Assembly: GCA_003168375.1 (NCBI GenBank)
Contig: PMSI01000001.1
Location: 744,001-808,000 of the forward strand
Source: Vulcanimicrobiota bacterium
Lineage (GTDB): Bacteria; Vulcanimicrobiota; Vulcanimicrobiia; Vulcanimicrobiales; Vulcanimicrobiaceae
Direction: 5' to 3'
Length of the DNA stretch: 64,000 nucleotides
Under the pieces are notes generated by a model. The model searched no databases, was not told the origin of the DNA, and saw only the letters and a program-made list of their open reading frames with translations. This document shows, piece after piece, positions 1 through 64,000 of the stretch. Position 1 is the stretch's first letter; each line of letters opens with the position of its first letter. Position numbers and translations under genes: made by a program.

Positions 1-2
1 TG

Positions 3-431
3 AATCAGCTGCGCGTACTTGCCGGACGCAACCCGGATGCGCGTGCCATGGAGGGCGCGCGCACCGGATCCGTCTCCACGCCCGCGACGGTGAGCGGTTC
101 GCTCACGATCACGGCGCGCATGGCGACGGGTCGCGATGCGATCGTGGTCGACGGGATGGCACCTGCTTCCGTGCCCGTGACCCTCACACTCGTCGGTTCG
201 ATCTCACGCGATCTTCCGGATGTGCTGCTGCGGCGGGTGACCTTGCAGACTGACGGCACGTTCCACGCGACGATCACCGTCGCACCGGCGATGCCTCGCG
301 GCAGCTACGTCACCGTTACGGCGACCTCGCTGCCCGGGGTGTCCCCCGCCTCAGCGCGGGTCGTCATCGCCGCGCCGAACCCCGGCATCGACTCAGACCT
401 CTTCGATCATCTCCCTAAAGACCCTAAGTGA
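3..431 (+). CDS. Secreted/pilus-linked hypothetical protein, 5' partial
   Basis: The reading frame is open from base 3, so the true start lies before the window; only the last 142 codons are seen. The visible part is rich in Val, Thr and Ser in alternating strands (for example SGSLTITARM and GTFHATITVA), which looks like one Ig-like beta-sandwich, and ends in a charged tail HLPKDPK. It lies just upstream of the Flp pilin on the same strand, so an extracellular or assembly role with the Tad pilus is plausible but inferred. I do not recognise a family. An internal ATG at base 48 exists but has no reason to be preferred. Confidence 0.55.
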   Translation, partial: NQLRVLAGRNPDARAMEGARTGSVSTPATVSGSLTITARMATGRDAIVVDGMAPASVPVTLTLVGSISRDLPDVLLRRVTLQTDGTFHATITVAPAMPRGSYVTVTATSLPGVSPASARVVIAAPNPGIDSDLFDHLPKDPK

Positions 432-457
432 CGAAACCGTCCGTGAAGGAGCTCTCC

Positions 458-631
458 GTGACCACTACGTTCCTCGACATGCTCAAGGACGACGAAGGCG
501 CGACCCTCGTCGAATACGGCCTCGTCGTCTCTCTCATCGCGGTTGCAGCGATCGTCGCCATCGGCGCGCTCGGCACCAAGGTGAGCGATACGTTCAACGC
601 CATCGCCACAAAGATCACTCCGCCCTCGTGA
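458..631 (+). CDS. flp: Flp/Fap-type pilin (major Tad pilin)
   Basis: Small prepilin of 57 residues. It has a short charged leader, then GATLVEYGLVVSLIAVAAIV, the Flp signature: processing after the Gly, Glu at mature position 5 followed by Tyr, and one hydrophobic helix for pilus packing. The frame can start at GTG 428, but an AAGGAG box at 446-451 lies 6 bases before GTG 458, so 458 is chosen. The stop overlaps the next start. It is expected to be cleaved by one of the two A24 peptidases in this operon and polymerised by the TadA/B/C machine. Confidence 0.93.
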   Translation: MTTTFLDMLKDDEGATLVEYGLVVSLIAVAAIVAIGALGTKVSDTFNAIATKITPPS

Positions 632-1113
632 TTCCGCCGTTCGTCCCGATCCTCGCCGCAGCCGCGGTCGTGGCTGCGGCGAGTGACGTGCGTGCACGCA
701 AGATCCCGAACGCGCTAACCGGCGCGCTCGCGATTGCGGGCGTCGCCGTCGCCGGGACGACCGGAGGACTCCTTGGTGCTGGGACCGCTCTGGCGATCCT
801 CACCGTTCTCCTCGCAGCCGGCACCTACGCGTTCGCGCGCGGTTGGTTCGGAGGCGGCGACATCAAGTTGCTCGCAGCAGGATGCTGCGGGTTGACTCCC
901 GCCCTCGCGGCGGACTTCTTGATCTACACGGCGCTCTGCGGGGGACTTCTCTCGCTCTACGCGCTCGCGACGTCGCAAAGGATGGTGACCTCGCTGATCA
1001 CTCGGCAGCTCCCGCAAACCGGCGAACGGCTTCCCTATGCCGTCGCCGCGACCGGTGGCGCCCTCTCCCTGTGGGTGGCACTCTTATGTCCCGCGTTCTT
1101 GCTCGTCCGCTAG
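628..1113 (+). CDS. cpaA: A24 prepilin peptidase, CpaA/TadV type (first copy)
   Basis: Integral membrane aspartic protease of 161 residues that removes the leader of Flp pilins. The two catalytic aspartates are visible: one in SDVRARKIPN near residue 20, the other in the GxGD-type motif FGGGDIKLLAA near residue 75. About five hydrophobic helices; the N-terminal methyltransferase domain of large PilD enzymes is absent, as in CpaA. It starts with GTG inside the pilin stop (GTGA overlap), so translation is probably coupled. A second A24 gene lies at the far end of the operon. Confidence 0.9.
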   Translation: MIPPFVPILAAAAVVAAASDVRARKIPNALTGALAIAGVAVAGTTGGLLGAGTALAILTVLLAAGTYAFARGWFGGGDIKLLAAGCCGLTPALAADFLIYTALCGGLLSLYALATSQRMVTSLITRQLPQTGERLPYAVAATGGALSLWVALLCPAFLLVR

Positions 1114-1982
1114 ACACGCGAACGATAGCACTCTCGGTCGCCGGTCTTCTCGCAGTCGGTACCGGCGTTCTGACCTACAACTACCTCGCAGCGGTCGGCC
1201 ATACGACGGCCCCGGTGGTGCAGCGCACGATCCTGGTCGCCGCGCGCACGATCCCGGCGCGTACGACGATCACCGACGCCATGCTGACGCGCGTGTCGCG
1301 TCCCGCGGACGCAGTCGACCCCGACGCGATGGTGGTCCCGGCCTCGGCGATCGGCTCGATCGCGATGAACGAGATCCCGGCCGGGAGCCAGATCACCGCG
1401 TCCAAACTCGTGCACTACTCGGTCGCCGGCCTTCCCGGCCGCGTCCACGTCGGCATGCGCGCCGTCTCGATCGCACTCGACCGCGTCAAAGGCGTCTCGA
1501 ACCTGATCCAGGCCGGCGACAAGGTCGACGTGATCGCGGCAACCGTGCCGCGCAACGACGCCGTGCCGAAGGCGGTCACGATCATCCGCGGCGCAACGGT
1601 GCTCTCCGTCGGCACGATGACCGAGCCCGGCGCAACGCCGGCGCCCGACGCCGCGGGGCAGCCGCAGCAGTTCTTGACCGCGACGCTCGAGGTGACGCCC
1701 AAGCAGGCCGACCTCCTGACGCTTGCCGACGTCAACACGATGCTGCGGCTCGCGCTGCGCTCTCCGAAGGAAAGCCAGCGCAGCCAGCCGGTCGAAAAGC
1801 TCGTGTTGAACGGAAGCGCTCAGGCGCAGCGCGCCGAGGCGCCGCTCTCGCCGATGCAGCAGCTGATGCCGCTCCTGGCGCCGCGGCTTCCGGTCGCGCA
1901 AGCGGCGCCGCAGGCAAAACCGGTCTCGCCGGTCGCGGTGATCGACGGCGACAAGATCGTCCAGCCCGGCACGGCGCACTGA
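1086..1982 (+). CDS. cpaB: Flp pilus assembly protein CpaB/RcpC
   Basis: Protein of 298 residues with one N-terminal membrane helix (residues about 12-33) followed by an SAF-type domain (ARTIPARTTITDAML) and the RcpC/CpaB core (GMRAVSIALD...GVSNLIQAGDKVDVI). In Tad systems CpaB sits in the periplasm and helps the secretin channel. The ATG at 1086 overlaps the previous gene by 28 bases and puts the helix at the very N terminus; the frame is open further upstream but only as antisense-like sequence. The C terminus (from residue 235 on) is Pro/Ala/Gln-rich and probably disordered. Confidence 0.9.
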   Translation: MSRVLARPLDTRTIALSVAGLLAVGTGVLTYNYLAAVGHTTAPVVQRTILVAARTIPARTTITDAMLTRVSRPADAVDPDAMVVPASAIGSIAMNEIPAGSQITASKLVHYSVAGLPGRVHVGMRAVSIALDRVKGVSNLIQAGDKVDVIAATVPRNDAVPKAVTIIRGATVLSVGTMTEPGATPAPDAAGQPQQFLTATLEVTPKQADLLTLADVNTMLRLALRSPKESQRSQPVEKLVLNGSAQAQRAEAPLSPMQQLMPLLAPRLPVAQAAPQAKPVSPVAVIDGDKIVQPGTAH

Positions 1983-1986
1983 CGCC

Positions 1987-4092
1987 ATGAAGGGAACGAT
2001 CGCGATCGTCGTCGGAGCCAAAGGCGGCGTCGGCGCCAGCACGCTCTGCGTCGAGCTGATCCGCATCCTGCGCGAGGGGAAAGCCTGCGGCCTCGTCGAC
2101 GCCGACTTCAGCGGACGGCGCTCCATCGCGGTCCTCACCGACAGCGTCCGCAACTTCGACGCGGGCCGGATCGGCGGCAACCTCGCCTCGGCGACGATCC
2201 TCGGCGACGTCGCCGGGATCGAGTTCACCGCCTCGATCGACGGCGCGTTCACGCTGATGCCCGACCAGGTCGCCGGGATCCTCGGCGACGTGCGCGACAC
2301 GACGGAGTTCGTGCTCGTCGACTCGCCGCAGCCCTACGCCGCGGCAGTTCGCCCGTTCGTCGTGAACGCGGCGCACTTCATCGTCGTCGTCGAGCCGACG
2401 CTACTCGGCGTCACCAGCGCCCGCGCGGTCCAGACCGAGCTGGCACGCTTCGGCATCCCCGCCTCGCGGGTCTACCTCGTGCTCAACCAGCGGGACGCGA
2501 AGGCCGCCGTGCGGCCCGACGAGGTCGAGCGCGCGCTCGGCGCGCGTCTCCTCGGCAACGTGCCGCCGATCGGCGACCGCCGGTATCAGAAAGCGATCGA
2601 GAGCCTCGCCTCGGCGGTGATCGCGCTGCCCGTCCCCGAAGACATCGAGCCGCTCAAGCCGTCGGCGAAGACGCCGCTCGGCGACCGCCGCGCGAGCAAC
2701 CGCCGTCCCAAGGGCGACGCAAGCCCCGCGGACGTCGCCTCGGGCACCGCCAGCGACGCGCACATCGTCGCGACGGTGGAGCGCACCGCGCGCGAGCTGC
2801 TCAAGACCGAGATCCACGACGCCCTCGCGCAGCGGCTCGACATCGTCGCCGCCAGCGCCGCGCTGGACGAACCGAGGAAGATCGCCGAGCTGCGCTCGCA
2901 GATCGACGCGATCGTGCGCGAGCTCCTGTCGGCGTACCCCGCGGTCTTTTCCGCCGAAGAGCTGGCGCGGCTGCGTCAGGAGATCATCGACGAGGCGCTG
3001 GGCTACGGCCCGCTCGAAGAGCTGCTCGCGCAGCCGGACATCACCGAGATCATGGTGAACGGCCCCAACCGCGTCTTCATCGAGCGCAACGGCAAGATCG
3101 AGCCGACCAACAAGCGCTTCAGCGACAACCGCCAGTTGCGTGTCGTGATCGAGCGGATCATCGCGCCGCTCGGCCGCCGCATCGACGAGTCGGTGCCGAT
3201 GGTCGACGCGCGCCTCCCCGACGGCTCGCGCGTCAACGCGATCATCGAGCCGCTCGCGCTCGACGGGCCGATGCTCACCATCCGCCGCTTCGGCAAGAAC
3301 CGGCTCACGACCGACGATCTGGTCAACATCGGCGCGATCGACGCGGCGATGCTCGACTTCCTGCGGGCCGCCGTCGAAGCCCGTCTGAACTTGGTGATCT
3401 GCGGCGGCACCGGTTCCGGCAAGACGACGTTCCTCAACGTCCTCTCGTCCTTCATCCCCGAGGGCGAGCGCATCGTGACGATCGAGGACGCCGCCGAGCT
3501 CCGCCTCAACCAGTCGCACATCGTCCGGCTCGAAGGGCGCCCGCCGAACCTGCAGGGCGCCGGCGAGGTGCGCATCCGCGAGCTGGTCCGCAACGCGCTG
3601 CGCATGCGGCCCGACCGCATCATCGTCGGCGAGTGCCGCGGCGCCGAGGCGCTCGACATGCTGCAGGCGATGAACACCGGCCACGACGGCTCGCTGACCA
3701 CGATCCACGCGAACAGCGCGCGCGACGCGATCTCACGCATCGAGACGATGGTGATGATGGCGGGTTTCGAGCTGCCGATCCGCGCGATCCGCGAACAGAT
3801 CGCCGGCGCGGTCGACATGGTGGTCCACATCGCGCGCATGCGCGACGGCAGCCGCAAGGTCGTCGGGATCAGCGAGATCGCCGGCCTCGAAGGCGACGTC
3901 GTGACGATGCAAGAGATCGTGCGCTACCACCAGCGCGGCCTCGACAAGAACAACAAGGTGGTCGGTGAGTTCGAGTTCACCGGCGTGCAGCCGGAGTGTC
4001 TCCGGCGCTTCGCAGAGTTCGGCGTCTCATTCGACTACGCCGGGCTCAGCGAGCTCGGCGGACCCTCGCTCTCGGCGGTCTCGTCATGGTGA
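1987..4092 (+). CDS. cpaF: CpaE/TadZ-CpaF/TadA fusion ATPase
   Basis: Protein of 701 residues that joins two Tad ATPases usually made separately. Residues 1-220 are a MinD/CpaE-type ATPase with the deviant P-loop GAKGGVGAST (10-19) and VLVDSPQPY (109-117); no receiver domain precedes it. A charged linker of about 75 residues leads to the CpaF/TadA secretion ATPase: QPDITEIMVNGP (349-360), Walker A GGTGSGKT (473-480), Walker B RIIVGE (544-549) and TTIHANS (571-577). CpaE/TadZ positions the machine; CpaF powers pilus extension. ATG is 4 bases after the cpaB stop. TadB starts inside its stop codon. Confidence 0.93.
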   Translation: MKGTIAIVVGAKGGVGASTLCVELIRILREGKACGLVDADFSGRRSIAVLTDSVRNFDAGRIGGNLASATILGDVAGIEFTASIDGAFTLMPDQVAGILGDVRDTTEFVLVDSPQPYAAAVRPFVVNAAHFIVVVEPTLLGVTSARAVQTELARFGIPASRVYLVLNQRDAKAAVRPDEVERALGARLLGNVPPIGDRRYQKAIESLASAVIALPVPEDIEPLKPSAKTPLGDRRASNRRPKGDASPADVASGTASDAHIVATVERTARELLKTEIHDALAQRLDIVAASAALDEPRKIAELRSQIDAIVRELLSAYPAVFSAEELARLRQEIIDEALGYGPLEELLAQPDITEIMVNGPNRVFIERNGKIEPTNKRFSDNRQLRVVIERIIAPLGRRIDESVPMVDARLPDGSRVNAIIEPLALDGPMLTIRRFGKNRLTTDDLVNIGAIDAAMLDFLRAAVEARLNLVICGGTGSGKTTFLNVLSSFIPEGERIVTIEDAAELRLNQSHIVRLEGRPPNLQGAGEVRIRELVRNALRMRPDRIIVGECRGAEALDMLQAMNTGHDGSLTTIHANSARDAISRIETMVMMAGFELPIRAIREQIAGAVDMVVHIARMRDGSRKVVGISEIAGLEGDVVTMQEIVRYHQRGLDKNNKVVGEFEFTGVQPECLRRFAEFGVSFDYAGLSELGGPSLSAVSSW

Positions 4093-4946
4093 GCGTCCTT
4101 CCGTTCGCGATCGTCCTGGGCGTCATCGGCGCGCTCGGCATCTTCGTGGCCTCGTTCTGGCAGCGCATCACCGCGCCGCTGCGACCGCTCGTCGAACAAT
4201 ACCGGCTCGCGCTCGAGCAGGCGGACATCCGCGTCCGCGGCGAGGAGATTCTGCTCGCCATCCTCGGCAGCGGGATCGCCCTCTGGGTGCTGGTGATCGT
4301 CGTTGGCCGCCTGAGCCCGCTCTACGGCGCCGCGGCGTTTCCGATCTCGATGACGTTCGCCGCCTGCGCCGCCGACCAGCTGATCGCGCACAAGAAGCGC
4401 AAACGCCTGACGAAGTTCGCCGACCAGCTCGAGCTGGTACTGCGCCTGATGGCGAGCGGACTACGGGCGGGGCTCGGCCTGCGGCAGGCGCTCGTGCTTG
4501 TGATCGACGAGCTCGACAATCCTGCGCGGACCGAGTTCATGCGGGTCGTCGGACAGGCGAACATCGGCCAGAGCGTTCACGATGCGCTCGACAGCCTCGC
4601 AAAGCGCATGCCGAGCGACGAGTGCGCGATGATGGTGCGCGCGATCCGCGTGCAGTCTCAGACCGGCGGCAACCTCGCCAAGGTCCTCGAGCACCTCGCC
4701 CACACGATCAAGGAGCGCCGGCGCGTTTACCGCAAGATGCGCGCGCTGACCGCCGAGGGCCGCATGACGGCGTGGGTGATCGCGCTCCTTCCGATCATCG
4801 TCGGCATAATGATCGTCGGGCTGAACGCCTCGATGCGGCGCGCGCTCATCTTCACCGACACCGGTCATCTGGTGATGGTCGGCGTTTTCATGCTCGAAGG
4901 CGTCGGCGTAGCGTGGCTCAAGCGCATGATGCGGTTCGAAATCTGA
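4086..4946 (+). CDS. tadB: Tad inner-membrane platform protein TadB
   Basis: T2SS F-like protein of 286 residues: two N-terminal membrane helices, a cytoplasmic F domain around residues 110-220 (LELVLRLMASGLRAGLGLRQAL, split here at LRLMASGLRAGLGLRQAL) with the typical QSQTGGNLAKVLE stretch, then two C-terminal helices. It forms the platform on which CpaF acts. The ATG overlaps the cpaF stop by 7 bases. The frame extends upstream to 3996, but that part is antisense-like and basic, so 4086 is used. Confidence 0.92.
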   Translation: MVSVLPFAIVLGVIGALGIFVASFWQRITAPLRPLVEQYRLALEQADIRVRGEEILLAILGSGIALWVLVIVVGRLSPLYGAAAFPISMTFAACAADQLIAHKKRKRLTKFADQLELVLRLMASGLRAGLGLRQALVLVIDELDNPARTEFMRVVGQANIGQSVHDALDSLAKRMPSDECAMMVRAIRVQSQTGGNLAKVLEHLAHTIKERRRVYRKMRALTAEGRMTAWVIALLPIIVGIMIVGLNASMRRALIFTDTGHLVMVGVFMLEGVGVAWLKRMMRFEI

Positions 4947-5797
4947 TGCTGTTCGCAGTGGTCGCCGCGGCGCTCTCCGCCGCGGCGCTGGGATATATCG
5001 GGGTCACGATCTTCGTGCACCGCTCGGCGGTCGAACGCACGGTGGCGCAGCTCGACCGCACCGGCATCGAGGCCGACCGCAAGTCCGAGCTCGGCGTCTT
5101 CGCCCGCTTCTTCGACGAACGCGGCCGGACGAATCTCGAGCGGAGGCTGGTCCAGGCCGGCTGGTACAAGCTCACCCCCGGCCGCTTCATGATGCGCGGC
5201 ATCATCGCGTCGTTCTCGGGCCTCTTCGTCGGCTTGCTGATCCCGTTCGTGCTGCACCGCCACGTCTGGTGGCTGTTCGTGCTGCCGGTGCTCCTCGCGC
5301 TGGCCGGCGCGATCGCGCCGAGCTCGATCCTCGACGGCGCGATCGCCGAGCGCAAGCGCCGCATCCGCAACGCCCTGCCGGACTTCCTCGATCTGGTGTC
5401 GACGACGGTCGAAGCCGGGATCGCACTCAACGGCGCGTTTGCGGCCGCCGTTGACGCGGTGCGGGGCCCGTTCCGCGACGAGCTGCTCGCCTGCCTCTCC
5501 GACATTCGCGTCGGCCGCTCGCGCGCTGAAGCGCTTGCCGCGATGGCCGCGCGCGCCGACGTCACAGAGCTGACCACGACCGTCACCGCGATCGTGCAGG
5601 CGGAGAAGCTCGGCGGCGACATCGCCGGGATCCTCGACCAGCTGGCGCACGAAGCGCGCGATCACCGCATGATGCGGGCCGAGGAGCTCGCCGCGCAGCT
5701 GCCGGTCGTGATGACGTTCCCGATGGCGCTGTGCATGCTTCCGGCCCTGTTCGTCATGATCTTCGGCGCGGTCGCCGCGCAAATGATCAACAAATGA
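4946..5797 (+). CDS. tadC: Tad inner-membrane platform protein TadC
   Basis: Second T2SS F-like protein of the operon, 283 residues, paralogous to TadB. N-terminal helix (residues 2-22), two more helices around 85-125, an F domain with RNALPDFLDLVSTTVEAGIA and IVQAEKLGGDIAGILDQLA, and a C-terminal hydrophobic helix ending in MINK. Its ATG shares its first base with the last base of the tadB stop (TGATG), so the two partners are translationally coupled. Confidence 0.92.
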   Translation: MLFAVVAAALSAAALGYIGVTIFVHRSAVERTVAQLDRTGIEADRKSELGVFARFFDERGRTNLERRLVQAGWYKLTPGRFMMRGIIASFSGLFVGLLIPFVLHRHVWWLFVLPVLLALAGAIAPSSILDGAIAERKRRIRNALPDFLDLVSTTVEAGIALNGAFAAAVDAVRGPFRDELLACLSDIRVGRSRAEALAAMAARADVTELTTTVTAIVQAEKLGGDIAGILDQLAHEARDHRMMRAEELAAQLPVVMTFPMALCMLPALFVMIFGAVAAQMINK

Positions 5798-6402
5798 ACC
5801 CGCACGTTCTGCTCGGCGCGATCCTGTTCGCCTGCGCCGCGATCGCCGGACTGGTCGCCGCGACCGCGATCTGCACGCGCGTCGAAGCGTTCGAAGACGG
5901 ACCGAAGTCCGGCACGCCGCCGATCGTCGCCCTCGTCGCCGGTGCGGCGCTGATCGGCGGGATCGCCGGTGCGCACGCCGACCCCGCCCGCCTCGGTCTG
6001 GTCGCGATCGTCACCGGAGCGTTCGTCGCCGCGTGGTACTGCGACGTGGCGCGCGGCGCCGTCCCCGACGTCTTCTCGCTCGGCCCGCTCGCCGTGATCG
6101 CCGCCCTCGCCTTCGTGTGGCACGACCCGCGCATGGTCGTCTCGTCGCTGATCGTCGTCGTCCCGTTCTCGATCGCCGCATATCTTTCACGCGGCCGGGG
6201 AATGGGCTGGGGTGACGTGAAGCTCGCCGCCGTTACCGGAGCCATGCTCGGCGCCTCGAACGCGCTCCTCGCCCTCGCCCTCGCGGCGTTCGCCGCCGCC
6301 GTCGGTGCGAAGTTCCGCCGCGAGGCCGCAGCACAGCCGCTCGCCTTTGCTCCCTACCTGATCGGCGCAACCGCGCTCTTTACCGCTTTTACCGCGCTAT
6401 GA
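5794..6402 (+). CDS. A24 prepilin peptidase-like membrane protein (second copy)
   Basis: Membrane protein of 202 residues with about six helices. It carries the two A24 aspartate motifs: CDVARGAVPD near residue 80 (the usual PN of the first motif is PD here) and GMGWGDVKLAAVTGAM near residue 140. Function as in the first copy: cleavage of prepilin leaders, possibly of pseudopilins rather than Flp. ATG overlaps the tadC stop by 4 bases (ATGA). Confidence 0.85.
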   Translation: MNPHVLLGAILFACAAIAGLVAATAICTRVEAFEDGPKSGTPPIVALVAGAALIGGIAGAHADPARLGLVAIVTGAFVAAWYCDVARGAVPDVFSLGPLAVIAALAFVWHDPRMVVSSLIVVVPFSIAAYLSRGRGMGWGDVKLAAVTGAMLGASNALLALALAAFAAAVGAKFRREAAAQPLAFAPYLIGATALFTAFTAL

Positions 6403-6755
6403 CGATGTGGCTCGTGCGAAACGTGCGCACGGGCCGCGTCCTGGCCTGGCGCGTAAGGCGCGCCGACAACTGGATCGAGCGCACGCTCGGCTTTCTCCCG
6501 CGCAGTTCGATCGCTCCCGAAGAAGGGCTCTGGTTCGAACGCTGCAGCGCCGTACACACCGTCGGCATGCGCAGCGCGCTCGACATCGTCTTCCTGGACC
6601 GCGATCACCAGATCGTCAGAGTCGAACCGAACGTCACCCCCGGCAAACTCCACGTCAGCGCGCGCAACGCGCACATCGTCGCCGAGTTCGGCCCCGGCTT
6701 CGCCAAAGCAAACCCGCTGAACATCGGCGACCAGCTCCAGCTCGAACCCGTGTAG
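6399..6755 (+). CDS. DUF192 family protein
   Basis: Compact protein of 118 residues that matches the DUF192 pattern: RTLGFLPRSSIAPEEGLWF, the HTVGMRSALDIVFLD core and the end AEFGPGFAKANPLNIGDQL. DUF192 genes often follow Tad operons; the molecular role is not known. ATG overlaps the previous stop by 4 bases, so it is the last gene of the pilus operon. The family often has a signal peptide, which is not obvious here. Confidence 0.85.
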   Translation: MTMWLVRNVRTGRVLAWRVRRADNWIERTLGFLPRSSIAPEEGLWFERCSAVHTVGMRSALDIVFLDRDHQIVRVEPNVTPGKLHVSARNAHIVAEFGPGFAKANPLNIGDQLQLEPV

Positions 6756-6794
6756 GAGACGCCCGCGGGCGCAGGGCATCCGCGGCTCGTCGCC

Positions 6795-6824
6795 TTGAAT
6801 TCAGCGCGCCTATTGCTCTACAAT
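6795..6824 (+). promoter_or_regulatory. Sigma70-type promoter of the EAD/protease pair
   Basis: TTGAAT at 6795-6800 and TACAAT at 6819-6824 are separated by 18 bases. A start about 7 bases downstream would leave a leader of roughly 30 bases before ATG 6861. This separates the next two genes from the Tad operon, which ends at 6755. Confidence 0.55.
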
Positions 6825-6860
6825 CGTCTGCACCGCGAGCGACGAGGGGGCGAGGTCGAC

Positions 6861-8015
6861 ATGTCACTCCTGCCGGGCTTGAAAGCCGCTCATATGGCCG
6901 AGACGCTCGTCGACTACGGCCGCGCCGACGCCACCCTGACCCATACCGGTCCCGCCCGTCCGCTCGGCGCGCCGGAGAACGATCGCCGATACTCCGATGA
7001 CGAGCAGTTTTGGCGGGAAATCCTGCTCGGGGGCGCCTGGGACTCGACCTGGCACATCGAGGGGGCCGCGATATCCGAGTGGTTGGCTCGCGTTCCCGGC
7101 CTGTACTGGGCGCCGGGTTCGGCAGCGTTTCGACGGATCGCAAAAGCGTTCGTCGAGCATCGCGATGCGAACTTCGTCACATATCAACCGATCGGAAAGT
7201 CACAGCGCGTGATCGGCGGTATCGGCACGCTCCGTCTGCCCCCCGCCGACGACGGCTACCGCATCGTCACCCTCACCACCTCGCTGAACGCCTCGACGGG
7301 CGTTCCCGCGCTGGTGTCTCCGGATACGTGGTCCCGCCTTCATTTGCGCGAGGGAAGCATCGTCAGCGGCCGTGCCTGGTGGGTTCCGATGAGCGTTCGC
7401 TGGGCCGAGAATTTCCCATCCGTGAAGCATATTCCGCGCGGCTACTTGCTGCTCGACGACGGGGCGCCGATCCACGCCCACGGCGGGACAGCCCACGTCG
7501 AGATACAGCCGTTCAGTCTGATGGAGTATTGGGACGGCAACGCGGAGTTGCTGGACTATGTCTATGTGACCGCCGACGGCACCGACGCAGCATATCGGCG
7601 CCAGTGCGAGGGTTTCTTCGAGCGGTACCGCGCCGAATCGGGGCGGAGCGGGCGATATCTGCTTTCGGCTGACGTCGCGGACCCTATGTGGGATGCCGTC
7701 TACGCGAGCCCGGCGGCTCTGCGCGGAGCCTACGTCCGCGACCTCGAGCTTCTTCAACACCGCATCGATCGCGCGAGCGGCGGCGAAGATGTGGTCGCTT
7801 CTCTGATCGGCGTGCTGTCGTCGGCGCAATCCGCTGCAGACCTTCGGCGTCTCGGGGACCAGGCCGACGTCCCCGGCGGCTGGTACGGGCAAGCGCCGAT
7901 CGCGGAACTCAGCCGGCGCCTCGTAGCCGCGGCGGCGAATGCCGGCCGCCTGCCGTCGCTCGTGCAGCAGGCGGCGATCGAATATCCCCGGCAAGTCCTT
8001 TCTGGACTCGGCTGA
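6861..8015 (+). CDS. Unknown protein with C-terminal effector-associated (death-like) domain
   Basis: Protein of 384 residues. Residues 1-300 match no family I know; they are rich in Trp (GGAWDSTWHIEG, GRAWWVPMSVRW, MEYWDGN) and look like one mixed alpha/beta globular domain. Residues about 311-376 (VVASLIGVLSSAQSAADLRR ... APIAELSRRLVAAAANAGRLPSL) have the spacing of bacterial effector-associated domains: a helix with LxxxL, a loop, a second amphipathic helix ending in AGR, then L and a final Pro. The frame opens at TTG 6795, but that is the -35 box, so ATG 6861 (after GAGGGGGCGAGG) is used. Its stop overlaps the protease start by one base, which implies an obligate pair: this protein as sensor/adaptor, the protease as effector. 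The assignment of the EAD is by eye. Confidence 0.6.
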   Translation: MSLLPGLKAAHMAETLVDYGRADATLTHTGPARPLGAPENDRRYSDDEQFWREILLGGAWDSTWHIEGAAISEWLARVPGLYWAPGSAAFRRIAKAFVEHRDANFVTYQPIGKSQRVIGGIGTLRLPPADDGYRIVTLTTSLNASTGVPALVSPDTWSRLHLREGSIVSGRAWWVPMSVRWAENFPSVKHIPRGYLLLDDGAPIHAHGGTAHVEIQPFSLMEYWDGNAELLDYVYVTADGTDAAYRRQCEGFFERYRAESGRSGRYLLSADVADPMWDAVYASPAALRGAYVRDLELLQHRIDRASGGEDVVASLIGVLSSAQSAADLRRLGDQADVPGGWYGQAPIAELSRRLVAAAANAGRLPSLVQQAAIEYPRQVLSGLG

Positions 8016-8992
8016 TGATCTGGGATGCTCCAGCACGCGCGCGGCTCCGCAACGTCCTGGCGGAGTTGTACCCCTCGCAAGCTGACGCCCGCGTCTTCGT
8101 GGGCGATGTCGAATTTCCGCAAGCGCGCTTGTCGTTTGAACCGCAATCGATCAACACGTGGTTTTCGATCATCGAATACGCGAAGAACGCCGGCAAGATC
8201 GACGCGGTCCTCGATCGGGCACGCACGGACTGGCCCGACCATGAAACGCTCGCCACGCTCGCCGCGGGAATTCTACCGCCGTCGCTCGACGGGCCGGATC
8301 CTTCCACATGGCACGGCCTCGGCGCCAATCGCCTCGAAGCGATCATGGGTGATCAAAGCAAGCTCGTTCCGATAAGCTACTTGGAGATCGGCCTCGAACG
8401 GGCACGTTCGGTGGCACTCGTCGCCTTTCGCGATGGAAGCTCCGGCACCGGATTCTTGACAACGGATAACGTCCTGATCACGAACAACCACGTCATCGCA
8501 GACAACGCCGCCGCACTCGATGCCGTCGTGAAGTTCAACCACCAACAGAGCGCGGCCGGCACCGACCGTGCCGTCGAATCGTGCCGGCTTGCGCCGGACA
8601 TCTTCTTTGCAACGTCGCGAGAAAACGACTGGACAGCGGTCGCCGTGGCAGACGATCCGAACTCTCGCTGGGGTGCAATCGATCTGTACGAAACCGCGAT
8701 CGCGAAGGAAGACCGGGTCAACATCATCCAGCATCCCGGCGGTGGACACAAGCAGATCGCGTTCTATTCCAACGTCGTCGTGTACGTCGGCGACGGTCGG
8801 GTCCAATACCTCACCGACACGTTGCCGGGATCGTCGGGCTCACCGGTTTTCGACCGCGATTGGAACGTCGTGGCACTGCATCACAGCGGCGGGTGGCACG
8901 TCGAACCGGGCCGATCGAGGCAAACGCACTGGCGCAACGAAGGGATCTCGATGAACGTCGTGCGCGCGGGGATCGCGGCCGCACGTTCTTGA
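8015..8992 (+). CDS. EAD1-trypsin-like serine protease
   Basis: Protein of 325 residues. Residues 1-82 resemble effector-associated domain 1 (LRNVLAELYPS ... INTWFSIIEYAKNAGKIDAV). A linker with VPISYLEIGLERARSVALV (118-136) leads into a trypsin fold: His159 in TNNHVI, Asp205 in ENDWTAVAV and Ser274 in PGSSGSPVF, so the triad is complete. There is no signal peptide, so it is cytosolic. EAD1-trypsins are known as effectors in conflict-system surveys (Aravind group); EADs recruit the effector to a partner with a like domain, here the gene just upstream. The start shares base 8015 with the upstream stop. Confidence 0.85.
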   Translation: MIWDAPARARLRNVLAELYPSQADARVFVGDVEFPQARLSFEPQSINTWFSIIEYAKNAGKIDAVLDRARTDWPDHETLATLAAGILPPSLDGPDPSTWHGLGANRLEAIMGDQSKLVPISYLEIGLERARSVALVAFRDGSSGTGFLTTDNVLITNNHVIADNAAALDAVVKFNHQQSAAGTDRAVESCRLAPDIFFATSRENDWTAVAVADDPNSRWGAIDLYETAIAKEDRVNIIQHPGGGHKQIAFYSNVVVYVGDGRVQYLTDTLPGSSGSPVFDRDWNVVALHHSGGWHVEPGRSRQTHWRNEGISMNVVRAGIAAARS

Positions 8993-8998
8993 CCTGAC

Positions 8999-9913
8999 TC
9001 AGACGGTGAGCCAGACGAGCGCCAGGATCGTGTTCGTCTTCGCGATGTACTGCGAGTCCGAGCGCGTCTTCCCGTTCGGTGCGGCGTGGAACGCCTCGGA
9101 GTCCTTGCCCCAGGCGGTTTCCATGCCTAGCGCGACCTCGTCCGGTGTTCCGCCTACGGCCTGCCAGAGCTTCGCCCTTGCGAGGTCTTCACTCGCACCG
9201 GCAAACTCCGTCCCGGTCTTCATCGCCGCCGTCACTTGCTTGTCCCAGGGCGTCAGCATCGTGTCGCGCCGCTTGAGAATGTCGTTCGCGTGCACCGTTT
9301 CGTGCTCGGTGACCTGGGTGACGAGTGCGTCCGGACCCTTCGGTCCGGTGACGGTGAGGTTTGCACTCTCCGCTTCGACGTCGTTGAGGTTGAAATAGGA
9401 GCGGCGCATCTGGTCGAGCTGCACCCGGGTCGTCCAGGGCGGCGCCATCGGCAAGTACATGCGGTATCCGACATGGTTGGTCGGAACCGAGGTCACGCGT
9501 GCCTTGAATGTCTCGCCGTCGGCGCGCACCGCGACATCGGGCTTCTTCAGCGCAACCGCGGCCCAGCCGTCGTTCTCGCCGCTTTGATACAGCCGCCCGT
9601 TGACGCTCGGCGGGGTGAAACCGTTGACCCCGTGGTACGCGGCCTGGTTCGCGGCCAGGTCGATGTTTTTCACGGTGCCGGTTTCACCGAGGATCTGCCG
9701 CTGCACGACGCCCTCGCCCGGCTCGGCGAGCCGCCGCAGGTCGTGCCCGAGCGCGGCCGGCCGTGCGGAAACAGCCGGCGAGCCGCCGGGCAGCGGCGAG
9801 CGTGCCGTTGCATCCGGCTTCGACACCTTCCTCACCACACGAAGCAGCTGGTACATCACACCTTTTCGCACCCGTATGGGCCGCCGGAACATCGCGGTGG
9901 TTCGGTGGGCCAT
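8999..9913 (-). CDS. Putative zinc metallopeptidase with HExxH motif
   Basis: Protein of 304 residues. HETVH at 204-208 is an HExxH zinc-binding motif inside a helix; the third ligand is not certain. The N-terminal 75 residues are basic and Pro/Ala-rich and end in GVVQRQ, a short motif seen ahead of DUF4157-like peptidase domains in proteins linked to contractile injection systems; no such system is in this window. No signal peptide or membrane helix. An AGGGA box lies 6 bases before ATG 9913. It ends 7 bases from the convergent protease gene. Function in defence or as a toxin is possible but not shown. Confidence 0.5.
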   Translation of the reverse strand: MAHRTTAMFRRPIRVRKGVMYQLLRVVRKVSKPDATARSPLPGGSPAVSARPAALGHDLRRLAEPGEGVVQRQILGETGTVKNIDLAANQAAYHGVNGFTPPSVNGRLYQSGENDGWAAVALKKPDVAVRADGETFKARVTSVPTNHVGYRMYLPMAPPWTTRVQLDQMRRSYFNLNDVEAESANLTVTGPKGPDALVTQVTEHETVHANDILKRRDTMLTPWDKQVTAAMKTGTEFAGASEDLARAKLWQAVGGTPDEVALGMETAWGKDSEAFHAAPNGKTRSDSQYIAKTNTILALVWLTV

Positions 9914-9934
9914 CGCGCGTCCCTGGGGGTTGGA

Positions 9935-11380
9935 TCAGCCGGTGGCGACGAGTTCCTTTTCGTCGGCGCTGCGACCGGCGGAACGGCGGAGGCCCGCGTC
10001 GAGTTCGGCGGCGAGTCCCGAGAGCGCGATCGGCAGATCGCCGTCGAGGAGCTCTTCGCGGGCGAGTTTCAGCGCGGCGCGATCGTGCTCCGTCGCGGTA
10101 ACGGCGTCGCCCGCGGCCCAAGCCGCTTCGGCGTCGCGCAGATGGGCGCGGACGCGGCGCGCGTCGATCACGAACAGGTCGAGGTTCAGCGCGAGCTCGT
10201 CGCCGAACGCGACATAGTGCGAGAGGTCGGCGTAGCCGACGACGGCGGCCAGCGACCGGCGCATCGTGCTGCACGCGGAGCGCAGGCTCTGCGCGGCCAG
10301 CTGACGGTCGGCTTCGGGCCAGAACACGCGCAGCAGCGTCTCACGCCGCGCGCGGCCCTGCGGCTGCAGTGCGAGGTAGGCGAAGATCTGCGAGTCGCGG
10401 CGGCGGAACCAGGCGACACGCTGCCCTTCGATGCGCACGTCCGGTTTGCCGAAGAGGCGCACCGCGAACGGGGCGAGCGCGCGGCTCGGCGCCGGAGCGC
10501 TGACGCGAGCGACGCGCGCGATCGCGCGATACGGGCGGTACGAGCTCTCGCTCCAGCGCACGAACAGTCCGCGCTGCTCGAGGTGATCGAGCGTCGCTTC
10601 CTCGGCGAGTTCGCCGTCGAAGACTTTGCGCGCGGCGGCGGCGAGCGCCGAATCCTCGCCGGCGAGTGCTTCGTCGATGAAACGGCGCATGAAGCGCACG
10701 TTGTTCCGGCGCCAGCGGTCGAAGGCGCCGTCGAGCGAACGTCCGGCCGACGCGGTTTCACGGATCGAGGCGCAGAGCGCGATCGCCCAGCCTTCGGTGT
10801 CGTGGACGAGCCGGCCGATCTCGCGTTCGTCGGCCGCGTCGAGCCGTGCGGCTTCGGCGAGCCGCGTCGCTTCCTCGACGGTGAACGCGAGGCGGTCGGC
10901 GTCGAGCACCGCGCCCAGGCCCAGCGAGATCAGGCGGGTGGCGTCGACGACGTCGCGCGCGCGGGTCGCGTAGACGAACGTCACGTTGTCGGGGGCTTCG
11001 TAGATGAACCGGCGCAGGGCGGCCTGGACGGGGTCGGGCGAACGGTCGACCTCGTCGACCAGCACTTCGCACCGGCCGGCGGATTCAAAGGCGGAGAGCA
11101 GGGCGTCGTCGTCCTGGGGCTCCGGAAAACCGAACGAGCGGGCGATCGCGCTTCGGAGGCTCTCCGTCGTCGCGTCGCCGTCGAGCGTCATGTAGCCGGC
11201 CCGGTGCCGCGGTGCGGCCGCGTAGGTCACGAGGGCGGTCGTCTTGCCGGAGCCCGACGGGGCCGCGACCAGGCGCAACGGAACATCGGCGTGGTCTGAA
11301 AGCCAGCCGGAGATCCGTTCCCGCCGAATCGTATCGGGGGCGAGCTTGGGGAGCTTCGCCCGCGACGATGCCTCGTGCAC
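9935..11380 (-). CDS. STAND-like ATPase fused to BTAD/SARP-type regulator
   Basis: Protein of 481 residues. N-terminal P-loop ATPase with Walker A APSGSGKTT (residues about 40-48) and VLVDEVDRS as Walker B-like motif, in the MalT/LuxR-STAND style. From about residue 310 there is a winged-helix DNA-binding domain (VRLFGKPDVRIEGQRV ... LLRVFWPEADRQLAAQSLRS) followed by a short BTAD-type helical domain. This is a transcription regulator, probably driven by nucleotide and ligand binding. No TPR repeats are visible. GTG start with a GGAGAGG box 6-7 bases upstream. A 22-base inverted repeat lies just ahead of the gene. It is the most likely regulator of the neighbouring block. Confidence 0.78.
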   Translation of the reverse strand: MHEASSRAKLPKLAPDTIRRERISGWLSDHADVPLRLVAAPSGSGKTTALVTYAAAPRHRAGYMTLDGDATTESLRSAIARSFGFPEPQDDDALLSAFESAGRCEVLVDEVDRSPDPVQAALRRFIYEAPDNVTFVYATRARDVVDATRLISLGLGAVLDADRLAFTVEEATRLAEAARLDAADEREIGRLVHDTEGWAIALCASIRETASAGRSLDGAFDRWRRNNVRFMRRFIDEALAGEDSALAAAARKVFDGELAEEATLDHLEQRGLFVRWSESSYRPYRAIARVARVSAPAPSRALAPFAVRLFGKPDVRIEGQRVAWFRRRDSQIFAYLALQPQGRARRETLLRVFWPEADRQLAAQSLRSACSTMRRSLAAVVGYADLSHYVAFGDELALNLDLFVIDARRVRAHLRDAEAAWAAGDAVTATEHDRAALKLAREELLDGDLPIALSGLAAELDAGLRRSAGRSADEKELVATG

Positions 11381-11393
11381 CTAGTCCCTCTCC

Positions 11394-11415
11394 GTATAGG
11401 TCTTTGGGCCTATAC
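11394..11415. promoter_or_regulatory. Inverted repeat, candidate operator
   Basis: Perfect 7-base arms GTATAGG (11394-11400) and CCTATAC (11409-11415) around an 8-base spacer. It lies 14 bases before the GTG start of the ATPase/BTAD regulator, between its ribosome site and the probable promoter, so autoregulation is a natural reading. There is no T-run, so it is not an intrinsic terminator. Confidence 0.4.
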
Positions 11416-11474
11416 AATTACCCCTTGTGTGACCGGCCTAACACTCGTTCCTATCGCGAAATGTAAGACTTCCG

Positions 11475-12878
11475 TCACTTGCTTCCAAGGCGAAGCGGGC
11501 GGACGACCGTTTCCAGGCCGACCCCCCGCTGCAAGGTCACGCGTACGGTGTAGGCGCCGGGGGCGGTGGGGGCGGTCATCGCGACGCTGCGCTCTCCGCG
11601 GCGAAGGTCGGCGCCCGAGAGTTCGGCGTCGTCCCGGTCCCGGATGATCTGGACCCGGGCCCCGTCGGCGAACGGGATCTCGACGACGAACGGATCGCCC
11701 GGGCGCACCGGCGAGGGCCGGATCGAGAACGTGTCCCCGCCGCCGACGTCGATGACGGTGGCGTTCGAGACAGTCGCCGGCGCTTGCACCGCGGCTTTCG
11801 CGCCGGGCGACGCCGCAACCGTCGGGGCGGCGGTCGGGGGCGCGAGCGCGGCCGGGATCGGGACGCGCGTCTCCTCACCGGCGTCGGCGCCGCCGGCGGT
11901 TGCGACCAGCATGTACGGCTCGCGGGGTCCGGCCGGCGGCGCGGGGACCTGGGTGATCCCCGTCCCGGCCGGGGTCGTGGTCGCGAACCAGATCGCTCCG
12001 GCCCGGTCGACGATCGCCAGGCGTACGTCGCGCGCGACGGCCGAGTACCGGACGGTGAGCGGGGCGTTCGGGCGCGGCGGGTCGACGGCGAGGCTGGCGA
12101 TCCGCGGCGGCGGGGTGGCGACGATCCGGATCGCCGGGGGCGGCGTCGCCCGGCCGTAGGCCGCGTCCCGGGTGTCGCTGCCGAAGGCGTTCGCGATCGC
12201 GACGTGCAGGCTCGCGGCGTCGCCGCGCCCGACCGGCATCGTACCGGCCGCGCCCGGCAGCGCGCCGCGGGAGACGACCTCGCCGCGAGCGTCGCGCAGT
12301 TCGTACGACCGCGCGCCGTCGCCGGAGGTCGACCAGCTCGCGACCAGCCGGCCGTCGGGGGTGGCCAGGAGCGCCGCATCGACGATGCGCGGACGCTCGA
12401 ACGCGAAAGCTACGATCACCGCCCCGGCGAGCAGGGCGGCCACACCAAGGGCGCCGACGGGCGCCGCCCAGCGCCGGCGAGCGCGGCCGCCGCGCGGCGG
12501 CGGCGCCTCGACGATCAGGTGGACGCCCTCGCCGTGGACCTCGGCGGCGATCCGCTCGTACGCCAGGGCGGAGTCGAGCGCGAAACCGGTGCGGATCGCC
12601 GCGTGCGGCTCAACCTCGACGGCGAGCGTGGCGACCGGGCGGCCCTCGTCGATGCGGATCGCGATGACCGACGCCGCGAGAATACCGTCGGTGCCGTTCG
12701 TGACGCGCAGCTCGTAACGGGCGCCGCTCGCGTCGATCCCGATCGGCTCCAGCTCGCACGCAACGGCGCCGGAGGGCGTCGCGAGGAGACCCCGCCCGCC
12801 GTGCGACAACGCATCGGAGATGCCGAGAGCGCTGGTGCCCCTCCTCGCGATCACGTTCGTCGACGTGCTCGGCTTCAC
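11475..12878 (-). CDS. Single-pass membrane protein with Ig-like extracellular part
   Basis: Protein of up to 467 residues. Residues 1-135 are cytosolic-like, one membrane helix spans about 138-160 (VGALGVAALLAGAVIVAFAF), and the rest is Pro/Ala/Thr-rich with two or three beta-sandwich-like segments, the last near PGAYTVRVTLQRGVGLETVV. No family recognised; a surface or envelope protein is likely. The longest start (ATG 12878) overlaps the divergent MFS gene by 59 bases; TTG 12809 would avoid the overlap but no clear ribosome site supports any choice. Confidence 0.6.
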   Translation of the reverse strand: MKPSTSTNVIARRGTSALGISDALSHGGRGLLATPSGAVACELEPIGIDASGARYELRVTNGTDGILAASVIAIRIDEGRPVATLAVEVEPHAAIRTGFALDSALAYERIAAEVHGEGVHLIVEAPPPRGGRARRRWAAPVGALGVAALLAGAVIVAFAFERPRIVDAALLATPDGRLVASWSTSGDGARSYELRDARGEVVSRGALPGAAGTMPVGRGDAASLHVAIANAFGSDTRDAAYGRATPPPAIRIVATPPPRIASLAVDPPRPNAPLTVRYSAVARDVRLAIVDRAGAIWFATTTPAGTGITQVPAPPAGPREPYMLVATAGGADAGEETRVPIPAALAPPTAAPTVAASPGAKAAVQAPATVSNATVIDVGGGDTFSIRPSPVRPGDPFVVEIPFADGARVQIIRDRDDAELSGADLRRGERSVAMTAPTAPGAYTVRVTLQRGVGLETVVRPLRLGSK

Positions 12879-13992
12879 GATCTTGATCCCGATCCTGCCC
12901 TTCTACGCCGAGCATTTCGGCGCATCGCCGACGATCATCGGCGCCATTTACGCAACGTTCGCAGTGTGCTCGCTGGTGGCTTCGCCGTTCTGGGGTCGTC
13001 TCAGTGATCGTATCGGACGAAAAGGCGTTCTCATCGCGGCTCAGGTGGCGTCCCTGTTCGGTTTTTCGCTGCTCGCGGCCGGAACCGCACTCTGGACCGT
13101 CTTCGTCGCCCGGGCGATCGAGGGTCTCGGCGGCGGCGGGCTGGGGGTGACGCAGGCGTACGTCACCGACGTTACCACGCCCGGCTATCGCGCCCGGGCG
13201 TTCGGCCTGGTCGGCGCGACGTTCGGTCTCGCCTTTCTGATCGGGCCCGCGCTGGCCGGCGTCCTGGTCCGCTTCGGATACCAGGTGCCGTTTGCGGTCG
13301 CCGCCGCGCTGGCCGGGCTCACCCTCGTGCTGACGATCGTTCTGCTGCCCGAATCGAAGGGCGCGGTGAAGACTGCGCCGACGCTCGGCGAGATCCGGGC
13401 ATCGCTGCGTTCGCCGGTGCTCGGGCGTTTGATCCTGACCCAGTTCGCGTTCGCGATCGCGTTCACGTCGTGGGTGACGGTCTTCGCGCTCTACGTCGAG
13501 CGCGTCTTCGGCTTCGGGCCGACGCAGACCGCGAACATGTTCATCGTCTCCAGCGTCGTCGCGATCGTCGTGCAGACCACGTTGATCGGCAAACTCGTCG
13601 ACCGCTACGGCGAGGGCCGCGTCGCGGTCGCCGGGCTCGCCTGCGCGATCGCGGCGTACGGCGGGGTCGGATTCGTCACGACGGTTCCGGTGCTGTTCGC
13701 GTTCGTCGTGCTGTGGGCGCTCTCGAGCGCGCTGCTCCGGCCGGCGCTCGTCGCGCTGATCTCGGATGCCGCACCCGCCGCTCAGCGCGGCACGATCCTG
13801 AGCGTCAACGACAGCCTCAACAACCTCGCGTTCCTGATGGCGCCGTTCATCTCGACGACGGTACTGCAGTTCAATCCCCACCTCACCGGCGTCGTCCCGG
13901 CGACGGCCGCCTGCGTCGCGATTGCGATCGGCTACCGGCTTTTCACTGCGCCGCGTCCCGCGCCAATGAACGAAGCCGCCGAGGCCGCGTGA
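12820..13992 (+). CDS. MFS transporter, TetA-like drug exporter
   Basis: Protein of 390 residues with 12 predicted helices. FVDVLGFTILIPILPFY in helix 1 and the MFS motif A GRLSDRIGRKGVL between helices 2 and 3 place it in the TCR/TetA group of proton-driven drug exporters (DHA1). The substrate cannot be read from sequence. ATG 12820 or GTG 12835 could be the start; both keep helix 1. Confidence 0.85.
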   Translation: MPRALVPLLAITFVDVLGFTILIPILPFYAEHFGASPTIIGAIYATFAVCSLVASPFWGRLSDRIGRKGVLIAAQVASLFGFSLLAAGTALWTVFVARAIEGLGGGGLGVTQAYVTDVTTPGYRARAFGLVGATFGLAFLIGPALAGVLVRFGYQVPFAVAAALAGLTLVLTIVLLPESKGAVKTAPTLGEIRASLRSPVLGRLILTQFAFAIAFTSWVTVFALYVERVFGFGPTQTANMFIVSSVVAIVVQTTLIGKLVDRYGEGRVAVAGLACAIAAYGGVGFVTTVPVLFAFVVLWALSSALLRPALVALISDAAPAAQRGTILSVNDSLNNLAFLMAPFISTTVLQFNPHLTGVVPATAACVAIAIGYRLFTAPRPAPMNEAAEAA

Positions 13993-14023
13993 GCGTGCCG
14001 ACCGGCACGCGTCAGTGGACCGT

Positions 14024-14275
14024 TCAACCTCGCGGCGGAGAACCCCAGCCCGACTGCACGTAGACGCCGTCGACGACGATCGCCGGCACCGTCGGGTCGC
14101 CGCCGGTGTAGGCGAACATCGCTACCCGTTGCGCGGGGTCGTTCTGGGCGTCGTGCAGTTCGTACGGGTAGCCGCGCGCGTCGAAATGCTCGCGCGCCTG
14201 CTGGCAGTACGGACAATCCGGCGAGACGTACATCTCGACGCGGTGCCCCGGTTCGAGCCGTTCGAGATCGCTCAT
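14024..14275 (-). CDS. Glutaredoxin-like protein
   Basis: Thioredoxin-fold protein of 83 residues with the active site CPYC (SPDCPYCQQAREHF, residues 17-30) and the cis-proline region DPTVPAIVVDG. It reduces disulfides or mixed glutathione disulfides. The end VYVQSGWGSPPRG is longer than usual. ATG overlaps the stop of the TIGR00300 gene (ATGA), so the two are coupled. Confidence 0.85.
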   Translation of the reverse strand: MSDLERLEPGHRVEMYVSPDCPYCQQAREHFDARGYPYELHDAQNDPAQRVAMFAYTGGDPTVPAIVVDGVYVQSGWGSPPRG

Positions 14276-15543
14276 CCGGCCGCGGCTCCCCGCGCGTCGG
14301 CTTCGGCGCTCTCGATCGCGAGCGCGAGCTCGCGCAGAAACGACGAAGCGTCCATCACGATGCCGAGGCTTTGGTGCGAGCCGCGGTCGGCGAGCTTCGT
14401 GACCGACGCCGGATTGATGTCGACGCAGACCGTCTTGCAACTCGCGGGCAGCAAGTTGCCGACCGCGATCGAGTGGAGCAGCGTGCAGACCATCAGCGCC
14501 ATCCCGATCTCCGGGACGTAGTGGCGCATCGCGCGCTGGCATTCGATCACGTCGGTGATCACCTCGGGGAGCGGACCGTCGTCGCGGATCGATCCGCAGA
14601 GCACGACCGGGATCTCCTTGCGGTACGCCTCGTACATGACGCCCGAGCTGAGCATTCCGCGTTCGATCGCCGGACGGATCCCGCCCGCGGCGCGGATGCG
14701 GTTGACGGCGCGCAAGTGGTGGACGTGCCCTTCCTCGGCGGGAAATGCGTCCTCCAGATTCACGCCGAGCGAGGTGCCGAAGAACTGCGACTCGATGTCG
14801 TGGAGAGCAAGCGCGTTGCCCGCATAGAGCGCGGTGACGTAGCCGTCGCGAATCAGCTCGGCGAGGTACGGCCCGGCCCCGGTGTGGATGATCGCAGGAC
14901 CACCGACGACCAGCACGCGCTTCCCCGACGCGAGCACCGCCAGCAGCTCGCGCGCGAGCTCGCCGAGCAGCGCGTGACGCGGCTTCTCGCTCGAGACGGC
15001 GCTCGCCATGAACTCGAACACCGCCTTGCGGCGCGAGCGCTGCGGCAGATTGACCTTCACGCCTTCGTGGCCGACCACGACGCAGTCGCCGGCCTTCACG
15101 TCGGACGGGGCGACCGTCATCGCGCCGCCGTCGTCGAGCACGATCGCGCAGTCCATCTCCGGCCGCTCGACCGGCAGCCACACGCCGTCGAGGCGGACCT
15201 CGGTCGCGTAGTTGGTCGTCGCGTAGAAGTCGTCCGGCAGGATCCCGTCGGCGGGGGCCGGCTCGGTGACGACGTCGCCTTCGTCGACCACGACCGCGCC
15301 GGTCTCGCGCTGGAGCTTCTCCAGCACCTCGTCGAGGTGCGCGGGGTCCTCGGCCTCGATGCGGAGCCGCGCATACGAGGGCTCGGTCTTGGTCTGACCC
15401 GACTCGAAATCTTCGATCACGTAGGCGGTCCGCTCGTCGTCGGTCAGGATCCCCAGCACGCGGTTGAAGATACCGGAGTCGATGATGTGACCGCGGAGCT
15501 CGATGCGGCGGACGCCTGCGGGAGACGGCGAAGCCGATGCCAT
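14272..15543 (-). CDS. TIGR00300/LOR-SDH family protein (ornithine cyclodeaminase type)
   Basis: Protein of 423 residues from ATG 15543. RRIELRGHIIDSGIFNRVL opens the family domain; later KRVLVVGGPAIIHTGAGPYL is a Rossmann-like nucleotide site and GTSLGVNLEDAFPAEEGHVHHLRAVN (read in two parts: GTSLGVNLEDAFP and EEGHVHHLRAVN) is strongly family-like. Members fused to arginine dihydrolase (AgrE/ArgZ) convert ornithine to proline, and archaeal stand-alone members act as ornithine cyclodeaminases. The window also has an arginase (56539-57522), so an arginine to ornithine to proline route is possible. The start codon lies on the same CATG as that of RsmI on the other strand. Confidence 0.8.
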   Translation of the reverse strand: MASASPSPAGVRRIELRGHIIDSGIFNRVLGILTDDERTAYVIEDFESGQTKTEPSYARLRIEAEDPAHLDEVLEKLQRETGAVVVDEGDVVTEPAPADGILPDDFYATTNYATEVRLDGVWLPVERPEMDCAIVLDDGGAMTVAPSDVKAGDCVVVGHEGVKVNLPQRSRRKAVFEFMASAVSSEKPRHALLGELARELLAVLASGKRVLVVGGPAIIHTGAGPYLAELIRDGYVTALYAGNALALHDIESQFFGTSLGVNLEDAFPAEEGHVHHLRAVNRIRAAGGIRPAIERGMLSSGVMYEAYRKEIPVVLCGSIRDDGPLPEVITDVIECQRAMRHYVPEIGMALMVCTLLHSIAVGNLLPASCKTVCVDINPASVTKLADRGSHQSLGIVMDASSFLRELALAIESAEADARGAAAG

Positions 15544-16390
15544 GGGGCTCGTGTTCGTACCGACGCCGCTCGGCAACCTCCGCGACGTCACGCTGCGCGC
15601 GGTGGACACCCTGCGCGACGCCTCGCTGATCGTCGCGGAGGACTCACGGGTGGCCCGCCGGCTGCTGAACGCGCTCGGGATCGGGACGAAAGAGATCTGG
15701 ACCTATCACGAGCACAACGCGCGCACGGCCGCCCCCGCCATCCTGGCGCGCGCCCGCACCGAGACCGTTGCGGTGGTGACCGACGCCGGCACCCCGGGGA
15801 TCAGCGATCCGGGTTCGGCGCTCGTCGCCGCCGCGCGGGAAGAGCAGATCCCGATCGAAGTGCTCCCTGGCCCGGCGGCGTTCGTCTGCGCCGCGGTCCT
15901 GTCGGGCTTCGACCTGCGCCGCTTCGCGTTCGCCGGGTTTCCGCCCCGAAGCGGCGGCCCGCGACGGGCCGCGTTTCGCGCCGCGCTCGGCGACACGACC
16001 GTCTGGTACGAAGCCCCGCACCGCATCCGCGAGAGCTTGGCCGACCTCGCTACCGTCGCGCCGGAGCGGCGCGTCTTCCTCGTCCGCGAGCTGAGCAAGC
16101 TGCACGAGCAGCAGGTCCTCGGCACCGCGGCCGAAGTGAACGCCGCGCTGGCGGAGCCGGTCCGCGGCGAGATCGCGTTCGTCGTCGAGGGCGGCGCCGA
16201 CGGCGAGAGAACCGTCGCGCCGCCGGCCGAGCTCGATCTCGACGCCGCGATCGACGCGCTGGTCGCCGAAGGTCTGACCACCTCGGCGATCGCGAAGCGG
16301 CTCGCGGACGCAGGGCACGGCGAACGCCGGCATCTGTACGCGCGCGTCGGCGAGCGCCGCTCCGGCGCTACATCTCCAGAATCGAACTGA
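15542..16390 (+). CDS. rsmI: 16S rRNA 2'-O-methyltransferase RsmI
   Basis: Methylates the ribose of C1402 in 16S rRNA with S-adenosylmethionine. The typical start LVFVPTPLGNLRDVTLRAV is followed by VAEDSRVARRLLN, TDAGTPGISDPG (cofactor site) and RFAFAGFPPRSG. 282 residues from ATG 15542, the usual length. ATG 15503 in the same frame has a GGAG box 4 bases upstream and would add 13 residues; the conserved part begins at 15542. It is divergent to the TIGR00300 gene with overlapping starts. Confidence 0.92.
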   Translation: MGLVFVPTPLGNLRDVTLRAVDTLRDASLIVAEDSRVARRLLNALGIGTKEIWTYHEHNARTAAPAILARARTETVAVVTDAGTPGISDPGSALVAAAREEQIPIEVLPGPAAFVCAAVLSGFDLRRFAFAGFPPRSGGPRRAAFRAALGDTTVWYEAPHRIRESLADLATVAPERRVFLVRELSKLHEQQVLGTAAEVNAALAEPVRGEIAFVVEGGADGERTVAPPAELDLDAAIDALVAEGLTTSAIAKRLADAGHGERRHLYARVGERRSGATSPESN

Positions 16391-16796
16391 CGTCGAGGAC
16401 GAAGCCCGGCATCACCGGCTCGCAGTCGAGCTCCGCGATCTCGCCGAGCGCGACATGCACGCCGTCGCGCCAGCTGTCGACGCGACGGCGGTACGGGTCG
16501 ATGAGCACGACGAGCGCCGAACCGTTGCGGACGTAGGCGCCGCACTTCGCGAGCTGCGCTTCACGCAGATCGGTCCGCGAAACGATCTCGAACGCGGGTC
16601 CGCATCGTACGCGGCGCTCCCATGAACGCAACTGGAACGACATCTCCACGTTCCGCATGCCGCCCGATGCGCCGTTCGGGCTCACGAGCAGCGCCCCGTC
16701 GGGGAGCCGCTCCACGGTATAGCCGGGGTTGAGCTCGTGCAGCAGCATGAGCTCGTCGTCGTCGGGAGGGGTGATCGGACGGAACGTGACTGCCAT
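16368..16796 (-). CDS. Uma2-like nuclease relic with internal deletion
   Basis: Protein of 142 residues. The start (ELNPGYTVERLPDGALLVSP, then SFQLRSW) and the end (AYVRNGSALVVLIDPYRRRVDSW, MPGFVLDVSSILEM) match Uma2 family PD-(D/E)xK proteins. The stretch between RSW and GPAFEIVSRTDL is about 45 residues shorter than usual, so the segment with the first catalytic Asp (the PDVxW motif) is missing while the E-x-x-S region remains. Nuclease activity is unlikely. A GAAAGAA box precedes ATG 16796. The 3' end overlaps rsmI by 23 bases. Confidence 0.65.
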   Translation of the reverse strand: MAVTFRPITPPDDDELMLLHELNPGYTVERLPDGALLVSPNGASGGMRNVEMSFQLRSWERRVRCGPAFEIVSRTDLREAQLAKCGAYVRNGSALVVLIDPYRRRVDSWRDGVHVALGEIAELDCEPVMPGFVLDVSSILEM

Positions 16797-16889
16797 GATT
16801 TCTTTCCCAAGCCAAGTGTATCACGACGGGCGGCTCGGTCCGCTAGGCGCGAAGGGTGACAATGCGGACAGGATGACGAAGCGGGGCGG

Positions 16890-18416
16890 GTGCCCCCGCA
16901 GCCCGCGTTCTACGTCACGACCCCGATCTATTACATCAGCGGCACGCCGCACATCGGTCACGCGTACACCTCGATCGCCGCCGACGTGCTGGCGCGCACC
17001 GCGCGCGCGCACGGTCCGGCGCGCGCGCTGACCGGAACCGACGAGCACGGTCAGAAGGTCGCCAACGCCGCGGCCGCGGCGGAGATGACCCCGCAGCAGT
17101 ACGTCGATTCGCTCGCTCCCACGTGGCGCGAGCTCGCGCCGGCATTCGACGCGAAGTTCGACGACTTCGTCCGCACCACCGAGCCGCGCCATCAGCGCGC
17201 CTGCCTCGCGCTGTTCGAGCGGATGCGCGAGGCCGGCGACGTGTACGAAGGCGTCTATGAGGGCTGGTACTGCACGCACGACGAGACGTTCTGGCCGGAG
17301 GCGAAGCTCGTCGACGGGCGCTGTCCGAACCCGGAGTGCCGCCGCCCGGTGCAGTGGCTCTCGGAGAAGAACTGGTTCTTCAAGCTCTCGAAGTACAATC
17401 AGCCGTTGCTCGACCTCTTTCGCGGCGATCCCGACTTCTTGCGGCCGCAGTCTCGCTACAACGAGATGATGGCGATCCTCGAGGAAGGGCTCGAGGACTT
17501 TTCGATCTCGCGCTCGTCGTTCGACTGGGGGATACCGTTGCCGGGCGGCGGCGTGCTGTACGTGTGGTACGACGCGCTGATCAGCTACATCAGCGGACTG
17601 GGCTGGCCCGACGATCCCGACGGCCTCTACGCAGGATTCTGGCCGGGGATGCATTTGATCGGCAAGGAGATCGCCCGCTTCCACACGATCATTTGGCCCG
17701 CGATGCTGATGTCGGCCGGGCTGCCGATTCCGAAGCGCGTGTTCGCACACGGCTGGATCACCAGCGACTCGGGCACGAAGATCGGCAAGTCGCTCGGCAA
17801 CGCGATGGATCCGTTCGCGATGAAGGCCGAGTTCGGCGCCGATTCGCTGCGCTATTTTCTGATGCGTGAGGCCCCGTTCGGGAGCGACTTCTCGATCTCG
17901 ATGGAGAAGCTGCGCCAGCGCCACAACAGCGACCTCGGCAACGATCTGGGCAACCTGCTGCGGCGTTCGCTGGCGATGCTGCAGCAGTATCGCAACGGTC
18001 TTGTCCCGCAGCCGACCGAGGGGCGCGTGCAAGAGCGTGTCGCCGATCTTCCCGCGCTGGTGAACGAGCACGTGATGTGCCTGCGGTTTCGTGAAGCGCT
18101 CGACGAGATCTGGAATCTCGTCACGCTGCTCAACCGCGCGATCGACGAGCAGAAGCCGTGGGAACTCTACAAACACGGGCGCGGGGTCGAGCTCGACGCG
18201 CTGCTGTACGACCTCTGCGAAGGGTTGCGCTGGCTGAGCCTGCTGCTGTTTCCCTACATGCCGTCGAAGGCGACCGAGATCTGGCACCAGCTCGGACTCG
18301 AAGGAACTCCCGAGCTGCCCTGGGACGAAGAGCTCGTCTGGGGCCGGCTCGCGGCCGGGACGCAAACGAATCCCGGCGCGCCGCTCTTCCCACGCATCGA
18401 CCCGCCCGCGGCGTAG
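16890..18416 (+). CDS. metG: Methionyl-tRNA synthetase
   Basis: Class I synthetase, 508 residues, charging tRNA-Met. HIGH is exact (residues 21-24 in PHIGHAYTS); the KMSKS loop reads KIGKS (297-301 in SGTKIGKSLGN). The connective peptide keeps three of four zinc-knuckle Cys (C128, C145, C150). The anticodon-binding helices are present; there is no C-terminal EMAPII tRNA-binding domain, so it is the short form. GTG start, with AAGCGGGG upstream. Confidence 0.95.
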   Translation: MPPQPAFYVTTPIYYISGTPHIGHAYTSIAADVLARTARAHGPARALTGTDEHGQKVANAAAAAEMTPQQYVDSLAPTWRELAPAFDAKFDDFVRTTEPRHQRACLALFERMREAGDVYEGVYEGWYCTHDETFWPEAKLVDGRCPNPECRRPVQWLSEKNWFFKLSKYNQPLLDLFRGDPDFLRPQSRYNEMMAILEEGLEDFSISRSSFDWGIPLPGGGVLYVWYDALISYISGLGWPDDPDGLYAGFWPGMHLIGKEIARFHTIIWPAMLMSAGLPIPKRVFAHGWITSDSGTKIGKSLGNAMDPFAMKAEFGADSLRYFLMREAPFGSDFSISMEKLRQRHNSDLGNDLGNLLRRSLAMLQQYRNGLVPQPTEGRVQERVADLPALVNEHVMCLRFREALDEIWNLVTLLNRAIDEQKPWELYKHGRGVELDALLYDLCEGLRWLSLLLFPYMPSKATEIWHQLGLEGTPELPWDEELVWGRLAAGTQTNPGAPLFPRIDPPAA

Positions 18417-18446
18417 TTCGCGCCGCGTGCACGAGGAGATTCCGCC

Positions 18447-19019
18447 ATGGCGATGACCGTCGACACGACCCGCGTACCGTCCACCAACGGCCACGACGCG
18501 CTCCACCGCACGGGGATCGCCCTGCGCGGCGTCGCCGCGATCGCGCTCGGCGCGGTCGCAATCTACTTCCGCGTGTACTCGACGCTGCTGGTCGGCGCGT
18601 TCGCGGCGTTCGCGATCGTCGACGGCATCGTGCGCCTCGTTCTCGCGCTGCGCTCGACCGGGCGCGACAAGGCGTGGCTGATCCACGCGCTCGAAGGTGT
18701 GGTCGGTATCGGGCTGGGCGTCGTCGCGTGGACGTTCGCGCGAAGCCTGATCTCGCTGACCTGGACGATCGCCGAGTGGGCGTTCGGGATCGGCGTGCTT
18801 ACGATCGTGTTCGCGGCGGTGACGTGGGGCCGCCTGAAGGATGCCTGGCTCTGGCTGCTCGCTGGTATTCTGCTGATCGCGCTCGGAGGGGCGATGCTCT
18901 GGTTCACCCTCGGCGGGTTGCTCGCGCCGGGGATCGCGCTCGGGCTGTTCGGGATCGTGTACGGCGGCGTCTCGCTGCTGATCGCAGCGCGCACGCACCA
19001 TTCGCAGCTGAACCCGTAG
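18447..19019 (+). CDS. HdeD/DUF308-like membrane protein
   Basis: Protein of 190 residues with six hydrophobic helices in three pairs and Trp/Gly-rich turns (RGVAAIALGAVAIYF, LEGVVGIGLGVVAWTF, LGGAMLWFTLGGLLAPG). This repeat pattern is typical of HdeD/DUF308 proteins, linked in enterobacteria to acid resistance; here the role is unknown. AGGAGA lies 8 bases before ATG 18447. Confidence 0.75.
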   Translation: MAMTVDTTRVPSTNGHDALHRTGIALRGVAAIALGAVAIYFRVYSTLLVGAFAAFAIVDGIVRLVLALRSTGRDKAWLIHALEGVVGIGLGVVAWTFARSLISLTWTIAEWAFGIGVLTIVFAAVTWGRLKDAWLWLLAGILLIALGGAMLWFTLGGLLAPGIALGLFGIVYGGVSLLIAARTHHSQLNP

Positions 19020-19022
19020 CGG

Positions 19023-20012
19023 TTACTGCCGGTCTGGCGCGGGCTGATTGCCGTTGGCGCGTTCGCGCGCGAAGATGTTCTCGCACGCCGCGCGGTAGAA
19101 CGTGCAGATCGCGCGCGAGAGCGCGAAGTTCGGCGGGAGGGCGAACCCTTGGGGCGGGCCCTGCGGCGCGAAGCGCATGTCGTAGTTCGGATTCACGCGC
19201 AAGTCGAACGGGTCCATTCGCGCCGGAAACCGGTAGGCCCACGGATACGACACGTTCTCGAAATAGCCGTCGTTGTAGCGGATCATGCAGCGGATGTAGT
19301 AGTACCGCACCGCGCCGTGCATCATCGGCCCCTCGAGCGGGACGCAATCGCCCTGAAAGGCCGCCATGAACTGCTCCGGCGTTCCGGCCATGATCGCTTC
19401 GTAGCGCTTCTGGTCGGGGCTGCGCGCCGGCGGACGGCGCTGCGGCGGTACGTTGCTCAGCGCGTGCTGTGCTTGGGCGATCGTCCGGCTGAACTGCGCG
19501 TCGAGCGCGGCGATCTGCTGCGAAGAGAACCCGTTCTTCGATTCGGCGGGCGCAGCGGTCTCGTGCGGCCGCGGCTGCGGTGTCGGCGCGGCGAGAGGAT
19601 GGTGCAGCGTGCCTTTCGTGGGACGATAGGTCGGCATCGTCGTCGGCTCGAGCGTGGGGCGGCGGAGCGGAGGCGCCGTCGCAACCGGCGGCAAGGTCGG
19701 AACGGGCGGCATCCTCAGGTTCGGGAGCTGCGCCACTTGCCGGCGCCGGCGGGGGACCGGGCGTCGACGCGGCGGTGTACGGTGCGCTTCGCGCGGCACC
19801 GTGCGCTTCTCGATCGTGATCGCATCGGAGAGCGCGACGATCTCCGGCGCCGGCGTCGGGCGAGGGAGCAGCTTTGCGATGGCGGGCGCGAGACGCGGCC
19901 ACCACCATCTCGCCACGCCGCCACCTGCGATGTGGACCAGGAGCGAGAGAAGCAGCGCTGCCGGGAGGAGCCAACGACCGCGCCGGTCGTCGCGCTCGGG
20001 GAACAAGTGCAC
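19023..20012 (-). CDS. TonB-like membrane-anchored Pro-rich protein
   Basis: Protein of 329 residues: short basic N terminus, one membrane helix (LLPAALLLSLLVHIAGGGVA, residues 15-34), then about 110 residues rich in Pro, Arg and Thr of the kind that spans the periplasm in TonB, and a globular C-terminal domain with four Cys and many aromatic residues (RYYYIRCMIRYNDGYFENVSY). The C-terminal domain does not match TonB, so function is open. GTG start, 20 bases from the divergent tatD start. Confidence 0.6.
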   Translation of the reverse strand: MHLFPERDDRRGRWLLPAALLLSLLVHIAGGGVARWWWPRLAPAIAKLLPRPTPAPEIVALSDAITIEKRTVPREAHRTPPRRRPVPRRRRQVAQLPNLRMPPVPTLPPVATAPPLRRPTLEPTTMPTYRPTKGTLHHPLAAPTPQPRPHETAAPAESKNGFSSQQIAALDAQFSRTIAQAQHALSNVPPQRRPPARSPDQKRYEAIMAGTPEQFMAAFQGDCVPLEGPMMHGAVRYYYIRCMIRYNDGYFENVSYPWAYRFPARMDPFDLRVNPNYDMRFAPQGPPQGFALPPNFALSRAICTFYRAACENIFARERANGNQPAPDRQ

Positions 20013-20032
20013 GGAGGGCCTAAGGGTTCACC

Positions 20033-20815
20033 ATGATCGACACGCACGCCCACGTCCACGACCCGGCGTTCGATGAGGACCGTGAGGCGATGCTGGCGCG
20101 GGCTCGCGAGCGGGGCGTCGATGCGATCGTCACGGTCGGCTGTGACGTCGAGGATAGCCGCCGAGCCTGCGAGACCGCTGAGAGGTACGGGCTCTCGGCA
20201 ACCGTCGGGATCCATCCGCACGAAGCGAAGGATGCGCCGCAGGATCTGGCCGCCGCGTTCGACGCGCTGCGCGCGCGGTACGGCGAACGCGTCGTCGCGG
20301 TCGGCGAGACCGGACTCGACTACCACTACGATCACAGCCCGCGCGAGGTGCAGCGCGCGGTCTTCGCGACGCAACTCGCGTACGCGCGCGAGCGCGGTCT
20401 GCCGCTCGTGTTCCACCAGCGCGAGGCGCACGCCGACTTCGTCGCCGGTCTGCGCGCGGGCTACGATCCGCGCACGCAGCGCGGCATCGTCCACTGCTTC
20501 ACCGGCACGCCCGACGAGGCGCGGCTGTTCGCCGGTGAGTTCGGCCTGCTGCTCGGGATCGGCGGCGTGGTGACGTTCAAGACGGCACAGCCGCTGCGCG
20601 ACGCGGTGAGCGAGGTCGGGCTCGCATCGATCGTGCTCGAAACCGATTGTCCGTATCTCGCGCCGGTTCCGCATCGCGGCAAGCGCAACGAACCGGCGTA
20701 CGTCGCCGACACCGCGCGCGTCGTCGCCGGCGTGCTGGGCGTCGACGTGGCGACCGTGATCGCGCGCGCCGACGCCAACGCGCGCCGCGTTCTGGGACTG
20801 CAGGTCGCCGCGTGA
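20033..20815 (+). CDS. tatD: TatD family metal-dependent nuclease
   Basis: TIM-barrel hydrolase of 260 residues. Metal ligands are visible: DTHAHVHD at the start, GETGLDYH, FHQREAH, HCFTG and ETDCPYLAP. TatD proteins are DNases acting in repair. A clear ribosome site (TAAGGG) precedes ATG 20033. It heads a co-directional run (tatD-corA-ubiE-prenyl synthase-tatA-tatC-resB-ccsA). Confidence 0.93.
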   Translation: MIDTHAHVHDPAFDEDREAMLARARERGVDAIVTVGCDVEDSRRACETAERYGLSATVGIHPHEAKDAPQDLAAAFDALRARYGERVVAVGETGLDYHYDHSPREVQRAVFATQLAYARERGLPLVFHQREAHADFVAGLRAGYDPRTQRGIVHCFTGTPDEARLFAGEFGLLLGIGGVVTFKTAQPLRDAVSEVGLASIVLETDCPYLAPVPHRGKRNEPAYVADTARVVAGVLGVDVATVIARADANARRVLGLQVAA

Positions 20816-21846
20816 TCGTCCCCCGGCCCGACCGCCCGGTCCGCGAGACGAACGCGATCTCCGCCGAGCACGAGTCGCGCTGCATGATCTTCACCGGCCA
20901 GGACACGGCGCGCGCGCTCAAAGACCCCAGCGAGATCTCCGAGCTGCTCAAGGACGAGCACAACTTCGTCTGGTTCGATCTCGCCGAGCCGACCCAAGCC
21001 GATCTCGCGCTGCTCCAGGAAGAGTTCGCGCTGCACCCGGCCGCGATCGAAGACGCCGCGCTCGTCCACGAGCGGCCGAAGATCGAAGCGTTCGACGGTT
21101 TCCGCCTCGTCGTGCTGCACGCCGCGACGGTCGAGCGGGCCGAGCTGGTGCTCCACGAGATCGCGCTCTTTGTCGGCAAGAACTTCCTGATCACGATCCG
21201 AGCGCATCCGGTCTACCCGCTCGACGAGATCGAGCGCCGCTGGCTCGCGCGCGGTACGATCCCGCACACCTCGACCGGGCTGCTGTACGTGATCCTCGAC
21301 GTCGTCGTCGACGGCTACCTTCCGGTCGCGAGCGCGTACGACGAGCGCCTCGTCGCGCTGGAGAACAAAGTGCTCGCGCGCCGTGAACGCGACCCGGAAG
21401 GCGTCCTGCGCGAGGTCTCCGCGTTCAAACGCGACCTCGTCCGCCTGCGGCACGCGGTCGCGCCGGTACGCGACATCCTCGCGCCGATGCTGCGCGGCGA
21501 GCTCGAACCGTCCGGCTCCGGGATGACGGTGTATTTCCGCGACGTACACGATCACGCGCTGCGCGTGACCGATCAGATCGACTCGATCCGCGACCTGCTC
21601 AACAGCACGCTCGACATCCACCTCTCGACCGAAGCCCACCGCCAAGGCGAGGTCTCGAAGCAGCTCACGATCATCGCGACGATCTTTCTGCCGCTGGCCT
21701 TCATCACCGGGTTCTTCGGCCAGAACTTCGGCTGGATGGTCAACCACATCGACAAAGCGGAGCATTTCTGGTTCATCGGGGTCGGTACGCAGCTGCTCGC
21801 GGTCGTCGTGCTGATCGGCTACTTCAAGCGCAAAGGCTGGTTTTAG
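20812..21846 (+). CDS. corA: CorA-type magnesium/cobalt transporter
   Basis: Protein of 344 residues: large N-terminal cytosolic domain, long coiled helix (NSTLDIHLSTEAHRQGEVSK), two C-terminal membrane helices. The selectivity loop reads FFGQNFGWM, so the classic GMN is GQN. GQN occurs in a sub-group of CorA-like proteins and may change ion choice. GTG 20812 overlaps the tatD stop (GTGA); ATG 20884 is an alternative start. Confidence 0.9.
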   Translation: MIVPRPDRPVRETNAISAEHESRCMIFTGQDTARALKDPSEISELLKDEHNFVWFDLAEPTQADLALLQEEFALHPAAIEDAALVHERPKIEAFDGFRLVVLHAATVERAELVLHEIALFVGKNFLITIRAHPVYPLDEIERRWLARGTIPHTSTGLLYVILDVVVDGYLPVASAYDERLVALENKVLARRERDPEGVLREVSAFKRDLVRLRHAVAPVRDILAPMLRGELEPSGSGMTVYFRDVHDHALRVTDQIDSIRDLLNSTLDIHLSTEAHRQGEVSKQLTIIATIFLPLAFITGFFGQNFGWMVNHIDKAEHFWFIGVGTQLLAVVVLIGYFKRKGWF

Positions 21847-21863
21847 AGGCGCTCTCGCCTAAG

Positions 21864-22583
21864 ATGGGCGTAATGGTGACGGACCCAGCCGGCAAGGGCG
21901 CTTACGTTCGCGAGATGTTTGCGGCGATTGCCCCCCGCTACGACCGCGCGAACCGGCTGCTCACCGCCGGCGTCGACGAGGCGTGGCGCCGCCGCGCCGT
22001 CGCCGAGCTCGCCGCGCCGCACGGCGGCCGCGTGGTGGACCTGTGCTGCGGGACGGGCGACCTCGTCTTCCACCTGCTCAAGACCGACCCGGCCCTGGAA
22101 GTCGTCGGCGTCGACTTCACCCCGGCGATGCTCGAGGGCGCGCGCTCGCGCGCGAAGCGCGCCGACCCGAAGGCCCGGGCCGGCTTCGTCGAAGGCGACG
22201 TAACCCGGCTGCCGTTCGCGGACGCCAGCTTCGACGGGGCGACGATGGGGTTCTCGATGCGGAACGTGGTCGACGTCGTCGGCACCCTCAAGGAGGCTCG
22301 GCGCGTGCTGCGCCCCGGGGCCCGGTTCGTGAACCTCGACGTGACCAAGCCCGCCAACCCGCTGGTCCGCCGGGTCTTCGGGCTCTACTTCTACGGGATC
22401 GTACCGCTGGTCGGGGGGATCGTCGGCGGCTCGAAGACCGCCTACCGCTACCTGCCGAACTCGCTGACGAACTTCCCCGACGCCGACGGGCTCGCCGACC
22501 GCTTCCGGGTCGCCGGGTTCCGCGACGTGCGGACGATCCGGCTGGGGTTCGGGGCGATCGCACTCCACGTGGGGGTCGCCTGA
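21864..22583 (+). CDS. ubiE: Demethylmenaquinone/ubiquinone C-methyltransferase
   Basis: Class I SAM methyltransferase of 239 residues. FAAIAPRYDRANRLLTAGVD, VVDLCCGTGDLVFHL (SAM motif I), MGFSMRNVVD and SLTNFPDA are UbiE/MenG hallmarks. It carries out the last step of menaquinone synthesis (ubiquinone in some bacteria). The next gene makes the polyprenyl tail donor and starts at the last base of this stop, so both serve quinone supply. Confidence 0.93.
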   Translation: MGVMVTDPAGKGAYVREMFAAIAPRYDRANRLLTAGVDEAWRRRAVAELAAPHGGRVVDLCCGTGDLVFHLLKTDPALEVVGVDFTPAMLEGARSRAKRADPKARAGFVEGDVTRLPFADASFDGATMGFSMRNVVDVVGTLKEARRVLRPGARFVNLDVTKPANPLVRRVFGLYFYGIVPLVGGIVGGSKTAYRYLPNSLTNFPDADGLADRFRVAGFRDVRTIRLGFGAIALHVGVA

Positions 22584-23539
22584 TGCTCCATCGAGCGCGG
22601 CGCGGCCCCGACCTCTACGCGCTGGTCGAGGAGTACTTCCGCTCGGCGTTCGCGACCGACAACGAGCTGATCACCGAGGCGATCCGGCGGATGCTGGCGG
22701 CCGGCGGGAAGCGGCTGCGCCCGCGCTTCACCCTGCTCGCCGCGGAGGCGGTCGGCGGCAGGGCCGAGGAGCACTTGCGCCTGGCCGCGTTCATGGAGCT
22801 GATCCACGTCGCGACGCTGATCCACGACGACGTCGTCGACGGCGCCGAGACCCGGCGCGGGGTCAACGCGACCGCGGTCGACTTCGGCAACCGGATCAGC
22901 GTGCTCGCCGGGGACTACCTGTTCGCCTGGATCTTCAAAAACGTGACCGCGAGCTACCAGCACCCCGTCCCGCACGTGCTCAGCTCGACGCTGGCCGACA
23001 TCACCGACGGCGAGGTGCTCCAGCTGAAGGCGCTCGGCGATCTGGACACGACGCTGGCGGCGTACGTAGAAGTGGCGGCGAAGAAGACGGCCTCTCTCTT
23101 CGCCGCCTCCACCGAGTGCGGCGCGTTGGCCGCGGGCGGCTCGCCGTTCGCGGTCAGGGCGCTGCGCGATTTCGGGACGGCCTACGGGATCGCGTTCCAG
23201 ATGCGCGACGACCTGCTCGACCTGACCGCCGACGAGGCCACGCTCGGCAAGCCCGTCGGCAACGACCTGCGCGAGCAAAAGATGACCGTCCCGCTCGTCC
23301 TTGCCCTCGAGGCCGGCGATCGGGAATTCCGTGCCGCCGTCGAACGTTTCTTCGCCGACGGGGGAGGCGAGCCCGAACGGGTCGCCGAGGTCGTCGCCGG
23401 GATCGGCGCGCAGGGCGGGCTCGTGAAAACAGAAGCCGTCCTCGCGGGCTACGTCGAACGAGCGAAACAGTCGCTCGCGCCGCTCGGTACCGCACCAGCC
23501 CGCGCCGAACTCGCCGCGCTCGCGGACGCCCTGCTCTAA
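22583..23539 (+). CDS. Polyprenyl diphosphate synthase
   Basis: Long-chain trans-prenyltransferase of 318 residues. First aspartate-rich motif HDDVVDGAETRRG, second FQMRDDLLDL, plus GGKRLRPRF near the N terminus. It condenses isopentenyl diphosphate to make the quinone side chain (heptaprenyl/octaprenyl type; chain length not decidable by eye). ATG 22583 overlaps the ubiE stop by one base (TGATG). Confidence 0.92.
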   Translation: MLHRARRGPDLYALVEEYFRSAFATDNELITEAIRRMLAAGGKRLRPRFTLLAAEAVGGRAEEHLRLAAFMELIHVATLIHDDVVDGAETRRGVNATAVDFGNRISVLAGDYLFAWIFKNVTASYQHPVPHVLSSTLADITDGEVLQLKALGDLDTTLAAYVEVAAKKTASLFAASTECGALAAGGSPFAVRALRDFGTAYGIAFQMRDDLLDLTADEATLGKPVGNDLREQKMTVPLVLALEAGDREFRAAVERFFADGGGEPERVAEVVAGIGAQGGLVKTEAVLAGYVERAKQSLAPLGTAPARAELAALADALL

Positions 23540-23553
23540 AGTCGGAGACCCCA

Positions 23554-23853
23554 ATGTTCTCACCCATCGAAATCGCCGCAGTCGTCGGCGTCGCGATCCT
23601 CGTCTTCGGCGCCGACAAGCTGCCGAAGCTCGCTCGCAGTGCCGGTCAGGCCAAGAAAGAGTTCATGGTCGGGCAGGCCGAGGCCGACGTCGCCGCCGAG
23701 CGCGCCCGCGACGAAGCGCGCCGCAAGGCGGAAGCCGACGTGCTCGTCGCCGAGCGCGCGACCGGCGCGGGCGCGGTCGGCCAGCCGACGATCGTCCCGG
23801 ATCCGCAGACCGGCGCCCCCGGCCCCACCACCATCGCGCGCCCCAACCCGTAA
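23554..23853 (+). CDS. tatA: Sec-independent translocase subunit TatA/TatB
   Basis: Protein of 99 residues: one membrane helix, then the LVFGADKLPKLARSAGQAKKEF hinge and amphipathic helix (FGxxKLPxLxRxxG pattern), a charged Ala/Glu/Arg-rich coil and a Pro-rich tail. TatA forms the pore of the Tat system with TatC, which follows directly. GGAG at 23544-23547 precedes ATG 23554. Confidence 0.9.
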   Translation: MFSPIEIAAVVGVAILVFGADKLPKLARSAGQAKKEFMVGQAEADVAAERARDEARRKAEADVLVAERATGAGAVGQPTIVPDPQTGAPGPTTIARPNP

Positions 23854-24636
23854 GTGATCGCAGAGCGGTCGCCGCTCGACGAAGAGAAGCGCGAGGGCCT
23901 CAACTGGGATCAGAAAGAGATGCCGTTCACGGAGCACCTGCGGGAGCTCCGGAACCGGCTGTTCGTCTGCGTCGTCACGATCGCGGTGCTGGCGCTGGGG
24001 CTGCTCTATCCCGCGCAACTCGCGATCCCGTGGCTGACCCACCTCTACTTCGGCAACGTCCAGCTGCACGCGTTCGGCCCGGGCGATGCGCTGTGGGCGA
24101 TCTTCAAGCTCTCGCTCTACGGCGCGGTCGTGCTCGGCCTGCCGGTGCTTCTTTTCCAGATCTGGATGTTCGTCGTGCCGGCGGTTCATCCGCGGACGCG
24201 CCACGCGGTCTACTCGTACGTCGTGCCGTCGTTCCTGCTCGCATTGGCCGGGATCGCGTTCGCGCACTATCTGGTGATCCCGCGCGCTATCGCGGGGCTC
24301 GAGTACTTCACGGAAAAGATCGCGGTTCCGACCTACGGGATCGAGAACACGCTCAACCTCGTCCTGCTGATGCTGCTCGCGTTCGCGATCGTCTTTCAGA
24401 CGCCGATCGTCATGCTGCTGGGCGCGCGGATCGGGCTGATCAACAGTACGCTGCTGCGCAAGTACCGCCGGTACATCGGTTTCGGGATGCTCGTCGCGGG
24501 CGCGGTCTTGGCGCCCGACGGTAGTCCCGTCACGATGACGCTGATCGCCGCACCGATGTACGTGCTGTTCGAAGCCTCGATCTGGCTGATCGTGCTGATG
24601 GAGAAGCGGTGGAAGCGGGAAGGTCCGGCCGGATAG
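23854..24636 (+). CDS. tatC: Sec-independent translocase subunit TatC
   Basis: Receptor subunit of the Tat pathway, 260 residues with six helices. PFTEHLRELRNRL is the family N terminus; FQIWMFVVPAVHPRTRHAV and FGMLVAGAVLAPDGSPVT are also typical. GTG start directly after the tatA stop. A Rieske protein with a twin-arginine signal (SRRTFM) in this window is a likely substrate. Confidence 0.95.
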   Translation: MIAERSPLDEEKREGLNWDQKEMPFTEHLRELRNRLFVCVVTIAVLALGLLYPAQLAIPWLTHLYFGNVQLHAFGPGDALWAIFKLSLYGAVVLGLPVLLFQIWMFVVPAVHPRTRHAVYSYVVPSFLLALAGIAFAHYLVIPRAIAGLEYFTEKIAVPTYGIENTLNLVLLMLLAFAIVFQTPIVMLLGARIGLINSTLLRKYRRYIGFGMLVAGAVLAPDGSPVTMTLIAAPMYVLFEASIWLIVLMEKRWKREGPAG

Positions 24637-26036
24637 CGTTCCGCGCGCTCGCCGGCGTGCGGGACGCCTGGGACGAGCTGATCGGGCTGTTCGCGAACAT
24701 TCCGTTCGGCGTCTCGCTGCTCGCGATCTGGGCGTTCTTGACGATGATCGGCGTCATCATCGAGCAAGGGAAAGACGCCGCCTTCTACGCGAGCGTGTAT
24801 CCGCCGCCGATCGCGCGGTTGATCGCGCGCCTCGACATCGCGAACATCTACCACAGCCCCGCGTACATCGGCGTCCTCGGGCTGATCCTCTGCTCGATGA
24901 CCGCGGCGACGTTCACCAAGGTCATCCCGCGCCGCATCCCGCGCCTCAACCCGGTCAAGATCGAGGCGATCCCGCTGCACGCGACCGTGCGCGTCGCCGG
25001 CGACGCGGCGGGGGTCGGCGAGCGTGTCGCCGCGTTCTTCGCGGCGCGCGGCTGGCAGGTGCGCAAGCGCGAGTTCGGCGGAACCGAGTGGACCTTCGCC
25101 GACAAGAACAACTGGGCACGCCGCGGCGTCCTCGTGGCGCACATCGGCTTCGTGCTCATCGCGACCGGGACGACGATCTACTGGGCGAAGGGCTACAGCG
25201 GTCAATTCGCGGTGCTCAGCGGCGAGACGGCGACGATCCCCGAGAGCGGCGCGCGGATCGCGCTCGAGCGCTTCGCGTACCGCATCGATCCGGTACGCAC
25301 CAAAGCCGGTGTGGTGTACCAGCCGATCGACTACGTCTCCAACGCGAAGGTGACCGGCCGCGACGGAACGACGCGCGACGCCGTCATCCGCGTCAACCAG
25401 CCGTACGACGTCGACGGGACGCTCGTCTATCAGGCCACGTACGGGTTCGCGATAAACTTCACGCTGCGCAAGGACGGGCGCCCCGTCGCCGGCCCCGATC
25501 ATCCGCTCAAGGAAGGCGAAGGCTTCGCCGTCGGCGGCACCTCGCGCGCGATCCAGTACCAGCGTTTCGTCGGCACGATCGACCGCGCGACCGGTCAGCC
25601 CGGCGCGGATCCGCGGCCCAACGATCCCGGCGTCGTGATCCAGGCGTTCGACGGCGACCGCCCGGCCGGCGCCGCGCTGATCCCGCTCGGGCGCCCGATC
25701 GACCTCGGCGCCGGGTACACGCTCGAAGCGGCGCGCTACGTGCTGTACTCCGGCTTCCAGTACCGCTACGACCCCGGGATCCCGGTCGTCGGCCTCGGCG
25801 CGTTCGTGCTGCTGGCCGGGCTGTGCATCTCGTTCTACTTCTTGCCGGCGCGGCTGTTCGTGCTCGTCCGCGACGCCGGCGCCGGGACGAGCGAGGTCGG
25901 GATCGCGGCGACGACGGTCCGGGGGTACGAGGTGTTCGAAGACCGCTTTCGCGAGATCGTCGACGAGCTGCGGCGCAGCGAACCCGCCGGTGATGCGACC
26001 GAAGTGCAGTCTGCACCGGTCCTAGGAAGCGTATAA
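24609..26036 (+). CDS. resB: System II cytochrome c biogenesis protein ResB/Ccs1
   Basis: Protein of 475 residues. Three N-terminal membrane helices, a large periplasmic beta-rich domain (about residues 200-390) and a C-terminal helix (VVGLGAFVLLAGLCISFYF). VRDAWDELIGLFANIPFG and the LNPVKIEAIPL stretch fit ResB. With CcsA it moves haem across the membrane and attaches it to CxxCH apocytochromes. GTG 24609 overlaps the tatC end by 28 bases. Confidence 0.88.
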   Translation: MEAGRSGRIAFRALAGVRDAWDELIGLFANIPFGVSLLAIWAFLTMIGVIIEQGKDAAFYASVYPPPIARLIARLDIANIYHSPAYIGVLGLILCSMTAATFTKVIPRRIPRLNPVKIEAIPLHATVRVAGDAAGVGERVAAFFAARGWQVRKREFGGTEWTFADKNNWARRGVLVAHIGFVLIATGTTIYWAKGYSGQFAVLSGETATIPESGARIALERFAYRIDPVRTKAGVVYQPIDYVSNAKVTGRDGTTRDAVIRVNQPYDVDGTLVYQATYGFAINFTLRKDGRPVAGPDHPLKEGEGFAVGGTSRAIQYQRFVGTIDRATGQPGADPRPNDPGVVIQAFDGDRPAGAALIPLGRPIDLGAGYTLEAARYVLYSGFQYRYDPGIPVVGLGAFVLLAGLCISFYFLPARLFVLVRDAGAGTSEVGIAATTVRGYEVFEDRFREIVDELRRSEPAGDATEVQSAPVLGSV

Positions 26037-26045
26037 GGGAGAGCG

Positions 26046-27029
26046 ATGGACCCTACCAGACAGTGGATCGACCAAGCGCTGCTCGTCGTCGGCATCGCGG
26101 CCTACGTCACGTCGGCGTTCGCGCTGTTCGGCTACTTCTTGCTGCGCAACCCTCTCCTGCGCAACGTCGGGCTGCCGCTTGCAATCGTCGGGTGCCTCTC
26201 GCAATTCGCCGAGCTCGGAGCTCGCTGGTGGATGACAGGCGTGTGGCCGCTGACGAACCTGTACGGCTCGCTCTCGCTCTTCAGCGCCTGCGCGGTCACG
26301 ATCTTCCTGATCTTCGCGTACCGCTACGATCTCGCGTTCGCCGGCGGACCGGTGCTCGCGCTGGCGGCGATCGCGCTCGGCTACGCGACGACCTGGAACG
26401 AGGGCTACATGCCGGCGGTCCCGGCGCTGCAATCGTACTGGATCAAGATCCACGTGCCGATCGTGATCACCGCGTACGCCTCGTTCATGGTCGCGTTCTG
26501 CGTCTCGCTGATCTATCTGGTCAAGGCGGCCGCTGAATCGCGCTACGCGCGGGGTACCGTGCGTGCCGCGGCCGCCGCTGCCGGTGCCGCGCAGCCGACG
26601 GTCGCGATGCTCGCGTACGCCGCGAGCCCGGCGCTCGGTACGACGCGCACCGACACGCCGGCGCTCACGAGCGCCGCAGCTGCGGGCGACGCGACCGCGC
26701 TGTGGCTGACCGGCCTGCCCTCGCTGGCGCGTCTCGACGTGATGCAGTACCGTATCATCGCGGTCGGTCTGCCGCTGCTCTCGCTCGGGATCATCACCGG
26801 CGCGATGTGGGCCAAGGAAGCGTGGGGCGCGTACTGGCAGTGGGATCCGAAGGAGACCGCCGCGCTGTTCTCGTGGATCGTCTACGCGGCGTACATGCAC
26901 TTGCACACGCGGCCCGAGTGGCGCGGATCGCGCGGCGCGTTGCTCGGCGCGTTCGGCTTCGCCTCGATCGTGTTCTGCTACCTCGGCGTCAACATCTTCA
27001 TCAGCGGCCTGCACTCGTACAAGATGTAG
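26046..27029 (+). CDS. ccsA: System II cytochrome c synthase CcsA/ResC
   Basis: Polytopic haem-handling protein of 327 residues. The tryptophan-rich WWD signature WGAYWQWDPKETAAL is complete; His residues in IKIHVP and YMHLHTRPEW are the usual external haem ligands. An Ala-rich insert (residues about 175-220) widens one loop. GGGAGAG precedes ATG 26046, 9 bases after resB. It is the last gene of the run and ends before the repeat hairpin at 27048. Confidence 0.92.
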   Translation: MDPTRQWIDQALLVVGIAAYVTSAFALFGYFLLRNPLLRNVGLPLAIVGCLSQFAELGARWWMTGVWPLTNLYGSLSLFSACAVTIFLIFAYRYDLAFAGGPVLALAAIALGYATTWNEGYMPAVPALQSYWIKIHVPIVITAYASFMVAFCVSLIYLVKAAAESRYARGTVRAAAAAAGAAQPTVAMLAYAASPALGTTRTDTPALTSAAAAGDATALWLTGLPSLARLDVMQYRIIAVGLPLLSLGIITGAMWAKEAWGAYWQWDPKETAALFSWIVYAAYMHLHTRPEWRGSRGALLGAFGFASIVFCYLGVNIFISGLHSYKM

Positions 27030-27047
27030 GCGCGGTTTGTCACCCTG

Positions 27048-27075
27048 ACCCTTCGACACGCTCAGGACGAAGGGT
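27048..27075. repeat. CTTCGACA-type repeat forming a hairpin
   Basis: Arms ACCCTTCG (27048-27055) and CGAAGGGT (27068-27075) pair perfectly around ACACGCTCAGGA. It lies between the convergent ccsA and cytochrome c genes. The core CCCTTCGACA-GCTCAGGAC recurs at 41926 and 43277, and a decayed form at 35411-35431. No U-tract follows, so it is not a classic terminator, though it may help end transcription. Confidence 0.75.
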
Positions 27076-27081
27076 GCGCCA

Positions 27082-27660
27082 CTATCGCGCCGTGCCGCCG
27101 TGGCCGCGGGTTTGGGGCTCGGCGGGCATCGGGGTCGGCGGCGCGACCTGGCTCGGATTCTCCCAGATCGACTCTGCGGCAGCCGGCAGATGGTCGGGTG
27201 CGCGCTTGAGAAAATACGTGATCTGCCAGAGCGACTTCTCGTCGAGCGATTTCGCGTAGGCCGGCATCCCGGTGAAGCGGATGCCGTGCTCGATCTTCCA
27301 GTAGGTCACGCCCTCGGGGTCGTCGTCCACGCCGTGCTTGGCGAACTGCGGCGGCCGTACTCCCAGCCCGTGCGCGATCGCGTTCGCGGTCGAATCCGCC
27401 GTGCCGTGGCAGACGGCGCAATTCTGCACGTAGAGCTTCGCTCCGGTCGCGATGTCTTGGTCGGTCGGGGTGAAGGGGTAGGGAGGCTTCGGCGCCTCGC
27501 GAGCGAGCGTCGCGCTGAGCGAGGTCCGCGAGGCCCATTTCTCGCCCGGCATCAAAGGCCCGTCGGCCCGGGCTGGTACCGATCCCGTCTTCACGGCGAC
27601 GAAAATGACGACCGCGATCACGACCAGCGCGGCCACGAAGCCGCCGATAAATCCACGCAT
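27082..27660 (-). CDS. Membrane-anchored class I cytochrome c
   Basis: Protein of 192 residues with an uncleaved N-terminal helix (IGGFVAALVVIAVVIFVAV) and a single haem-binding CAVCHG in GAKLYVQNCAVCHGTADS. The axial Met is probably in IRFTGMPAYA. It is an electron carrier on the outer side of the membrane, maturated by the ResB/CcsA pair encoded next to it in convergent orientation. Confidence 0.88.
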   Translation of the reverse strand: MRGFIGGFVAALVVIAVVIFVAVKTGSVPARADGPLMPGEKWASRTSLSATLAREAPKPPYPFTPTDQDIATGAKLYVQNCAVCHGTADSTANAIAHGLGVRPPQFAKHGVDDDPEGVTYWKIEHGIRFTGMPAYAKSLDEKSLWQITYFLKRAPDHLPAAAESIWENPSQVAPPTPMPAEPQTRGHGGTAR

Positions 27661-27744
27661 ACCGAGTCAGTCTTCACCGTTTTACTGGGAATCTCACGCG
27701 ACATGTGGCGCAACGGCGCGACCGCGGGGACGGTTGGAAGAACG

Positions 27745-29208
27745 ATGGCTATCGCACCCCCGCGCGGGAAGACGCTGGAAGAGCTCCGCTTCGCGAACTC
27801 GTTCGCAGCGCTCGGTGACGGGTTTCGCGAGCACCGCACGCCGACCGGGATCCCCGGCGCGCGCCTCGTCGCGTTCAGCCCCGAGGCAGCCGCGCTAATC
27901 GGACTCCGCCCCGGCGAGGAGCGACGGCCCGAGTTCACCGCGCTGGTCGCGGGCGACGCGCTGCTCCCGGGGATGGACCCGGTCGCCGGAATCTACGGCG
28001 GCCATCAGTTCGGCGTCTGGGCCGGACAACTCGGCGACGGCCGCGCGATCCTGCTGGGCGAAGTGCATGGTGCCGACGGTCCGTGGGAGCTGCAGATCAA
28101 AGGCGGCGGGATCACGGCGTTCTCGCGCTTTGCCGACGGGCGCGCGGTGGTGCGGTCGACGATCCGCGAATTCCTGGCCAGCGAAGCGATGCATCATCTC
28201 GGCGTGCCGACGACGCGCGCGCTCGCGATGTCGGCCGGCGACGAACCGGTGCTGCGCGAGCGGGTCGAGCGCGCGGCGACGATGATCCGCATGGCGCCGA
28301 CGTTCGTGCGCTTCGGTTCGTTCGAGATCTTCCACTACCGCAAGCAGCACGCCGAGGTCCGTACGCTCGCCGACTACGTGATCGACGGCTTCTACCCGGA
28401 ATGCGGCGCGGGCGAGGAGCGCTACGCGCGCTTCTTCGGCGCGGTCGTCGAGCGAACGGCGGCGCTGATGGCGCAGTGGCAGGCGGTCGGCTTCGCGCAC
28501 GGCGTGATGAACACGGACAACTTCTCGATCCTCGGTTTGACGCTCGACTACGGCCCGTACGGATTCGTCGAAGCATACGAGTCCGGGCTGATCTGCAACC
28601 ACAGTGACGAATCGGGCCGCTACGCGTTCGACCGGCAGCCGACGATCGGCCTGTGGAACTGTTACGCGCTCGGCGAGGCGCTTTCGTCGCTGCTCTCGAC
28701 CGACGAGATCGGCACGGCGCTCGCGCGCTACCAAGACGTGTATCGCTCGACGTTCCTCGCGTTGCTGCGCACGAAGCTGGGCGTCGCCGGCGTGCGCGAC
28801 GACGACGCGGATACCGCGCTCGAGCTCTTCCGCATGCTCGAAGCGCGCCGGATCGACTGGACGAACTTCTGGCGCGCGCTATCGAACTCGGCGGATGGCG
28901 CTCGTGCGCTGCTCGGCGAGGACGAAGCGTCGCGCGCCTGGTTCGAGCGGTACGCCGCGCTGCTCGCCGGCGATCCGCGCAACGAGGACGAACGGCGCAC
29001 CGCGATGCGCGCGGTCAATCCGAAGTACGTCCTGCGCAACTGGGTCGCGCAAGAAGCGATCGCCGCGAGCGAATCCGGCGACGACTCCGTCGTGCAGGCG
29101 CTACTCGATGTCGTGCGCGCCCCGTTCGACGAGCACCCCGAACATGAAGCGTGGGCGCAGCCCGCGCCCCCGCAGTACCGCGGCCTCTCCGTCAGCTGTT
29201 CGTCGTAG
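27745..29208 (+). CDS. selO: Protein adenylyltransferase SelO
   Basis: Pseudokinase-fold AMPylase of 487 residues (YdiU/UPF0061) that transfers AMP to Ser/Thr/Tyr of target proteins in redox stress. YGGHQFGVWAGQLGDGRAI, LQIKGGGITAFSRFADGRAV and GFAHGVMNTDNFSILG are diagnostic. The C terminus VSCSS matches the conserved Cys (Sec in animals) site. GGAAG precedes ATG 27745 by 4 bases; ATG 27703 is possible but less likely. Confidence 0.95.
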   Translation: MAIAPPRGKTLEELRFANSFAALGDGFREHRTPTGIPGARLVAFSPEAAALIGLRPGEERRPEFTALVAGDALLPGMDPVAGIYGGHQFGVWAGQLGDGRAILLGEVHGADGPWELQIKGGGITAFSRFADGRAVVRSTIREFLASEAMHHLGVPTTRALAMSAGDEPVLRERVERAATMIRMAPTFVRFGSFEIFHYRKQHAEVRTLADYVIDGFYPECGAGEERYARFFGAVVERTAALMAQWQAVGFAHGVMNTDNFSILGLTLDYGPYGFVEAYESGLICNHSDESGRYAFDRQPTIGLWNCYALGEALSSLLSTDEIGTALARYQDVYRSTFLALLRTKLGVAGVRDDDADTALELFRMLEARRIDWTNFWRALSNSADGARALLGEDEASRAWFERYAALLAGDPRNEDERRTAMRAVNPKYVLRNWVAQEAIAASESGDDSVVQALLDVVRAPFDEHPEHEAWAQPAPPQYRGLSVSCSS

Positions 29209-29232
29209 GGCGCACGCACGAGGCGCCCGCTC

Positions 29233-29262
29233 TTGACGAGGACGACGGCGGCGCGGTAGAAT
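29233..29262 (+). promoter_or_regulatory. Sigma70-type promoter of the MarR gene
   Basis: TTGACG (29233-29238) and TAGAAT (29257-29262) with an 18-base spacer. The GTG start codon is only 5 bases after the -10 box, so the transcript would start at or next to the start codon and be leaderless. Confidence 0.6.
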
Positions 29263-29267
29263 AGTTC

Positions 29268-29723
29268 GTGACGAACGATCTCGACGAGACGACCGCCGAC
29301 GTCGCACGTCTGTATCCCGCCGTCTATCATCGCTTCCACGTCTCGAAGCACCGGCTTCCGGGCACCGACGTCACCCCGCGCATGCTGTGGATCTTGCAGC
29401 ACATCGCGTCGGTCGGACCGTCGACGCTCGGCGAACTCGCCGATGCATCGGGCGCGAAAAAATCGACGACGACCGAGCTCGTCGACCGGCTCGAAGCGAA
29501 AGGCTACGTGGGACGGATGCGCGACGAACGTGACGCACGCCGGGTGTTCGTCGGACTGACGCCGCAGGGCGAACGGCGCGCCGGACGCGCGCCGAGCGTT
29601 CTGGCGGACGACGCGTTGCGCGCCGCGCTTGCGCGCATGACGACGAACGAACGCGCCGCGCTCGTTCGCGGACTTCGCGCGCTCGTGCGCGCCGGTGAGG
29701 TGACCCGAGATGACCACGTGTGA
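29268..29723 (+). CDS. MarR family transcription regulator
   Basis: Winged-helix repressor of 151 residues: LWILQHIASVGPSTLGELAD leads into the recognition helix GAKKSTTTELVDRLEAKGYV and the wing RDERDARRVFVGLTPQGE. The ligand is unknown. No ribosome site; the start follows the -10 box directly, so leaderless translation from GTG is likely. The stop lies inside the next gene, so they are co-transcribed. Confidence 0.88.
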   Translation: MTNDLDETTADVARLYPAVYHRFHVSKHRLPGTDVTPRMLWILQHIASVGPSTLGELADASGAKKSTTTELVDRLEAKGYVGRMRDERDARRVFVGLTPQGERRAGRAPSVLADDALRAALARMTTNERAALVRGLRALVRAGEVTRDDHV

Positions 29724-29967
29724 AAGCTGCGGTTACGAGATGAACGGAGCGGACGACCACGCTCCCGGAGACGCGCACAGCCGGCACTGCCGGTATTGCA
29801 GCAAGGCGGATGGCACGCTGCAGGAGTTCAACGAGCGGTTCGAGCGGATGGTGCAATGGTCGCTGCGGCGCGACGGCGTCGAGCGCGCCGAAGCCGAGCG
29901 GAAGACACGCGCGTACATGCGCTCGATGCCGCTCTGGCGCGATCATCCGGCGCTGGCCGACGCGTAG
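29710..29967 (+). CDS. Small zinc-ribbon protein
   Basis: Protein of 85 residues with CESCGYEM and HCRYCSKADG, a four-Cys zinc ribbon of the putative zinc-ribbon family often found near regulators, then a helical basic tail (ERKTRAYMRSMPLW). It overlaps marR by 14 bases. Role unknown; perhaps a partner of the MarR-controlled response. Confidence 0.75.
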   Translation: MTTCESCGYEMNGADDHAPGDAHSRHCRYCSKADGTLQEFNERFERMVQWSLRRDGVERAEAERKTRAYMRSMPLWRDHPALADA

Positions 29968-30380
29968 GTGGGGCGCGAGGCGCGCTGCACCGCGTCGTGG
30001 GGCACGCGCAGCGGCGCGGTGACGGTCCATCTCGATGCGACCGAACTGACGGTACGCGGCGCGTTTCGCGCGAGCGCACCGCTGGCATCACTGCGCGACC
30101 GCGCGCCGACGGCGACGCGCTTCGTTTCCGCACGGGGGCCCACGAGGTCGCGCTGATCCTCGGCCCGGCCACGCCGCGCTGGGCCGCCGCGATCGCGAAG
30201 CCGCCCCCGACGCTGGCCGCCAAGCTCGGTATCGCCGCCGGGACGCGCGTCCTCACCCTCGGCACGATCGACGACGACGGCCTGGCGGCGGCGCTCGCGA
30301 CCGGGACGAGCTCGCGCGCATCGCTTCCAGCCACGGGACGCTGCTTGAGCGGCGCGTCCCGCTGTGGGTCGTCTACACCA
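29968..30380 (+). pseudogene. DUF3052-like gene, 5' part, two frameshifts, cut by IS
   Basis: Reading starts at GTG 29968 right after the zinc-ribbon stop. Three frames must be joined: CTASWGTRSGAVTVHLDA...LASLRD up to about 30103; ADGDALRFRTGAHEVALILG...AAKLGIAAGTRVLTLG...AAALAT to about 30298; then DRDELARIASSHGTLLERRV and PLWVVYT. Both shifts have the same sign, as two 1-base losses would give. The LGI-x-GTRV and LWVVY parts resemble DUF3052-type proteins. The sequence then meets the insertion element; the missing C terminus is found at 31838-31971. Confidence 0.7.
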
Positions 30381-30480
30381 TTCGTCGTGAGCGTGGTCAG
30401 GCCGCATCGTGCTGCCTGCCCCGAGCGATGCCCGGTGCACTCATGGGCGGCGACTCCGCCCGCAGGAGAATGACCTGAGC
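30381..30480 (-). ncRNA. Candidate omegaRNA (reRNA) at the tnpB 3' end
   Basis: TnpB guides usually overlap the 3' end of tnpB and run to the element end. Here two stems lie there: GCATCG/CGATGC (30404-30409 with 30426-30431) and GGGCGG/CCGCCC (30445-30450 with 30456-30461). The guide would begin just beyond the element end, within the broken DUF3052-like gene. Position is by analogy only. Confidence 0.3.
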
Positions 30481-31695
30481 TGCATTCACGTCCGCGTCGG
30501 CCTCATGGCCACAGCGAACGCAGGCAAATAACGGCCCCTCCCGGCTTTCCTTGCAGACCTGCCCGCACGCGGCACACGTCTGCGAACTGTATCTGGCATC
30601 GACCTCGATCACCGTGCGAGCAGCGTACTCTGCTTTTTCGCGGATCAAGGTCGCCAGTTTTCCGAACCCGGCGTCCAAGAGCGCCCGATTCAACCCCGCC
30701 TTCGCTCGCACTCCAACGCCGGGCTGCTCCGGCGTCCCTTTCGCGCTTCGCGTCATCGAACGCAGCCGCAGCGCCTCCAGGGCGATCCGGTCGAACCGCT
30801 GCACGATCATCCGGCTGACCTTGTGCAGCCAATCGTGGCGTGCATTCGCCTCGCGCTCTTTGGCTCGAGCGAGCCGACGCACTGCAGCGATGCGACCAGG
30901 GTCCTTCGTGTTGAGCGGTCTACCGATCGCGTCCTTGACGGTGACCGCCTCGAGGGCGCGCTGGTGCCGTTCGACCACCGCCTTGCGGCGCGAACCGGGC
31001 CGCAGGTTCTCTATCGTCGTGCCATCGGAGAGCGCGGCCAGGACCCGGATGCCGCGGTCGACCCCGACGCTGGACCCGCTGGCCGGCAAGGGCGAAGGCA
31101 GCCGATGCCCCTCGAAGACCGCATACCAGCGGCCATTCTTTGTCACCAGAAAGACGCGTCCGAACTCCGGTACAATCCGCCCCTTCCGCAGCCGCACACT
31201 GCCGACACCCGGCACCTTGACCCGCATGTGTGCCGGGTCGAGCTTGAGCGCGCGGTCGCCGTGCGGATACTCCAACTGGTTCCAGCGGCTAGCGGGCTTG
31301 AAGCGCGGATATCCCGGCTCCTCGCCGCGTTTGAGCCGCCGGAAGAACGCGGCGAAGGACAGATCCAAGCGGTGCAGGACCGCGTCCTGGCACTCGCGAT
31401 AGACGGCTGCGAAGCGCGGCTCGGCTTCGCGCAATTCGGTGAGCTGCGTGTACTGTTCGCGGCTCGGCATCGAGACGCGGCGCGTCGTCCAGGCGTCACG
31501 GCGCTGCTGGAGCAATGCGTTGTAGAGCTCGCGAGTACCGCGCAGCATGGTGACCAGCGCGCGTTCTTGCGCGCAGGTCGGATAGAGCCGGACTTTGTGC
31601 AACCACCGGAGTTGACCGTCGAAGCGCGATGCCACGAGGCCATCCTCCCGCGGCGCTGTGCCAACGTCATGGCACCACCGGGCACCGACGCTCAC
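30397..31695 (-). CDS. tnpB: TnpB RNA-guided nuclease of the IS element
   Basis: Protein of 432 residues. RuvC-like acidic residues are all present: D213 in GVDRGIRVLA, E307 in IALEALRLRS and D400/D402 in EADADVNAAQ. The zinc ribbon has C374, C377, C392 and C395. N-terminal part WLHKVRLYPTCAQERALV is the usual TnpB/IS1341 start. So the protein looks intact and may still cleave DNA with a reRNA/omegaRNA. GTG 31695 gives the longest form; GTG 31632 is an option. Confidence 0.88.
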   Translation of the reverse strand: MSVGARWCHDVGTAPREDGLVASRFDGQLRWLHKVRLYPTCAQERALVTMLRGTRELYNALLQQRRDAWTTRRVSMPSREQYTQLTELREAEPRFAAVYRECQDAVLHRLDLSFAAFFRRLKRGEEPGYPRFKPASRWNQLEYPHGDRALKLDPAHMRVKVPGVGSVRLRKGRIVPEFGRVFLVTKNGRWYAVFEGHRLPSPLPASGSSVGVDRGIRVLAALSDGTTIENLRPGSRRKAVVERHQRALEAVTVKDAIGRPLNTKDPGRIAAVRRLARAKEREANARHDWLHKVSRMIVQRFDRIALEALRLRSMTRSAKGTPEQPGVGVRAKAGLNRALLDAGFGKLATLIREKAEYAARTVIEVDARYSSQTCAACGQVCKESREGPLFACVRCGHEADADVNAAQVILLRAESPPMSAPGIARGRQHDAA

Positions 31696-31837
31696 CGCAT
31701 TGCATTTGACGGCCCCGACGCGCCACGCGCTGCGTTATACTCCGCGACTGCTCGCCCCCGCGCCTGATCGTCGAATTGCGCGTGGACCCGCGGTCGAAGA
31801 ACCGTCGCCGTCCAGGCGCCTTGAGCTATCGCTCATC

Positions 31838-31971
31838 AGGGAAAAGGCGCGCCGCTCGGCGAGACCGCGGTCCGGGCGATGCTGCGCGACCGGGGGCTCA
31901 TCGACCTGAAGGTGGCCTCGGTCTCCCCGACGTTGACCGCGCTCCAGTTCGCGCGCAGGCTGACGCGCTAG
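31838..31971 (+). pseudogene. DUF3052-like gene, 3' fragment beyond the IS
   Basis: Frame GKGAPLGETAVRAMLRDRG then LIDLKVASVSPTLTALQFAR and stop at 31969-31971. The KGAPLGE...GLIDLKVASVS...TALxF pattern is the C terminus of DUF3052-type proteins and fits exactly as the end of the protein that breaks off at LWVVYT near 30378. No start codon or ribosome site of its own. Confidence 0.7.
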
Positions 31972-32024
31972 AACCGCTGCGTGCGCCGAGGACGCCGGAC
32001 GGCCGCTCGGGAACCCCGGGTCGG

Positions 32025-32336
32025 GTGGAACGGCAGCAGGGAGAGGTTCGAATCTTGATCCGCGGGATCGCGAAGGGTGTCGCAAGCACCGAGATCGCGG
32101 TGCTGCTGGCTCCGTTCGGGGGCGACCCCGAGCGCATCGCGCTTCCGCGCGATCGCCGTACCCGGCGGCGCAAGGGGATCGCCTACGTGTTCGTCCCCAG
32201 CCCGCACGCCGCGCGCGCCGCGATCGAAGCGCTGAGCAACTCGACGCTCCAGGAGAAGCAGATCACGCTCGAGCTGGCCGACGAGCGCCCGCCCAAAAAA
32301 CCGCGCCGCTTCAGCGGCCCTCCGCGGCGCTTCTAG
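32025..32336 (+). CDS. RRM-domain RNA-binding protein
   Basis: Protein of 103 residues. One RNA recognition motif: RNP2 [11 protein letters not shown] at the start and RNP1 [11 protein letters not shown] in the middle, followed by [20 protein letters not shown] and a basic Pro-rich tail ([17 protein letters not shown]). It resembles small bacterial RNA-binding RRM proteins with a C-terminal basic extension. GTG 32025 is the best start because later TTG 32055 would cut the first strand; the upstream frame is not coding-like. Confidence 0.75.
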
Positions 32337-32351
32337 ACGTCCGCCAGCGCC

Positions 32352-32588
32352 CTATTGGAGGTACTTCTCGACCGTCTCGGCGCTGCGCTCGTGCGCGACG
32401 CTGGGGTCCTGGCCGAACTCTTCGCGTGCGCGCCGCTGCCGCAGGAGGTCCCATAGCCGGTCGAGCTGGACGTTGATGTCGCCCAGACGCCGGCGCTCGT
32501 CCGGCGTCACCGCACCGCCCTTTTCGAGCAGGGCATGCTCCTGGGCGACGAGCTGTTCGATCTGCTGGTGCAGCTCCTGGTCCTTCAC
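32352..32588 (-). CDS. DUF2630 family protein
   Basis: Small all-helical protein of 78 residues: [40 protein letters not shown] and the end VEKYLQ are the DUF2630 pattern. Function unknown. GTG 32588 is chosen because GGAAGAG lies 7 bases upstream; the frame is open to 32621. The 163 bases up to the Rieske gene hold no further gene that I can see. Confidence 0.82.
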
Positions 32589-32751
32589 GAGCGAACTCTT
32601 CCCAATCCGGTGGCCGAACACCCACGGCAGGGCAGGGGACCGTCCCCGATTCCTACGAAGGTACGCGAGTTTTGGCGGGCCGTTGCCTACAGTGGAGCGA
32701 GGCGGCCTACTCGAGACGGGATCGGCCGTCTCCGCAGTTCGAGGAGAAAGA

Positions 32752-33384
32752 GTGGCTCACGCAGAGGCGTACAAAGACCCCGGGACGCCGGACGAACAGA
32801 GCCGGCGCACGTTCATGGCGAACGCCGTCATCGCGCTCGGCGGCGTGATCGGGATCGGTCTTACGATCCCGCTCATCGTGTCGCTGCTCCCGTCGTCCGA
32901 GGCGACGACCGACCAATGGTCGGGGCTGACGCCCGAAGAGGCTGCCGCGTTCAAGAAGGCGACGGACAAGATGCCCGTCAAGGTCACCTTCAACGTCCAT
33001 GAGACGAACGGTTATTTCGGCGCGACCGACATCGCGCAGTTCGTGTGGGCCGTCCGCGCCACCGAAGACCAGGTGAAGAAAGAACGGCCCGAGCTGTTCG
33101 AGGGCGCGGACAAACTGCCGTACCCGGTCGTGAGCATGGGCTTCGTCGTCTTCAGCCCGGTCTGCCCGCACCTCGGCTGCAAGTACACCTGGAACACGGC
33201 GCAGAGCAAATTCCTCTGCCCGTGCCACGGCTCGATCTACAGCGAGTTCGGCAAGCACGAGGCCGGTCCGGCGCTGCGCGGGCTCGATCCGCTGCCGCTG
33301 CGCGAGTACCAAGGCAAAGTGCAGATCACGTGGATCGAGTACCAGGACAACAACCCGCACATGATCATCCAGAAGGTCGGATAA
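32752..33384 (+). CDS. petC: Rieske iron-sulfur protein of the bc complex
   Basis: Protein of 210 residues. The N terminus has a twin-arginine signal, [18 protein letters not shown], which acts as membrane anchor. The 2Fe-2S ligands are in CPHLGC and CPCHGS. It passes electrons from quinol at the cytochrome b Qo site to cytochrome c. GTG 32752 follows a GAGGAGAAAG box. The next gene, 6 bases downstream, encodes its cytochrome b partner; TatC in this window can export it. Confidence 0.93.
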
Positions 33385-33390
33385 CCGCCC

Positions 33391-34917
33391 ATGCTGACCT
33401 GGCTCGACCAGCGCACCGGAGCGATGACCGCGTTGAAGGACTTCCTCACCGAGGACGTTCCCGGCGGCGCTTCCTACTGGTACGCGTTCGGCAGCGCGAC
33501 CGTCTTCGCGATGATGGTCCAGATCGTGACGGGGATCTTCCTCTGCTTCTACTACGCGCCGTCGACCTCGACCGCGTACGAGTCGACGAAGTTTCTGATC
33601 GAGAAAGTCCCGGCCGGTCACCTCGTGCTCTCGCTGCACTACTGGGGCGCGTCGGCGATGATCGCGTTCATGGCGATGCACTTGCTGCAAGCGCTGCTCT
33701 GGGGTGCCTACAAGAAGCCCCGCGAGCTGCAGTGGGTCGTCGGCGTGACGCTGTTCATCATCACGCTCGTCCTCGGGCTCACCGGCTACTTGCTGCCGTG
33801 GGACCTCAACGCGCTGCTCGCGTCACGCGTGGCGATCAACGTCGCCGGCAACGCGCCGATCCTCGGGCCCGCGCTACTCAACTTCCTGCAAGACGGCAGC
33901 GGCATCAACACGCTCACCATCAACCGCTTTTTCGGGATCCACGTCTGGCTGATGCCGGCGCTGCTGGTCGGCTTGGTCGCGATGCACCTCGCGATCTTCC
34001 GCTGGAACGGCCCGGCCGGTCCGCCGGTCGACGAGGCGCCGAAGCTCAAGCCCGGGCGCTTCTGGCCGGATCAGCTGTTCATGGACACCGTGCTCTCGTT
34101 CGCGATGTTCGTGATCATCTTCGCACTGTCGGTGTTCTCACCGGCCCCGCTCGACGACAAGGCCGATCTGAACAACGCCGTGTTCGTGCCGTATCCCGCC
34201 TGGTATTTCCTCGCCCTCTACGCGGCGCTCGACGTCGTCGGCAACTTCCCGCCCGCGATCGTGCAGATCGCGAGCCTGTTCGCGACGATCGTCGGTCCGA
34301 CGCTCCTGATCTTGCTGCTCTTCGCGCTCCCGTTCATCGACAAGAACCCATCGCGCCGCCCGTCGCGGCGGCCGTGGGTCCTCGCGATCACCGCGCTGGT
34401 GATGGTGGGCGCGATCGGGCTCAGCTTCGTCGGCCAGCGCAACGTCGTCGAGCAGCAGCTGGCGCACAACATCATCGGTCCGAACGCGGCGGTCGCTTCG
34501 GTCGCAAAGACCGGCGGCACGCTCGAGACCGGTCCCGCCGGGACCGCGAGCAGCACCAGCAGCACCGCGACGCAAGGCGGTACGACACCGGTGACCGCCG
34601 GTGCGGGCGCGACGGTCTACACGACCAACTGCGCGGGCTGCCACGCCGCGGCCGGCACGGGATTGGCCGGACAGTTCCCGCCGCTCGCGGGCAACTCGTT
34701 CGTGACCGGCGACAAGAACAAGGTGATCGGCGTCGTCCTGAACGGCTTGAGCAGCAAGATCGAGGTGAACGGCACGACGTACAACTCGCCGATGCCGGCC
34801 TGGAAGGGTCAGCTCACCAACAAGCAGATCGCCGACGTGATCACCTACATCCGCAACGCGTGGGGGAACAAGGGCACCACGGTCACCGAGGCCGACGTCA
34901 GCGCCTACAAGCCGTAA
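33391..34917 (+). CDS. petB: Cytochrome b fused to C-terminal cytochrome c domain
   Basis: Protein of 508 residues. Residues 1-375 are a complete cytochrome b: four-helix haem core (LSLHYWGASAMIAFMAMHLLQ and FGIHVWLMPALLVGLVAMHL carry the haem His residues), then the subunit IV-like part with PYPAWYFL at the Qo site. A Ser/Thr/Gly-rich linker (about 400-425) leads to a class I cytochrome c with CAGCH and a likely Met ligand in SPMPAW. So quinol oxidation and the next carrier are one chain; no separate c1 gene is seen. Confidence 0.93.
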   Translation: MLTWLDQRTGAMTALKDFLTEDVPGGASYWYAFGSATVFAMMVQIVTGIFLCFYYAPSTSTAYESTKFLIEKVPAGHLVLSLHYWGASAMIAFMAMHLLQALLWGAYKKPRELQWVVGVTLFIITLVLGLTGYLLPWDLNALLASRVAINVAGNAPILGPALLNFLQDGSGINTLTINRFFGIHVWLMPALLVGLVAMHLAIFRWNGPAGPPVDEAPKLKPGRFWPDQLFMDTVLSFAMFVIIFALSVFSPAPLDDKADLNNAVFVPYPAWYFLALYAALDVVGNFPPAIVQIASLFATIVGPTLLILLLFALPFIDKNPSRRPSRRPWVLAITALVMVGAIGLSFVGQRNVVEQQLAHNIIGPNAAVASVAKTGGTLETGPAGTASSTSSTATQGGTTPVTAGAGATVYTTNCAGCHAAAGTGLAGQFPPLAGNSFVTGDKNKVIGVVLNGLSSKIEVNGTTYNSPMPAWKGQLTNKQIADVITYIRNAWGNKGTTVTEADVSAYKP

Positions 34918-34923
34918 CGAAGC

Positions 34924-35400
34924 TCACCAGAGCGGGACGCGGGTGATCCCCTTCTGGGTGCGGACGGTGATGTAGCGTGGCGGGTGGACGCTGGTTACGT
35001 TCAGCGGGAGCGCGGTGACCCAAGTCAGCCGTTGGATGCAGAAGAGACCCATCGTCCCCGGGCGCCGGTACTGCACGAGGTTGAACTGCGGTGGGAAGAT
35101 GTTGCCGAGGAACTGCGCGAACTTCGAGGCCGTGCAGGCGTCCTTGACGAGCGCCTGACCGGTCAACCGGTACCCGCCCGGCGTCCGCGCGCCGTGAAGG
35201 TAGCGCGCGTCGAGCGCCAGCGGTGCCACCGACGTCGGCATGCTCTGGAGCTTCGTGGGTCCGGGCGACGGCGCGAGGCTCGCGGGCGGCATCGGCGACA
35301 TCGTCATCACCATCGGCGCCGGCGTCGTTTGCGCGAGCGCGCCGCTCGCGGCGGCGGCAAACATGGTTGCGCCCGCAAGAGCGCACAGGAAACGCTTCAT
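34924..35400 (-). CDS. Secreted hypothetical protein
   Basis: Protein of 158 residues with a clear signal peptide (MKRFLCALAGATMFAAAASG then ALAQ as cleavage site). After a Pro/Met-rich stretch comes a small domain with two Cys (DACTASKFAQFL and GLFCIQRL). No family recognised. It converges on the cytochrome b gene with 6 bases between stops. Confidence 0.65.
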   Translation of the reverse strand: MKRFLCALAGATMFAAAASGALAQTTPAPMVMTMSPMPPASLAPSPGPTKLQSMPTSVAPLALDARYLHGARTPGGYRLTGQALVKDACTASKFAQFLGNIFPPQFNLVQYRRPGTMGLFCIQRLTWVTALPLNVTSVHPPRYITVRTQKGITRVPLW

Positions 35401-35442
35401 GCGCGCCGTGCTTCGCGATCAGGACGAAGCGCCCTACGTCGG

Positions 35443-37101
35443 CTAGCCCGGCGGACACCGGGGGCCGGCGACGCGGATCAGCGCCGCGCGAGGGTGCAGT
35501 GTCGACGGCGCCTCCATGACGATCTCCGCAGTGCGCCGCAGCGATCTGGCCAGCTCGGTGAGCCGCTCGGCGTCCTGAGGCCGGGTGACCACCCAGGCTC
35601 CGCCGTTCGCGCAGACGGTCGAGACGAAGCCGGCGTTGTTCTTGATGTCGCGCACCGGCGGGAGCGTGTAGAAGATCAAGCCGTTGCCGCCGCTCACCCC
35701 GCCGATCGCAATCACGTCACCGGGCTTGCGATTCGCGTCGATCGTGCGCGCGATCGGCGGGATCGGCTTGAGCGGCTCGGCGGCCGGTTCGGCGACCAGC
35801 GCGATGAACAGCACGAGCGCGCCGCTGGTGAGCGCAAGCACGTACGGCGACCAGGGCGCGGTGCTGCGGCGCGCGATCGCGACGACCGTCAGCACCGAAC
35901 CGGCCAGCATTGCGATGCCGAGGAACAGCAGCTGGTGGTTCAGCACCGCGAGGTCGACGTCGAGGCGGTTGCTGCGTGAAAATGCGCCGATCGCGAACGC
36001 GACGCAGCCGACGAACACCGGGATCGTCGCCGCGGAGATCACTGCGGCGCGCCGGTCCGCGCCGTTGCGCACACGCTCGAACCACAGCGCGACCAGAATC
36101 GCCAGCGCCGGCAAGATCATCGCGACGTAGTTCGGCAGCTTCGTGCTCGCGAACGTGAAGAACGCGAACGGTACGACGGTCCAGACCAGCGCGAGGCGCG
36201 CGAAGCCGCCCTCGGCGCGGCGGGCGTCGGCGAGCGCGGCGGCGGCGGCGACCGGGACGAACGCGATCCACGGGAAGAAGCCGAGGATCACGACCGGGAG
36301 GTAATACCACACCGGACCGGTCTGGTTCTCGATCACCCCGGTGTACCGGCCGAACGTGTAGTGCCCGATCAGCTCGGCGATCGCGCCCGGACCGACGCGC
36401 ATGCCCAGTGCGACGAACCACGGCAACGTCGCGCCGACGAACACCGCCGACGCGAGCAGCATCGCACCGAACCGCGGGCCGGCGATCCGGCCCGCGCGAC
36501 GCTCCCACAGCAGCCAGACGCCGACGACCAGCACGGTGATCACGGGCGCCACCGGGCCTTTTGCGAGCGTTCCGACCGCCAATGCGAACGCGCCGCAGAC
36601 GAACGCGGTGTCGCGCCGGCGCGCGCTGCCCGACGGTTCGAACGCGCGGTACCACCACAGCACCGCGGCCGCGATCGAGAAGTCCAGCAGGGCGTCCATG
36701 ATCGCGAGCCGCCCGACGATCGCCTGCATCAGGCTCGTCGAGAGGACGATCGCGGCGATCATCCCCGCGCGCTCGCCGGCGATCCGTGCCGTCGCGTAAC
36801 CGACCGCGCCGCCCATCGCGATCGTCGCGAGCGCCGACGGGAGCCGCAGCGCGAACGTGCCGGCGCCGAACAGCTTGGCGAAGAATGCTGCGATCCAGAA
36901 GTAGAGCGGCGGCTGCACGAACCAGGGCTGGCCGTTGAGATGCATCACGACCCAGTCGCGCGAGAGCAAGATCTCCCGCGCGACCTCACCGTAGGCCGTC
37001 TCGCTGTTGTCCCAGAGCGTACCGACGCCGAGCCCCGGCAGGGTGACGAGCGCGGCGAAGAGCGCGCCGAGTAGCGCCGCGCGCGCGGGGACGGATCGCA
37101 T
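35443..37101 (-). CDS. GT39/ArnT-like membrane glycosyltransferase
   Basis: Polytopic GT-C protein of 552 residues, about 12 helices. The first periplasmic loop LWDNSETAYGEVAREIL has the acidic pair of the PMT/ArnT family, and HLNGQPWFVQPPLYFWIAAF is the usual next motif. These enzymes move sugars from polyprenyl phosphates onto lipid A, proteins or other lipids; the acceptor is unknown. ATG 37101 is chosen because upstream sequence is antisense to the haem operon, which starts 20 bases away on the other strand. Confidence 0.83.
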   Translation of the reverse strand: MRSVPARAALLGALFAALVTLPGLGVGTLWDNSETAYGEVAREILLSRDWVVMHLNGQPWFVQPPLYFWIAAFFAKLFGAGTFALRLPSALATIAMGGAVGYATARIAGERAGMIAAIVLSTSLMQAIVGRLAIMDALLDFSIAAAVLWWYRAFEPSGSARRRDTAFVCGAFALAVGTLAKGPVAPVITVLVVGVWLLWERRAGRIAGPRFGAMLLASAVFVGATLPWFVALGMRVGPGAIAELIGHYTFGRYTGVIENQTGPVWYYLPVVILGFFPWIAFVPVAAAAALADARRAEGGFARLALVWTVVPFAFFTFASTKLPNYVAMILPALAILVALWFERVRNGADRRAAVISAATIPVFVGCVAFAIGAFSRSNRLDVDLAVLNHQLLFLGIAMLAGSVLTVVAIARRSTAPWSPYVLALTSGALVLFIALVAEPAAEPLKPIPPIARTIDANRKPGDVIAIGGVSGGNGLIFYTLPPVRDIKNNAGFVSTVCANGGAWVVTRPQDAERLTELARSLRRTAEIVMEAPSTLHPRAALIRVAGPRCPPG

Positions 37102-37120
37102 CTGCTGGAAGATAAGGCTT

Positions 37121-39046
37121 GTGTACCCCGTCGCCCTCTCGGTTCGCGGCCGGCGCGCCCTCGTCGTGGGTGGCGGCGCGGTCGCCGAGCGCAAGGTTCG
37201 AGGCCTCCTCGATGCGCACGCCGACGTCGCCGTCGTCGCGCCGTCGCTGGTGCCGGGCCTCGCCGCGCTCGCCGCAGCGGGGACGATCCGCTGGGAAGCA
37301 CGTGGGTACGCCCCGGGCGACGTGGCCGGTGCGTGGCTCGCCTTCGCGGCGACCGGCGACGAGGGGACCAACGCCGCGGTCGTCGCCGACGCGCACGCAG
37401 CGGGGGTCCTGGTCAACGATGCCGCCGACGCGGAGCGCGGCGACTTCGCCACGCCGGCGGTCCACCGGGCCGGACCGCTGACGGTCACCGTCGATTCAGG
37501 CGGGCTCGCGCCCTCGTTCACCAAGCGCGTCCGGGACGAGCTCGCGCTGCAGTTCGACGCGCGGTACGGGCGCGCCGCCGCGACGCTCGGAGCGCTGCGC
37601 GAGCGCGTGATGATCGTCGTCCCGCGCGAACAGCGGGCGGCCGTGATGCAGCACTTCGCCGCGCGCGACATCGAGGATCTTGCGGCGATGCCGGCCGGCG
37701 CGGTCGAGCACGAGGTCGAGCGCGCGGCGGAGACGCTCGCCGGTGTGATCCCGCGCGCCGACACACCGCTCGTGTGCGCGACGCGCGCCAGCCGGCTCGC
37801 GATGACCCAGAGCCGCAACGTGATGGCCGTGCTCGCCCGAGCCGGCCTCGCCTCGACGGTTCTCGAGGTGACGACCAGGGGCGACGCGGTGCAGGACCGC
37901 TCGATCGCGGCGATTGGAACCGACAACGTCTTCGTCAAGGAGTTGGAGCTGGCACTGCGCGAGCGCCGCGCCGACTACGCGGTCCACTCGTGCAAGGATC
38001 TTCCGAGCACGCTCCCGGCCGACATGACCCTGGCGGCGGTGACCGCCCGCGAGGATCCCCGCGACGCGTTCTGTTCGGAGCGCTATCCGACGCTGGCCGA
38101 CCTCCCGCCCGGCGCCCGGCTCGGCACCTCGTCGCCCCGGCGGCGGGCCCAGCTCCGCGCGCTGCGAGGTGACCTGGTGTATGACGACGTGCGGGGCAAC
38201 GTGGATACGCGGCTGCGCAAGCTGCGCGATGGGCAGTACGACGCGATCGTGCTGGCCTGCGCCGGGATGAACCGCCTCGGCCTGCGCGCTACGCACACCG
38301 TCCCGTTCCCGGTCGACGTCGTGACGCCGTCGGTCGGCCAAGGCGCGCTCGGGATCGAGACGCGCCAGGGCGACCCGCTCGCTCCCCGGCTGGACGCGCT
38401 CCTGGGCGACGGCCCGAGTTCGATCGCGGTACGTGCCGAACGGGCGTTCCTGCGGACGCTGCGCGGCGGCTGCCAGGCGCCGATCGGATGCCACGCAACC
38501 TGGAGCGCCGGGCGCTTCCGGCTCATCGGAGCGATCGCCGCCCCCGACGGCAGCCAGGTGGTGCGCGGGCAGCGCGACGCCGCGATCGAGCTCGGCGACC
38601 TGGCATCCGCAGAGGCGATCGCTGCCGGCCTGGCGATCGAGCTGCTGGCGGAAGGCGGCGCCGCCCTCCTCGGCGGGGGGCCGCTCAGCGGCCGTATCTT
38701 CCTGTTGCCACGCACGCAGAACCGCCCGAGCCGGATCGCGCCGGCGTTGCGGGACGCCGGCGCCGAAGTGGTCGAGGCGCCGGACAGCGCGGCGGCGGTC
38801 GCGGCGCTCGGCGGCCGCATCCCGACGGTCATCCTCTTCCCGTCGTCCGGCTCGGTCGACGCGATCACCGACTACCTCGGGCGCCTGCGCGAGCACGGAC
38901 ACCGTCCGGTGGTCGCCGCGATGGGCCCGTCGTCGTCGCAGACGGCGGGCGCGCACGGCTGGCCGCCGGACGTCGTTGCACCCTCCGCCGAGATCGGAGC
39001 GTTCGTACAAAGCGTGACGCGTTTCGTGTTGGAGAACGGCGCATGA
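37121..39046 (+). CDS. hemC: SirC-HemC-short HemD fusion protein
   Basis: Protein of 641 residues with three tetrapyrrole domains. Residues 1-205: precorrin-2 dehydrogenase/ferrochelatase type, NAD site GGGAVAERKV. Residues 216-518: porphobilinogen deaminase with TRASRLAMTQ, VHSCKDLPS and Cys451 in GGCQAPIG, which holds the dipyrromethane cofactor. Residues 524-638: a condensed uroporphyrinogen-III synthase-like part (GRIFLLPRTQNRPSRIAPAL, then FPSSGSVDAITDYL), about half normal length. GTG 37121 after ATAAGG. First gene of the haem operon; hemB starts inside its stop. Confidence 0.9.
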   Translation: MYPVALSVRGRRALVVGGGAVAERKVRGLLDAHADVAVVAPSLVPGLAALAAAGTIRWEARGYAPGDVAGAWLAFAATGDEGTNAAVVADAHAAGVLVNDAADAERGDFATPAVHRAGPLTVTVDSGGLAPSFTKRVRDELALQFDARYGRAAATLGALRERVMIVVPREQRAAVMQHFAARDIEDLAAMPAGAVEHEVERAAETLAGVIPRADTPLVCATRASRLAMTQSRNVMAVLARAGLASTVLEVTTRGDAVQDRSIAAIGTDNVFVKELELALRERRADYAVHSCKDLPSTLPADMTLAAVTAREDPRDAFCSERYPTLADLPPGARLGTSSPRRRAQLRALRGDLVYDDVRGNVDTRLRKLRDGQYDAIVLACAGMNRLGLRATHTVPFPVDVVTPSVGQGALGIETRQGDPLAPRLDALLGDGPSSIAVRAERAFLRTLRGGCQAPIGCHATWSAGRFRLIGAIAAPDGSQVVRGQRDAAIELGDLASAEAIAAGLAIELLAEGGAALLGGGPLSGRIFLLPRTQNRPSRIAPALRDAGAEVVEAPDSAAAVAALGGRIPTVILFPSSGSVDAITDYLGRLREHGHRPVVAAMGPSSSQTAGAHGWPPDVVAPSAEIGAFVQSVTRFVLENGA

Positions 39047-40068
39047 TCCAAGCTCAGGATGACAGCGCATCGGCTCAGGATGACAAAACGCGGCTGATCG
39101 CACGGCCGCGGCGCCTGCGCACGAGCCCGGCGATGCGCGCGCTGGTGCGCGAAACGCGGGTGAATCACGACGGCCTCGTGCAGCCGCTCTTCGTCGTCCC
39201 CGGCAGCGGCGTCGTCCAGCCGATCGGTTCGATGCCGGGCGTCTCGCGGTATTCGGTCGACGCGGTGGTCCGTGAGTGCCGCGAGCTCGACGCCGCGGGC
39301 GTGCGCGCCGTGCTGCTCTTCGGAATCCCCGATGCCGCCGAGAAAGACGCATACGCGACGGTGAACCACGATCCGAACGGGATCGTGCAGCGTGCGGCGT
39401 GTGCGATCAAAGAGGCGCTGCCGCACCTGCTGGTGATCGCCGACCTCTGCAACTGCGAGTACACCGACCACGGCCACTGCGGGATCCTCGACCCGTCGGG
39501 GGACGTCGACAACGATCGTACGCTCGAGGTGCTCGCGAAGACCGCGCTGACGTACGCGCGCTCCGGGGTCGACATCGTCGCGCCGTCGGACATGATGGAC
39601 GGGCGCGTCGGGGCGATCCGGCGCGCGCTCGACGGCGACGGCTTCACCAAGACCGCGATCATGTCGTATGCGGCGAAGTACGCGTCGGCGTTCTACGGCC
39701 CGTTCCGCGAAGCGGCGGACTCGACGCCCTCGTTCGGCGACCGTCGCAGCTATCAGATGGACCCCGCGAACGTGCGTGAGGCGCTCAAAGAGGTCCGGCT
39801 CGACATCGAAGAAGGCGCCGACATCGTGATGGTCAAGCCGGCGATGGCGTACCTCGACGTCGTGCGCGCGGTCCGCGAAACGACCGATCTCCCGGTCGCG
39901 GTGTACCACGTCAGCGGCGAGTACTCGATGATCAAGGCGGCGGCGGAACGCGGCTGGATCGACGAAGAGCGCGCCGTCGACGAGACCTTGACGGCGATCG
40001 CGCGCGCCGGCGCAGACGTGATCATCACCTACTTCGCGAAAGACTATCTGCGCCGGGTGCGCGTGTGA
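39043..40068 (+). CDS. hemB: Delta-aminolevulinic acid dehydratase
   Basis: Joins two 5-aminolevulinates to porphobilinogen. 341 residues. The zinc site CNCEYTDHGHCG, the two active lysines in FTKTAIMSYAAKYASAFYGP and VMVKPAMAYLD, are present. The first 15 residues (IQAQDDSASAQDDK) are encoded by two copies of GCTCAGGATGACA and are probably not functional; the enzyme proper starts near RPRRLRTSPAMR. ATG overlaps the previous stop by 4 bases; GGAG lies 8 bases upstream. Confidence 0.95.
   Translation: MIQAQDDSASAQDDKTRLIARPRRLRTSPAMRALVRETRVNHDGLVQPLFVVPGSGVVQPIGSMPGVSRYSVDAVVRECRELDAAGVRAVLLFGIPDAAEKDAYATVNHDPNGIVQRAACAIKEALPHLLVIADLCNCEYTDHGHCGILDPSGDVDNDRTLEVLAKTALTYARSGVDIVAPSDMMDGRVGAIRRALDGDGFTKTAIMSYAAKYASAFYGPFREAADSTPSFGDRRSYQMDPANVREALKEVRLDIEEGADIVMVKPAMAYLDVVRAVRETTDLPVAVYHVSGEYSMIKAAAERGWIDEERAVDETLTAIARAGADVIITYFAKDYLRRVRV
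39052..39085. repeat. Two tandem GCTCAGGATGACA units within hemB start
   Basis: GCTCAGGATGACA at 39052-39064 and again at 39073-39085, 21 bases apart, so both are read in the same frame as AQDD. The unit is close to the GCTCAGGAC core of the junction repeats of this operon. Confidence 0.7.
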
Positions 40069-40649
40069 GCTTGGCCGGCGTCTGCATCTTGGCAGGGGGT
40101 GAGGCGACACGATTGCCGGGGAAGCTGTCGATGTCGGTCGGCGACGTGCCGATGCTGGTGCGTGTGTACCGCAACGTCTCGCCGGGGCGCGACACGTGGC
40201 TCTCGACGAAGGGACCGCTCCCCGACGAGATCGCCGCCCACGTCGACGCGCCGCAGGTCATCGACCGCTGGCCGCTGCGCGGACCGCTCTCCGGCCTGCT
40301 CTCGACGCTGAGCGAGATGCGCAGCGAATGGGTGTTCGCGGTCGCGGGCGATGCGCCGTTCGTCGATGCGGCGTTCATCGACCGGCTCGAAGCGCACGTC
40401 ACGCCGCAGTACGACGCGATCGTTCCGATGCACGATGAGAACACGAAACGTATCGAGCCGCTCGCCGCGCTCTACCGGCGCGACGCGTTCCTGCGCGAAG
40501 GGATGCCGGTGCTGCTGAGCGGCGACGGCGCGCTGCGGCTCGTGATCGACCGTCTGCGTGCACGGTTCGTCCCGGTGCGCGACGAGCGCGCGTTCGCGAA
40601 CGTCAACACGCCGGACGACTACGCCAAGATCCGCGAGGCGCTCACGTGA
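40065..40649 (+). CDS. mobA: MobA-like molybdenum cofactor guanylyltransferase
   Basis: NTP-transferase fold protein of 194 residues. CILAGGEATRLPGK is the nucleotide loop, VIDRWPLRGPLSGL and VAGDAPFVD the metal and substrate motifs. MobA adds GMP to molybdopterin. Its place in a haem operon is odd, but GTGA overlaps on both sides (with hemB and hemL) show it is an integral member. Another nucleotidyltransferase role is possible because the LAGGxSxRMG motif is LAGGEATRLPG. Confidence 0.8.
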   Translation: MSLAGVCILAGGEATRLPGKLSMSVGDVPMLVRVYRNVSPGRDTWLSTKGPLPDEIAAHVDAPQVIDRWPLRGPLSGLLSTLSEMRSEWVFAVAGDAPFVDAAFIDRLEAHVTPQYDAIVPMHDENTKRIEPLAALYRRDAFLREGMPVLLSGDGALRLVIDRLRARFVPVRDERAFANVNTPDDYAKIREALT

Positions 40650-41962
40650 AGCGCGAGCGTTCCGAGGCCGCGTTCGAGGCCGCGAAACGGGTGATCCCCG
40701 GCGGGGTGAACTCGACGGTGCGCGCGTTCAAGGCGGTCGGCGGAACGCCGGTCTTCATCCGCGAGGCGAAGGGCGCGTACCTGACCGACCTCGACGGGAA
40801 CCGCTATCTCGACTACGTGCTCTCCTGGGGACCGATGATCGCCGGGCACGCGCATCCGGACGTCGTCGACGCGCTGCGCGGCGCCGCGGGACGCGGAACG
40901 TCGTACGGGACGCCGACCGAGTACGAGACCGAGCTCGCCGAGCTGATCGTCGCCGCCGTCCCGTCGGTCGAGAAGGTCCGCTTCTGCTCGTCGGGGACCG
41001 AGGCGACCGCGAATGCCGTGCGCCTCGCGCGCGGCTACACGGGGCGCGACAAGTTCGTGAAGTTCGAGGGCTGCTATCACGGCTCGGCCGATCCGTTCTT
41101 GATCGCGGCCGGCTCGAGCGCGCTGACGATGGGCGTGCCGAACTCGAAGGGAGTGCCGGCGGGTACGGCGCGCGACACGATCATCGTCCCTTTCAACGAC
41201 GCTGCCGCGGTCCGGGCTGCCTTCGAGCACAACCCCGGCGAGATCGCCGCGGTGATCGTCGAGCCGTATGTTGGGAACATGGGGCTCGTGCTCCCCGTCC
41301 CGGGCTTCCTTCACGCGCTCCGCACGCTGACGCGCGAAAACGGCGCTCTGCTGATCTTCGACGAGGTCATGACCGGGTTTCGCGTCGCGTACGGCGGCGT
41401 GCAGGCCCGCGAGGGGGTGCTCCCGGATCTGACGACCCTCGGCAAGGTGATCGGCGGCGGCCTCCCGGTCGGCGCGTTCGGCGGGAGCGCCGAGATCATG
41501 GACCGGCTGACCCCGGACGGCGACGTCTTCCAGGCCGGGACGCTGTCGGGGAACCCGATCGCGATGGCGGCCGGGCTCGCCACCCTGCGGCTGCTCTCCG
41601 AGGCCACCTACGTGCATCTCGAAGCGCTCGCGATGCGTCTCATCGACGGGATGGCAGAGGTGTTTGCTCGGCGCGGGGTTCCACACTCGACGGCCGCCGC
41701 GGGTTCGATGGCCGGGTTCTTCTTCGCCGATGGTCCGGTGACCGATCTGGCCGGCGCGAAGCGCGCCGACACGGCGCTCTACGGCGGCTTCTTCCACGCG
41801 ATGCTCGATCGCGGCGTCTATTTTGCTCCCTCGCAGTTCGAGGTGGCCTTCCTCTCGCTCGCCCACACTCAGGCCGAGATCGACCGGACCGTCGCGGCCG
41901 CCGACGACTCGCTCGCAGAGGTGTTGGCCCTTCGACAGGCTCAGGACAGTCAGTGCCGCTAG
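40646..41962 (+). CDS. hemL: Glutamate-1-semialdehyde 2,1-aminomutase
   Basis: PLP enzyme of the C5 pathway, 438 residues, turning glutamate semialdehyde into 5-aminolevulinate. VIPGGVNSTVRAFKAVGGTP at the start, CSSGTEATANAVRLAR, LIFDEVMTGFRV and the PLP lysine in TTLGKVIGGGLPVGAFGG. The last residues LRQAQDSQCR come from the junction repeat at 41926 and extend the protein by about 9 residues. GTG start overlaps the mobA stop. Confidence 0.95.
   Translation: MKRERSEAAFEAAKRVIPGGVNSTVRAFKAVGGTPVFIREAKGAYLTDLDGNRYLDYVLSWGPMIAGHAHPDVVDALRGAAGRGTSYGTPTEYETELAELIVAAVPSVEKVRFCSSGTEATANAVRLARGYTGRDKFVKFEGCYHGSADPFLIAAGSSALTMGVPNSKGVPAGTARDTIIVPFNDAAAVRAAFEHNPGEIAAVIVEPYVGNMGLVLPVPGFLHALRTLTRENGALLIFDEVMTGFRVAYGGVQAREGVLPDLTTLGKVIGGGLPVGAFGGSAEIMDRLTPDGDVFQAGTLSGNPIAMAAGLATLRLLSEATYVHLEALAMRLIDGMAEVFARRGVPHSTAAAGSMAGFFFADGPVTDLAGAKRADTALYGGFFHAMLDRGVYFAPSQFEVAFLSLAHTQAEIDRTVAAADDSLAEVLALRQAQDSQCR
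41926..41950. repeat. Junction repeat, hemL/hemA
   Basis: GGCCCTTCGACAGGCTCAGG followed by ACAGT. It encodes LRQAQD at the end of HemL and, through its AGGA, supplies the ribosome site 6 bases before the hemA GTG. Confidence 0.75.
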
Positions 41963-43275
41963 TCTGCCTGGGGCTTTCGCACCACACCGCGCCGGTCGAG
42001 GTCCGCGAGCGGCACGCCTTCCCGCCGCATCGCATGGGCGAGGCGCTCATCGCGCTGCGCGACTACGAGGCGGTGCGCGAAGCGCTCATGCTCCAGACCT
42101 GCGGCCGGCTCGAGATTTACGCCGAGCTCGAGGACTACGAGGTCGGCGTCGGCCAGCTGAAGTCGTTCTTGGGCAACTTCCGGCATGGCGACGTCTCCGA
42201 CATGGACTCGTACATGTACACGCTGCTGGGGACGCAGGCGATCGAGCACGTGTTCCGGGTCAGCACCGGGCTCGACTCGATGCTGATCGGCGAGGCGGAG
42301 ATCCTCGGCCAGGTCAAGGACGCGTACGTGCAGGCGCAGCGTGCGCGCTCGCTCGGCAAGACGCTCCACACGCTGTTCCGCGCCGCGCTCGAGGCCGGCA
42401 AGATCGCGCGCACGCAAACCTTCATCTCGAGCGACTCGACATCGCTCGCAACCGCGGCAGTCGCCTGCGCGAAGGAGCACGTCGGCGATCTGAACGGCAG
42501 GTCGGCGCTCATCGTCGGGGCCGGCAAGATGGGCGCGCTCGCCGCGCGCCGCTTGAAAGCCGAGGGCGCGAGCGCCATCGTGCTGCTCAACCGCTCCCAC
42601 AAGCGCGCCCAGCACGTCGCCGACGAGCTCGGCGAGATCGCGCGCAGCGCCGAGATGCCCGGTCTGGTCGACGCGCTCAAAGCCGCGGACGTCGTGGTGA
42701 CCTCGACCGGCGCGTCGCACTTCGTCCTCACGCCCGGGAATCTCGCCGAGGCGATGCTCGCGCGTCCGGACCGCCCGCTTTTCATCGTCGACATCGCGGT
42801 GCCGCGCGACGTCGATCCCGATGCGGCTCGCATCCCGGGCGTTGGCATCGTCGACGTGGACGCGCTCAAGGACGTCGTCGACATCACGCTCGAGAAGCGC
42901 CGCGAGGCGATCCCGCTGGTCGAAGAGATCATCGCCGCGCACGTCGAGCGCTTCCAGCAGTGGTATCAGTCGCGGGTCGCGATCCCGGTGATCGCGTCGC
43001 TGACGCAAAAGGCCGAGTCGATTCGCGAAGCCGAGCTCGAGCGGCTCTTCGCACGCGTCCCCGAGCTGACCGAACGCCAGCGCATGCTGATCACCGGCGC
43101 GTCGCTCACGATCGTTTCGAAGCTGCTGCACAGCGCGATCGTCCGCATCCGCGACAAAGCCGTCGAGAACCGCGCCGAGGCGCTGACGCACGCGAAGATG
43201 CTCGACGAGCTGTTCGAGCTGCAAGCGCCGGCCGAAGATGCGGCCTTCGCGACGACCCCGCCGCCGCAAGAGTAG
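41953..43275 (+). CDS. hemA: Glutamyl-tRNA reductase
   Basis: First C5-pathway enzyme: reduces glutamyl-tRNA with NADPH to glutamate-1-semialdehyde. 440 residues. CLGLSHHTAPVEVRERHAF opens it; the catalytic Cys is in LQTCGRLEIYAELEDY, where Gly replaces the usual Asn of TCNR. STGLDSMLIGEAEILGQVKD and the NADPH loop VGAGKMGALAARRL follow. GTG 41953 overlaps hemL by 10 bases. The stop overlaps the start of cobA-hemD by one base. Confidence 0.94.
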   Translation: MPLVCLGLSHHTAPVEVRERHAFPPHRMGEALIALRDYEAVREALMLQTCGRLEIYAELEDYEVGVGQLKSFLGNFRHGDVSDMDSYMYTLLGTQAIEHVFRVSTGLDSMLIGEAEILGQVKDAYVQAQRARSLGKTLHTLFRAALEAGKIARTQTFISSDSTSLATAAVACAKEHVGDLNGRSALIVGAGKMGALAARRLKAEGASAIVLLNRSHKRAQHVADELGEIARSAEMPGLVDALKAADVVVTSTGASHFVLTPGNLAEAMLARPDRPLFIVDIAVPRDVDPDAARIPGVGIVDVDALKDVVDITLEKRREAIPLVEEIIAAHVERFQQWYQSRVAIPVIASLTQKAESIREAELERLFARVPELTERQRMLITGASLTIVSKLLHSAIVRIRDKAVENRAEALTHAKMLDELFELQAPAEDAAFATTPPPQE

Positions 43276-44795
43276 TGCCCCTTCGACAAGCTCAGGACAG
43301 GCTCGGTAAGGTATGGCTCGTCGGCGCGGGTCCCGGCGATCCGGGGCTGTTGACGCTAAAGGGTGCGCGCGCACTCGCGCAGTGCGACGTGCTCGTGTAC
43401 GATTACCTGGCCTCGTCCGCGATCGTCGCGCTCGCGCCGCCCGACTGCGAGAAGATCTACGTCGGCAAGAAGGCCGGGCAGCACACGCGCAGCCAGGACG
43501 AGATCACCGCGCTGATCGTCGAGCTCGGCCGCGCCGGGAAAAAGGTCGTGCGCCTCAAGGGCGGCGACGTGTTCGTGTTCGCGCGCGGCGGCGAGGAGGC
43601 GCAGGCGCTCGCCGAAGCCGGCGTCCCGTTCGAGATCGTCCCCGGGATCACGTCGGCGATCGCCGCGCCGGCGTACGCCGGCATTCCGGTGACGCACCGC
43701 GATCACAACACCTCGCTCACGATCGCGACCGGGCACGAGGACCCGACGAAAGGTTCTTCCTCGCTCGACTTCGCCAAGCTCGCAAACCGCAAGGCGACGA
43801 CGATCTTTCTGATGGCGATGGGGAATCTCGCCGGGATCGTCGCGAAGCTGAAGGAGCACGGCCTCGAGGGCGACACGCCGGTCGGGATCGTGCACGAAGG
43901 GACGAAACCTTCGCAAGAGGTGCTGACGGCGACGCTCGACACCGTCGTCGCCGAGGTCGAACGCACGGGAATCACCGCGCCGGCGATCGTGGTGATCGGC
44001 GACGTCGTGCGCGAGCGGGAACGCATCCGCTGGTTCGACGCTCAGCCGCTGTTCGGCAAGCGCGTCCTGATCACGCGACCCGCGCATCAGGCCGACGACA
44101 TCGCGACGCGGTTGTGGGAGGCGGGCGCCGAGCCGATCGTCGCTCCGACGATCGCGATCGGGCCGCCGGACGATCTCGCGGCCGCACGCGGCGCGGTCAC
44201 GCGCGTGCGTGACTACGCGTGGGCGGTCTTCACCAGCCGCAACGCCGTCGACGCGTTCTTCGACCGGCTCGGCGAGCTCGGCCGCGACGCGCGCGCGTTC
44301 GGCGACGTGCGGATCGCGGCGATCGGACCGAAGACGGCCGAAGCGCTTGCGAACCACGGAATTCAGGTCGACCTCGTGCCGTCCGCGTTCGTGAACGAGG
44401 CCGTCGCGGCAGAGCTGCTGACGCGCACGGCGCCCGGTGACCGGATCCTCGTCTATCGCGCGCAAGACGCGCGCGAGGTGCTCCCCGAGACGCTGCGCGA
44501 GCACGGCTGCCTCGTCGACGTCGTGGCCGCGTACGCGACGCGCTTCGTCGACGACGACGAGCTCGCCGAGAAAACGGGGCACGCCGACGTGGTGACGTTC
44601 ACCAGCTCGAGCACCGTCGCCGGCTTCGTGCACAACGTCCCGAACGCCGCGACGGTGCTCGCCGCGAAGACGGTCGCCGCGATCGGGCCGATCACGGCGC
44701 AGACCGCGCGCGACGCCGGGATCCGCGTCGACGTCGTAGCCGGCGAGTTCACGGTCGACGGGTTGCTGCGCGCGCTGAGCGCGGCCGCCGTCTGA
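43275..44795 (+). CDS. cobA-hemD: CobA-HemD fusion: uroporphyrinogen-III methyltransferase/synthase
   Basis: Protein of 506 residues. N-terminal SUMT: VWLVGAGPGDPGLLTLKGA, VRLKGGDVFVFARGGEE, VPGITSAIAAPAYAGIPVTH, about residues 12-250; it makes precorrin-2 for sirohaem. C-terminal HemD: FGKRVLITRPAHQADDIATR, VFTSRNAVDAFF, VVTFTSSSTVAGF, about 258-500; it closes the uroporphyrinogen ring. The first ten residues (PLRQAQDRLG) come from the junction repeat; no other start is available. SirC for the next step is in the first operon gene. Confidence 0.94.
   Translation: MPLRQAQDRLGKVWLVGAGPGDPGLLTLKGARALAQCDVLVYDYLASSAIVALAPPDCEKIYVGKKAGQHTRSQDEITALIVELGRAGKKVVRLKGGDVFVFARGGEEAQALAEAGVPFEIVPGITSAIAAPAYAGIPVTHRDHNTSLTIATGHEDPTKGSSSLDFAKLANRKATTIFLMAMGNLAGIVAKLKEHGLEGDTPVGIVHEGTKPSQEVLTATLDTVVAEVERTGITAPAIVVIGDVVRERERIRWFDAQPLFGKRVLITRPAHQADDIATRLWEAGAEPIVAPTIAIGPPDDLAAARGAVTRVRDYAWAVFTSRNAVDAFFDRLGELGRDARAFGDVRIAAIGPKTAEALANHGIQVDLVPSAFVNEAVAAELLTRTAPGDRILVYRAQDAREVLPETLREHGCLVDVVAAYATRFVDDDELAEKTGHADVVTFTSSSTVAGFVHNVPNAATVLAAKTVAAIGPITAQTARDAGIRVDVVAGEFTVDGLLRALSAAAV
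43277..43301. repeat. Junction repeat, hemA/cobA-hemD
   Basis: GCCCCTTCGACAAGCTCAGG followed by ACAGG. It is read as LRQAQD in the N terminus of the CobA-HemD protein, the same frame as in HemL. Confidence 0.75.
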
Positions 44796-44808
44796 TCGGC
44801 GCCGCGCC

Positions 44809-45672
44809 GTGCACCCGCGCGATCTCGCGATCGGTGCCGCGTTCGCGGGCGCGATCGCGCTCATCGCTTGGCGCGCGCGCGCGCTGACGCCGAGCGGAGC
44901 CGTCGCGGCGTTCGCCGTCGGCGCTTTGACGTACGCGAGCGGAACGCTCGGCTTCACGCTCGTCCTGTTGGCGTTCTTCGTCCCGTCGGTCGGGCTTTCG
45001 CGCTTCGGCCGCGCGCGTAAACGAGAGCTCGTCGACATCGGGAAGCACGGCGCGCGCGATGCGCTGCAGGTGCTCGCGAACGGCGGGGTCGCGACCGTCT
45101 GCGCGGTCGCCTGGGCGTTCACGCACGACCCGCGCTGGGCGTTCGCGTTCGCCGGCGCGTACGCGGCCGCGACGGCCGACACCTGGGCGACGGAGATCGG
45201 CACGCTGGCAAAGCGTCAGCCGCGCTCGATCCTGACACTGCGTCCGGTCGCGACCGGGCTCTCGGGAGGGATCACACTGCCCGGCACGCTGGCCGAGTTC
45301 GCCGGAGCGTTCTGGATCGGCGTGATGGGGACTGTCGGGATCGTGCTGGCGTACGTGCTCGGCTCGTTCGACTTCGGGTGGTCTTTCTCGCAGGCGCCCA
45401 CAGTCGTCACGGCGCCGGTCCTCGCGCTGTTCGCGGTGCCGGTGGCCGGCATCGCCGGCGCCACCCTCGATTCGGTTCTCGGCGCGACAGCGCAAGAGCT
45501 CCGGCACTGCGACGCCTGCGATCGCACCTGCGAAACCGACCCACACGTCTGCGGCAACCGCACGCGCCGGGTTCGGGGGCTGCCCGGCATATCGAACGAT
45601 GTGGTGAACCTGCTCGCGACCGCGGCCGGCGCGGCCGTCGCCGCAGGGATCCTGAACGCGCTGTTCGGCTAG
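44809..45672 (+). CDS. DUF92 family integral membrane protein
   Basis: Protein of 287 residues with six or seven helices. LTPSGAVAAFAVGALTYASG, the conserved AAATADTWATEIGTLAKRQPRS (in two parts ATADTWATEIG and AKRQPRS) and GISNDVVNLLATAAGAA are typical of DUF92, whose plant member VTE6 is a phytyl-phosphate kinase. A four-Cys loop (CDACDRTCETDPHVC) before the last helix is unusual. GTG start 13 bases after cobA-hemD. Confidence 0.83.
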   Translation: MHPRDLAIGAAFAGAIALIAWRARALTPSGAVAAFAVGALTYASGTLGFTLVLLAFFVPSVGLSRFGRARKRELVDIGKHGARDALQVLANGGVATVCAVAWAFTHDPRWAFAFAGAYAAATADTWATEIGTLAKRQPRSILTLRPVATGLSGGITLPGTLAEFAGAFWIGVMGTVGIVLAYVLGSFDFGWSFSQAPTVVTAPVLALFAVPVAGIAGATLDSVLGATAQELRHCDACDRTCETDPHVCGNRTRRVRGLPGISNDVVNLLATAAGAAVAAGILNALFG

Positions 45673-45756
45673 CCGCAACCCGATGCAAGTGGCGAAACCG
45701 ACCTCGGTCGGCGCGTAGTCCCAACCTTCGTGCGACGATCCGTCGTACCACATCAT

Positions 45757-47313
45757 ATGGCAACCGAGCTCATCAAAGACCGAGACGTCAGCGAGCACGG
45801 CGCCCGGCTGATCCTGATCACGCTCGGGATCATCGCCGCGACGCTGATGCAGACACTCGACTCGACGATCGTCAACGTCGCGCTGCCGACGATCCAAGGC
45901 AACCTCGGCGCAACGCAGGAGCAAGGCGCCTGGGTCGTCACGGGCTACATCATCTCGGCGGTGATCGTCATCCCGCTCACGCCCTGGCTGCAAGCGCGCT
46001 TTGGCCGCCGCCAGTACTATTCGGTCGCGATCATCGGCTTTACGATCGCCTCCGTGCTGTGCGGGCTCGCCGGCTCGATCGACCAGCTCGTCCTCTACCG
46101 CATCCTCCAGGGACTGTTCGGCGGCGGACTCATCGCGACCGGACAGGCATCGCTGCGCGACACCTTTCCGCGCCATCTGCTCGGCGCGTCGCAGGCCGTC
46201 TTCGCCCTCGGCGCGATCGTCGGCCCGTCGGTCGGTCCCACCGTCGGCGGCTGGCTGACCGACAACTACTCCTGGAACTGGGTGTTCTTCATCAACATCG
46301 TTCCGGGGATTTTCGCCGCGACCGTCGTGCTGACGATGATGCGCAATCCGTCCGATCCCAAACCGATCCCCGTCGACGCACTCGGCCTCGGTTTGCTGGC
46401 GCTCGGTCTCGGTTCGCTGCAGTACATCCTCGACGAGGGGCAGCGCAACGACTGGTTGGACGCGCCGATCATCCGGGTACTCGCGTTCACGGCCGTCGCG
46501 GGACTCGCGGCGTTCATCTGCTGGGAGCTGTGGGGGACGAAGCGCCCGATCGTCGATCTGCGCGCGTTCAAGTATCGCGCGATCGCGGCGGGCAGCGCGC
46601 TCGGCTTCGCGATCGGGTCGGTGCTGTTCGGTGCGACGGTGATCTTGCCGCAGTACGTTCAGAGCATCCTGGGCTTCACGGCGACGCTCTCGGGCGAGCT
46701 CATCTTCGTCCGCGCGGCGTTCATCGCGCTGCTGACGCCGTTCATCGCTCGCCTCGCCGGAAGCGGGAAGGTCGACACGCGCATCCTGCTCGTCATCGGA
46801 TTCACGCTGATCGGCGTCAGCCAGATCTGGCTCGGCTACATCACCACCTCGCAGAACGACTTCAACTCGCTGCTCGGCCCGGCGATCATGGCCGGGATCG
46901 GCTTGGCGATGCTCTTCGTGCCGATCTCGATCGCGGTGATGGGCGCGGTCCCGCAGGAGGTCGTTCCAAAAGCAGCCGCGTTTCAGTCGCTCTCGCTGCA
47001 GCTCGGCGGTTCGTTTTCCACGGCAGCGCTGATCACGCTGCTCGCGCGCCGGAACGCGTTCCACCAGAGCGTCCTCGCGCAGACCGCGACGCCCGACAAC
47101 ACCGCGCTGCAGATCCTGATCCAGCAGACGCACAGCGCGAGCGCCGCGATCGCCAACCTCTACCAGCAGATACTGACGCAGGCGGGGGTAATGGCGTACG
47201 CGGATGCGCAGTGGGCGCTCGGGGCGCTCACGTTCTTCCTGCTGCCGCTGGTGTTCGTCTTGCCGCGCCGCCGCAAAGGCGACACAACCCCGGTGGAAAT
47301 TCCGGCCGAGTAG
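45757..47313 (+). CDS. DHA2-family MFS drug exporter (EmrB/QacA type)
   Basis: Protein of 518 residues, 14 helices. TLDSTIVNVALPTIQGNLGA is the DHA2 N terminus (motif D1); QARFGRRQYY is motif A; GLFGGGLIATGQASLRD and GPSVGPTVGGWLTDNYSW are motif C region. It exports drugs with protons. ATG 45757 is used, GTG 45730 would add 9 residues. A partly symmetric sequence GTGCGACGA/TCGTACCAC lies just upstream and could bind a repressor, but two mismatches make this weak. Confidence 0.87.
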   Translation: MATELIKDRDVSEHGARLILITLGIIAATLMQTLDSTIVNVALPTIQGNLGATQEQGAWVVTGYIISAVIVIPLTPWLQARFGRRQYYSVAIIGFTIASVLCGLAGSIDQLVLYRILQGLFGGGLIATGQASLRDTFPRHLLGASQAVFALGAIVGPSVGPTVGGWLTDNYSWNWVFFINIVPGIFAATVVLTMMRNPSDPKPIPVDALGLGLLALGLGSLQYILDEGQRNDWLDAPIIRVLAFTAVAGLAAFICWELWGTKRPIVDLRAFKYRAIAAGSALGFAIGSVLFGATVILPQYVQSILGFTATLSGELIFVRAAFIALLTPFIARLAGSGKVDTRILLVIGFTLIGVSQIWLGYITTSQNDFNSLLGPAIMAGIGLAMLFVPISIAVMGAVPQEVVPKAAAFQSLSLQLGGSFSTAALITLLARRNAFHQSVLAQTATPDNTALQILIQQTHSASAAIANLYQQILTQAGVMAYADAQWALGALTFFLLPLVFVLPRRRKGDTTPVEIPAE

Positions 47314-47331
47314 GCCTCAGCCGACGCGACG

Positions 47332-47592
47332 CTACGCGGTCGCTTTCGCGCCGTACTTCTTGTCGAGGTACGGGATGATGTCGTCGTCGTCGTCGAGGAT
47401 GACGTCGCCGTCGACGAGCACCGGGATCGACGTCTGACCGGAGACTTCTTTCACGACGTCACGCTGCGCGTGCGAGTGCGGTACGTTCACCGTCTTGTAG
47501 TCGAGCAAGAGATCCGTCAGCTTCTTGCGCACTCGCGCGCAGTACGGACACCACTCGGCTTGATACAGGACCATGTCGGTTTCTCGACCCAT
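47332..47592 (-). CDS. Glutaredoxin
   Basis: Thioredoxin-fold protein of 86 residues with CPYC in YQAEWCPYCARVRKKL and the TSIPVLVDGDVILDDDDDII region (TSIPVLVDG plus acidic run). It resembles the glutaredoxin-like GST N-domain group. ATG 47592 has GGAG 6 bases upstream; the longer frame to 47706 would overlap the divergent TonB-like gene. Confidence 0.86.
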   Translation of the reverse strand: MGRETDMVLYQAEWCPYCARVRKKLTDLLLDYKTVNVPHSHAQRDVVKEVSGQTSIPVLVDGDVILDDDDDIIPYLDKKYGAKATA

Positions 47593-47665
47593 CGTCTCTC
47601 CAGGACCGCGACGGGTGAAAAAGGTTGCGCGCGCGCCGGTGTCGGAGTTCCGGGCAACCACAGCG

Positions 47666-48409
47666 ATGCTTGCCACCGCCCCCCCGACCCCTCGCCGTGA
47701 CCGCATCGCGATCGCCGGCTCGATCGCGATTCATCTCTGCGTGCTGGCGGCCGCCCTGGTCGTGATTCCTCGCACGACGTTCCCGGTGGACGACCCCGAC
47801 GAACGCGTGCTCCTGAGCAGCATCGTGCGCGTCGAGCACCGGCCTGTGGCGAGCACCGCACGAGGCCGCAAGGCGATCGCCGCAGCAGCGCCGGAGCAGC
47901 ATGGGCCGCTGCCGGTGATCCACGCGGCGGTCGCGACCGAACATGCGGCAAGGCAACTCGTGGTCGCGGCGGAACACCGCGCCGGCATCGCGCCGGCGAC
48001 GGTACCCGTGCGACGCCGCGAAGTGAAGCCGGTCGTGGCGAGGGAGGTCGCAGCGCTTGCGCCGGCGGCGGCGCCGGTCGCCGAATCCGCCGCGACCAGC
48101 GCTTCCGTCGCGTCGCCGGCGCCGAGTCCCGTCGTGGCACAGCACGAGGAAGGGATCGGCAACTTCGGCGAGACCTATCCCGCGTCGATCGAACCGTCGG
48201 CCCGCGGCCCGCTCTTGGCGGGCGCAAGCGGCATCACGGTGCGCATCGCGGTCGACGAGAACGGCCGCGCGACGACGATCGAGTTCCTGCGCGGCCCGGC
48301 CGACGCAGCGCTCCGTGACGAACTTCGCACGCGGCTGCTCGCCGCGCACTTCATCCCCGCCGCCTGCAACGGACTCCGCTGCGCCGGAACGCTGGAGCTG
48401 CGAAACTAG
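47666..48409 (+). CDS. TonB-like energy transducer
   Basis: Protein of 247 residues. One N-terminal membrane helix (IAIAGSIAIHLCVLAAALVV), an Ala/Pro/Val-rich periplasmic spacer of about 110 residues, and a C-terminal TonB-like domain (GITVRIAVDENGRATTIEFL ... LRTRLLAAHFIPAACNGLRC). TonB couples inner-membrane energy to outer-membrane receptors; the ExbB/D partners are not in the window. Its stop shares a CTAG palindrome with the stop of the convergent gene. Confidence 0.75.
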   Translation: MLATAPPTPRRDRIAIAGSIAIHLCVLAAALVVIPRTTFPVDDPDERVLLSSIVRVEHRPVASTARGRKAIAAAAPEQHGPLPVIHAAVATEHAARQLVVAAEHRAGIAPATVPVRRREVKPVVAREVAALAPAAAPVAESAATSASVASPAPSPVVAQHEEGIGNFGETYPASIEPSARGPLLAGASGITVRIAVDENGRATTIEFLRGPADAALRDELRTRLLAAHFIPAACNGLRCAGTLELRN

Positions 48410-48987
48410 CGCACGATTCGGCCGAGCGACGAGCGTGGCGTCCGGCACATGACAAACGGATCGAAGCCGCCGGTAACGGGCGCCCAGGTCGCATCGTGCA
48501 GGCCGTCGACGGCGTTCTCGACGACGATCTCGGCGTTGTAGGAGAACTGCCGATCGGCAGCGCCGACCGGCTCCTCGATCGCGATCTGCGCGGTCGTACC
48601 GGCACGTCGCACGGCGAGCCGGCGTTCCGACATTGGCGGGTCTTTGCTACTGTCACGGTAGATGTGCGGTGCGTAGAAGCGCGGCGTCGCGATGCGCGCG
48701 ACGAGATGCTCGAACACGTCACCACCGAGCGGCGCCAGCTCCCGCGAGGTCTGGAATGAACCGCTCGTCGCGTCACCGTAGTCGCGCGTCACGCGCACGA
48801 CGCCCGTCGGGGTGAAGACATAGCCGACGAGGCGGTGCGGCGCCGGGTCTGCGCTCCGCACGCGACAGTCGACGCGGACGACCGCGGTGACGTCGTTCGG
48901 CGTCGCGGCATCCGCGGCTGGCGCCGCAAATGCCAGCAGCGCGACGAGCGCGGCGCCGCGAGCCGCTAGCGCTTCTCGATGTCGAAT
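48406..48987 (-). CDS. Secreted hypothetical protein lacking a canonical start
   Basis: A hydrophobic signal peptide is clear (ARGAALVALLAFAAPAADA) followed by a mature part of about 160 residues with VDCRVRSADPAPHRLVGYVF and a C-terminal CRTPRSSLGRIVR. No ATG, GTG or TTG exists in frame between 49302 and the signal peptide. ATT at 48985-48987 or CTA at 48969 would be the only starts near it; no ribosome site is evident. It lies directly downstream of, and overlaps, the Ldh2 gene end. A frameshift or sequencing error is an alternative. Confidence 0.5.
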   Translation of the reverse strand: MRHREALAARGAALVALLAFAAPAADAATPNDVTAVVRVDCRVRSADPAPHRLVGYVFTPTGVVRVTRDYGDATSGSFQTSRELAPLGGDVFEHLVARIATPRFYAPHIYRDSSKDPPMSERRLAVRRAGTTAQIAIEEPVGAADRQFSYNAEIVVENAVDGLHDATWAPVTGGFDPFVMCRTPRSSLGRIVR

Positions 48988-50063
48988 GGGATGCCGAGCT
49001 CGCCGGCGAGCCTCTCGAGGCCGTCCCAGACCTTGACGTGGACGGGGACGCCGTTCTTGCGCGCGTCGAGCGTCTTCTCGTACTCGATCTCGCCGGCGAC
49101 GTAGATGCGGTCCTGGCCGGGCGCCTTCGCTGAATCCTTGAACGCGCGCAGCTCGGTGTCCATGTCGGCCTTGAACTGCTCGGGATCGCGAAAACCGTCG
49201 ATCTTGAACGCAGCGAAGAAGTGCGAGATGCGGCCCGGCTGCGGTGGGTCCGCGGCGACGGGGAGATCCTTGCCGAACGCGCCGCCGGAGAGCACGCCGC
49301 ACAGGATGTCGACCAGCAAGCCGAGTCCGTAGCCCTTGTGTCCGCCGTTGTCGACGCCGAAGCCGCCGAGCGGGAGCAGCGCGCCTTTGAGCGCGACGTT
49401 CGGGTCGCGCGTCTCGACGCCGGCGGCGTCAATCGCCCAGCCGGAGTTGAGTTGCTTGCCCTTTCGGTTGTAGACCTCGAGTTTGCCCTTCGGCACGGTG
49501 GTGGTCGCGAAGTCGAGGACGAACGCCGGCTCGTTCTTCGCGGGGATCGCGAACGCGAGCGGGTTCGTCCCGAGCAGCACGTCCTTGCCGAACGTCGGTG
49601 CGGCGAAGCGCGTGCTGTTGGTCGACGCGATCCCGATGATGTCGCGGTCGAGTGCCATCATCGCGTAGTAACCGGCGATCCCGAAGTGGTTCGAGTTCCG
49701 CACCGCGCCGAACGCCGCGCCCGTCTGGGCGGCCTTCTGCAGGACGCGTTCCATCGTGCGCTTCCCGGCCGGATGGCCCAGGCCGTTGCCGGCGTCGACC
49801 AGCACCGAGGTGGGCGTCTCGCGGACGGTCTGAATCTCCGGCTTTGCCGCGAGCTGCCCCGCCCGGATGCGGCTCACGTAGTACGCCTCCAGGCGGGCTA
49901 CGCCGTGCGACTCGATCCCGCGCATGTCGGCGGCGACCAGGACGTCGGCGACGATCGACGCGTCCTCCGGGGTGACCCCGACCTTCTCGAGCGCGGTCGA
50001 GACGAAGCGCTTGAGATCGGGCTCGGTGGAGAGCCGGTACTCGGAGGTGATCACGTCGGCCAT
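48966..50063 (-). CDS. Malate/L-lactate/ureidoglycolate dehydrogenase family (Ldh2)
   Basis: NAD(P)-dependent oxidoreductase of 365 residues. DMRGIESHGVARLEAYYVSR, VDAGNGLGHPAG, AVRNSNHFGIAGYYAMMAL and GGHKGYGLGLLVDILCGVLS are the Ldh2 fold motifs with catalytic His and Lys. Substrate is a 2-hydroxy acid but cannot be fixed by eye. ATG 50063 (GTG 50072 also possible). TATATT lies about 10 bases upstream of the start, so a short or absent leader is likely. Confidence 0.88.
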   Translation of the reverse strand: MADVITSEYRLSTEPDLKRFVSTALEKVGVTPEDASIVADVLVAADMRGIESHGVARLEAYYVSRIRAGQLAAKPEIQTVRETPTSVLVDAGNGLGHPAGKRTMERVLQKAAQTGAAFGAVRNSNHFGIAGYYAMMALDRDIIGIASTNSTRFAAPTFGKDVLLGTNPLAFAIPAKNEPAFVLDFATTTVPKGKLEVYNRKGKQLNSGWAIDAAGVETRDPNVALKGALLPLGGFGVDNGGHKGYGLGLLVDILCGVLSGGAFGKDLPVAADPPQPGRISHFFAAFKIDGFRDPEQFKADMDTELRAFKDSAKAPGQDRIYVAGEIEYEKTLDARKNGVPVHVKVWDGLERLAGELGIPFDIEKR

Positions 50064-50151
50064 AACCGCCACAATATACCGCGCAAGCCGAAAAAACCCG
50101 TAGGACGGGAGTCGGAGGACCAGGTCATCCCGAGGACTGAACCGGCCCGGG

Positions 50152-51549
50152 GTGACGCTGGTCGAGGCGCTGCGCGCGGCGGTCCCGGACGGGGTGCTGG
50201 CCGAGGCCGAGGACCTGATCGCCTACGGCTTCGACGGGACGTTCTACGAGCGCACGCCGCCGCTGGTGGTACTCCCCGTAACGACCGCGCAGGTCAGCGC
50301 CGTCCACCGCATCGCGACCGAACGGCGGATCGCGATCACGCCGCGCGCGATGGGGAGCGGGCTCTCCGGCGGCGCCGTCCCGCTGGGCGGCAGCATCGTA
50401 CTCGGCGTCGCGCGGATGGACCGCATCCTCGAGATCGATCCGGTCGACCGGGTCGCCGTCGTGCAGGCCGGTGTGATCAACGCGCGCCTGCAAGCCGAGG
50501 TGGAGCAGCGCGGCCTGTTCTACCCGCCCGATCCTTCGAGCCTCAAGCAGAGCGCGATCGGCGGCAACGTCGCCGAGAACGCCGGCGGCGCGCGCTGCCT
50601 CAAGTACGGTGTCACCGGCGACTACGTGCTGGCGCTCGAGGTCGTTCTCCCAGACGGCACGGTGATCCGCACCGGCGGACGGACGGTGAAGAACGTCACC
50701 GGCTACGACCTGCGGCGGCTGTTCACCGGCGCCGAAGGGACGCTCGGCACGATCACCGAGATCACGCTGCGGCTGTTGTCGAAACCGAGATTCGCGCGCG
50801 CCGCGACGGCGGCGTTCGACCGCATCGAAGACGCTGCGGACGCGACGACGGCGGTGATGGCGAGCGGCGTCCTCCCGGCGGCGATCGAGCTGGTCGACAA
50901 CCTGACGATGCGCTGCGTCGAGGCGAACTCGCCGATCGGGCTGCCGCTCGACGCGGACGCGCTGCTGATCTTCGGCGTCGACGGCAATGACGAGCGCGTC
51001 CTCGCCGGCGACCTCGCGACGATCGAGCGCATCGTGCGCGAGCACGGCGCGCGCGACGTGCGGGTCGCGCAGACCGACGCCGAATCGGAGCGGTTGTGGA
51101 CCGCGCGCCGCTCGATCTCACCGGCGCTCGCGCGCCGGCGTCCGAACAAGCTCGGCGAGGACGTCTGCATCCCGCCGCGCGCGCTCACCGCGCTGATCCG
51201 CCGCGTGCGCGAGATCGCGGCGGAGTACGCGCTCGAGATCCCGATCTTCGGTCACATCGGCGACGGCAATCTTCACCCGAACATTCTGTGCGACAAGCGC
51301 GACGCCGAGGAGATGCAGCGCGTCGCCGGTGCCGCGCGCGCGATCTTCGAGACGACGGTCGAACTCGGCGGGACGCTCTCCGGCGAACACGGGATCGGCC
51401 TGCTCAAGAAGCAGTTCATGGAGCTCGACGTCGGCCCGGAGACGCTCGCCGTGATGCGCACGATCAAGGACGCGATCGACCCGCTGGGGATCATGAACCC
51501 CGGCAAGATCTTCCCCGACCCCGGCGGTGCGGACGCCTTCCAGCTGTGA
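50152..51549 (+). CDS. glcD: Glycolate/D-lactate oxidase subunit GlcD-like flavoprotein
   Basis: FAD-linked oxidase of 465 residues. FAD-binding PRAMGSGLSGGAVPLGGSIV, DPSSLKQSAIGGNVAENAGG and GRTVKNVTGYDLRRLFTG; C-terminal cap with FGHIGDGNLHPN, GTLSGEHGIGLLKK and NPGKIF. It oxidises glycolate or D-lactate and feeds electrons to the quinone pool; GlcE and GlcF are not next to it, so it may act alone. GTG start; divergent from the Ldh2 gene. Confidence 0.9.
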   Translation: MTLVEALRAAVPDGVLAEAEDLIAYGFDGTFYERTPPLVVLPVTTAQVSAVHRIATERRIAITPRAMGSGLSGGAVPLGGSIVLGVARMDRILEIDPVDRVAVVQAGVINARLQAEVEQRGLFYPPDPSSLKQSAIGGNVAENAGGARCLKYGVTGDYVLALEVVLPDGTVIRTGGRTVKNVTGYDLRRLFTGAEGTLGTITEITLRLLSKPRFARAATAAFDRIEDAADATTAVMASGVLPAAIELVDNLTMRCVEANSPIGLPLDADALLIFGVDGNDERVLAGDLATIERIVREHGARDVRVAQTDAESERLWTARRSISPALARRRPNKLGEDVCIPPRALTALIRRVREIAAEYALEIPIFGHIGDGNLHPNILCDKRDAEEMQRVAGAARAIFETTVELGGTLSGEHGIGLLKKQFMELDVGPETLAVMRTIKDAIDPLGIMNPGKIFPDPGGADAFQL

Positions 51550-51561
51550 GGGAAGCGGCGC

Positions 51562-52005
51562 CTACTGCGTCGTGAACGAGCCCAGGGCGTACAACTGGAC
51601 GAGCGGACAACCGAGCGGGCCGGTGTCGACCGTCTGTGATGCCTGCGCGAAATACGTCGTCTTCGCGCCGAGCGAGGGAGACGCCGGGAGCGTGGCGCGC
51701 AGCGTTCCAGGCCCCGGGGCGCCGAAGGTGCTGCCTTGGACGGCGACCGCTGTGCTCGGGCCGTTCGGAATCAGGTAGAGCGTCAGGCCGGCAAGGCCGG
51801 GCACGTCCGGGACGGTGACGTGATCGATCGTGGTCGAGACGCCGATGGCGCCCGCCGACGGATCGATCATCGGGTCGGAGACGGTCGGTACCCCGAACGC
51901 GGGGCAGCTGTGAACGGAGGACGTGTTGAGAACCGGCGTTTGACCGCCGCCCGAACAGGCCGCGAGCGCCAGGGATGCGAGCACACACAGAGGTCGCCTC
52001 AGCAC
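51562..52005 (-). CDS. Small lipoprotein
   Basis: Protein of 147 residues with a lipoprotein signal (LCVLASLALAAC, lipobox LAAC) and a Gly/Ser start of the mature part. The rest is Pro/Thr/Gly-rich and beta-like, with SCPAFGVPTVSDPMIDPSAG and an end LYALGSFTTQ. No family recognised. It converges on glcD with 12 bases between stops. Confidence 0.7.
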   Translation of the reverse strand: MLRRPLCVLASLALAACSGGGQTPVLNTSSVHSCPAFGVPTVSDPMIDPSAGAIGVSTTIDHVTVPDVPGLAGLTLYLIPNGPSTAVAVQGSTFGAPGPGTLRATLPASPSLGAKTTYFAQASQTVDTGPLGCPLVQLYALGSFTTQ

Positions 52006-52057
52006 GGAATGGATCGTCTCACAGGCCGGGCGGCGACGCTAGCAGTACGTTCGTCCC

Positions 52058-53608
52058 GTGCCGGTGATCCTCGCCCTCGACCAAGGCACCACGTCCTCGC
52101 GCGCGGTCGTCTTCGACGGTGACGGTCGCGTCGTCGCCTTCGATCAGCGCGAGTTCACGCAGCACTTTCCGCAGCCCGGCTGGGTCGAACACGATCCGCA
52201 CGAGATCTGGGAGACGCAGCTCGAAGTCGCTCGCGGAGCGCTGCGCAACGCGCAGCTCTCGGCCTCGGACGTCGTCGCGGTCGGGATCACAAACCAGCGC
52301 GAAACGACGATCCTCTGGGATCGCGTCAGCGGGAAGCCGGTCGCGAACGCGATCGTGTGGCAGGACCGGCGCACCGCGGAGGCGTGCGACGTGCTGCGCG
52401 CGCGCGGCGTCGACGAGCTGGTTCGCGCACGTACCGGGCTGTTGCTCGATCCGTACTTCTCCGCGACGAAGATCGCGTGGCTGCTCGATCACGTCCCGCG
52501 GCTACGCTCGCGCGCGGAAGCGGGCGAGATCGCCTTCGGCACCGTCGACTCCTGGCTGATCTGGAACCTCACCGGCGGCGCGCGCCACGTCACCGACGTG
52601 ACGAACGCCTCGCGGACGATGCTCTTCGACATCCGCGAGCTGCGCTGGAGCGACGAACTGCTCGCGGCGTTCGACGTTCCGCGCGCGCTGCTGCCCGAGG
52701 TGCTGCCGTGCACAGCGGAGTTCGGGACGACGATCGCCGAACATTTCGGTGGCTGGATCCGGATCGCGGGCGTCGCGGGCGATCAGCAGGCGGCGCTCGT
52801 CGGACAGGCCGGCTTCGCGCCCGGCATCGCAAAGAACACGTACGGGACCGGCTCATTCGTCGTGCTCAACACGGGCGACCGCATCGTCCGCAGCGAGCAC
52901 GGGCTGCTCGCGACCGTCGCGTTCGCCTTCGAGCCGCGCCGCGCGACGTACGCGCTCGAGGGCTCGATCTTCGTAACGGGCGCGGCGGTGCAGTGGCTAC
53001 GCGATGGGCTGGGAATCATCCAGCGGTCGTCCGACGTCGAGGCGCTCGCGCGCGAGGTCACCGACACCGGCGGCTGTTTCTTCGTGCCTGCGTTCACCGG
53101 GCTGGGCGCGCCGTACTGGGACCCGTATGCGCGCGGGACGATCGTCGGGATCACGCGCGGCACGACGCGCGCGCACCTGGCGCGCGCGGCACTCGACGCG
53201 ATGGCATATCAGACGGCCGACGTCGTCGCCGCGATGGAGCTCGATGCGGGCTTGCGTCTCGCCGAGCTGCGCGTCGACGGCGGCGCTTCGGCGAACGACC
53301 TCGTCATGCAGCGCCAAGCGGACTTGCTCGGCGTGCCGGTGCTGCGTCCCGCGTGTCTGGAGACGACGGCGCTCGGCGCCGCGGCGCTCGCTGGGCTGCA
53401 GTCCGGCTTCTGGCCCGACCTCGACGCGGTCGCCTCAATGTGGCATGCCGACGCGCGCTTCACGCCGGCGCTGAGCGCCGCGGAACGCGACGCGCAGCTC
53501 ACAGGCTGGCGTCGCGCGGTGCTCACTTCACGTCGCCTCGATGATACGAAACCAGGTGAACGTCCGCCTCCGCAGTCGTCCCGTGGTGCAAGTACGCGAA
53601 CGACGTGA
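52058..53608 (+). CDS. glpK: Glycerol kinase
   Basis: FGGY-family kinase of 516 residues phosphorylating glycerol. [60 protein letters not shown] and [15 protein letters not shown] are all present. The last 28 residues (from [19 protein letters not shown]) are unlike the family and overlap the 3' end of the convergent gene by 86 bases, so the original stop seems to have been lost. No glpF or glpD nearby. Confidence 0.95.
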
Positions 53609-54233
53609 TGCCCACCCCGGGCACGAGCGTGATCCTCTCCTCGTCCGGCAACGTGGCATAGCTCAAGACGTACGACGGACGCGTCGCTCGAGTCATGCCG
53701 GCGAGATCGAGTTTCACCGGGGCGACGCTCTCGATCCACCAGCCGTCCCTCATGTCGTCGCGCGGTGGGTCGTCCCTCGGACGGTACACCTGCCCCACTC
53801 GGAGCGGCGCCTCGAACCAGAGGGCCTGCTCAAGATCGGCGGGCAGCGCTTTACGACCCGACGCCTTGACGGCCGCGAACGTCATTTTCGCGTCGCGGCG
53901 AACAAGATAATATCGCGTCCCCACGCGCAAGAGCGCATACGTTGCGGCGTGCGCGTCGGGCGACCACCATGCCAAGTCCCACACGGCTCCGTGGAGCAGC
54001 GCGGCCGCGACGTCGCCTGCGTCGAACGCGTCCACCACCTCGGAGTTCCAGCGCACGTCGCCGCTGCGTTGCTGATTGCGATCGTCCGTCCACTTCACCG
54101 TTCCCGCGTACGTCCACGTCGTTCCCGTGACGAACGGGAAGACCGCAGCGTCGCCACCGGTCGGGGCCGCATCAGATCTCGCCGCGAAACAGATCGCGAC
54201 CAGCACCCACAACGCCCACCGCGCGCCCGCCAT
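53523..54233 (-). CDS. Secreted hypothetical protein
   Basis: Protein of 236 residues with a signal peptide ([17 protein letters not shown]) and a beta-rich mature part with many Trp/Tyr ([49 protein letters not shown]). The FVTGTTWTY start resembles secreted proteins of unknown role that measure as single lipocalin-like domains. ATG 54233. It overlaps glpK at the 3' end. Confidence 0.65.
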
Positions 54234-54368
54234 CACTCGCACTCCCGTCGCTCCGTGGGCGTGACGTTCTCGTCGCCGCAAAGCCGGCCCTTGCCTGCAC
54301 CATAGCGCACGGGCGGGAAGGCTCAACGTGGCCGGAGTAGGTCCGTCTTCCATCGTTCGGAGGTGCTC

Positions 54369-54776
54369 ATGGCCGTCCACACCGCGTTCGCCGAGCTGCT
54401 CAGCGCGCTCGCCCGGGAACATGCGCGAACGCTGGTCATCGGCGGCCTGGCGAAGAAGCTGCACGGCGAGCGGGCCGACGCGTTCGACCACTGCCTCTGG
54501 TACGACGCCGACGACGAGAACGCGGCGCGCGTCTATCGCGCGCTCTCGCGGATCGGCGCGTCGCTCGACGGCGTCGAGGTCCCCGATCTCGCCGAGGTCG
54601 ACTACGAGTTCCGCTACGGCGAGGGTGACGACGAGATCTGCTTGTTCGGCGGCCTCGACGGCGTGACGTTCGCCGACGCCTGGGTCGAGCGGCTGGAGAC
54701 GCACTGGCACGACGTGCCGCTCTGCGTCATCGGCCGCAGCGCGCTCCGCGCAACGGAGCTCGCCGCCCTGCCCTAG
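54369..54776 (+). CDS. Short nucleotidyltransferase-like protein
   Basis: Protein of 135 residues. VIGGLAKKLHGERADAFDHC, DAFDHCLWYDADDENAARVY and DEICLFGGLDGVTFADAW follow the layout of MNT/AbiEii-like nucleotidyltransferases (GG..A...G, D.D, then a D in the last strand), but the first acidic pair is not a clean DxD and the usual C-terminal GRPKDxxD is absent, as the protein stops at LRATELAALP. Probably inactive or a fragment. GGAGG lies 6 bases before ATG 54369. It lies 180 bases ahead of the HipBA operon. Confidence 0.5.
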   Translation: MAVHTAFAELLSALAREHARTLVIGGLAKKLHGERADAFDHCLWYDADDENAARVYRALSRIGASLDGVEVPDLAEVDYEFRYGEGDDEICLFGGLDGVTFADAWVERLETHWHDVPLCVIGRSALRATELAALP

Positions 54777-54887
54777 GCGGAAAACGGCCGCATCACCGTA
54801 CGGACCCACGAATCCCCGGGAGCGCCGCACTGTGGGTCGCGGGGACACAAGCGAGGGCTCGACTGTAGATCGATTTAGCACTTGCGC

Positions 54888-54918
54888 CCGAAAAGTAGAT
54901 GGAATAGCATCTTTTCGG
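54888..54918. promoter_or_regulatory. Dyad operator upstream of hipB
   Basis: Perfect 8-base arms CCGAAAAG (54888-54895) and CTTTTCGG (54911-54918), with an inner AGATG/CATCT pair. It ends 2 bases before the -35 box. TAGATGCTTT also occurs twice, at 54930-54939 and 54960-54969, 30 bases apart and flanking the -10 box and start codon. These are natural sites for autorepression by HipB. Confidence 0.6.
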
Positions 54919-54920
54919 TC

Positions 54921-54949
54921 TTGACCGTTTAGATGCTTTAAGCTATATT
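54921..54949 (+). promoter_or_regulatory. Sigma70 promoter of hipBA
   Basis: TTGACC (54921-54926), 17-base spacer, TATATT (54944-54949). The ATG of hipB is at 54956, so transcription is likely to begin on the start codon and give a leaderless mRNA. Confidence 0.75.
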
Positions 54950-54955
54950 TTAGCC

Positions 54956-55237
54956 ATGGTAGATGCTTTCCTATCTAAGGCGTTCCAGTCTCGACGACGG
55001 AGCCTCCACCTGACCCAACAGAACGTGGCTGATCGAAGTGGCCTTGCCCAGACCAACTACTCCCAAATCGAGCAGGGCAAGACCGATCCGCGCTTGAGCA
55101 CGCTCCAAGAGATTGCACGAGCGCTGTCGCTCGAACTCATGATGATCCCGGCGGAGCTGGTCGACACCGTCAAGGCCATGACAGGCCAAGCGCCGTCACC
55201 CGACGAGAAACCGCTGTTTTCCGCCGAGCCGGACTGA
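54956..55237 (+). CDS. hipB: HipB-type antitoxin, Xre family HTH
   Basis: Protein of 93 residues. Helix-turn-helix with LTQQNVADRSGLAQTNYSQI and EQGKTDPRLSTLQEIARALS, followed by a short tail ending FSAEPD. It binds the operator and neutralises HipA. No ribosome site; the start is 6 bases after the -10 box. Base composition is clearly AT-richer than the flanks. Its stop overlaps the hipA ATG by one base (TGATG). Confidence 0.9.
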   Translation: MVDAFLSKAFQSRRRSLHLTQQNVADRSGLAQTNYSQIEQGKTDPRLSTLQEIARALSLELMMIPAELVDTVKAMTGQAPSPDEKPLFSAEPD

Positions 55238-56508
55238 TGCACACGCTGGACATTTTTCTCGGTGATCGACGCGTCGGCACGATAACGAATCTCGACAACG
55301 ATCACAATGTGTTCGTCTTCGACCCGGCATACGTCGCCGACGGCGATCGGCCCATCTTCAGTCTCGGTTTTTTCAATGCGAACGGAGAATTGTCGGCGAC
55401 AACACGTCCTCAGCTACGACTCCCTGCGTTCTTCGCAAACCTCTTACCCGAAGGTCATCTCCGCGAATACCTGGCCGAACGTGCTCGTGTAAACTCAGCG
55501 CGCGATTTTCCGCTCTTGTGGCTTCTCGGAGAAGATCTTCCCGGCGCCGTCATCGCGCGGCACCCGATGGGTGTCGGGATTACTCCATCTGAACCAGACG
55601 ACGTCGTTTCAGCAACAATTCAAAATGATCCCACCGTTCTGAAATTCTCGCTGGCAGGTGTGCAGCTCAAGTTCAGCGCGATCCGCGATGCGACCGGCGG
55701 GTTGACAATACCGGTCCACGGCAAGGACGGCAAATGGATTCTGAAGATGCCGTCAGCCACGTATCCCCTCGTTCCGGAGAACGAGTACACGATGCTCACC
55801 TTTGCCCGGCGGGTTGGTATCGACGTGCCTGAGATTGGTCTGATTGAAAGCGGCGATGTTGGTAACTTACCGCCGGAGGTCCGGAAGGACCTCGGCAAAG
55901 CGATGTATATCAGACGGTTCGATCGCGGCGGTGACTCCCGCATTCACATTGAAGATTTCGCACAGATATTCAATCAATATCCGGCGAACAAGTATGAGAA
56001 CGTTAGCTACGCCAATATGCTAGCCGGCATCTGGCGGACGATGGGTGAAGAGGGAGCAAAGGAGTTCGTCCGGAGGCTAACCTTCTCGATCGGTATCGGC
56101 AACGCGGACATGCATTTGAAGAATTGGAGTGTGATCTACCGAGACGGGAAGACGCCCGAGCTCGCACCTGCATACGACTACGTGTCTACGATCGTCTACA
56201 TTCCGAACGACCGGCTCGCCCTGACACTCGCGCGAACGAAGGAATGGACTGACATATCATCTGACTTGCTTGAGCGATTTGCGCGCCGTGCTGCCGTTCC
56301 ACGCGGAGTCGTACTGAGCGCCGCTCGCGACATGGTCGACCGGATGCACGAGGAGCTGCCTCATCTCAACGATCAGGGCCTCGTGCCACGCGAATTCACC
56401 AGCGCGATCGAACGTAATATCGCAAGCATCCCGCTTTTCGCCCCCGGCGCGGCACACGTGCGCGGGTCCAACCCGTTGCCGGAGGGCGAAATCGTCGAGA
56501 TAGAGTGA
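55237..56508 (+). CDS. hipA: HipA-type serine/threonine kinase toxin
   Basis: Protein of 423 residues. N-terminal HipA domain (FFANLLPEGHLREYLAERA), Ser138 in FSLAGVQLK where E. coli HipA has its autophosphorylated serine loop, K170 in WILKMPS, catalytic D291 and N296 in GNADMHLKNWS, and D314 in PAYDYVST. All kinase residues are present, so it should be active; in E. coli HipA phosphorylates glutamyl-tRNA synthetase and causes persistence. Codons such as aat, att, ata and tat are common here and rare around it, suggesting recent transfer. Confidence 0.93.
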   Translation: MHTLDIFLGDRRVGTITNLDNDHNVFVFDPAYVADGDRPIFSLGFFNANGELSATTRPQLRLPAFFANLLPEGHLREYLAERARVNSARDFPLLWLLGEDLPGAVIARHPMGVGITPSEPDDVVSATIQNDPTVLKFSLAGVQLKFSAIRDATGGLTIPVHGKDGKWILKMPSATYPLVPENEYTMLTFARRVGIDVPEIGLIESGDVGNLPPEVRKDLGKAMYIRRFDRGGDSRIHIEDFAQIFNQYPANKYENVSYANMLAGIWRTMGEEGAKEFVRRLTFSIGIGNADMHLKNWSVIYRDGKTPELAPAYDYVSTIVYIPNDRLALTLARTKEWTDISSDLLERFARRAAVPRGVVLSAARDMVDRMHEELPHLNDQGLVPREFTSAIERNIASIPLFAPGAAHVRGSNPLPEGEIVEIE

Positions 56509-56538
56509 GATTTGTTCCCTCGAGTTCGGGTTCGTCCG

Positions 56539-57522
56539 CTACAGTGTCGTCTTTCCGAGCGCGCTGAGGATCAACTCCACCGCGAGGATCGCGGTGCGGT
56601 TCTCGCGGTCGAGGATCGGGTTGATCTCGGTGATCTCGAGCGAGCCGAGCGTTCCGCTGGCGGCGACGCCTTCCATCAGCAGGTGCGCTTCCCGGTAGGT
56701 GATCCCGCCGCGCACCGGCGTCCCGACGCCGGGCGCTTCCTGCGGATCGACGCCGTCCATGTCGAAGCTGACGTGCACCGAGTTCTCGCCTTCGGCGACG
56801 ATCGCCAGCGCCTCGCTGACGACCGTGCTCATCCCGAGCCGGTCGATGTCGGCCATCGTGAACGCCCGCACGCCGAGCTCGCGGATGACGCGCTTCTCGC
56901 CCTCGTCGACGTCGCGCAGCCCGATGAAGACCATTCGCGAGGGATCGACCGCGTGCGACTCCAGCGCGAAGTGCACCGGCATTCCGTGCACGTTCCCGGA
57001 CGGTGAGGTGAGCGGCGTGTTGATGTCGCCGTGCGCATCGACCCAGATCACCCCCGGAGCTTTGCCGCGGGCGAGCGCGACGCCGGCAATCGTCCCCATC
57101 GCGATCGAGTGGTCGCCGCCGAGGACGAGCGGAAACCCGCCCTGGCCGATGACGTCGCGCACGACGCCGGCCAGCTCCTCGCAGACTGCCTTGATGATCG
57201 GGTAGTACTTCGCGTTCGCCTGCTCGACGGTCGCCGACTCCGGGACCGGAACGCGCAGGTTGCCGTGGTCCGCGACCTCGATGCCGAGCTTCTCGAGCGA
57301 CTCCTTGAGCCGCGCATACCGGATCGCCGACGGACCCATGTCGACGCCGCGGCGGTCGGCCCCGAGATCCATCGGCACGCCGACGACGTCGACGCGCGCG
57401 ACCGGTTTGCGGCCGGGGACGCGCGCGGGCGTCGGTTCGCTGATCACCGGACGGCCCTTCGCCGCGCGGACCCGCTCAGTCCCGTGACGAAGCGCGCTCG
57501 GCGTGTCTTGGCTCGAATTCAT
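56539..57522 (-). CDS. rocF: Arginase
   Basis: Ureohydrolase of 327 residues making ornithine and urea from arginine. Manganese ligands in GGDHSIAMG, WVDAHGDINTP and SFDMDGVDPQ are complete; VGVPMDLGADRRGVDMGPSA is the arginase N terminus. About 40 residues precede the usual start. The ATG (57522) lies on the same CATG as an ATG of the opposite gene. Could work with the TIGR00300 protein to make proline. Confidence 0.93.
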   Translation of the reverse strand: MNSSQDTPSALRHGTERVRAAKGRPVISEPTPARVPGRKPVARVDVVGVPMDLGADRRGVDMGPSAIRYARLKESLEKLGIEVADHGNLRVPVPESATVEQANAKYYPIIKAVCEELAGVVRDVIGQGGFPLVLGGDHSIAMGTIAGVALARGKAPGVIWVDAHGDINTPLTSPSGNVHGMPVHFALESHAVDPSRMVFIGLRDVDEGEKRVIRELGVRAFTMADIDRLGMSTVVSEALAIVAEGENSVHVSFDMDGVDPQEAPGVGTPVRGGITYREAHLLMEGVAASGTLGSLEITEINPILDRENRTAILAVELILSALGKTTL

Positions 57523-58159
57523 GAGCTTCGCCGGTTATGCCGCGGCGCTGCTCACGCTCGCCGCGTTCTTCATGACCGACACGGTCCGCCTTCGGCAGAT
57601 CGCGCTCGCGAGCAACGTCGCCTACGCCCTTTGGGCCGGCAGCGCGCACCTCTACCCGACGCTGGCGCTGCACATCGCGCTCTTCCCGCTGAACGCGTGG
57701 CGGCTGCGGCAGCTCCTGCGCGAGCGGGGCATGATCGAGCGGGCGATGGCCGCGAGCGAGGTCTCGCCTGCCTGGTTGACCCCGTTCATGGACCGCCGCC
57801 GGTTCACGGCGGGGACGGTGCTCTTCCACCGCGGCGACCCCGCCGACGGGCTCTACTTCCTGGCTCAGGGGCGGCTCGAGCTCGAAGAGCTCGGGATCGA
57901 GCTGCATCCCGGCGCGCTGCTCGGCGAGATCGGGATCTTCTCGCCGGACGGGACGCGCACGCAGACCGTGCGGGCCGCCGAGCATTCGATCGTGTACGTG
58001 ATGCGGCGCGACGAGGTGCTTGCGCTGTACCGGAGGGATCCGGCCTTCGGCATCTACCTCACGCGGCTGATCACCAGCCGGCTGGTCGAAGACGCCGCGA
58101 AGGTCAGCCCCCCGGCGTCACCACCGGCGGCCGCGTCTGCTCCAGCGGCGCCGCCGTAA
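57503..58159 (+). CDS. Popeye-like membrane protein with cyclic-nucleotide-binding domain
   Basis: Protein of 218 residues. Three N-terminal helices (FAGYAAALLTLAAFFMTD, ASNVAYALWAG, LALHIALFPLNAWRL) like YgjV/Popeye proteins, then a cNMP-binding beta-roll from about 95 to 195 with FTAGTVLFHRGDPADGLYFL and the phosphate cassette LLGEIGIFSPDGTRTQTVRA. A sensor of a cyclic nucleotide at the membrane is likely. Start at GTG 57503 or ATG 57521. The Ala/Pro-rich tail overlaps the next convergent gene by 56 bases. Confidence 0.75.
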   Translation: MSWLEFMSFAGYAAALLTLAAFFMTDTVRLRQIALASNVAYALWAGSAHLYPTLALHIALFPLNAWRLRQLLRERGMIERAMAASEVSPAWLTPFMDRRRFTAGTVLFHRGDPADGLYFLAQGRLELEELGIELHPGALLGEIGIFSPDGTRTQTVRAAEHSIVYVMRRDEVLALYRRDPAFGIYLTRLITSRLVEDAAKVSPPASPPAAASAPAAPP

Positions 58160-59288
58160 GACCCGGCGCGGCGGCGGCCTGCGAGATCGCCGGCGGAAGC
58201 AGGTGCATCCGCAGCACGCGGATCATCGCGGCGACCGGCACGGCGAGGAACGTCCCGGCCAGCCCGAACAGCTCGGAGCCGCCGAGGATCGCGATGACGA
58301 TCCAGAACGGCGAGAGCCCGACGTTTTCTTTGAGCACGCGCGGTGAGACGAAGTTGCCGTCGATCTGGTGGATCACGAAGATCAGCGCGCCGACGATCAG
58401 GGCGTTAATGGGACCGTGGTACGTCCACGCCAGCAGGACGGCGGGGACGAACGCGATCAGCGCGCCGGCGTAGGGGATGAAGTTCAGGGCGCCGGAGACG
58501 ACGCCGATCAGCAGCGCGTACGGAACGTGCATCAGCGCCAGCATGATCGTCAGCATCGCGCCCAGGATCGACCCGTCGATCAGCTGACCGCGGATGAAGC
58601 CGCCGACCACGTGGTCGAGATCGGCGATGATCTGCTCGGCCTTGTGCCGGTTCTTCGCCGGAACGAGGCCGAGAAAGCTCTCTTTGATGTTCTCGGCATC
58701 GAGCAGCATGTAGGCCGCGAGCACCGGGACGACGATGACGGTCGCGAGGATCGAGGCGGTCGAGAGCAGGACGGTGACCGTCTTCGACGCGGTGTCGAGC
58801 GCGTTCGTTTGGATGAACGTGCCGATCTGCTGCGGGATCGTCGAAAGGTAACCGCGATCCTCGACCGGGATCCGCTGGACGAGCGGATTGTTCGGATCCT
58901 GCAGCACCTTGACGAGGTGCTGCACGATCCCCGGGACCGACTTGACCGCGTTCTGCACGTCGTTGACGAGCGGCGGGATCAGCAGCTGTGCGATCGCGGC
59001 GCCGACGATCGCGATCGCGACGTAGACCAGCAGGATCGACCATACCAGCGGGATGCGTTGGTTGAGACGGTGGACCGCCGGATAGACGAGGTACGCGAAG
59101 AACAGCGCGATGACGAACAGCATCCCCGTCGCGCCGACCCTGCCGAAGAACTCCAAGACCCCGACCATCAGGTAGATCGAGATCGCGACCAGTCCCAGCG
59201 TCTTGAGCCAGAACGTCACGCGGCGCTCGGCCCGCGACATCGGGCGGCGCGGACGGGGTACGTCGGGCGGTCTCGCGGCGGGTTCCAC
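58104..59288 (-). CDS. AI-2E family transporter (PerM/TqsA type)
   Basis: Protein of 394 residues, seven or eight helices with the long central loop of the family. HVVGGFIRGQLIDGSILGAM, GALNFIPYAGALIAFVPAVL, VLKENVGLSPFWIVIAILGG and LFGLAGTFLAVPVAAMIRVL are family motifs. Members export small molecules or act as Na+/H+ antiporters. GTG 59288 has GGGGAAGAG 6 bases upstream; ATG 59240 is an option. Confidence 0.88.
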   Translation of the reverse strand: MEPAARPPDVPRPRRPMSRAERRVTFWLKTLGLVAISIYLMVGVLEFFGRVGATGMLFVIALFFAYLVYPAVHRLNQRIPLVWSILLVYVAIAIVGAAIAQLLIPPLVNDVQNAVKSVPGIVQHLVKVLQDPNNPLVQRIPVEDRGYLSTIPQQIGTFIQTNALDTASKTVTVLLSTASILATVIVVPVLAAYMLLDAENIKESFLGLVPAKNRHKAEQIIADLDHVVGGFIRGQLIDGSILGAMLTIMLALMHVPYALLIGVVSGALNFIPYAGALIAFVPAVLLAWTYHGPINALIVGALIFVIHQIDGNFVSPRVLKENVGLSPFWIVIAILGGSELFGLAGTFLAVPVAAMIRVLRMHLLPPAISQAAAAPGLTAAPLEQTRPPVVTPGG

Positions 59289-59346
59289 GCCGTTCTCTTC
59301 CCCGCAGGCAAGGGGCCGCCCCGCACCGACGTCGTAGGAGCCCGCA

Positions 59347-60372
59347 ATGCCCTGCTGGCCGCCCCTCCGTGCGGTGCTCCTCGCCCTCGCGGTCGTATCG
59401 ACGTGCGTGGGTTGCGCGGGCAAGCAATCCGCCTCGGGCGCGATCCGTATCGGAATGGTGACCGACGTAGGTGGGCTCGGTGACCGTTCGTTCAACGATT
59501 CTGCCTATGCGGGGCTCGTACGGGCGAAGACCGACCTCCACGTCGACACGACGGTGCTGCAGTCGCGCTCGGCGGCGGACTATCAGATCAACATGACCGT
59601 CCTCGCCAACAAAGAGTACGACGAGATCTTCGCGATCGGGTTCCTGATGGCGCGCGACGTCACTGAGGTGGCGGAACGCTATCCGCAGCGGCACTTCTCG
59701 ATCATCGACGCCGTCGTCGACCAGCCCAACGTGACCTCGGTGACGTTCAAGGAGGAGGAGGGTTCGTTTCTCGCCGGCGCGCTCGCCGCGATGACGACCA
59801 AGACGAAGACGATCGCGTTTCTCGGCGGGATCGACATCCCGCTGCTGCGCAAGTTCGAAGCCGGCTACGCGGCGGGAGCGCGCCAGATCGATCCGTCGGT
59901 GAAGGTGCTGGTGAAGTACGTCGGCTCGTTCGAGGACGTCGCCTCCGGCAAGGAACTCGCCGGCGTGCAATTCTCGGAAGGCGCCGACATCATCTACGTC
60001 GCCGCCGGGAAAGCCGGGCTCGGCGCGATCGACCAGGTCAAGGAGCGCAACGGGGCGTTCATTATCGGCGTCGACTCCGACCAGGACGCGATCGCACCGG
60101 GGAAGATCCTGACCAGCATGGTGAAGCGCGTCGACATCGGCGTCTTTCGCGTCAGCGGTCAGGCCGCGGCGCGCAAGCCGCGCCCGGCGCACCTCACGCT
60201 CGGCCTCAAAGAGGGCGGCGTCGGGCTCACCGATTTCAGGTACACCAAGAGCGTCGTCACGCCGGCGAAACTCGCCGTGCTCGCCAAGCTGAGAGCGGCG
60301 ATCATCGGCGGAACGCTCGTCGCACCGTCCACGCGGGAGGAACTGGCATCGTTCAAACGCATCCCGCTCTGA
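59347..60372 (+). CDS. BMP-family nucleoside-binding lipoprotein
   Basis: Substrate-binding protein of 341 residues (BmpA/PnrA/Med). Signal with a Cys pair (VVSTCVGCAG) as lipid site, then IRIGMVTDVGGLGDRSFNDS, typical of purine-nucleoside receptors, and GADIIYVAAGKAGLGAI, GVDSDQDA. GTAGGAG precedes ATG 59347. It heads an ABC importer operon of four genes. Confidence 0.92.
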   Translation: MPCWPPLRAVLLALAVVSTCVGCAGKQSASGAIRIGMVTDVGGLGDRSFNDSAYAGLVRAKTDLHVDTTVLQSRSAADYQINMTVLANKEYDEIFAIGFLMARDVTEVAERYPQRHFSIIDAVVDQPNVTSVTFKEEEGSFLAGALAAMTTKTKTIAFLGGIDIPLLRKFEAGYAAGARQIDPSVKVLVKYVGSFEDVASGKELAGVQFSEGADIIYVAAGKAGLGAIDQVKERNGAFIIGVDSDQDAIAPGKILTSMVKRVDIGVFRVSGQAAARKPRPAHLTLGLKEGGVGLTDFRYTKSVVTPAKLAVLAKLRAAIIGGTLVAPSTREELASFKRIPL

Positions 60373-61787
60373 CGCTGCGCGGCGTTCGCAAGCGCTTCGG
60401 CGCAGTGCAGGCCGTCGACGGCGTCGACCTCGAGCTGCAACCCGGCGAGATCCACGCGCTGGTCGGCGAGAACGGCGCCGGCAAGTCGACGCTGGCGGCG
60501 ATCGCGTACGGCGCCGTGCGCAGCGACGACGGGTCGGTCGAGGCTGTCGGGGTCGTCGGTCTCGTGCACCAGCACTTCAAGCTGATCGAACGCCTGCGCG
60601 TGTGGGAGAACGTGCTGCTGAACCGCGAGCCGCGGCGCGGCTGGGCGATCGACGTCGACGCCGCGCGCGAGCGCGTCCGCGCGCTCTCGGCGAGCTACGG
60701 GCTCGCGGTCGATCCCGATGCGCTGGTCGAGACGCTCCCGGTCGGGATCAAGCAGCGCGTCGAGCTGTTGCGCGAGCTCGACCGCGAGCCGAGCGTGCTG
60801 CTGCTCGACGAGCCGACGGCGTCGCTCGCGCCGACCGAGATCGCCTCGTTCTTCACCACCGTCGGCGACCTCGCGAAGCGGGGGACCGCGATCATGGTCG
60901 TGACCCACAAGCTGGCCGAGGTGATCGCGTACTCGCAGCGCGTGACGGTGATGCGCGCCGGACGCGTCGTCGCGAGCCATCTGACGAGCGAGACAAGTGC
61001 GGATGAGATCGCGCGCGAGATGGTCGGCGGCGAGGTGCCGGCGCTGGCCGCGCGCGCGAGCGTTGCCACCGCACCGCTCCTCGAGGTGCGCGGTCTCTCC
61101 GCGCGGTCGGGAACGAGCGTGCTCGACGATGCGACGTTCGAGGTCCGTGCCGGCGAGATCGTCGGCGTCGCCGGGATCGAAGGCAACGGTCAGACCGCGC
61201 TCTCCGACGCGCTGGCGGGCGTCGCTGCGTTCACCGGCGAGCTCGTCTTCGCGGGCACGCTACTGCGCGCAAGCGACACGCCGGCCTCGCGCCTGGCGCG
61301 CGGGATCCGCGTGATCCCGCAGGACCGCCGGCACGAAGCGCTCGTGCTCGATTGGAACGTGCGCGACAACGTCGCGCTCGGGCGGCAGCGCACGCTCGGC
61401 CTCGCGAAGTACGCCGGCGCGGCGCGCGAGGTGATCGAGCGCTTCGACGTGCGGCCGCCGAACCCGGACGCGATCGTGGCCGCGCTCTCCGGCGGAAACC
61501 AGCAGAAGATCGTCGTCGGCCGCACGCTGGCGAGCTCGCCGAAACTGGTCGTCGCGTATCAGCCGACGCGCGGGATCGACATCGGCGCCGCGGCGCTCGT
61601 GCAGTCGCGGCTGATCGAGGCGCGCAACGCCGGCGCCGGCGTGCTGCTGATCTCGTTCGAGCTCGACGAGATCTTCGCGACCGCCGACCGCGTCCTGGTG
61701 ATCGCGAACGGCAAGTTCGTCGGATCGTTCGACCGCGCCGGCATCGACCGCGGCCGCATCGGTGCGCTGATGGCGGGCAACGCATGA
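60348..61787 (+). CDS. Nucleoside ABC importer ATPase, two NBDs
   Basis: About 479 residues. NBD1: LRGVRKRFGAVQAVDGVDL, Walker A GENGAGKST, LLLDEPTASLAP; NBD2: degenerate Walker A GIEGNGQTAL, signature LSGGNQQKIVVGR, YQPTRGIDIG. This is the YufO/RbsA-like duplicated ATPase of BMP systems. The first usual start in frame is GTG 60405, which would cut off the first strand. A GGGAGG box (60335-60340) stands 7 bases before ATC 60348, so an ATC start overlapping the previous gene is proposed. Confidence 0.85.
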   Translation: MVQTHPALTLRGVRKRFGAVQAVDGVDLELQPGEIHALVGENGAGKSTLAAIAYGAVRSDDGSVEAVGVVGLVHQHFKLIERLRVWENVLLNREPRRGWAIDVDAARERVRALSASYGLAVDPDALVETLPVGIKQRVELLRELDREPSVLLLDEPTASLAPTEIASFFTTVGDLAKRGTAIMVVTHKLAEVIAYSQRVTVMRAGRVVASHLTSETSADEIAREMVGGEVPALAARASVATAPLLEVRGLSARSGTSVLDDATFEVRAGEIVGVAGIEGNGQTALSDALAGVAAFTGELVFAGTLLRASDTPASRLARGIRVIPQDRRHEALVLDWNVRDNVALGRQRTLGLAKYAGAAREVIERFDVRPPNPDAIVAALSGGNQQKIVVGRTLASSPKLVVAYQPTRGIDIGAAALVQSRLIEARNAGAGVLLISFELDEIFATADRVLVIANGKFVGSFDRAGIDRGRIGALMAGNA

Positions 61788-62806
61788 CCGCCGCATTCTT
61801 GCGCACGCGCGCGTTCCGCGACATCGTCGTCGTCCTCGTGCTGGTCTTCGGCGTCGGCTCGATCGCGATGCTGCTCGCGCACGTCTCGCCGATCGTCGGC
61901 TTCGGTGCGCTCTTCGACGGTGCGTGGGGAACGAAGGGCGAGATCGCCGAGACGCTGGTGCAGACGACGAACCTGCTCTTCCCCGCGCTCGGGATCGCGA
62001 TCGCGTTCCGCGCCGGGCTCTTCAACATCGGCGCTGAGGGCCAGCTCGTTATGGGGGGCTTCGCGGCGGGCTGGCTCGGCGCGCAGTTTCCGCTGCCGGG
62101 CTACCTCGCGGTTCCGATGGTGCTGGCCGCCGGAACGCTGGCGGGCGGCGTGTGGGGCGCGATCCCGGGGATCATGCGCGCGCGCTTCAAAGCGAACGAA
62201 GTGATCGCGACGCTGATGCTCAACGTCGTCGCGATCCTGCTGACGACGTATCTTGTAACGGGACCGTTGCAGCAAGGCGGCGCCAACGGTTCGGAGACCG
62301 GGCCGCTGCCGAAAGCCGCGCAGCTGACCCATCTGTTCGACACGCAGCTCACCTGGGCGTTCGTGCTCGCGCTGGTGCTCGCGTTCGTGCTGCGCTGGGT
62401 GCTGCAGCGTACGATCTTCGGCTACGAACTGCGCGCCGCCGGCGATGCACCTGAGGCCGCGAAGCGCGCCGGGATCGATCTCGGCCGTACGGCGCTGATC
62501 GCCATGTCGCTCTCCGGCGCGATCGCCGGGCTGGGCGGCGCGACGATCGTCGCGGGCGCGCTGCACCGCTTCAACACCGGGCTCTCGCCCGGCTACGGGT
62601 TCATCGCGATCGCCGTCGCGCTGGTCGGCAACCTCGACCCGCTGTGGATCGTCGTGGCGTCGGTTGCGTTCGGGATGCTGCAGAGCGGAGGGATCGCGAT
62701 GCAGGCCGAGGCCGGCGTTCCCAAGGAGGTCGTCTCGCTGATCATCGGCCTGGTGATCATCGCGCTCGCCGGACGGCGCGTCGTCGCCAGCCTGAGGTCG
62801 ACGTGA
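61784..62806 (+). CDS. Nucleoside ABC importer permease 1 (YufP-like)
   Basis: Permease of 340 residues with about ten helices. FRAGLFNIGAEGQLVMGGFA is the hallmark of BMP-system permeases; ARFKANEVIATLMLNVVAIL and YGFIAIAVALVGNLDP also fit. ATG overlaps the ATPase stop (ATGA). Confidence 0.92.
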   Translation: MTAAFLRTRAFRDIVVVLVLVFGVGSIAMLLAHVSPIVGFGALFDGAWGTKGEIAETLVQTTNLLFPALGIAIAFRAGLFNIGAEGQLVMGGFAAGWLGAQFPLPGYLAVPMVLAAGTLAGGVWGAIPGIMRARFKANEVIATLMLNVVAILLTTYLVTGPLQQGGANGSETGPLPKAAQLTHLFDTQLTWAFVLALVLAFVLRWVLQRTIFGYELRAAGDAPEAAKRAGIDLGRTALIAMSLSGAIAGLGGATIVAGALHRFNTGLSPGYGFIAIAVALVGNLDPLWIVVASVAFGMLQSGGIAMQAEAGVPKEVVSLIIGLVIIALAGRRVVASLRST

Positions 62807-63678
62807 ACGCAACGCTCGCAGCGGTCATGGCGATCCTGGGCCTCACGCTGATCAAGGCCACGCCGCTGATCTATGCGGCGCTCGGCGGGGTGCTGAGCGA
62901 ACGCGCCGGCGTCGTCAACATCGGCCTCGAAGGGATCCTGATCGCCGGCGCGTTCACCTCGGTCGTCGTCAGCGGCGCGACCGGGAACCCGATCCTCGGC
63001 GCGTTGGCGGGCGTCCTCGCCGGGATGCTGCTGGCCGCGATCCTTGCCTACGTCACGACGCGGCTGGCGGTCGATCAGATCGTCGCCGGGACCGGGCTCA
63101 ACATCGCCGCGCTCGCCGGCGCCGCGTTCGGCCTCGTCCTGGTCTACCACCAGCCCGGCGCGTCGCACGAGGTTCCGGCGCTCGGCCGTACCGGCGAGAC
63201 CGTGCTGGTCGTCCTCGCCTTCGTCGCCGCCGGCGTGCTGCATCTCGTCCTGACGCGCACGCCGTGGGGGCTGCACGTGCGCGCGTGCGGCGAAGACCCG
63301 AGCGCGGCGGATTCGGCCGGGATCGACGCGCTGAAGACGCGCTTCTGGGCTGTCGTCATCGGCGGCGCGATCGCCTCGCTCGGCGGCGTCTACCTCTCGC
63401 TGGCGGAGCTCGACCTCTATTCGGACGGGATGACCGCGGGGCGTGGCTTCATCGCGCTGGCCGCGGTGATCTTCGGACGCTGGACGCCGCTCGGCGCGAC
63501 CGGCGCAGCGCTCTTCTTCGGGTTCTTCGCGGCGCTGCAGTTCTCGCTGCAGCGCGCCGGTGTCCCCAGCGAGCTGCTGCAAGCACTCCCGTATCTCGCC
63601 GCGCTCGTCGCTCTCGCCGGCTTTGCGGGACGCGTGCGCGCACCGGCAGCCGACGGGGTCCCCTACGTTCGCAGCTGA
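62803..63678 (+). CDS. Nucleoside ABC importer permease 2 (YufQ-like)
   Basis: Second permease, 291 residues. SERAGVVNIGLEGILIAGAF, GTGLNIAALAGAAFGL and GMTAGRGFIALAAVIFGRW match the YufQ branch. GTG overlaps the previous stop (GTGA). Last gene of the operon. Confidence 0.92.
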   Translation: MNATLAAVMAILGLTLIKATPLIYAALGGVLSERAGVVNIGLEGILIAGAFTSVVVSGATGNPILGALAGVLAGMLLAAILAYVTTRLAVDQIVAGTGLNIAALAGAAFGLVLVYHQPGASHEVPALGRTGETVLVVLAFVAAGVLHLVLTRTPWGLHVRACGEDPSAADSAGIDALKTRFWAVVIGGAIASLGGVYLSLAELDLYSDGMTAGRGFIALAAVIFGRWTPLGATGAALFFGFFAALQFSLQRAGVPSELLQALPYLAALVALAGFAGRVRAPAADGVPYVRS

Positions 63679-63687
63679 CCGGCGAGT

Positions 63688-64000
63688 CTACATCTCGTAG
63701 TCGATGTAACCCTTGCTGTCGTCCTTCGTGAAGATCTTCGGGAGCGGTTCGAGCTTCGGATCCACCGGGAAGTTCGGCACCGCGACCTGATCGGCGCGTG
63801 CGAGCTGATCCTTCGTCTTCTTGTCGAGCGCATCGATCAGCGGACCGCGCGGCACCTCGCTGTTGTTCTTGACGCTGCCGTACGCGCCGGGCTGCGTCGA
63901 ACACATCGCCACGCAGCCGTCGCGCATCGCGTTGACGGCGGGGATCGGGCTGGCGTTGGTGCTGCCGTGGTGGCCGACTTTATAGAAGTCGAGGCTGCCG
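63688..64000 (-). CDS. ComEC/Rec2-like metallo-beta-lactamase protein, 5' part outside window
   Basis: The frame is open to the last base of the window, so the N terminus lies beyond it. The visible 103 residues begin GSLDFYKVGHHGSTNASPIP, with the KxGHHGS motif near the end of ComEC-like and other metallo-beta-lactamase-fold hydrolases, and end in GYIDYEM. An internal ATG at 63927 is after this motif and is not the start. Competence channel or secreted hydrolase cannot be told apart here. Confidence 0.8.
   Translation of the reverse strand, partial: GSLDFYKVGHHGSTNASPIPAVNAMRDGCVAMCSTQPGAYGSVKNNSEVPRGPLIDALDKKTKDQLARADQVAVPNFPVDPKLEPLPKIFTKDDSKGYIDYEM

What the first reader, a model, noticed from the sequence alone, without database searches (positions are those of the whole stretch)
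29968..31971. TnpB element splits a DUF3052-like gene that also has two frameshifts
The protein breaks off at LWVVYT near 30378 and continues as GKGAPLGETAVRAMLRDRG at 31840, with the tnpB element between. Joining the halves gives a sensible C terminus, so the insertion point is visible. Two extra same-sign shifts near 30103 and 30298 show that the gene has decayed since, while tnpB itself is intact.
Basis: seen in the sequence. Interest (0 to 1): 0.6.

Follow-up and report, generated by a model that had tools for sequence, protein, structure and literature searches.

The report
Jumping gene in a decayed gene
A small mobile element carrying an intact RNA-guided nuclease gene (tnpB) sits inside a broken gene of unknown function in an uncultured WPS-2 (Eremiobacterota) bacterium. 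A sister species has the same insertion at the same base, other relatives have the gene uninterrupted, and overall this is an ordinary, well-dated transposon insertion.

Summary
The insertion is real. The element is 1,457 bp (30381-31837, minus strand). Joining 30380 to 31838 restores the reading frame of uninterrupted relatives (LWVVYT-K-GKGAPLGE) with no target duplication. A second copy in this genome has an exact empty site in the sister species, which confirms the ends independently. The sister (G004, about 93% DNA identity nearby) carries the same insertion at the same base, so it is most simply ancestral. The host gene is a remote DUF3052 relative (profile-profile probability 98.9%; no Pfam match above cut-off). 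The "shift" near 30298 is really a 55-58 nt deletion shared with the sister; only the 1-nt loss near 30101 is private to this genome. TnpB starts at 31635 (412 aa), has its catalytic residues and is under purifying selection. Its predicted guide matches the intact allele of relatives over 19-27 nt. No TnpA was found above cut-off in this genome. Unexpected: 437 bp spanning the gene remnant and the element's right end have no substitutions against the sister, while flanks differ by 5-13%; recombination is likelier than constraint, and a chimeric sister contig is not excluded. New member of a known kind (tnpB-only IS200/IS605-type element); modest interest.

The parts
29968..30380 (+). 5' part of the interrupted DUF3052-like gene; upstream half of the empty site, ends ...CTACACCA
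   Evidence: Homologous to G001/G002/G005/G006/G007 uninterrupted proteins; profile match to DUF3052
30100..30102 (+). 1-nt loss relative to G004, private to this genome; first frame change
   Evidence: Alignment to G004
30293..30303 (+). scar of a 55-58 nt deletion (not a simple shift), shared with sister species G004; second frame change. Position approximate (alignment-dependent)
   Evidence: DNA alignment with G001, G002, G005, G007
30381..31837 (-). whole tnpB element, 1457 bp, ends GATGAGC...CTCACGACGAA, no target duplication
   Evidence: Boundary shared by most copies; empty sites
30397..31635 (-). tnpB CDS, GTG start at 31635, 412 aa; guided_TnpB family, Cas12f1-like TNB domain, RuvC D/E/D present
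   Evidence: stops at codons 7 and 16 of the longer ORF in other copies place the real start downstream
30381..30510 (-). predicted 3' part of the guide RNA scaffold (reRNA/omega RNA), with a hairpin at 30445-30461 invariant in 13 copies
   Evidence: Alignment and fold of 13 copies; no Rfam match; expression not tested
30361..30380 (-). predicted guide segment TGGTGTAGACGACCCACAGC, antisense to the LWVVYT codons of the broken gene
   Evidence: Right-end flank; by analogy with ISDra2 reRNA (PMC8612924)
31822..31835 (-). left-end palindrome TGAGC-GATA-GCTCA
   Evidence: Same arms, with variants, in most copies that keep the left end
31838..31841 (-). target motif next to the left end (CCCT on the minus strand); consensus CCNN over ten sites
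   Evidence: C at -3 in 10/10 and at -4 in 8/10 sites
31838..31972 (+). 3' part of the interrupted gene, begins AGGGAAAAGGC...
   Evidence: Joined alignment with relatives
30074..30510 (.). 437-bp tract with no substitutions against sister species G004; neighbours differ by 8-13%
   Evidence: longest other run in roughly 17 kb aligned between the two species is 150

Best explanation
A tnpB-only element of the IS200/IS605 kind inserted precisely, without target duplication, next to a CC-containing motif inside an accessory DUF3052-like gene, in the common ancestor of this species and sister G004. The gene was lost and decayed further. The element kept a functional-looking TnpB and a guide-RNA right end. 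By the established ISDra2 mechanism, the 3' end of its guide RNA reads into the flanking gene, so TnpB would cut the uninterrupted allele next to the target motif and thereby oppose loss of the element. The transposase that moved it was probably supplied in trans and was not found in this genome. Shown: ends, empty sites, shared insertion, intact ORF, purifying selection, guide match to relatives. Inferred: nuclease activity, the RNA, trans mobilisation.
For: Five copies in this genome. Common ends across copies. Uninterrupted gene in five same-genus relatives. Same insertion, same base, in G004, with left-side sequence diverged at ordinary levels (31580-31837 10.5%, 31838-32340 8.4%), so it is old. 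Exact empty site in G004 for the copy at G000:C7: 1700|1701 contiguous around a 1454-bp element. TnpB: NCBIfam guided_TnpB 219 bits, IS200_TnpB 137 vs IS607_TnpB 91 bits; Pfam OrfB_IS605, Cas12f1-like_TNB; solved relatives with aligned D, E, D. dN/dS 0.12-0.22 against ten other copies and the G004 ortholog. Guide identical over 27 nt to the intact G001 allele and 19 nt in G007. No Y1 TnpA in own genome, controls ring.
Against: No TnpA was found, so transposition of this family is inferred from an empty site, not from a known enzyme. Right-end fold has little covariation (3 of 58 pairs with two-sided changes), because copies are about 90% identical and the region overlaps coding sequence. The target motif is weak (two positions). 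The G004 alleles come from a metagenome bin of 410 contigs.
Confidence: 0.88

Rival explanations
1. The element inserted independently at the same site in the two species (site-specific or guide-directed re-insertion), rather than once in their ancestor.
For: TnpB-type elements have a target motif, and the guide matches the intact allele of relatives.
Against: The element's left 258 bp and the left-side flank are diverged by about as much as the rest of the region; the two copies are closer to each other than to any other sampled copy over most of their length.
Confidence: 0.07
2. The right part of the element and its right flank were exchanged recently between the two lineages by homologous recombination, and the shared deletion travelled with that tract instead of being inherited. 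This adds to the best explanation and does not exclude it.
For: No substitutions over 30074-30510 (Fisher p about 5e-12 against flanks), a second 312-bp identical stretch 30910-31221; no run over 150 in roughly 17 kb of other aligned sequence. The same remnant is only about 76% identical to G007, so it is not a deeply constrained region.
Against: The left end and left-side flank are not part of the tract, so the insertion itself need not have moved. A chimeric contig in the metagenome bin G004 would look the same.
Confidence: 0.5
3. The frame changes are assembly errors and the gene was intact apart from the element.
For: The 1-nt loss lies in a CG-rich context and is the only difference in a 437-bp otherwise identical tract.
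Against: The second change is a 55-58 nt deletion seen in two assemblies. In the other genes of roughly 20 kb aligned to G004 no isolated uncompensated 1-nt indel was seen. Errors would not remove the element.
Confidence: 0.08
4. The element belongs to the IS607 family (serine transposase) rather than IS200/IS605.
For: No Y1 TnpA in the genome; IS607 elements, from general knowledge, also insert without long target duplications.
Against: IS607 TnpA model gives only sub-threshold hits to other serine recombinases, one a broken resolvase-like gene. TnpB scores higher with the IS200 model than with the IS607 model; a left-end palindrome is present.
Confidence: 0.12

Closest known systems
ISDra2 TnpB-reRNA (Deinococcus radiodurans, IS200/IS605; PMC8612924)
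   Same: TnpB with RuvC D/E/D, guide RNA expected from the element's right end with the guide taken from flanking DNA, insertion without target duplication 3' of a short motif, palindrome at the left end
   Different: No tnpA in the element, and none found in the genome; target motif CCNN instead of TTGAT; activity not shown
IS1341-type (tnpB-only) elements (PMC9956272, PMC8612924)
   Same: Isolated tnpB with conserved ends and no transposase gene, multiple copies
   Different: Here one copy (G000:C7) has an exact empty site in a sister species, so mobility, or precise loss, after species split is visible
IS200/605 gene-drive model (PMC11870625)
   Same: Guide records the insertion site and would target element-free alleles
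   Different: Only the guide-target match is seen here, on a chromosome; no drive shown
DUF3052 (PF11253)
   Same: C-terminal ~118 residues align at 98.9% hhalign probability
   Different: Extra ~80-residue N-terminal part; below Pfam's cut-off

Membership tests
RNA-guided TnpB (NF040570) | Profile match over curated cut-off | tested here: met
   219.4 bits against cut-off 100, residues 34-412 of the longer ORF
RNA-guided TnpB (NF040570) | RuvC catalytic D, E, D and zinc-finger cysteines | tested here: met
   GVDRG, ALEAL, DADVNAA and CxxC...CxxC aligned with the solved relative 9j09
RNA-guided TnpB (NF040570) | Guided DNA cleavage | not testable with these tools
   Needs a cleavage assay
IS200/IS605 (tnpB-only, IS1341-like) | Insertion without target duplication, fixed ends | tested here: met
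   Two empty sites
IS200/IS605 (tnpB-only, IS1341-like) | Short conserved target motif next to the left end | tested here: met
   CCNN: C at -3 in 10/10, at -4 in 8/10; weak but consistent
IS200/IS605 (tnpB-only, IS1341-like) | Subterminal palindromes at both ends | tested here: inconclusive
   Left end yes; right end folds as RNA but no clear terminal DNA palindrome was identified
IS200/IS605 (tnpB-only, IS1341-like) | Mobilised by a Y1 TnpA (in cis or trans) | tested here: inconclusive
   No Y1_Tnp in own genome or in G004; one in the genus, in G007, which has no copy of this element. A tnpB-only element needs none of its own, and a transposase acting in the past would leave no trace; placement rests on TnpB and the ends
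IS607 | Serine-recombinase TnpA | tested here: not met
   Only sub-threshold hits, 39 bits against cut-off 110
DUF3052 (PF11253) | Pfam gathering score | tested here: not met
   Best 17.7 bits against 22.7; remote homology by hhalign only

The most novel reading that the evidence does not exclude
A tnpB-only family with no transposase found in its genomes still moves precisely (one copy absent by a clean empty site in a sister species), and the substitution-free tract across its right end and guide region reflects repair or exchange promoted by the nuclease itself, i.e. TnpB-driven gene conversion between closely related chromosomes.
Probability: 0.05. Interest if true: 0.6.

Novelty: new member of a known kind. 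Interest (0 to 1): 0.27.

Why it matters
It gives a well-dated tnpB insertion in a little-studied phylum: exact ends, two empty sites, a sister species with the same insertion, and a predicted guide that still matches the intact allele of other species. That makes the idea that TnpB guards or spreads its own insertion testable on natural sequences. The element itself behaves as known TnpB elements do.

Tried and rejected
Rfam gave no match to the element at gathering or permissive thresholds, so no known guide-RNA family was assigned. The internal TGA/TAG reported for the G004 and other copies first looked like tnpB decay; they lie at codons 7 and 16 of an over-long ORF, upstream of the real GTG start, so those copies are not broken by them. 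A repressor-type (nuclease-dead) TnpB was considered and rejected because D, E and D are present. Nuclease-driven homing as the cause of the shared insertion was rejected because the left end and left flank have ordinary divergence. The joined site of the copy in G001 (L037) does not align cleanly to G000/G004 (6-nt gap), so it was not used as an empty site. A genome-collection scan found only G004 records. No paper on TnpB in Eremiobacterota was found in the held library.

Full report
What was checked. The window lies in a 4.43-Mb, 7-contig genome (G000, 97% complete) of the WPS-2 / Eremiobacterota kind; the organism name comes from the record title of the sister genome G004, an uncultured candidate division WPS-2 bacterium. 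The tnpB ORF occurs five times in this genome at 83-100% protein identity.

Element ends. Aligning all copies in the genus gives a shared block from GATGAGC to CTCACGACGAA, i.e. window 30381-31837 on the minus strand, 1,457 bp. Joining 30380 to 31838 gives TAC ACC AAG GGA AAA GGC (Y T K G K G), in register with the uninterrupted gene in G001, G002, G005 and G007; G006 also has it uninterrupted. There is no target duplication. Independently, the copy at G000:C7 (L033 3373-4826) is absent from G004, where the two flanks are directly adjacent (L066 1700|1701). This confirms the ends and shows that the family moved, or left precisely, after the two species split.

The interrupted gene. The N-terminal part, the middle and the C-terminal part match one 189-201 aa protein in relatives. 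Pfam does not call it DUF3052 above cut-off, but a profile of six homologues aligns with two true DUF3052 proteins of the same class at 98.9% probability over 118 columns. The gene looks accessory: no match in several same-genus genomes, and an independent frame change occurs in G007, which has no element. The change near 30101 is a 1-nt loss absent from G004. The change near 30298 is a 55-58 nt deletion common to this genome and G004. G004 has also lost 12 nt near the C terminus, so both remnants are decaying separately.

Same insertion in a sister species. G004 contig C109 carries the element at the same base. On the element's left side, divergence is ordinary: 10.5% in the first 258 bp of the element and 8.4% in the next 503 bp of flank. 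The simplest reading is one insertion in the common ancestor.

An unexpected mosaic. From 30074 to 30510 there is not one substitution between the two species, and again none from 30910 to 31221, while flanks differ by 5-13%. A run of 437 was not reached in 20,000 uniform redistributions of the differences, and in roughly 17 kb of other aligned sequence the longest run is 150. The same stretch is not unusually conserved in G007, which argues against functional constraint. Between the two identical stretches, 30511-30909 has 33 differences from G004, and there this copy shares a 152-bp identical run (30731-30882) with the copy at G000:C2. That pattern fits ectopic gene conversion between copies in this genome plus exchange between lineages. 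A chimeric contig in the metagenome bin G004 remains possible. Because the shared deletion lies inside the identical tract, its sharing may come from exchange and not from descent.

TnpB. The real start is the GTG at 31635, since other copies have stops at codons 7 and 16 of the longer ORF. The 412-aa protein matches the guided-TnpB model (219 bits) and, less well, the IS200 and IS607 TnpB models (137 and 91 bits). The catalytic D, E and D align with a solved relative. Against other copies and the G004 ortholog dN/dS is 0.12-0.22, so the reading frame has been kept by selection while the host gene decayed.

How it most likely works. In ISDra2 the guide RNA comes from the right end and its last ~16 nt from the flanking DNA; TnpB cuts the element-free site next to the motif, and repair can restore the element (PMC8612924). 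Here the corresponding flank reads TGGTGTAGACGACCCACAGC, antisense to the codons for LWVVYT, and is identical for 27 nt in the intact allele of G001 and 19 nt in G007, each next to CCCT. Over ten sites the base at -3 is always C and at -4 is C in eight. The right-end 130 nt contain a hairpin invariant in 13 copies. These steps are inference by analogy; no RNA or cleavage was measured. No Y1 transposase was found in this genome, although controls ring, and none in G004; the IS607 model gives only weak hits to other recombinases. The element is therefore best described as tnpB-only, working like the IS200/IS605 kind, with its transposase supplied in trans or lost.

Verdict. The gene name holds as remote homology, one of the two shifts is a deletion, and the order of decay is shown only for the private 1-nt loss. 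The feature is a new member of a known kind.

Noticed in passing
window 30074-30510 and 30910-31221: Substitution-free tracts against sister genome G004 with abrupt edges; recombination, or a chimeric G004 contig.
   Followed up: partly
window 30731-30882 against L002 (G000:C2:85252-89544): 152-bp identical run shared with another tnpB copy in the same genome where the G004 ortholog differs; looks like gene conversion between copies.
   Followed up: partly
L050 (G004:C215:11323-14808): A copy with about 510 bp missing from the middle of tnpB but both ends and the guide-RNA region kept (97% identical right end): possibly an RNA-only derivative.
   Followed up: no
L002 and L041 right flanks: Two copies lie just upstream of what read by eye as mutL (G000) and mutS (G001).
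   Followed up: no
window 29257-29637: About 381 bp, most of the MarR-family gene (29268-29723), is absent from G004, immediately upstream of the interrupted gene.
   Followed up: no
L030 (G007:C292:4800-9000): The uninterrupted DUF3052-like gene of G007 has its own frame change near residue 40.
   Followed up: no
L057 (G007:C73:2885-3166): Only Y1 transposase found in the genus, in a genome without this tnpB family.
   Followed up: no
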